From: a virus
DNA length: 21,564 nt
Reading direction: 5' to 3' (one strand)
IMG/VR virus record: IMGVR_UViG_3300007735_000470
Coordinates: 1 to 21,564 of that record
Shown: positions 1-21,564 of the stretch, in pieces
How positions within the stretch are numbered: the first letter of the stretch is position 1
Layout: every line of letters begins with the position of its first letter
Position numbers and translations under genes: made by a program
Notes under the pieces: generated by a model
Told to the model about the DNA's origin: nothing
The model's input: the letters and a program-made list of their open reading frames with translations, nothing else
Databases searched by the model: none

Positions 1-1
1 G

Positions 2-166
2 GCGATCCTGGGCTTTATAGGGGGTTGGGTGGCCTTGGGCGTTGCCTGCCTCAGCCGCCAGCGCCCCCTGCGCCCAGTGCCTTCCTGGGCCTTAAATTGG
101 GGGTACAGGAGCCAGGCTAAGCGTGCGATTGCTGGGATCGACACGCCGAAAGATTTATTTAATTAG
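2..166 (+). CDS. Partial membrane protein, C-terminal end
   Basis: An open frame enters from the left edge and runs 54 codons to TAG at 164-166. The predicted peptide starts with a hydrophobic stretch (ILGFIGGWVALGVACL) followed by a basic tail ending in KDLFN, so it looks like a single-pass membrane protein with a cytoplasmic C-terminus. Codon third positions are strongly G/C, unlike the AT-rich genes that follow. Frame 1 is also open to position 120 but its peptide is Pro/Gly-rich and less protein-like. The start lies outside the window and the family is not recognised. Confidence 0.5.
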   Translation, partial: AILGFIGGWVALGVACLSRQRPLRPVPSWALNWGYRSQAKRAIAGIDTPKDLFN

Positions 167-170
167 GTAC

Positions 171-199
171 TTGACTAGATAGACAGATGTCTATACATT
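171..199 (+). promoter_or_regulatory. Candidate promoter with embedded inverted repeat
   Basis: TTGACT at 171-176 is followed after 17 bases by TACATT at 194-199, a good sigma-70-type pair in the TANNNT form; TATACA at 192-197 with a 15-base spacer is an alternative -10. The spacer and -10 contain the inverted repeat ATAGACA-GA-TGTCTAT (179-194), placed where a repressor would block polymerase. It would drive the two small plus-strand genes at 239-755. A short GGGC/GCCC hairpin (209-221) follows before the ribosome binding site. Confidence 0.5.
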
Positions 200-238
200 T
201 ATCTCATTGGGCAAGGCGCCCTAAAGGAAGGCAAGACA

Positions 239-502
239 ATGAAGTTAGTAGCAACAGATCAGAAAGTAACAATTAAGTGGTTTGTATATTCAATGGGCGA
301 GAAACTTCCTCGCACTGCTGCAATGCGTGGCGCTTGGGATGGTTATGATTTCGAATGTTCTTGCGGATACCAAAGCAAAACTGGTGGAGCAATTAAGGCT
401 TGCGTAACAGAGATGATGGAAAAACACAAAATGTTTGAACACAATTACACATATCAATTATCAGATAAGCCAGTAGAACTTTTTGCTCACCTATACAACT
501 AA
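239..502 (+). CDS. Hypothetical protein, 87 residues
   Basis: This is a small soluble-looking protein of unknown function. The ATG at 239 is preceded by AAGGAAGG (224-231) with 7 bases of spacing, supporting the start. The chain contains aromatic residues and a central CSCGY segment (one CxC pair) but no complete zinc-binding set. It is the first gene behind the candidate promoter at 171-199 and is followed by a second small gene on the same strand, so the two probably form an early or regulatory mini-operon that ends at the shared terminator near 763-808. I do not recognise the family. Confidence 0.72.
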   Translation: MKLVATDQKVTIKWFVYSMGEKLPRTAAMRGAWDGYDFECSCGYQSKTGGAIKACVTEMMEKHKMFEHNYTYQLSDKPVELFAHLYN

Positions 503-545
503 AATAGAATTTAGGAAACTTCTCAATAGAAAAGGAAGGCACCAA

Positions 546-755
546 ATGAAAGCAGTAGAAGTAAGAAAATTAATTAAAGATAATTCTTTAAATAATTTAG
601 TTGCAAGAGGTAGAACAAATGGAATGGTAATAGTAATAGGAACTGCATCAAATGATGATTCAGCAATTCTTAATGAATTATTAAATGGATTCGGATATGA
701 ATTAAAATCATATAAATTTTTAAATCATTCTGAATACATAGTAAATCCTAAGTAA
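546..755 (+). CDS. Hypothetical protein, 69 residues
   Basis: Start chosen at ATG 546, because AAGGAAGG (532-539) lies 6 bases upstream. An in-frame ATG at 483 lies inside the preceding gene and has no comparable ribosome binding site. The product begins with a basic helix-like segment (KAVEVRKLIKDN), followed by a predicted strand (GMVIVIGTA) and a second helix/strand segment, suggesting a compact alpha/beta fold. Codon use is very AT-rich. The gene ends just before the bidirectional terminator. No family is recognised. Confidence 0.68.
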   Translation: MKAVEVRKLIKDNSLNNLVARGRTNGMVIVIGTASNDDSAILNELLNGFGYELKSYKFLNHSEYIVNPK

Positions 756-762
756 AAACACA

Positions 763-808
763 AAAAAATCCCTACCTCTGCCGACGGCTGGCGAGGTAGG
801 GATTTTTT
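763..808. terminator. Bidirectional intrinsic terminator
   Basis: The perfect 16-bp inverted repeat AAAAAATCCCTACCTC (763-778) / GAGGTAGGGATTTTTT (793-808) flanks a 14-base loop that can itself pair GCC/GGC. T-runs result on both strands, so it can end plus-strand transcription from 239-755 and minus-strand transcription of the late operon. The last two bases of the right arm are part of the epimerase stop codon at 807-809. Confidence 0.92.
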
Positions 809-1670
809 ATTGGGCTAGCGCTTGCGCTATTCCCTGCTCCAAAGAAATCTTTGGTTCATAAATCATATTCATATATCTTGGATTACCAACACGATATTCA
901 ACGCCAACTGGCGCGGTTGGATCAGTTTCAATTGGTGCTAAGTAACCAGCAGATAACATCATCATCTCTGCTAATTCAATAAAAGAGGTTGCCCTACCAG
1001 AGCAAATATTCATAACTTCAACGCCGTTAAGAACGGCTGCAAAAGTTGCTTCGACTATATCGTCAATGTGTACAAAATCTCTTACCTGATTACCAGTTCC
1101 CCATATTTTAAATGGAGATGCTTTTGCTTTTGCTCTAGCAACAAATGATGGGAATGGATAATCTAAAGATTGATCGTTGCCATATCCTGAAAATGGGCGA
1201 AGGATTGTTACCTTCAAGCCTTCATCTCTGGCATATTGCGCTAGCATCTCGCCAGTTAATTTACTCCAACCATAGGTTTGATCAGGAGTTCTAATGTGTT
1301 CTAAATTTATATCCTGCTCAGATAACATCGCTTTAAATCTTGCTCGCTGCAACATAATTGGATAAGCAGCAGAGGATGAGAAATAAACTATTCGCCCAGG
1401 GCGAGTTCTAAGCGCCCATTGAAATAGGTCAGAATCAATTGCCAGGTCAGTGGCAACTGCCAAAGGATTACCTTCAATGGTGGCACGGCCACCGACTACG
1501 GCTGCCAAATGAATTACAACATCAAAGTAGGTGTTATCGGTTGCAAAGAATTTGCGAGCCTCAGTGCCTGATTTAATATCAAAGCCAACTACATTATTAT
1601 TCTTTTTATCTAAGGCTCTATGAAATGCTTTACCTACAAAACCTTCATCACCTGTAATTAGGATTTTCAT
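807..1670 (-). CDS. NAD-dependent epimerase/dehydratase
   Basis: This is a short-chain dehydrogenase/reductase-type nucleotide-sugar epimerase or dehydratase of 287 residues. The N-terminal Rossmann motif is GDEGFVG (residues 7-13), followed by HLAA (54-57), the SSS active-site serine region (98-100) and YGWSK (Y133, K137), the catalytic Tyr-xxx-Lys pair. This set is complete, so it should be active on an NDP-sugar. The exact reaction (GDP-fucose synthase-like, UDP-glucose 4-epimerase-like or other) cannot be told from sequence reading alone. Its start overlaps the upstream glycosyltransferase stop by four bases (ATGA), implying coupled translation and joint work in virion or host glycan modification. 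It is the last gene of the minus-strand operon. Confidence 0.9.
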   Translation of the reverse strand: MKILITGDEGFVGKAFHRALDKKNNNVVGFDIKSGTEARKFFATDNTYFDVVIHLAAVVGGRATIEGNPLAVATDLAIDSDLFQWALRTRPGRIVYFSSSAAYPIMLQRARFKAMLSEQDINLEHIRTPDQTYGWSKLTGEMLAQYARDEGLKVTILRPFSGYGNDQSLDYPFPSFVARAKAKASPFKIWGTGNQVRDFVHIDDIVEATFAAVLNGVEVMNICSGRATSFIELAEMMMLSAGYLAPIETDPTAPVGVEYRVGNPRYMNMIYEPKISLEQGIAQALAQ

Positions 1671-2341
1671 TTAAGTTTAGCCAGCAATGTTTGGTATTGA
1701 TCGCTAGCAATAAAATTATCAAAGGCTACTTTATCTGCTGAGTAAACTTCTGGCGCGTTTACCCTGGCGTAATTCTCATCCATCGGCGCTTTGCCGTTAA
1801 AGGCGTGGCAATGTTCAATGATTACATCAGGTAGATATTTAATCTTACCTAAATCCTGCCCAAGTTTTAGCCAAAAATTATCTAGGTATAAATGGCGCTG
1901 GCTATCAGGCACCATTCCACGCAAGGCTTTTACAATCTCACCCGACATCGCAACCGCAGTTGGTAGGGCTGAGCCTTGGAATAGATCGTTGCCATAAACA
2001 ATATCTGAACCAGAGTAAAGTTCCTCAACAAACTTCTCATCCCAGTTAGCAGTTCTTGGGCGGTGATCATCACCCATAAATGCAAAGTTATCAAACTCGC
2101 CTATAAATTGGCGGGCAATGTAATTTAATGGGTAAGCCATCCCGCCAGTTTCATTATGAATCATAATTACAGATTCAACTGGTAATTTCCAGGAGTACTG
2201 GCTGCGAGTTTCATCATTAAAATCTACAATATAAAATCTTTTAGCCTTTGTGTTTGTATCTACAAAAGCCTGTTCTAAAGCGAGGGCATTATCTGGCCGA
2301 CCTCTAGTTGGAATTAAAACTACTAAATCACTTTCTACCAT
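1667..2341 (-). CDS. Glycosyltransferase-like protein
   Basis: This is a predicted nucleotide-sugar transferase with a GT-A-like fold. The chain begins with a beta strand and the loop VVLIPTRGRP (about residues 7-16), and has MGDDH near residues 90-93, the position of the metal-binding DxD-type motif. It is similar in style to small glycosyltransferases of actinophages. The start is set at ATG 2341 (224 residues) because GGGGGAG lies 8 bases upstream; a longer frame to 2422 would overlap the upstream gene by 95 bases and add an unlikely N-terminus. It overlaps the DUF6378 gene by 14 bases and the downstream epimerase by 4. It probably transfers the sugar made or modified by the neighbouring epimerase. 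Confidence 0.78.
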   Translation of the reverse strand: MVESDLVVLIPTRGRPDNALALEQAFVDTNTKAKRFYIVDFNDETRSQYSWKLPVESVIMIHNETGGMAYPLNYIARQFIGEFDNFAFMGDDHRPRTANWDEKFVEELYSGSDIVYGNDLFQGSALPTAVAMSGEIVKALRGMVPDSQRHLYLDNFWLKLGQDLGKIKYLPDVIIEHCHAFNGKAPMDENYARVNAPEVYSADKVAFDNFIASDQYQTLLAKLK

Positions 2342-2594
2342 TTGCCAACTCCCCCGCAATAGCAAAATAAGCCGCACCATCAATGAAGTTATCATCTTTG
2401 CAGGTTTCCATTGATCTTGCAATCTTAATTAAGGCACAAATCATAGCGCTTTGTTCTGGTGAAACTGGAACTTCAAGATAGGTAGATATGAATTGACTAA
2501 TCCGATTGAAGTTTACTTCAGGCGTGCCATAGGCTGATTGCCTATCAGAATGAGTTAGCCTTTTAGCCTCATCTAAAATTTTCCCCCGATCCAT
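2328..2594 (-). CDS. DUF6378 domain protein
   Basis: This 88-residue protein matches the pattern of the phage DUF6378 family: an N-terminal ILDEAKRLTHSDRQSAYG segment, a central NFNRISQF helix, then the ICALIKIAR and DNFIDGAAYFAIAGE helices. The helical layout with acidic residues is reminiscent of the MazG/all-alpha NTP pyrophosphatase class, but enzymatic activity is not shown here. The gene sits 3 bases after the holin-like gene and overlaps the glycosyltransferase start. It is an accessory gene at the end of the lysis cassette. Confidence 0.85.
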   Translation of the reverse strand: MDRGKILDEAKRLTHSDRQSAYGTPEVNFNRISQFISTYLEVPVSPEQSAMICALIKIARSMETCKDDNFIDGAAYFAIAGELANGRK

Positions 2595-2597
2595 AGG

Positions 2598-2810
2598 TTA
2601 CTTAGAACCTAGGCCGTACTCTTGCTCGGTCTTATCAGCCCATTTAGCAAGAGGCGCAGTTAAGCCACCAATTAGGATTGCGTACTGAGGAGCAAGATCA
2701 GAAGCCAATGCAATTCCCATTGTTACTGCTGAGGCTAGTACTGCTCTTGCATAAGATTTAAATGCAGCGATTGTTTTTGGGTCTTTTAATTTAGCGGTTA
2801 ATTTATTCAT
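2598..2810 (-). CDS. Small membrane protein, holin candidate
   Basis: The 70-residue product has a basic N-terminus, a hydrophobic stretch rich in Ala/Val/Ile (around AVLASAVTMGIALASDLA) and a second, weaker hydrophobic segment (YAILIGGLTAPLA), then a charged C-terminus ending GLGSK. This is the usual make-up of a small phage holin with one or two membrane segments. ATG 2810 is preferred over ATG 2816 because AAAGG is spaced 6 bases from it and 0 bases from the other. The gene starts 9 bases after the endolysin stop, which supports a lysis role. Confidence 0.62.
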   Translation of the reverse strand: MNKLTAKLKDPKTIAAFKSYARAVLASAVTMGIALASDLAPQYAILIGGLTAPLAKWADKTEQEYGLGSK

Positions 2811-2819
2811 TTTCATCCT

Positions 2820-3278
2820 TTAAGGGCGTGCAACACCCATAACTAGGGAGTAAGAGCGTTTCCTAAGATACACTCCATCTCCATTTGATTGGCTTCCTAC
2901 ACTACCACTTGAGGTATTACCCTCAATAACTTGTAGGTACTTTAGCGCAGTATTGTTCCATTTTACTATTCCAACATGATCAGGCTCAGAATCCTTATCA
3001 AATTGGAAAAATACAATATCCCCTGCCTGGGCTTGACCTACTGGAATTATCTTATTTTTCTTACTAAACCATTTTAGGCCAGCATCGCAGGAGGCAAAAC
3101 CCTTTTTACTTTGGGCTGCGATCTTAGTAATTAAACCAGCCTCATTAAAACACCAGGAAACAAAGGTAGCGCACCAAGGTTGATTATTTGCGCCATACCA
3201 TTTACCAAAGATGGTTTCATTGTTAGAACCTTCTTTGTAGCCAAGTTGTTTTTTGGCTACCTCAACCACTGTACTCAT
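2820..3278 (-). CDS. CHAP-domain endolysin
   Basis: This is a peptidoglycan hydrolase of 152 residues consisting almost entirely of a CHAP (cysteine/histidine-dependent amidohydrolase/peptidase) domain. The catalytic cysteine is in PWCATFVSW (C36), the histidine in PDHVGIVKW (H101) and the third polar residue in IEGNTS (E119/N121). CHAP enzymes cut cross-bridges or the amide bond in the cell wall. No separate cell-wall-binding domain and no signal peptide are seen, so export would need a holin. It lies between two small membrane-protein genes (2598-2810 and 3286-3504), making a compact lysis cassette. GGGGG upstream of ATG 3278 serves as ribosome binding site. Confidence 0.93.
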   Translation of the reverse strand: MSTVVEVAKKQLGYKEGSNNETIFGKWYGANNQPWCATFVSWCFNEAGLITKIAAQSKKGFASCDAGLKWFSKKNKIIPVGQAQAGDIVFFQFDKDSEPDHVGIVKWNNTALKYLQVIEGNTSSGSVGSQSNGDGVYLRKRSYSLVMGVARP

Positions 3279-3285
3279 TTGCCCC

Positions 3286-3504
3286 CTATTTGTTTTTAAC
3301 TAACAATCTGTAAATTTCATCAATCCGAACTTCTAATCTATCAACTTGATTGGTAATAGCATCAATGCGATCACGCACCGAGCCGCCACCATTGGGTTTA
3401 AGTTCGGATAGATAACTCTTAACCAGAAATCTTACACCTGCAATTAGAAATCCAATTAAGGTTCCAACTGAAACTGCAATTGCTGCCCATTCGTTAGGGG
3501 TCAT
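3286..3504 (-). CDS. Membrane protein with coiled coil, DUF2746/holin-like
   Basis: This 72-residue protein has one N-terminal transmembrane helix (WAAIAVSVGTLIGFLIAGVRF, about residues 6-26), a GGG-containing linker and a C-terminal amphipathic coiled coil (RDRIDAITNQVDRLEVRIDEIYRLL). The same plan occurs in actinophage membrane proteins next to endolysins (DUF2746-like) and in some class II holins. Its ATG overlaps the stop of the upstream gene (ATGA, 3501-3504), so translation is coupled. It is probably a holin partner or spanin-like accessory factor; the precise role is inference. Confidence 0.7.
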   Translation of the reverse strand: MTPNEWAAIAVSVGTLIGFLIAGVRFLVKSYLSELKPNGGGSVRDRIDAITNQVDRLEVRIDEIYRLLVKNK

Positions 3505-3755
3505 TTAGTAATAACCAATACCATCATAGTTACAGTTCCTGCTGAAGTTATAGCATAAATAGGAGATTCGTGATTATTCAAAGTTATTTTATCTCCATTA
3601 TCCATTCGGTATCCATTAGATGTAGTTACATCTGCTCCGCCAATAAAACATTGACCAGAACTAGAATGAAGGTAAACTCCCTCAGCAACACCATCTCCTG
3701 CAACCAATAAAGTTGCAGCAGTAGTAACTGTTACCTGACTTGAACTAATAGGCAT
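3501..3755 (-). CDS. Small virion-associated protein, 84 residues
   Basis: The protein is short, beta-rich and full of Ser/Thr/Val/Gly, with motifs such as VYLHSSSGQCFIGGADVTTSNGY and a hydrophobic C-terminal strand. Such proteins commonly sit beside tail fibres in actinophages and are thought to be small virion or appendage components. AAGGAG precedes ATG 3755 by 5-6 bases. It ends in an ATGA overlap with the membrane protein gene. The function is unknown; assignment to the virion is from position and composition. Confidence 0.65.
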   Translation of the reverse strand: MPISSSQVTVTTAATLLVAGDGVAEGVYLHSSSGQCFIGGADVTTSNGYRMDNGDKITLNNHESPIYAITSAGTVTMMVLVITK

Positions 3756-3764
3756 AACTTCTCC

Positions 3765-3851
3765 TTAAATAAGCCCCGAATCCTCAATAGCATCAACTGC
3801 ATCATCGATGCTTCTAGTTATATCTGGGAAATCAAAGAGCAGCGATCTCAT
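3765..3851 (-). CDS. Short overlapping ORF or +1-frameshift extension
   Basis: A 28-codon frame starting at ATG 3851 overlaps the end of the 76-residue protein (3832-4062) in the +1 frame and ends at TAA 3765-3767. It fills most of what would otherwise be a 76-base gap in a tightly packed operon. Its peptide (FPDITRSIDDAVDAIEDSGLI) is acidic and helix-like. There is no properly spaced ribosome binding site for its own ATG. Alternatively it is reached from the upstream gene by a +1 slip at CTT-TGA (3837-3832), the same slip codons used in bacterial prfB, which would give a 98-residue fusion. Neither route is proven. Confidence 0.35.
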   Translation of the reverse strand: MRSLLFDFPDITRSIDDAVDAIEDSGLI

Positions 3852-4062
3852 CCTCAGTTAAACCAAGTGCTGCTAATTTAGCCCTAGCACTGGCGGCGGC
3901 TGCTGCTTTCGCATCTGCCTCTGCTGCTGCTGCTGCTCTCTGATCTTCAGCAGTCAATCTTGCAGTTTCTAAATCTGCAATTTCCTCAGCAGTTAATGGC
4001 ACTACTTCGGTAACTCCAGTCTCGCAATTTACGATGACTTTTGTAGGTGTGTCTGTTGACAT
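3832..4062 (-). CDS. Alanine-rich coiled-coil protein, 76 residues
   Basis: A short N-terminal domain (VIVNCETGVTEVVPLT) is followed by a continuous charged/alanine-rich helix (EEIADLETARLTAEDQ..., then runs of A with E/D/K/R) and an ending GLTEDEIAAL. This plan is common in small phage proteins placed with tail fibres, where it may be an assembly helper or a stalk. AAAGGAG precedes ATG 4062. The stop codon context is CTT-TGA-T, and the +1 frame stays open for 22 more codons. Confidence 0.7.
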   Translation of the reverse strand: MSTDTPTKVIVNCETGVTEVVPLTAEEIADLETARLTAEDQRAAAAAEADAKAAAAASARAKLAALGLTEDEIAAL

Positions 4063-4077
4063 TGTGTTGCTCCTTTG

Positions 4078-4593
4078 TTATGCGTTGGATATGCCGTATA
4101 AATAAAATGATGAACCTGTTACAAGTGAACCCGAACCATCTAAGCCAAACTTAATTTGAGTTATAGCGGCTGTGTTTGACCATAACGCTGCCTCTGCCAA
4201 AATATAAGCAGTAGCATTATTTCTTTCTGCTACATCAAATATAGACATTGGTTTATTTTGACTAACAGTATAAGAAGGAATATATAACTCACCACTACTA
4301 AAAGTGCTTGCAGTACCGCTAGTTCCTGGAACCCTCAAATATCCTATAAAGGGTTGAGATGTTGCTCTAGCCGAAGTAGCACTCGCACCATCACCCATTA
4401 AATAAGTTTCACTAATACCTGATGCAGTTGCATTTAATTCTATATAGGCAAGTCTTTCTGTTACTGCGGCATCACACCTAGCCGAATAACGCAACACCAA
4501 ATCCGTATAGGTAGCAGGTATTGATGAGAAGGTAACAGATGCAGCAGATGATGTTAAAACATTTGAACTGATTAAGGTATATGTGGCTGGCAA
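4078..4593 (-). CDS. Tail appendage protein, paralogue 1
   Basis: This 171-residue beta-rich protein is one of three tandem paralogues. All share an N-terminal segment of the form S-x-VTFSSIPATYTDLVLRYS and a C-terminal segment of the form AAITQIKFGLDG...FYLYGI. The pattern is that of small phage appendage modules that probably form a beta-sandwich for receptor or glycan binding. The start is TTG at 4593, supported by AGGAG 6 bases upstream; no ATG fits. The AGGAG overlaps the stop region of the preceding gene. Confidence 0.75.
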   Translation of the reverse strand: MPATYTLISSNVLTSSAASVTFSSIPATYTDLVLRYSARCDAAVTERLAYIELNATASGISETYLMGDGASATSARATSQPFIGYLRVPGTSGTASTFSSGELYIPSYTVSQNKPMSIFDVAERNNATAYILAEAALWSNTAAITQIKFGLDGSGSLVTGSSFYLYGISNA

Positions 4594-4602
4594 AGTAATC
4601 TC

Positions 4603-5100
4603 CTATGCTTTCAAAATGCCGTAGAGGGTGGCGGTTGTGCCTGCATCAAAACTTCCAGAACTAAGTTTTAATTGTATACTTGTTATAGCAGAAGTAGAGC
4701 GATATAAATTGACTACTTTAGCAATACCATCAGTTGAAGCACCATTTGTATCACCTGAAAAAGATACTAAATTAGTCTTAAATGTTGAGCCAGCATAAGA
4801 AAAAATATCCACCTCAATTAACTTAGGTGTAGTGTGCAAGCCTAAAACCGATAAATCGCAATATGCAATACCAGTTGACCGACCACTATAAGCATTACTA
4901 AATGCGCCATAAAGTTGAGTGTTAGAATATAGTGATGATGTATCGGAATTGTAGGTCATCTGCACGCCAGCACCTGCACTATCTATTGCTACTAAAACTA
5001 TTCGCAAATCTGTCCAACTAGATGCAATAGAATTAAAATTTATTGATGCACTTGCACTACTCAAAGTAGTTGTAGCAATTTTATCGTATGTGGTTGCCAT
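4603..5100 (-). CDS. Tail appendage protein, paralogue 2
   Basis: This 165-residue paralogue of its two neighbours has the shared blocks SASINFNSIASSWTDLRIVL near the N-terminus and SAITSIQLKLSSGSF...ATLYGILKA at the C-terminus. ATG 5100 is preferred over an in-frame ATG at 5127, because AAAGG lies 5 bases before ATG 5100 and the upstream gene ends at 5102. The middle part differs strongly from the paralogues, as expected if it carries the binding surface. It is likely to be a virion surface or tail-tip component; the ligand is unknown. Confidence 0.75.
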   Translation of the reverse strand: MATTYDKIATTTLSSASASINFNSIASSWTDLRIVLVAIDSAGAGVQMTYNSDTSSLYSNTQLYGAFSNAYSGRSTGIAYCDLSVLGLHTTPKLIEVDIFSYAGSTFKTNLVSFSGDTNGASTDGIAKVVNLYRSTSAITSIQLKLSSGSFDAGTTATLYGILKA

Positions 5101-5101
5101 A

Positions 5102-5695
5102 TTATCCTTTGATTCCGTAAAGGGCAAAAGTAGATGAGGTTGTAAAGTTACTATTACCGCTAATAACGCTTATTGAAGTTATAGCGTTTGTATTCATCCA
5201 TAAACCTGATGCTAAACCTACGGAGTAATTAGTATTGGTAGTATTTCCATTAGCACCATAAAATCCGCGAACAGTTTTATATTTAGTAGTTGATGCGTAA
5301 TCAATAATATCTACAACGGCAACACCAAACTCATTTGCAGTAGTTCCATAAGCACCAGCAGCATCAAATCTAATTGTGCTAACACTTGCAGCCCCAAGTG
5401 CAGTTACAGCAGACCCATCTCCGTACATTTGATGCCTTGCGTAATTTGTACCTGTGTCTGAGTTAAACTGCATTTCTACTCGCAAAGCGGCCGCTACCCC
5501 TGAATATGTGTCTTTAGAAATCCAGCGCAGTTGAAGGTGTTTGTATGTATTAGGAATTGAGTTAAAGGTAACAGTAGTGCTTGAACCTGTACCAGTAGCA
5601 CTAGCAATAGATTCGTATGAACTGGTAGCGCCAGCAGCAAGTAATCCGCCATATCCTCTAGTTGAGGCATTAGCAAGCGTTGTAATTAACGGCAT
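5102..5695 (-). CDS. Tail appendage protein, paralogue 3
   Basis: This is the longest paralogue (197 residues). After a short N-terminal linker (TLANASTRGYGGLLAAG) it has SSTTVTFNSIPNTYKHLQLRWI and ends NAITSISVISG...STFALYGIKG. The extra N-terminus may attach it to the tail. A strong ribosome binding site (AGGAGGG) precedes ATG 5695, overlapping the stop of the tail-fibre gene. The three copies in a row suggest duplication followed by divergence in the central region. Confidence 0.77.
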   Translation of the reverse strand: MPLITTLANASTRGYGGLLAAGATSSYESIASATGTGSSTTVTFNSIPNTYKHLQLRWISKDTYSGVAAALRVEMQFNSDTGTNYARHQMYGDGSAVTALGAASVSTIRFDAAGAYGTTANEFGVAVVDIIDYASTTKYKTVRGFYGANGNTTNTNYSVGLASGLWMNTNAITSISVISGNSNFTTSSTFALYGIKG

Positions 5696-5708
5696 TGTTA
5701 TATCCCTC

Positions 5709-6413
5709 CTAAGCGAATTTAGTTTGAGTTTCTAATACTGTATAGGTTGGCGTTGCAGCAGTTTTAATAATTGTAAAAGAGTATGCGTCAATAGCGGAGG
5801 CATTTCCAGCAGAGATAGCGGCAGGAACTTTTGGAGTAACTGTTGAGCCGTCAATTTGAATTACATTTGGATAGTAAGCGGTTGCGCCATTAGTATTTAG
5901 CCAAACTAAAGTAATTGCATCACCTACTGCTAAAGCCGAACTGAGAGTTGCTCCACTTGAATAACGGAAATTAAGTGTATGGTTAGCGGTTGCGTTTGAT
6001 GTGTAATACCAAACTGAAGCGGTAGATACATCAAAGTTAATAGTGCCTGTTGCAGCCGAAGCGACAACATTTACATCTTCTTCAAAGCCTTTGATAATTA
6101 AATCTGATTGGCTAGTTGCAATATTAAGTGTAACAGTTCCGCTAGTTCCACCACCTGTTAAACCTGTACCAGCAGTTACACCTTCAATATCACCAGTTGC
6201 ACCTGATGCAGCCCAGGCTGATCCAGTGTAATACCAAAGAGAATTATTATCTTTGGTAAATGCGAATTGCCCCTCTTGCGGTGAGGTTATCGCACTATTC
6301 CTTGCGGCTTCACTTGCAAAGACTAAAATTCCTTGCATTAAGTAGCCGTTTACATCGCTTGCTGTTAAAACATCTCCAGTATTGAATGTTTTAAACCCTA
6401 ACCCTGCTGCCAT
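5709..6413 (-). CDS. Tail fibre-like virion protein
   Basis: This 234-residue protein has an N-terminal block GFKTFNTGDVLTASDVNGYL (about residues 6-25), a SPQEGQFAFTKDNNSLWYYTGSAW block, then GVTAGTGLTGGGTSGTVTLNI, which is the glycine-rich repeat commonly found in trimeric phage fibres, and a beta-rich C-terminus. This arrangement is frequent in actinophage minor tail or fibre proteins that follow the tail hub gene. AAGGAG precedes ATG 6413. It probably carries the N-terminal tail attachment part, with the three downstream paralogues as additional tip modules. Confidence 0.8.
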   Translation of the reverse strand: MAAGLGFKTFNTGDVLTASDVNGYLMQGILVFASEAARNSAITSPQEGQFAFTKDNNSLWYYTGSAWAASGATGDIEGVTAGTGLTGGGTSGTVTLNIATSQSDLIIKGFEEDVNVVASAATGTINFDVSTASVWYYTSNATANHTLNFRYSSGATLSSALAVGDAITLVWLNTNGATAYYPNVIQIDGSTVTPKVPAAISAGNASAIDAYSFTIIKTAATPTYTVLETQTKFA

Positions 6414-6426
6414 TGTTGCTCCTTAG

Positions 6427-7692
6427 TTAATAACTCAGAATACCAGAACCCAAGCGACCCTGCGAGGTGGTGCTATCGAGGATGAAGGCTTGGATTAGAG
6501 GCTCTGCTGTTAGTATTTTTGTAGTGAATGTATTGTTGGTTATATCGTGTTGAATGCCTTGAACAAAGAGTTCTTTAGTAATTGTAGAACCACCTGGAAC
6601 AGTTTTGGTTACATTTACTAAATCAAAAATCTCCAAATTCAAACCAGCAACTATCTTGGCTGGTGAGGTTGGATCATTAAGATTTATAGTCATTGAATCT
6701 ATGCGATCAGTGGTGTCTTTTCTAGCCACTAGTAGGGTTTTAGCCTGATCTAAGGATTCGGCATCGGTTTGAACCAGGATTCCATCACGCTTGCCTGAAT
6801 GTAGGAAGTAGGTATCTATCGAGGTTTGATCAAATACATTCTGACTAGTTCCATTTAAGCGAGTTACTGTTACATCATTAACTAGCAAAGTATCATCATT
6901 GGCAAATTCAATTTGTTGATAGGTTAAGCCTGAGCCATCATCTGCAAAAACTACTGGAGTTTCATCGGCTTTCTTACTTACTGTATCTCTTGATAAGAAG
7001 GTGGCATCACCTTCGGCTGAGATAAAGAAACCGCCAAACTCTGATGATTCAACTAGTTGCAAGGCATTAAGTAAATCTCTATTAGCAGTACCTGGATCAG
7101 CCTGCATGGTGCTATTTCCAGCATCTATGGCTCTTTGAGATGTTGGCCAACTTACAACATCAAGCAAGGTTTCAATTCTTGCACCGCTCAATTGAGGTGA
7201 ACCTGCTCCTGCAACTGTACTAATTCCAATGCCATTTAATAATCTAAAACCATCAACGCATTGCAAAGTAATTTTAGATGTATCCTCAACACCTAAACCA
7301 TAGGTACTGTTGTAACTAGTAATATATCCTGAATAAAGATAATAACGATCTGTACCAGAGCCATCATCATAATCTGCCCAAATGCGAATTTTGCGCAAAG
7401 GCAATAATTTGCCATAGTAGGGTGAGGATACATTCTGAGGCGACCAATCACCATTGTTATCTGCTAAAACAACTGTTGCTAAACCTGCTTCAAATTTATT
7501 AAGGATTCGGTTTCTACCTCTACGAATACCAATTTGTAAAGCAATATTTGAAACATCAACAACATCGCTTGCAGAATCTGCCAAGATACCTGTTCCAAGT
7601 GGAGTAGTTGGGTCATCTAAAACTAAAGGGTTTCCGAAGGCAGGGCCATTTGCAAAGTCAATGGAAACTCCTACAACTGGTAAACCTGGCAT
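6427..7692 (-). CDS. Minor tail protein, tail hub-like
   Basis: The 421-residue protein has the N-terminal pattern VSIDFANGPAFGNPLVLDD, then RRGRNRILNKFEAG, LADNNGDWSPQN and SSPYYGKLLPLRKIRIWA, followed by YLYSGYI. These blocks are typical of a widespread actinophage minor tail protein placed directly after the tape measure, likely the baseplate or tail-tip hub. The C-terminal half is beta-rich and ends QGRLGSGILSY. Its ATG overlaps the tape-measure stop as TAATG (7690-7694), which implies translational coupling. Confidence 0.85.
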   Translation of the reverse strand: MPGLPVVGVSIDFANGPAFGNPLVLDDPTTPLGTGILADSASDVVDVSNIALQIGIRRGRNRILNKFEAGLATVVLADNNGDWSPQNVSSPYYGKLLPLRKIRIWADYDDGSGTDRYYLYSGYITSYNSTYGLGVEDTSKITLQCVDGFRLLNGIGISTVAGAGSPQLSGARIETLLDVVSWPTSQRAIDAGNSTMQADPGTANRDLLNALQLVESSEFGGFFISAEGDATFLSRDTVSKKADETPVVFADDGSGLTYQQIEFANDDTLLVNDVTVTRLNGTSQNVFDQTSIDTYFLHSGKRDGILVQTDAESLDQAKTLLVARKDTTDRIDSMTINLNDPTSPAKIVAGLNLEIFDLVNVTKTVPGGSTITKELFVQGIQHDITNNTFTTKILTAEPLIQAFILDSTTSQGRLGSGILSY

Positions 7693-9710
7693 TACAAATC
7701 CAAAACTCTAGCAGTGATTGATCTACCTGAAGTTTGACCAGCCAACAAACCACTTCTAATTGATTCTTGCAAATCAGATTGAGTAATGGTGCTGCCAGCA
7801 TTATTAACAGTTATGTTATATGAGGCGCGTTCACCCATTCGATAATCTCTGTAATCAGGCAATTGAGTATTTAATAATGGTCTAGGAACATCACCACGCT
7901 CACCTCTACGATAAGCCAAATAATCTGGTTGAGTAGTCATAGGGCTTGGAATTACCTCTGGCTTAACAAACTCTTTAACCATTTGATCAACTAAATCTTG
8001 AGCAACAGGAGGAGGGGTAACACCACCTGGAACATATTGAGGCGCAACAAAGGCACCCTTACCTACGGCTGCAAGATAAGCGTTTAATTCTTTAAGCGCT
8101 GTTTTCCAACCATCGGCTGCGGCTAATCCTGCTGCATCCCAACCTGCACCTAAATTAACATTGCCAGTAACCTTGGCAATATATTTTAGAACTTCATAGT
8201 TGGTTAAATTCCACTTAGAGGCAAGAAGGTTTACTTCCTCCTCGGAAATCTTGCTATCAGCAATAACAGTTAGAATATCTGCATAGCGTTGCGCAGCAAT
8301 AGCCATGCGCTCAGTTGCTTCATAGTTAGCAAGTAATTGATCATACATTGCTTTTTGTGCAAGATTTTGTTCTTTAAGAAGGTTTAATCGAACTGCCTCA
8401 AGTTGGATTGGGTCAGTTTCAGATGTAGGTGTAACACCCATTGCCTTTAATTTATTTAAGGCTTCTTGACTAGCAAGTTGTTTCTTTTGTTCAGCAGTTA
8501 GTTTTGAAGCGTTGGCTGCTATCTTGCCAGTGCTGCCAACAATGCCTGTATAGGATTTAGCACTATTTTTTACTAACTTATCTGATTCTTTGATAACTTT
8601 ATTGTTTTTAGTTAGTTGCTTATAGGAAATCAAAGCGGCAGTTGTAAATGTAGCAACTGCTGCGGCGGCTGCTATTGCGGATACACCACCTGTTGCAAAA
8701 GCGGTAGCAGTTCCTGCTGCGGTGGCTGCTGCTGCCTGGCGCCCAAAGGCTGCGGTTAGAATATTTATCGCACCTGTTAAGGCAACTACACCAGCATAAA
8801 CTTTGGCTGCTGCAAAGGTAGAAACTAATACCGCACCTAATACCTTAATTGTATTAAGATTGCGCTGAATGAAATCAAATAGATTAAATACTTGCGTAAT
8901 TAATTGAGGCAGTTGAGTTAAGATTGTTTCAAGCGCTGCCGCTAATTTATCTTTATTAGCAGAAATCCATGCCTCTAATTGAGGTAAAACTTTAGTGGCA
9001 ACTATATCTGCAAAGCGCTCAATTACAGGAAGTAGCGCATAACCTAGAGTTTCAAGAACTTCACCATAGGCTAATTGCAAACCTTTTAATCTATACTCTA
9101 AAGTTTTGGCACGAATATTAGCCTGATCTTTAAATGTATCATTTAAACTTTGTAAGGCTGCATCTAAATTACCTGATTTAATTATGTTCTTATCAAGCGG
9201 TACACCAAGGCGAGTTAATGCACCTAAGTTACCATTTACTGCCTTGCTCAATGCCAATGAAATTGAGGCTAAATCTTTACCAGTTCCAGCGCTAATATTA
9301 AGCGCAGTTCCAAGTAATGATTGAGCAGATGTAACATCACCAGTTGCTCTAGCAAGTGTAGCCAGGGCTGGCCTCAACTCGTCATCAGCAACAGAAACTT
9401 CTTTTTGTAATGAAGTTATGTATTCCTCAGTGCTAGCAATAACAGCATCAGTTGCACCAACTGTATTTCTTAAAGTAGATGCTAAGAGGGCTTGGCTCTT
9501 TTGATCATCCATTGCAGCGCGAACTGCATCAGTACCGATCTTGAGGGAGAATGCACCAACGGCAGCCGTCGCTGCTGCAAAGGCTAAAGCAGTTCTTTTA
9601 GCAAATTTATCAAAATCTTTGCCAAGTTTTGTAATATCTTTTTGAGCCTGCTTTGAACCTTTAGCAGAATACTGGGTGATAATCCGAGCAATAATTGCGC
9701 CAGTTGCCAC
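7692..9710 (-). CDS. Tail tape measure protein
   Basis: At 672 residues this is the longest gene of the window and lies at the standard place between tail chaperones and tail-tip genes. It begins with a basic helical segment (GSKQAQKDITKLGKDFDKFAKR), is alanine-rich and helical, and has a hydrophobic region around residues 290-365 as usual for tape measures that cross the host membrane. By the usual rule of about 0.15 nm per residue, it predicts a tail near 100 nm. The start is GTG 9710 with GCAGGAG upstream. It ends in a TAATG overlap with the tail hub gene. Confidence 0.92.
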   Translation of the reverse strand: MATGAIIARIITQYSAKGSKQAQKDITKLGKDFDKFAKRTALAFAAATAAVGAFSLKIGTDAVRAAMDDQKSQALLASTLRNTVGATDAVIASTEEYITSLQKEVSVADDELRPALATLARATGDVTSAQSLLGTALNISAGTGKDLASISLALSKAVNGNLGALTRLGVPLDKNIIKSGNLDAALQSLNDTFKDQANIRAKTLEYRLKGLQLAYGEVLETLGYALLPVIERFADIVATKVLPQLEAWISANKDKLAAALETILTQLPQLITQVFNLFDFIQRNLNTIKVLGAVLVSTFAAAKVYAGVVALTGAINILTAAFGRQAAAATAAGTATAFATGGVSAIAAAAAVATFTTAALISYKQLTKNNKVIKESDKLVKNSAKSYTGIVGSTGKIAANASKLTAEQKKQLASQEALNKLKAMGVTPTSETDPIQLEAVRLNLLKEQNLAQKAMYDQLLANYEATERMAIAAQRYADILTVIADSKISEEEVNLLASKWNLTNYEVLKYIAKVTGNVNLGAGWDAAGLAAADGWKTALKELNAYLAAVGKGAFVAPQYVPGGVTPPPVAQDLVDQMVKEFVKPEVIPSPMTTQPDYLAYRRGERGDVPRPLLNTQLPDYRDYRMGERASYNITVNNAGSTITQSDLQESIRSGLLAGQTSGRSITARVLDL

Positions 9711-9711
9711 T

Positions 9712-10266
9712 TTAACTCCTGCCGTTTAATTTAGTTTGTAATGTTTTTTTAGCATCCTCTAAGGCTGCTGCAACTCGCCTTTGGATTTCCTCTTTATCTT
9801 TATCAACAACTGCCCAAATAAGGCGTGAGGCTTTACCAAATGAGTTGCTTAAATATCTAATAAATTGATTTCTTGATGCGTTGCCACGCCTGCCTGCAAC
9901 TTCGAATATTGCACCAGCAGCATCTTTATTAATTAACGCACCAGCGCTAGTGGTGTAATCACCGCGAACCCTACCTTGCGCTCTGCTTTTGGTAATGCCT
10001 GCTTGAATTGCGTTAGCATCCCATGCTGGCCAGCCAGCGCCACCGCGAGTTCTCGGATTTGCGGCTGGAGTTTTACGCCAACCGCGCATCGGAGTTCCAT
10101 AAACAGGATTAGTAAATTGAACAACTAAGTTATCGGCTGATCTTTCAGCCTTATTCAATTCATCATTAATTACTTTATTGAATTTTCTAGCCGCCGCTTT
10201 ATCAAATTGTTTTAAAGCATCTGTTGTTTCTTTAATGCCAGTTAAAACGATAATTTCATCGGCCAT
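9712..10266 (-). CDS. gp10-like minor tail/neck protein
   Basis: This 184-residue basic, helical protein begins with a strand and helix (MADEIIVLTGIKETTDALKQ) and a long helix FDKAAARKFNKVINDELNKAE, a layout seen in HK97 gp10-like and tail-completion proteins. A central basic, Arg/Gly/Pro-rich section follows (GWRKTPAANPRTRGGAG). Position between the tail chaperone and the tape measure is less usual for a gp10 homologue, so the role in tail assembly is tentative. Its ATG overlaps the end of the frameshifted chaperone (10256-10266), and its stop lies just before the GTG of the tape measure. Confidence 0.6.
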   Translation of the reverse strand: MADEIIVLTGIKETTDALKQFDKAAARKFNKVINDELNKAERSADNLVVQFTNPVYGTPMRGWRKTPAANPRTRGGAGWPAWDANAIQAGITKSRAQGRVRGDYTTSAGALINKDAAGAIFEVAGRRGNASRNQFIRYLSNSFGKASRLIWAVVDKDKEEIQRRVAAALEDAKKTLQTKLNGRS

Positions 10267-10668
10267 TTTTGTTTGCCTTTGCTCTTTCCTTTAGATAAGC
10301 AAAAATTGCTTCTAAGACACCATCAGGGGCATCTATCAAATCAATAGGAGAGATGCCCAACTCCACCGAGGCCGTTGCAATTGCAAAGGTTAGGCTATCT
10401 CGGTGGATTCTGAATTTGGGTCAGAAATCATCTCCACTGATTCGAGAGTATCTAAAAATTCTGGGCCAAAAGGTTTTACAACTCGCCCATTATCTTTTAA
10501 AGATTGCCAAGCCAAAAAATAGATATGCTCCATCTTTTGATCCTCTGCAAATAATTTTGCCAATCCTTTACCAAACTTCTGCTCAAAAGCAACGATGGTG
10601 CGTGGGCGCAATGAAAACACGCTATCTACACCATCGTTAGTTTTGATTTTTAGTGATAAGCCATCCAT
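10256..10668 (-). CDS. Tail assembly chaperone, -1 frameshift fusion (GT-type)
   Basis: This is the long product of the tail chaperone gene, made by joining codons 1-85 (10668-10414) to the -1 frame (10414-10256), 137 residues in all. The added 52 residues begin FRIHRDSLTF and contain SVELGISPIDLIDAPDGVLEAIF and a lysine-rich end. The switch is at the canonical slippery heptamer C-CCA-AAT (10420-10414). The -1 frame has a stop (TGA) immediately before the heptamer and none until 10256. By analogy to lambda gpG/gpGT, the long form recruits tail-tube subunits to the tape measure. It overlaps the next gene start. Confidence 0.88.
10390..10668 (-). CDS. Tail assembly chaperone, short form (G-type)
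   Basis: The zero-frame product is 92 residues, ending ISDPNSESTEIA. It is a small alpha/beta protein with a beta-rich N-terminus (LSLKIKTNDG, VFSLRPRT), a helix (VAFEQKFGKGLAKLF) and an acidic C-terminus. In siphoviruses the short form is made in excess over the frameshifted form and both bind the tape measure during tail assembly. GGGGGA precedes ATG 10668. It lies directly between the tail-tube genes and the gp10-like and tape-measure genes, which is the standard place. Confidence 0.88.
   Translation of the reverse strand: MDGLSLKIKTNDGVDSVFSLRPRTIVAFEQKFGKGLAKLFAEDQKMEHIYFLAWQSLKDNGRVVKPFGPEFLDTLESVEMISDPNSESTEIA
10414..10420 (-). other. -1 ribosomal slippery site CCCAAAT
   Basis: On the minus strand the sequence CCCAAAT is read C-CCA-AAT in the chaperone frame, fitting the X-XXY-YYZ rule; P-site and A-site tRNAs can re-pair one base back on CCC and AAA. 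The -1 frame is blocked just upstream by TGA and open for 53 codons downstream including the stop. Confidence 0.88.
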
Positions 10669-10687
10669 TTTATTTCCCCCTAGTTAG

Positions 10688-11095
10688 TTATGATGTTGCT
10701 TTTGTTATTGCACCTGAGATTGGCCAGGTAACGCTTGCTGTACTTAGTTCACCAACGGCTCCTGATAGCGGTTGCCATTCAGAAACTAAAGCGTTGAAAC
10801 TATATTGTGGATTTGTTGCGGTTGTAGTTCCTGCTACTGGTTTTACAATCATTGCAGCAGATGTTCCGATTGTTGGATAAATAATAGATTCTAAGGCACC
10901 AGATGCAAAATCCTGGAAAAATTCTATTGTTACCTGATTATCGGCCAATCCTGCAACTCTTGTCCGACTTAAATTTCCAAATGATGTTGTATCTACAACA
11001 TCTAGTGATGTACTTAAAGTTACTGAACTTACATAACTTGAAATATCAGTACTTGCAAAAGTAATTGAAGCATTAGTTAATACAATTCTTGCCAT
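10688..11095 (-). CDS. Tail-tube (major tail) protein, copy 2
   Basis: This 135-residue beta-rich protein is a close paralogue of the gene directly upstream: about two-thirds of the residues match and the last 30 or so are nearly the same (LVSEWQPLSGAVGELS...). Position before the tail chaperone and after the connectors, length and beta/Thr/Ser-rich composition identify it as a tail-tube protein. Its start overlaps the upstream stop as TAATG. Two tube-like subunits could form a mixed tube, or one copy could be a specialised terminal ring or decoration; this cannot be decided from sequence. Confidence 0.8.
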   Translation of the reverse strand: MARIVLTNASITFASTDISSYVSSVTLSTSLDVVDTTSFGNLSRTRVAGLADNQVTIEFFQDFASGALESIIYPTIGTSAAMIVKPVAGTTTATNPQYSFNALVSEWQPLSGAVGELSTASVTWPISGAITKATS

Positions 11096-11505
11096 TATGC
11101 AACCGCCTTAGTAATTGCTCCTGAGATTGGCCAAGTAACAGATGCGGTTGATAATTCACCAACTGCCCCTGATAGTGGTTGCCACTCTGAAACTAAAGCA
11201 GTAAATGTATAGGAAGGATTTGTTGCACTTGCTGCTGATGAAGTTGGTAATACTACAACTGAAGTAGTAGTTCCAAGCAATGGGTAAATTGTTTGTTCAA
11301 CTAAGGATGTTGCAAAATCTTGGAAAAACTCGATAGTTACTGAATTATCTTGCAAACCAGCAACGCGAGTTCTAGCAGCAGTTGATGAAAACCCAGTTGT
11401 TTCCACTACATCAGTTGATGTATTTAAAGTTACACTTGAGATATATGATGAAAGGTTTACTGAATTAATTGTAACCTTTGCATCGGTTAATACGATTCTT
11501 GCCAT
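11095..11505 (-). CDS. Tail-tube (major tail) protein, copy 1
   Basis: This 136-residue paralogue of the following gene shares MARIVLT at the N-terminus, RTRVAGL, VTIEFFQDFA, TNPSYTF and a near-identical C-terminal third. In actinophages tail-tube subunits of this type carry the same features: VTL...DVVETT, followed by RTRVAGL and VTIEFFQDF. It begins in a TAATG overlap with the 58-residue upstream protein. One of the two copies is likely the main tube subunit; which one is the more abundant is not visible here. Confidence 0.85.
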   Translation of the reverse strand: MARIVLTDAKVTINSVNLSSYISSVTLNTSTDVVETTGFSSTAARTRVAGLQDNSVTIEFFQDFATSLVEQTIYPLLGTTTSVVVLPTSSAASATNPSYTFTALVSEWQPLSGAVGELSTASVTWPISGAITKAVA

Positions 11506-11681
11506 TATTTGTCGGCTCCTTCTTGGATTGCTGGTTTGGTTGTTCCCCCAGTTGTCTTAATGTGGTTACCAGCAATCAATGCCTCGATGTTGGCTCCTGC
11601 ATTAAGCAATTCTTTTTCGGTGATTGCATCACCTTTCTTTTTATTACAAACCTCTACTTCTGAGGTAATTATGTAAGACAT
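11505..11681 (-). CDS. Small head-tail region protein, 58 residues
   Basis: This short gene fills the space between the tail terminator-like gene and the tail-tube genes. The protein begins MSYIITSEVEVCNKKKGD, continues with ITEKELLNAGANIEALIAGNHI, and has a polar C-terminus rich in Thr/Lys. AAGGAG lies 5-6 bases before ATG 11681 and the stop overlaps the next ATG (TAATG, 11503-11507), so it fits the operon exactly. Small proteins of this type occur at the same place in many actinophages, but their role is unknown. Confidence 0.85.
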   Translation of the reverse strand: MSYIITSEVEVCNKKKGDAITEKELLNAGANIEALIAGNHIKTTGGTTKPAIQEGADK

Positions 11682-11690
11682 TTTTTCTCC

Positions 11691-12089
11691 TTAACCCCAA
11701 ATTGTGAGGCGGTATCTGTAAGATAGAAATAAAGTGCCAGCAGATTCATAAGTTCCACCTTCGGCGCTAATAACTCTAAGGGTATTAACTGCTCCACCTA
11801 AAGTTTTATCACCTTCAATTGCGGCCTTAATTGAGCCAGCCCCTGATCCTGCTAGAAAAGCATCTAACTTATCTTGGGCTACTCTTTCTGATAGGCGTTG
11901 AACAATCACCAAGACATCACAATTGGCTTGGTCTAAACCTCGCGCATTGTTTATATCGAAGGTGAAATCTAATTGCCCAACAACTGCTGCTGGTGGTGTT
12001 ACTGTATCTGGAATTAAATCATAAACTCTAAGCCCAGTTATTGTTTGTAGGCGTGTTTTTAAACCATCTCTAACATTGCTTGGAATCAC
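11691..12089 (-). CDS. Tail terminator-like protein
   Basis: This 132-residue protein starts with a helix (NVRDGLKTRLQTI) and contains alternating strands (GLRVYDLIPD, AAVVGQLDF, CDVLVIVQRLS), a helix (RVAQDKLDAFLAG), and a C-terminal strand pair (GTLFLSYRYRLTIWG). This is the usual pattern of the lambda gpU/minor tail terminator-like family, located between head-tail connector and tail tube. It overlaps the upstream connector by four bases (ATGA). It probably caps the tube and joins it to the neck. Confidence 0.72.
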   Translation of the reverse strand: MIPSNVRDGLKTRLQTITGLRVYDLIPDTVTPPAAVVGQLDFTFDINNARGLDQANCDVLVIVQRLSERVAQDKLDAFLAGSGAGSIKAAIEGDKTLGGAVNTLRVISAEGGTYESAGTLFLSYRYRLTIWG

Positions 12090-12694
12090 TTAGCCAAGCC
12101 GCCATTCTTGCGGAATGGGCGAAGTAATACTTCAACATCAGCATCAAGCCTAGAAAATAATCTAATAGTTCCAAGATCAGGGCTACCAGCAATTCCAAAT
12201 GGTGATTGCCTGCGCCCGAATATGCGTGATGATTGAATTAGTGTAGCCATATTAACTTCGGCTGGTATTGCTGAAAATCCCCAAACGCCTTTAATGCGAA
12301 CTGATTGAGGTAGTTGATATGGAAAGATATAACTGCCAATTGCTAAAACTCTATTGTAAGGCCAAGATTTAATTGGATTGTTAATTGGTTCAACCATGTA
12401 ATCGGTTGTACTCCAAACAGTTCCAAATGTACGATCAAAGTTATCATCGGTGGCTACTTCGCTAACAGTAGTTATATCATCAATGTTAATTGTATAAGGA
12501 TCAACTGCGGTGTAATAGCGAGTTACTGGAGAACCAACACTGCCATTAACATAAAAGAAACGCTCAGTATAATCATCAACCATTCGACTAGCAGCCGTAA
12601 TTGCAGATTCTAAAGCGGTATCATCAACTGAATCTGAAATATTTAATGATGCTTTTAATTCAGCAAGTGTGCAGTACCCATTAGTGATTGCCAC
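12086..12694 (-). CDS. Head-tail connector (gp6-like adaptor)
   Basis: This 202-residue protein has an N-terminal helical section (YCTLAELKASLNISDSVDD, then LESAITAASRMVDDYTERFF) matching the gp6-like/DNA-packaging adaptor family, followed by a beta-rich part with GYI/GVWGFSAIP, and a helix with RIFGRRQSPFG. The adaptor ring sits under the portal and connects to the tail. The start is GTG at 12694 with AGAAGGA about six bases upstream. It overlaps the basic 41-residue ORF by 14 bases. Confidence 0.82.
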   Translation of the reverse strand: MAITNGYCTLAELKASLNISDSVDDTALESAITAASRMVDDYTERFFYVNGSVGSPVTRYYTAVDPYTINIDDITTVSEVATDDNFDRTFGTVWSTTDYMVEPINNPIKSWPYNRVLAIGSYIFPYQLPQSVRIKGVWGFSAIPAEVNMATLIQSSRIFGRRQSPFGIAGSPDLGTIRLFSRLDADVEVLLRPFRKNGGLAK

Positions 12695-12806
12695 GCTTTA
12701 TCCTTCTTTCCGCTTTAGGTAAAATCGCTCTTTCAAGTTCAGGCTCGGCGGTAGCCGTTTCCTTTAGTTTAATTCTTTTTTTAAAAATTTTTTTCAATGT
12801 TTCCAT
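12681..12806 (-). CDS. Small basic protein, 41 residues
   Basis: A 41-codon frame from ATG 12806 to TAA 12681-12683 fills the 99-base space between the glycosyltransferase and the connector, overlapping both by 13-14 bases. The product is highly basic, with lysine and arginine rich ends (KKIFKKRIKLK; KAERRIKRGNH) and an acidic middle. The ribosome binding site is weak, so it would depend on coupling with the glycosyltransferase. Exact fit to the gap and use of an operon-like overlap support it, but it may be noncoding. Confidence 0.5.
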   Translation of the reverse strand: METLKKIFKKRIKLKETATAEPELERAILPKAERRIKRGNH

Positions 12807-13477
12807 AATTTATGGTGCCTATCATCTAACCAGTATGATTTTTGATGAGGCAAAATTGCTCCAGTGTTTACAAATATTGGATAACCTAATGAGCGGATGC
12901 GACGGCTAAAAAGTAAATCCTCGCCAATCCATTCACCATTTACAGGGCCATCCCAAAACCAACACCAATTTTTACCCATACTAGGATCAGCAGTTTCACG
13001 CATTTTTTCTAAAACGCTACGATGGATTAACAAACATCCAGTGCCTGCTGCATCTACTTCAAAAACTTTATTCTCATCATATTTATAGAGGGGTAAGAAT
13101 CCCTCTGGCGCATCTTGAAATATCGCTGGAACTGGTTTTGGATATTCGCTTTTGCCATCATTAAAAGCGGCAAATACCAATCCTGCTACAACTGGCCGTT
13201 CTAAATCGTGGGCTGTATCAATTAACTTATCAAAAGTTGCAACCCCTAATTGCTGATCGCTATCCACCATTAGAAGCCAATCAGATTTTGTATTATCTAA
13301 AAATTGCTTAACTATTTGATTACGAATTTTAGAAAGTAATCCTGAGCCTTTAACTCTAACAAATGGCCCTAATCTTGGTGATCTTGATTGTGCTAATTGA
13401 ATCAAGGTAAATGCAAATGAACCATTTACTTGGCCTGAATCGCAAGAACCTATACTTACTTTGTGTGCGCTTTTCAT
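12794..13477 (-). CDS. Glycosyltransferase (GT-A, family 2-like) in capsid operon
   Basis: This is a 227-residue predicted nucleotide-sugar transferase. Key features are RNQIVKQFL (residues 52-60), the metal-binding MVDSDQQ (D72/D74), the acceptor-side aromatic stretch WCWFWDGP (171-178), and GEDLLFSRRIRSLGY (185-199) with H211 (ILPHQ). It resembles glycosyltransferases placed in actinophage structural operons, which are thought to glycosylate capsid or tail proteins. It lies directly after the major capsid gene and is preceded by a structured leader (13478-13544) able to hide its GGGGGA ribosome binding site. Cellular site would be the cytoplasm. Confidence 0.88.
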   Translation of the reverse strand: MKSAHKVSIGSCDSGQVNGSFAFTLIQLAQSRSPRLGPFVRVKGSGLLSKIRNQIVKQFLDNTKSDWLLMVDSDQQLGVATFDKLIDTAHDLERPVVAGLVFAAFNDGKSEYPKPVPAIFQDAPEGFLPLYKYDENKVFEVDAAGTGCLLIHRSVLEKMRETADPSMGKNWCWFWDGPVNGEWIGEDLLFSRRIRSLGYPIFVNTGAILPHQKSYWLDDRHHKLWKH

Positions 13478-13544
13478 AGTTCCCCCGAACTACTTAGGAG
13501 TTTAGGTGGCCTAATCGGGGGAGGTTAAGCCACCTAAACAGTTC
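13478..13544 (-). promoter_or_regulatory. Structured leader upstream of glycosyltransferase
   Basis: On the minus-strand RNA, TTTAGGTGGC/GCCACCTAAA (13538-13529 with 13510-13501) makes a 10-bp stem with an 18-base loop. The loop has TCCCCCGA (13522-13515), complementary to TCGGGGGA (13488-13481), which is the ribosome binding region of the next gene; this would make a pseudoknot. The site is also within AGTTC-GGGG-GAACT (13491-13478), a small hairpin whose AGTTC can instead pair with GAACT at 13544-13540. It has no U-run, so it is not a normal terminator. Three mutually exclusive folds suggest control of expression. Confidence 0.6.
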
Positions 13545-13560
13545 TTAATTACCTTCTAAA

Positions 13561-14906
13561 TTAGAAGGATGGTGCTGCTAAGCCAGTTCCGCTAATGATT
13601 GATGCGGCTAGTGGATAGCGTTCTGCGGTGAATGCGGCATAGCCGTAAACAACGCTCTTTACAGTTAATGAACCAGCATTTGTCGCTTCGAAACGAAGTG
13701 AGAATGGTGATCCTGGTTGCTCCCATAGGTGCATTTCGCGAGCATCAACCAAGTAGATTTCATCTTGGTTAGTTGAAGCACCATAAGTTAGGCCTACTGA
13801 TGCATCTGCAATAATTGGTAATCCAAGTAGTGATAACCTGAATTTCCATATTGTGCAACGCCTGCTCCTGTTGCAACGGCATTCATTACGCCGTTTGCAG
13901 ATGGAACTACTAGAGGGCGGTTTGAACCATCAACGCCTGCTAGCAAGAATGCTAGGCGGCGTGGGTGCATAATCCAATGTGTTGGAGTTGTGAATACATT
14001 GCTTTGAACTTTCTGCAACGCATCAGCCAACTTTGGATATAGTAACGCAACAGTTGGTGAAGTTGTAGTAAATGTTACTGCGTTTCCACCTGAATTGCGG
14101 ATACCTTTAATGGTTCCTGCTGTTCCAGCACCATTGATGATGCCAGAGTTAAGTGTTGTGTGCCATGAACGAATCAAGTCTGCAACAACAAATGAATCAA
14201 TACCTGTTCCGCGCTCAATTGCTTGGCGTGATAGGTCTTGCTGTCCAGCAATTGTACGAACATTTACAGTTAGCAATGTATCATCTGCATCAGTTTCAGA
14301 AACATCAGTTGCCTGTGTTTGCTGAATAGCAGTTGAAGTTCCAGTGGTCATGCGGCTGATGTTTAAAGTCATTCCGCTTGCTGGCAAGGTCATTTTATTG
14401 GTTGCGAAGTCTGCTGTTGGGCGACCTGCGCGAGCCAATGGTGCTGCTAGATCAGTTAAGTACTGAGGAACTACTAAACCTTCAAAGTTTGCAGTTGTTC
14501 CATCGCGGCGCTCAACTTCCTCCTCGCGCATGTGGCGAGCAAGGCGATCTTGCGCTGAGAAATCTTGCTTGAATTGTGCATTGAAAGCATCTTTAATAAA
14601 TGATGCTCCTGAATTTGGTGTATAGGTACGCTCCTCGCGGGTTACCTTTGCACCGCCGACCTTTGGCATTGCTACATCTGCAACTGCTGCACGAACTTCT
14701 GCAACCTTTGCATCTGCATCTGCCTGGGCCTTTAGTGTTTCAATTTTTGAATCTAGCGTGCGTGTTTCTGCAACTAGGGCATCTACCTTTGTTGTTTCCT
14801 CAGCAGTTAGATCGGTGCGATTCTCTGCGGCTACTGCCTCAAGAACTGCATCCATCTCTGCCTTCACTGCATCACGGCGTTCAATTACTTTGTCTAAATA
14901 AGACAT
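13561..14906 (-). CDS. Major capsid protein (HK97 fold), with apparent frameshift
   Basis: The gene follows the protease and has an N-terminal coiled-coil/delta domain (residues about 1-80), a likely maturation cleavage region near residue 90, and the usual HK97-type central part. The frame from 14906 stops at 13794 (370 codons), but homologous-looking sequence (LGLPIIADASVGLTYG, then REMHLWEQPGSPF and YGYAAFTAERYPLA) continues in the -1 frame to TAA at 13561. Joining at 13827 gives 448 residues. TAC-TTG-GAT-TAC can be restored to TAC-CTT-GGA-TTA by adding one C. No slippery heptamer is present. A sequencing/assembly error or true mutation is more likely than programmed shifting. AAGGAG precedes ATG 14906. 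Confidence 0.85.
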
Positions 14907-14959
14907 TAATTTAACTCCTTGGTTGGTTGAATTTTGAGGTGGTGGCGATACCTAACGCG

Positions 14960-15015
14960 GCGCATAAAGGGTGCGCAGTTCGCTCCGACTTCATCTGCTG
15001 TATTTTTACAACAGA
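14960..15015 (-). promoter_or_regulatory. Two hairpins in the capsid leader
   Basis: The 112 bases between the protease and capsid genes hold two stems on the minus strand. The first is TCTGTTGTA-AAAA-TACAGCAGA (15015-14994, one G-U pair) directly after the protease stop. The second is GCGCA/TGCGC with a 7-base loop (14976-14960). Neither has a following T-run, so they look like RNA stability or processing structures for the abundant capsid message. No convincing promoter was seen. Confidence 0.5.
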
Positions 15016-15018
15016 AAT

Positions 15019-16560
15019 TTATTTTGTGTTATTGATTATTGCTTGGGCTAGGCGCAAAGATATTTTGCGACTTGCTTCATCTGATGGTTCTTTAAGTGGT
15101 GCGATAGGGCGCAACTCACTTGCTTTGTGGCCAACTAAAGTTTCAGTTGCTACATAACCATCTCTTAATTCTCTGTAAACTCTAATTAAAACTGCTGGAT
15201 CGCCTTCCTCAGCAGTAATGCTAAAGGTAGAATCAGGAATACCTAAAACACCCTCTCTCATTACATGTTCAATTCGACCTCTTGCAGTTCCACCGCTTGA
15301 ATCCCATTCAACAAAATCACCGACTACATCAACGGCGCGGGCATCATCCTCAATCTCTAATTCATCATCTACCTCAACACCTGAGTTCATAATCATTTGC
15401 TCAATTGCTGATTTAACTTCCTCGATGTAATCATAGCCTTCTGAAATTTGTTGCAAGGCTGCCTTTAATGCAACTAGTGAATCACCAGTTACCTCTCGAC
15501 CTTCTTTAATTGCAGATAGTGTTTCTTTTAATTGTTCTCTAGCCTCAACAGTTGTAGTTGGATAGGCTGGATAAGTAACAACTGAAACATCGCCATCTGA
15601 TAATGAAACCTCAGTTAGAACTCTACGGCTGCGATCCTCGCTCCATTTTTGGCGAATAACTCGAAATGCAAAACTCATTTGATCTACATCGCCACGCTCT
15701 ACTAGTTTGTAAATATCTCTAGCCTCAGTAGTATCTGCTAACTCTGCCTCAAAATATAATCCACGATCATCCTCATTTAGTTTCAATGTGCCATTCTTTG
15801 ATCGTGCTAGTGGCAATCCTTCGTGGTTAATAAGTAAGCGTACATCTGGAGTTTCACTTAATGTTTTACGAAATGCTCCTGGTGCAATTGATTCTTTAAA
15901 TGGTAGTGGCACACTTGATTCATTAAATACAGCAGCATAACCAGCAAGGCGCATAGTGCCATCCTCTGCTGATCTTGCCTGAACATCTTTTACTGTATAA
16001 GTGCGGCGTTCAATCTTTTTCATTTTTCTCCTTGAATCTGCTTCTGCATTCAGAGCATCAATTTTGCGTTGCGCCCAATTCTGCGCTCTATCTGAAAAAT
16101 TGCTATCCCCACCCCAAAGAAGCCAAGCGACTAAACCTGCTCCTGGATAACCTGGATCGGATGGATTACTGTTTGAAGGTGCCTTACCATCAACTTGATG
16201 GCGAGCAAACCAGGGAGCCATCTTTCTAACTTTTGGTTCTGTTATTTTTCCAGCAGCCATATCTCTTGCTGCTGCAATGGTGGCTGGTACCAAACCATCG
16301 CCCCCAAAACCTTCCTCATAATATTTCAAGCCACGCTTTGCGTTTTCTCGAATGAATGAAGGAACACTTAAATCAACTGCGCGAGTATTTACTTCTCCAC
16401 CTGGTTCCATATCCTCAGCAATTGAAACTGCAACCATCTGATCTATCGCATCTTGCTTTGAATCGTGGCAACCAATAGTTGTATAGGAACCATCAGATTC
16501 CTCTTTTACAGTTGCCCAACCTTGGCAATCACTTTGCTTATCAGATATTAAATATGGCAT
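15019..16560 (-). CDS. Prohead protease, three-part fusion
   Basis: This 513-residue protein has three parts. Residues 1-179 hold a domain with VPSFIRENAKRGLKYYEEG and a WFARHQVD...WLLWGGD region. Residues about 180-345 form the HK97-type (U35) prohead protease: LAGYAAVFNE, F..SIAPGAF, H246 in LINHEG and S296 in QMSFAF, the expected His and Ser catalytic residues. After an acidic/helical linker, residues about 405-490 form a small beta domain (VGDFVEWDSSGGTARGRIEHV...ETLVGHKASEL). ATG 16023 (M180) has a strong AAGGAG four bases upstream, so the protease may also start there (334 residues). It lies between portal-region virion genes and the capsid gene and should cleave capsid and scaffold. 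Confidence 0.88.
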   Translation of the reverse strand: MPYLISDKQSDCQGWATVKEESDGSYTTIGCHDSKQDAIDQMVAVSIAEDMEPGGEVNTRAVDLSVPSFIRENAKRGLKYYEEGFGGDGLVPATIAAARDMAAGKITEPKVRKMAPWFARHQVDGKAPSNSNPSDPGYPGAGLVAWLLWGGDSNFSDRAQNWAQRKIDALNAEADSRRKMKKIERRTYTVKDVQARSAEDGTMRLAGYAAVFNESSVPLPFKESIAPGAFRKTLSETPDVRLLINHEGLPLARSKNGTLKLNEDDRGLYFEAELADTTEARDIYKLVERGDVDQMSFAFRVIRQKWSEDRSRRVLTEVSLSDGDVSVVTYPAYPTTTVEAREQLKETLSAIKEGREVTGDSLVALKAALQQISEGYDYIEEVKSAIEQMIMNSGVEVDDELEIEDDARAVDVVGDFVEWDSSGGTARGRIEHVMREGVLGIPDSTFSITAEEGDPAVLIRVYRELRDGYVATETLVGHKASELRPIAPLKEPSDEASRKISLRLAQAIINNTK

Positions 16561-16566
16561 GGATTC

Positions 16567-16947
16567 CTAAACTAGAAGTAAAACTTCTGCATCATCATCA
16601 AGTATTGAGAAATCAATTTGAGATTTTGATTTACTTGATAACTTGCCAAGTTTTGTTTTAGCAGTTGCGGTTTTTATTGATACTGTTATTTTTACAGGCT
16701 CAACAATTGTAGGGAAATTTGGCTGAATATAATTTGGCTGACCTACTGGGCTTGGAATATTTGTTATTGTAGGTACTACTGCATTTGCTGATAAACCACC
16801 TAGGGTTGCAGTTGCTGAAACAACATTTATTATTTCCGCAGTAGCGCTAGCAGTGGATGAACCTAGATTTGCCTCGGCTGTTGCGAAAGTGATTGGCCCT
16901 AAAACATCAACATCTAATTGAGATGAATTTAAGACAAACTCAGCCAT
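16567..16947 (-). CDS. Putative virion protein, 126 residues
   Basis: This protein has low-complexity alanine/serine/threonine-rich N-terminal strands (ATAEANLGSSTASATAE, then ATATLGGLSANA), a proline-rich middle (IPSPVGQPNYIQPNFPTIVEP) and a lysine-rich strand segment with an acidic end (FSILDDDAEVLLLV). It could be a capsid decoration or fibre element; no family was recognised. It lies 3 bases after the preceding gene and 6 before the protease start, with only a weak ribosome binding site, so coupling is likely. Confidence 0.65.
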   Translation of the reverse strand: MAEFVLNSSQLDVDVLGPITFATAEANLGSSTASATAEIINVVSATATLGGLSANAVVPTITNIPSPVGQPNYIQPNFPTIVEPVKITVSIKTATAKTKLGKLSSKSKSQIDFSILDDDAEVLLLV

Positions 16948-16950
16948 TTA

Positions 16951-17334
16951 TTAACTCGCTAAAGTTAGAGAAACTGTTAATGAACCGCTTGGAATTGTAA
17001 AAGTATCTCCAGCAGTGTAGGCATTACCAGCAACAGTTCCTGAGAATAAAAAATTACCTGCGGTTAAATTATCCCAAACAGTAAAAAATGTAGCATCCTC
17101 TGAACCTGCAATATTTTCCCAAGATACATCAGCATCTGAAGTTAAGCCACCATTTGAGGCTACGCTAAAAGAAACTGACTTGCGAGTTGTTTCAGTAGCA
17201 GGGTTTGCAGTTCCATTTGCACCTGGATCGCCAATGTGTAGTTTTGCATAAACATTGGCTGCTGAATAAGAAGTTGCATTTCCTACTGCATCAAGAAATT
17301 TATTTGCTAAGTAATTGCTTAATCCTGTTGCCAT
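16951..17334 (-). CDS. Small virion protein, 127 residues
   Basis: The protein has an N-terminal helix ATGLSNYLANKFLDAVGN, followed by VYAKLHIGDPGANGTANPAT and an ETTRKSVSF strand, then beta-rich sequence with TFFTVWDNLTAGNFLFSG and a final GDTFTIPSGSLTVSL. This pattern is widespread in phages near portal or capsid genes and also in appendages, where it is thought to be a structural or decoration protein. Its ATG overlaps the portal stop as TAATG. The exact role is unknown. Confidence 0.75.
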   Translation of the reverse strand: MATGLSNYLANKFLDAVGNATSYSAANVYAKLHIGDPGANGTANPATETTRKSVSFSVASNGGLTSDADVSWENIAGSEDATFFTVWDNLTAGNFLFSGTVAGNAYTAGDTFTIPSGSLTVSLTLAS

Positions 17335-19022
17335 TACTCATCACCCTCCATGAACTCCTCAATAATTTCATCAATGCGGCCTTCTTTATCACGCTTAACT
17401 TTCTTGCGAACTCGCTTGCGTTCAATAGTATTTGTTACCTGAACATTTGGCGCTTCAACATTTACATTAGGCGCAGCAACATTTACCTCTGGTGATTCAA
17501 GCATTACCATCGCTGGCTCAACAGTTACATTAGGTGCAGCAACATTTACAGTTGGCTCTGGCACATTAACTACTGTTTGCTGATTATCATTTCTGCGGCT
17601 CTTTACTTCATAAACTCCACTTGGATCGCTTGGATCAATTGAGGAGATTTGTTGCAATTGGCTACTTGGAACGCCAGTGTGTTTCATCTTTGGCAATCCA
17701 ACGGCTGCATTAACTGCGGCAGGATCAAAGCCAACCTGAATAAGTTGAGCAGCAATTTCAGTTCTTAACTTCAAACCAACATCTTTAGCATCGGCTGCAT
17801 CAATGTTTTGTAGAGGAACTCTGTATTGATCGCCAGCCTCGCCTAGTGGTGATAAATCCTCAACTGAGCGAACATCGTTTAAACTTAGGAAACCTTCACG
17901 CAAACCTTTTGTATAAGCATCGTAGCGTTCAATAGTTGTTCCGCGTAGAAGTGCATCAAGATTAAATTTAACAAAGCCATCTTTCTCAGGTAGTAATGAT
18001 GAAAGCGCTTGCTCAATTCTTTCTAACAATGGGCGAAGTGAGTGTTGTACAAATGAAAGGTTCTGCGCTTCAACGCTAGCAAAACTCATTGCACCTGCTA
18101 CTGGATGCCCTAATAGTGAAATCGGAACTCGGAACAAACGGGCCACTTCCTCAAGTCCAAATCTCCTTGAATCTAAGAGTTGAGCATCTTGGGCATTTAG
18201 TGCAAGTGGTTTAAATGATGCACCACCTGTTAGCACGCCAATCTTTCCTGCACGATATGGGCCTGAGTGAGTGATATTCCAATCGCGGCCAATTGATGTT
18301 GCCTGCTCCTCGGTCATTTCACCAGGTACTTCAATGATTCCACCAGGGTTTGCTGCGTTTCCAAAATAAGATGCAGCATAAGTATCGGCTGCCATTACTG
18401 CACCAAGAGTAATTCTTGCTGCTTCAATTGGGCCTAAGCCATAGAAAGAACCAGGAAGTTTAAATAGCGGAATATGTAATAACTCATCTTTAGTAAGGGT
18501 CATTACTTTCTGGTTGTAATCTTGAGTATAGGTTCCGCCTGCTGGATCGTATTCTTTAATTGTTACTTCATAAACAACTGGCTCATTAGGATTTTTTCTA
18601 ACAATTCTTACTGATTCAGGATTGATGCAATAAAGTTCTACAACATCACCCATATCATCACGAACTGTAAGGATGTAAGCATTTCCACGAAGGTTTAAAG
18701 AAGCAAGAACTTGCTCTAAAAATTCCATTCGAGTTGATTCGCCATTTGGTTTATTTACCCAAGTTGGAACATCGCCATAAACTGCGGCATAAGAAATTCT
18801 ATTGCGACCTCTGCGAACATAGGCGCCCATTGGTAATGATGAAATTGTATCGCCTAGCAAACGAACGCAAGCATAAACTGTACTCATGCGGATTGCAGTT
18901 TCAGATGAAACTACAACTCCTGCTGGTGAACTATATGCAGGGCGGCCTGGAACTAGCGGTTCAACAAATTGATTTGTTGCTCGCTTCTCACCAGCCTGGC
19001 GCAATGCTCTTGATAAATTCAT
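17334..19022 (-). CDS. Portal protein (HK97-type)
   Basis: This is a 562-residue portal with the usual N-terminal block (MSTVYACVRLLGDTISSLP near residues 47-65), NLRGNAYI, IPLFKLPGSFYGLGPI, and EEVARLFRVPISLLG before the VEAQNLSFVQHSLRPLLERIE helix. It makes the dodecameric DNA channel at the capsid vertex. A C-terminal extension after about residue 480 has repeats of the form VNVAAPNVxVE, then a very basic stretch (ERKRVRKKVKRDKEGRIDEII). Its ATG overlaps the stop of the small membrane protein gene as TAATG. Confidence 0.95.
   Translation of the reverse strand: MNLSRALRQAGEKRATNQFVEPLVPGRPAYSSPAGVVVSSETAIRMSTVYACVRLLGDTISSLPMGAYVRRGRNRISYAAVYGDVPTWVNKPNGESTRMEFLEQVLASLNLRGNAYILTVRDDMGDVVELYCINPESVRIVRKNPNEPVVYEVTIKEYDPAGGTYTQDYNQKVMTLTKDELLHIPLFKLPGSFYGLGPIEAARITLGAVMAADTYAASYFGNAANPGGIIEVPGEMTEEQATSIGRDWNITHSGPYRAGKIGVLTGGASFKPLALNAQDAQLLDSRRFGLEEVARLFRVPISLLGHPVAGAMSFASVEAQNLSFVQHSLRPLLERIEQALSSLLPEKDGFVKFNLDALLRGTTIERYDAYTKGLREGFLSLNDVRSVEDLSPLGEAGDQYRVPLQNIDAADAKDVGLKLRTEIAAQLIQVGFDPAAVNAAVGLPKMKHTGVPSSQLQQISSIDPSDPSGVYEVKSRRNDNQQTVVNVPEPTVNVAAPNVTVEPAMVMLESPEVNVAAPNVNVEAPNVQVTNTIERKRVRKKVKRDKEGRIDEIIEEFMEGDE
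17433..17582 (-). repeat. Direct repeats in portal C-terminus
   Basis: Two close copies of ttacattaggygcagcaac start at 17462 and 17525, a 63-base (21-codon) period. They encode VNVAAPNV repeats with shorter related units (VNVPEPTVNV, VNVEAPNVQV), which look like a beta-strand repeat arm. Confidence 0.75.
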
Positions 19023-19162
19023 TAATTACCTTTTTCTGTAATCCATACTAAAAAACTTCCAACCGCAATTAAAGCAACTGGAATTGAAATAAGTGCCAAG
19101 CCTGTTGTTACGCAGGCAACCCCTACTACCTCTACTAACAAAGTAGGATTTATCTTTTTCAT
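19022..19162 (-). CDS. Small membrane protein upstream of portal, 46 residues
   Basis: The 46-residue product has a short basic N-terminus (MKKINPTLL) and one long hydrophobic segment (about residues 13-41: VVGVACVTTGLALI...SFLVW) ending in a charged tail. GGGGGAG precedes ATG 19162 and the stop overlaps the portal start (TAATG). It is the first gene after the large-terminase/portal gap, so it may be the first cistron of a transcript starting from the candidate promoter at 19233-19262. The function is unknown. Confidence 0.82.
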   Translation of the reverse strand: MKKINPTLLVEVVGVACVTTGLALISIPVALIAVGSFLVWITEKGN

Positions 19163-19232
19163 TACTCCCCCTTAGTGTTGAAATCATTAGTCAAATCGTG
19201 GCGTGTCTTTTAATTTTTTGTAATTATTACGC

Positions 19233-19262
19233 ATAATAAATTGCAATTTATGTAATTGTAAA
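19233..19262 (-). promoter_or_regulatory. Candidate minus-strand promoter for the structural operon
   Basis: On the minus strand TTTACA (19262-19257) and TATTAT (19238-19233) are separated by 18 bases. It would drive the small membrane protein, portal and downstream genes independently of the terminase genes. Its spacer overlaps the palindrome at 19236-19251. Confidence 0.45.
19236..19251. promoter_or_regulatory. 16-bp palindrome, candidate operator
   Basis: ATAAATTGCAATTTAT is a perfect palindrome located between the minus-strand -35 and -10 elements and just upstream of the plus-strand promoter. A second short dyad, GTAAT-T-ATTAC, lies at 19220-19230. The arrangement fits a dimeric repressor or activator controlling divergent transcription. 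Confidence 0.5.
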
Positions 19263-19280
19263 AAATGCCAAAAGTATAAT
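19251..19280 (+). promoter_or_regulatory. Candidate plus-strand promoter for cysteine-rich mini-genes
   Basis: A perfect TATAAT is at 19275-19280. The best -35 at the expected distance is TGTAAT (19251-19256, 18-base spacer), which is weak, so an activator may be needed. The predicted start point would be near 19287. Confidence 0.5.
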
Positions 19281-19286
19281 TAAGGC

Positions 19287-19311
19287 AGTGGTTAGGAAAT
19301 ACTTAATCACT
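19287..19311 (+). promoter_or_regulatory. 5-prime leader hairpin
   Basis: AGTGGTTA (19287-19294) can pair with TAATCACT (19304-19311) over 8 base pairs including one G-U, with a 9-base loop. It starts at about the predicted transcription start and ends directly before the AAGGAAGG ribosome binding site, so it could protect the message or regulate ribosome access. Confidence 0.5.
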
Positions 19312-19325
19312 AAGGAAGGTCAAAA

Positions 19326-19427
19326 ATGAAATGCTGTAATCACTTAGTAGTAAAGCAAGGATGCCAGTGCCATAATTGCAGTGGTTATCTCTGTAAAGTA
19401 GGGAGAGTTAATAATGAAAAGCAATAA
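19326..19427 (+). CDS. Cysteine-rich mini-protein, 33 residues
   Basis: This short frame begins at ATG 19326, 6 bases after AAGGAAGG. The product contains six cysteines and two histidines (MKCCNH, QGCQCHNCSGYLC), enough to bind one or two zinc or other metal ions. It runs opposite to all neighbouring late genes and has its own candidate promoter. It overlaps the next plus-strand gene by 14 bases. It may be a regulator or host-interaction factor; no family is recognised. Confidence 0.6.
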   Translation: MKCCNHLVVKQGCQCHNCSGYLCKVGRVNNEKQ

Positions 19428-19527
19428 GAAAACCTTAAAATGCCCACTATGTAAAACTGATATTCGCTTCAGTGTTACTAGAGGTTTATATTGCCCTAAT
19501 TCAAAATGTGATAATGAATTAGATTAA
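19414..19527 (+). CDS. Zinc-ribbon mini-protein, 37 residues
   Basis: The product has a basic N-terminus (MKSNKKTLK) and a C-P-L-C ... C-P-N-S-K-C layout (CxxC, 14 residues, CxxxxC), which is a small zinc ribbon. GGGAGA precedes ATG 19414 with 7 bases of spacing. Its TAA (19525-19527) overlaps the convergent large-terminase stop (19524-19526). Single-ribbon proteins of this size are often nucleic-acid or RNA-polymerase binding factors, so it may control late transcription; this is inference. Confidence 0.72.
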   Translation: MKSNKKTLKCPLCKTDIRFSVTRGLYCPNSKCDNELD

Positions 19528-21053
19528 ACCTGAATAGAGAAATATCTAGTAACAGGCGCTTTAGGTTCAGGCGGCTGCGTGGCTCGATCATAACCAAAGA
19601 TTGAGGCAACAGCCGCATCGACCTTTCGACGGCTAGAAGCCTTGGCTACCATTACTCCTCTTGAGGATTGCTTGGTAACGCAGTTTGAGATGTGGCGGGC
19701 CAAGCGTTCATCGCCATCGTGAGTAAATGATCCATTAACGACGGCTTCATAAAACTTTTGCGTTGCAGGTACCATTCGTTCCGCCGAGTTTGGATAACTA
19801 ACAACTGGTAAGCCGTTCTCATCAAGTACCATGAAGGTTCGTTGCCATCTTGCTGGATCGAATACAACTTCTCTAACTTGGAATCTTGAATCTCGGTAAA
19901 CATCAATTATTGTTTTTTCAACTTCAGCAACTGGAACAAACCAACCTTGCTCTGCATCGTGTGGCTTCTCCCAAATTCCAACAACTTTTAAATGTGGTTT
20001 CTCGCCACCTAAGAACCAAGCAACTAATGCAGTTGAATCATTTGAGAACGCTCCATCAAATGCTAGAACTACATCCTCGCCAGGAATATCCTCGCGCTCT
20101 GTATCAATGATTGCTTCCCAAGCGCCAGTTGGTAGCCAGGCGGTTTGAGTGCTAACAAAACAATTTATTCGCTTCGTTCTAAATTCTGCTTCAGGAGTTC
20201 GTAATACCGCGCTCTCAAAATCCTCAAGATCAACAATATCCCCAATGCCAGGATTAGCCTCTTGCCATAATTGCGGATCACGATAATCACCCTCTGGTTT
20301 CTCTGGCTCCCACCAAGCAAAGAAAAAACTTGGATCAACATTTTCACCCTTAGCAATTCTCTGACCATATTGGTAGAGAGAGTAGCAAAGTGAATCTTGC
20401 CCACTAGTTGCAGTTTTAACTCCAGCAGTGGTGATGCCAAAGAGAAGTGAATCTTGCCTAGCACCACCTGCAAGGCTCATTACATCCCATAGTTCTCGAT
20501 TGGGTTGAGCGTGAACCTCATCAAAAATAATTATTGGCGAAGGATTTAAACCTTCTTTTGTGTAGGCTTCAGCAGATAGAACTCTGTAAACTGAACCCTT
20601 ATCTTTAAACTCAATTGCATCTTTGTATAAAGTAAACATTGTAGATAGTTCAGGGTCTAACTCAACCATCCGCTTTGCAGTACCAAAAACAATTCGGGCT
20701 TGATCTCTATCGGCTGCGCAAGAATAAATTTCAGAACCATTACCGCCAAGAGTTAAACCTGCTAAACCAACGCTAGCAGCGAGTGCGGATTTGCCGTTCT
20801 TTCTAGCCATTCCGATTAGCGCGGTGCGATGTTTAAATCTGCCGTTTTCTTTTCTTGCCAAAGCGTGATTTAAAAGTTGCTTCTGCCAATCACGCAAAAC
20901 TAATAACTCACCAGCAGGTGCTGCAATTGAATCTTTAGTAACTCTACAAACGGCTTCTGCAAACTGGCTATAAAGCGGCCCATCGCCTGCGGCAATCTCT
21001 GCCTCTGCAACTGGCGTTAGCCAACGCGGTGGCCAGGAATTAGTTTGTTGCAT
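19524..21053 (-). CDS. terL: Terminase large subunit
   Basis: The 509-residue protein is the ATP-driven packaging motor with nuclease. The ATPase has the Walker A-type ARKNGKS (residues 83-89) and Walker B IIIFDE (174-179), followed by the coupling motif GITTAG (206-211). The nuclease domain begins at LAFDGAFSNDST (D333), a likely metal ligand, with further acidic residues (VVFDPARW; KVDAAVA) towards the C-terminus. The length is standard for the family and no break is seen. It overlaps the small-subunit gene by 14 bases. The stop codon overlaps that of the convergent zinc-ribbon gene. Confidence 0.96.
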   Translation of the reverse strand: MQQTNSWPPRWLTPVAEAEIAAGDGPLYSQFAEAVCRVTKDSIAAPAGELLVLRDWQKQLLNHALARKENGRFKHRTALIGMARKNGKSALAASVGLAGLTLGGNGSEIYSCAADRDQARIVFGTAKRMVELDPELSTMFTLYKDAIEFKDKGSVYRVLSAEAYTKEGLNPSPIIIFDEVHAQPNRELWDVMSLAGGARQDSLLFGITTAGVKTATSGQDSLCYSLYQYGQRIAKGENVDPSFFFAWWEPEKPEGDYRDPQLWQEANPGIGDIVDLEDFESAVLRTPEAEFRTKRINCFVSTQTAWLPTGAWEAIIDTEREDIPGEDVVLAFDGAFSNDSTALVAWFLGGEKPHLKVVGIWEKPHDAEQGWFVPVAEVEKTIIDVYRDSRFQVREVVFDPARWQRTFMVLDENGLPVVSYPNSAERMVPATQKFYEAVVNGSFTHDGDERLARHISNCVTKQSSRGVMVAKASSRRKVDAAVASIFGYDRATQPPEPKAPVTRYFSIQV

Positions 21054-21501
21054 TTTGTTTTTGCTGGAGAAGTTCCTCTAGTTTTCCACGAGCCTTCACT
21101 TCAGCAACCCCCAGTTTTGATCTATCACTTGGAGTTAATCCAAGCAAAGATAAATTTTTAACAATATCACCCTGCACTGTACTCAACATTCCGAACAGAG
21201 GATTTTGGTAAGCATAACCTTTATCGGTATAAAGTATAAATTGTTCAGGCTTTAGTTGATCCTGAATTTGTTTTTTTAATTCCATCTTTTCGCAAAGTTC
21301 TAAAAGTATCGTGCCATCTGTATTGGCAATCCAAGGCGCAAGACTTAGAACCTCATGCCAAAGGTCTGCACCAACTTCGCTCAAATGCTCAGGCGGCTGA
21401 GCAGAAAATCTTGGCAACGCAATAACCTTATTTAGATCAGGAAGTTTTTGCTTGCCTGGATTTCCATTGCGCCGTTTAATTTCATTTGGCTTTGCAGCCA
21501 T
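21040..21501 (-). CDS. terS: Terminase small subunit (P27 family)
   Basis: This 153-residue protein recognises the phage DNA for packaging. It begins with a basic segment (KPNEIKRRNGNPGKQKLP), has HLSEVGADLWHEV, a long helical middle (LELCEKMELKKQIQDQL) and the LLGLTPSDRSKLGV signature typical of the P27-like family near the C-terminus. AGGA precedes ATG 21501. It overlaps the large-subunit start, consistent with coupled synthesis of the packaging motor. Confidence 0.92.
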   Translation of the reverse strand: MAAKPNEIKRRNGNPGKQKLPDLNKVIALPRFSAQPPEHLSEVGADLWHEVLSLAPWIANTDGTILLELCEKMELKKQIQDQLKPEQFILYTDKGYAYQNPLFGMLSTVQGDIVKNLSLLGLTPSDRSKLGVAEVKARGKLEELLQQKQNATN

Positions 21502-21564
21502 TTTTATCCTGTCCGATTTGCACTAAATGCCCCCTATAAAAAAATTCGGAAATGTGTGAAGCCA
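21502..21564. other. Right edge, no assignable gene
   Basis: These 63 bases are the upstream region of the small-terminase gene. On the minus strand a short frame ending WLHTFPNFFIGGI closes with TAG at 21525-21523 and could be the tail end of an upstream gene, but it is too short to assign. A TerS ribosome binding site (AGGA) is present; no promoter was convincing. Confidence 0.4.

Follow-up and report, generated by a model that had tools for sequence, protein, structure and literature searches.

In the 21,564-nt stretch of viral DNA analyzed here in full (the window; IMG/VR record IMGVR_UViG_3300007735_000470), a module of about 351 bp is inserted directly after the large terminase gene, terL, and carries two overlapping genes for cysteine-rich microproteins. 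We consider it probable, with some reserve, that this module belongs to a mobile, self-promoted family of morons encoding early-acting zinc-ribbon microproteins for host takeover or counter-defence. Comparison of related sequences established the structure and mobility of the module, the coding nature of its genes, and the conservation of its leader and hairpin; the roles ascribed below to its parts are predictions. In the published literature that we covered, mostly papers outside subscription journals, such a module was not described.

An inserted module behind the large terminase gene

The initial annotation had called attention to a 33-residue ORF with six cysteines and a 37-residue zinc-ribbon ORF, overlapping one another and oriented against the late operon. 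Both were found as described and are here termed genes A and B. They overlap by 14 nt, and the stop codon of B overlaps that of terL, again as noted earlier. The pair had been placed between terL and portal; it does lie behind terL, but a 46-aa late gene intervenes before portal, and the inserted unit proved larger than the pair itself. The features of the locus, in window coordinates, are as follows.

19175-19524, + strand: whole inserted module; bounds good to a few bases, from comparison with empty sites, spacing and GC
19187-19207, + strand: far-upstream box, consensus TTTGTCAAATNRTGGCGTGTC; sole match in the window
19275-19280, + strand: -10 hexamer TATAAT of a putative promoter, within conserved CAAAAGTATAATT, from alignment of upstream regions
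19288-19310, + strand: leader hairpin with nine core pairs and an AAAUA loop, from covariation and folding
19312-19319, + strand: Shine-Dalgarno sequence AAGGAAGG of gene A; relatives keep an AGGA/GGAGG-type site
19326-19427, + strand: gene A, 33 aa, MKCCNH...CQCHNC..G..C, six Cys and two His, from conservation and selection
19414-19527, + strand: gene B, 37 aa, four Cys, zinc-ribbon-like, from conservation and selection
19022-19162, - strand: 46-aa late gene outside the module, encoding a putative membrane protein (phrog_502, E 7.5e-7)
19524-21053, - strand: terL, the convergent neighbor outside the module (Pfam TerL_ATPase and TerL_nuclease)

A terL scan yielded 80 relatives, and the spacing between terL and portal was read wherever portal was also present. 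The distance was 148-153 bp in the 81-84% clade, and the same spacing was seen in five members of the 95-98% clade (L010, L011, L016, L021 and L023); these represent empty sites. In the remaining relatives with portal it was 437-598 bp, the window having 504 bp. The version of about 150 bp contains the 46-aa late-strand gene alone, and this gene is present in empty and filled relatives alike. Absence of the module from close relatives means that it is dispensable for the lineage.

Junction comparison with the empty sites placed the start of the insert between the ribosome-binding site of the 46-aa gene and the terL stop codon. The GC content of the insert is 30.9%, deviating from the approximately 40% of the phage. 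A transposon or homing element was rejected as an explanation, since the insert holds mini-ORFs only, with no recombinase or endonuclease gene, and its junctions lack terminal repeats or a clear target duplication. The empty and filled sites, the deviant GC content and the conserved 5' region strongly support the earlier suggestion that a moron-like element was inserted at a core position. As with other phage morons, the module is accessory DNA of deviant composition, with a promoter-like sequence, and it separates genes that are direct neighbors in relatives. It differs in having one conserved head across unrelated phages, behind which the genes are exchanged, and the window copy has no convincing terminator after it, in agreement with the initial annotation. 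A GC-rich hairpin occupies the terminator place in one other lineage (L104-L113). On the sequences compared, what appears new relative to morons is this pairing of a shared regulatory head with swappable cargo.

Coding by the mini-genes and conservation of the head

Cysteine-richness was rejected as proof of coding. About 10 Cys-rich mini-ORFs are expected in each dinucleotide-shuffled copy of the window, so composition alone is not significant and the evidence for coding has to be comparative. In relatives, all six Cys and both His of gene A and all four Cys of gene B are invariant, and the Cys and His positions of the sister genes D/E are likewise invariant. For gene A, pN was 0.16 versus a pS of 0.77 (pN/pS about 0.21); dN/dS was 0.17 for gene B and ranged from 0.08 to 0.23 over genes B-F. 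The window form corresponds to an A+C+B-like form minus about 94 bp, a deletion whose ends connect the beginning of C with the main part of B and preserve the frame, and gene B of the window begins on the former start of gene C. Loss of the cysteines or the frame, for which the initial annotation had pointed to relatives of equal intergenic length, did not occur. Judged from these comparisons, A and B are genuine genes whose proteins are under purifying selection. That they are chance open frames in intergenic DNA would accord with the ease with which shuffled sequence gives Cys-rich mini-ORFs, but the invariant Cys and His residues, the low pN/pS, the frame kept through the 94-bp deletion and the in-frame fusions described below make this a negligible prospect.

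Gene A had a family match in none of the libraries searched, and its Cys/His pattern matched no known fold in a fold search. Gene B and genes D/E share a CxxC...C(x4-5)C spacing and gave weak Pfam matches to Zn_ribbon_recom, Zn_Ribbon_1, FLYWCH and Zn_ribbon_Brz; all of these generic zinc-ribbon matches, including those of B, fell below curated cut-offs, none was a full-length family match, and gene A fits none of them. AlphaFold2 models were of moderate confidence (pLDDT 72 and, for B, 76), Foldseek returned unspecific hits with E above 1, and solved structures and folds gave nothing specific for the module proteins. Among isolated-phage records, A, B and the module DNA had no match and D a chance-level match only.

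The constant 5' region of about 140 nt comprises the far-upstream box, TATAAT, the start-proximal hairpin and the Shine-Dalgarno sequence. The box (TTTGTCAAATNRTGGCGTGT) is followed by TATAAT 84, 85 or 95 bp further on in every one of the 30 distinct regions containing that hexamer; the longest of these distances is greater by one helical turn. At most one copy of the box occurs per record, and it was therefore rejected both as an operator acting genome-wide and as a general motif of promoters. The initial annotation had also assigned the pair its own promoter and leader. In the alignment of upstream regions, the -10 of the putative promoter is strongly conserved and a conserved -35 is absent; the leader is a covarying hairpin. 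A perfect 16-nt palindrome, ATAAATTGCAATTTAT, lies between the box and the -10 (19236-19251); only part of the relatives keep it, and it was rejected as an operator. The sequence TTGAAATCATTTGTCAA, which might be read as a Zur-like (zinc-regulator) site, is also found in part of the relatives only.

All nine core pairs of the hairpin form in 20 of 20 distinct sequences, with 10 double changes. The covariation score exceeded that of 500 of 500 shuffles, a result that relatedness of the sequences can inflate, and slid controls also scored much lower. More distant loci (L123, L130, L134 and L136-L139) also have a hairpin in this position, one whose stem is unrelated. Rfam held no match for the leader. 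As an independent test of the head, a search with the box alone returned 47 contigs, among them three new modules (L189, L200 and L192) that have both a correctly spaced TATAAT and a hairpin; each is oriented antisense and separates a terL from the late gene next to it. In the other new matches no TATAAT stood at the proper distance, and we took these to be chance or coding sequence.

Conserved translation-start leaders are also known from actinobacteriophages. The SAS/ESAS leaders of cluster K mycobacteriophages are 13-bp GGGATAGGAGCCC repeats present in 11-19 copies per genome, half of them with upstream inverted repeats (PMC3203893). The module leader is not of this kind: its sequence differs by inspection, there is at most one head per record, and it is accompanied by the far-upstream box and TATAAT.

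Exchange of cargo and spread among phages

The cargo behind the constant head varies, with arrangements of A+B (the window), A+C+B, A+E, an in-frame A-F fusion, D, E, and D+B. Most are Cys4-type mini-proteins and a few are non-zinc. The new module of L192 encodes a further Cys4 protein; those of L189 and L200 encode a non-zinc 70-aa protein similar to that of the second L084 ORF, which shows that the cargo need not be of zinc type. A 30-row terL tree has at least 13 changes of cargo type and 6 changes between presence and absence of the module, four of the latter being forced by well-supported branches. The nearest relative of the window in this tree, L017, has an A gene whose DNA is 87-88% identical to that of L088 and L087 and only 57% identical to that of the window, and no related terL was found in the L087 and L088 records.

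A partial leader copy (AATACTTAATCACAAAGGAG) precedes some second genes, in L088 and L008. At 2890-3330 of L173, a tandem array of four tiny Cys/His-rich genes lies in a replication operon, and all four junctions are the same 15-nt seam, GGAGGCAAARTAATG (Shine-Dalgarno sequence, 'EAK stop' and the next ATG), as if made for shuffling. The partial leader copies and these seams suggest that exchange occurs at short shared sequences.

Searching with the leader DNA and gene A revealed the same head in phages with other neighbors. It adjoins an exonuclease and an HslV-like gene in L084, L087, L088, L090 and L095, lies behind a different terminase in L102, and in L104-L107, L109 and L111-L113 adjoins a holin-like gene, so labeled by position and sequence, the family match being unnamed. 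In the records of these groups, several of them fragments, a terL or portal similar to that of the window is absent or reaches only 24-33% identity. The junction behind terL is occupied by an antisense module in L102 (9276-10634), L189 (10022-11389), L192 (1713-3092) and the window (19524). Since the terL genes concerned are of two or more unrelated kinds, this junction looks like a preferred or tolerated site. HslV/proteasome-like proteins were noted in two otherwise different module phages, in L088 by family match (3714-4316) and in L106 (9518-11506) by eye, the latter assignment concerning 10937-11506. In a more distant phage group, the gene convergent with the D-type gene encodes a zinc-ribbon protein (L134, 5147-5323, with a weak Zn_ribbon_8 match; L136, 5347-5523), and behind D there is another Cys-rich ORF in L136.

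The gene A copies of L110 and L173 lie in replication operons, close to genes for a prim-pol, a RusA-like resolvase and a replication initiator, and a head of this type is absent. These locations point to an early role.

Predicted role and alternative explanations

WhiB was present in 8 of 10 module-bearing records and, among control genomes, in the actinobacterium only; its presence in most of the larger records indicates that the hosts are actinobacterial. Among isolated phages, Pontimonas phage phiPsal1 is the closest by terL (50%), and freshwater 'Ca. Nanopelagicales' have a GC content of 42% (PMC6802176). We infer that the host is likely to be 'Ca. Nanopelagicales' or another low-GC actinobacterium. 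WhiB-like proteins of actinophages have been proposed to help manipulate the host (PMC10202952). These small regulators resemble the module products in being Cys-rich and in occurring in the same phages; unlike these products, which have no WhiB family match, WhiB is encoded by a separate gene in these records.

We propose that host RNA polymerase would read the module from the TATAAT, against the late operon, with expression occurring at an early stage of infection or without dependence on that of the late genes. A regulator bound to the box may set this expression; the spacing, constant apart from a step of one helical turn, resembles that of a class-I activator site. The hairpin would stabilize or regulate the short mRNA. 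RNA binding by a tiny zinc-finger protein, as with Com of phage Mu, is a useful model for control through the hairpin. The module is not itself a gpCom system: the tiny Cys4 format is shared with this translational activator (phrog_13819), but A, B and D/E have no match to it, gene C, which is absent from the window, matches only weakly (E 0.0084), and no mom-like gene was noticed beside the module. The overlapping genes would be translated in a coupled way, and their products, which probably act early in infection, are predicted to be zinc-binding and to associate with components of the host's transcription, translation or defence. Changing hosts or defences would favor swapping of the products, and spread would proceed via recombination at shared leader and Shine-Dalgarno seams and not by a transposase of the module's own. 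The possible regulatory or host-takeover role that had been suggested fits the swapped cargo and the gene A copies in replication operons.

Loci caught up in an arms race typically turn over fast at a fixed position, and cargo is exchanged between unrelated phages; the module might on these grounds be a counter-defence locus in which each swapped microprotein blocks a particular host nuclease or restriction-type defence and does not take over the machinery. We regard this as rather unlikely. A defence library, which models defence and not anti-defence proteins, gave nothing convincing, and inhibition of CRISPR would be unlikely if the host belongs to the Nanopelagicales, reported to be without CRISPR-Cas (PMC10202952). 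A moron of lysogenic conversion, expressed from a prophage and altering the host, for example by excluding other phages, in place of acting early in lytic growth, would behave as classic morons do, and the record of the close relative L004 carries a tyrosine integrase. None was found in the nine other records searched, many of them fragments, and gene A elsewhere resides in replication operons. Moreover, gene A was not found in cellular genomes, including the GTDB genome contigs, where prophages would appear, and we judge this account improbable.

The initial annotation had also raised antisense transcription towards terL, and such an effect is possible in the window since no convincing terminator precedes the terL sequence. 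It would be the main purpose of the module if the principal product were an RNA that extends into terL and delays or adjusts expression of packaging genes, and the recurrence of the antisense position behind at least two kinds of terL would suit such a regulator. Selection, however, is on the proteins, the GC-rich hairpin of L104-L113 would stop such a transcript, and the module is missing from close relatives. The same head also stands beside holin-like, exonuclease/HslV-like and other genes, so that antisense action on terL cannot be its general purpose. As an explanation of the module it is very improbable.

Returning to the mobile moron family that we favor, a broader formulation is possible, though we hold it to be doubtful: the module may represent a class of its own among the mobile expression cassettes of phages. 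Its conserved head, made up of a far-upstream operator, a promoter and an RNA hairpin, would have unrelated tiny effectors plugged in and out behind it and would perhaps be controlled by its own zinc microproteins or a host regulator, and the cassette would move between unrelated actinophages without its own recombinase. Few lake bacteria are as abundant as the freshwater actinobacteria, and to our knowledge almost nothing is known of how their phages take over the host. In these phages, one recognizable 5' signature leads to fast-changing microproteins too small for normal annotation. The signature could be used to search for early phage effectors, and the family may be a natural example of unrelated phages exchanging promoter-led cassettes.

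Elsewhere in the window (807-2422), an ORF resembling sugar-nucleotide epimerases/dehydratases adjoins a glycosyltransferase-like ORF, both as recognized by eye; L110 also has an epimerase-like ORF of this kind, located two genes upstream of its gene A.
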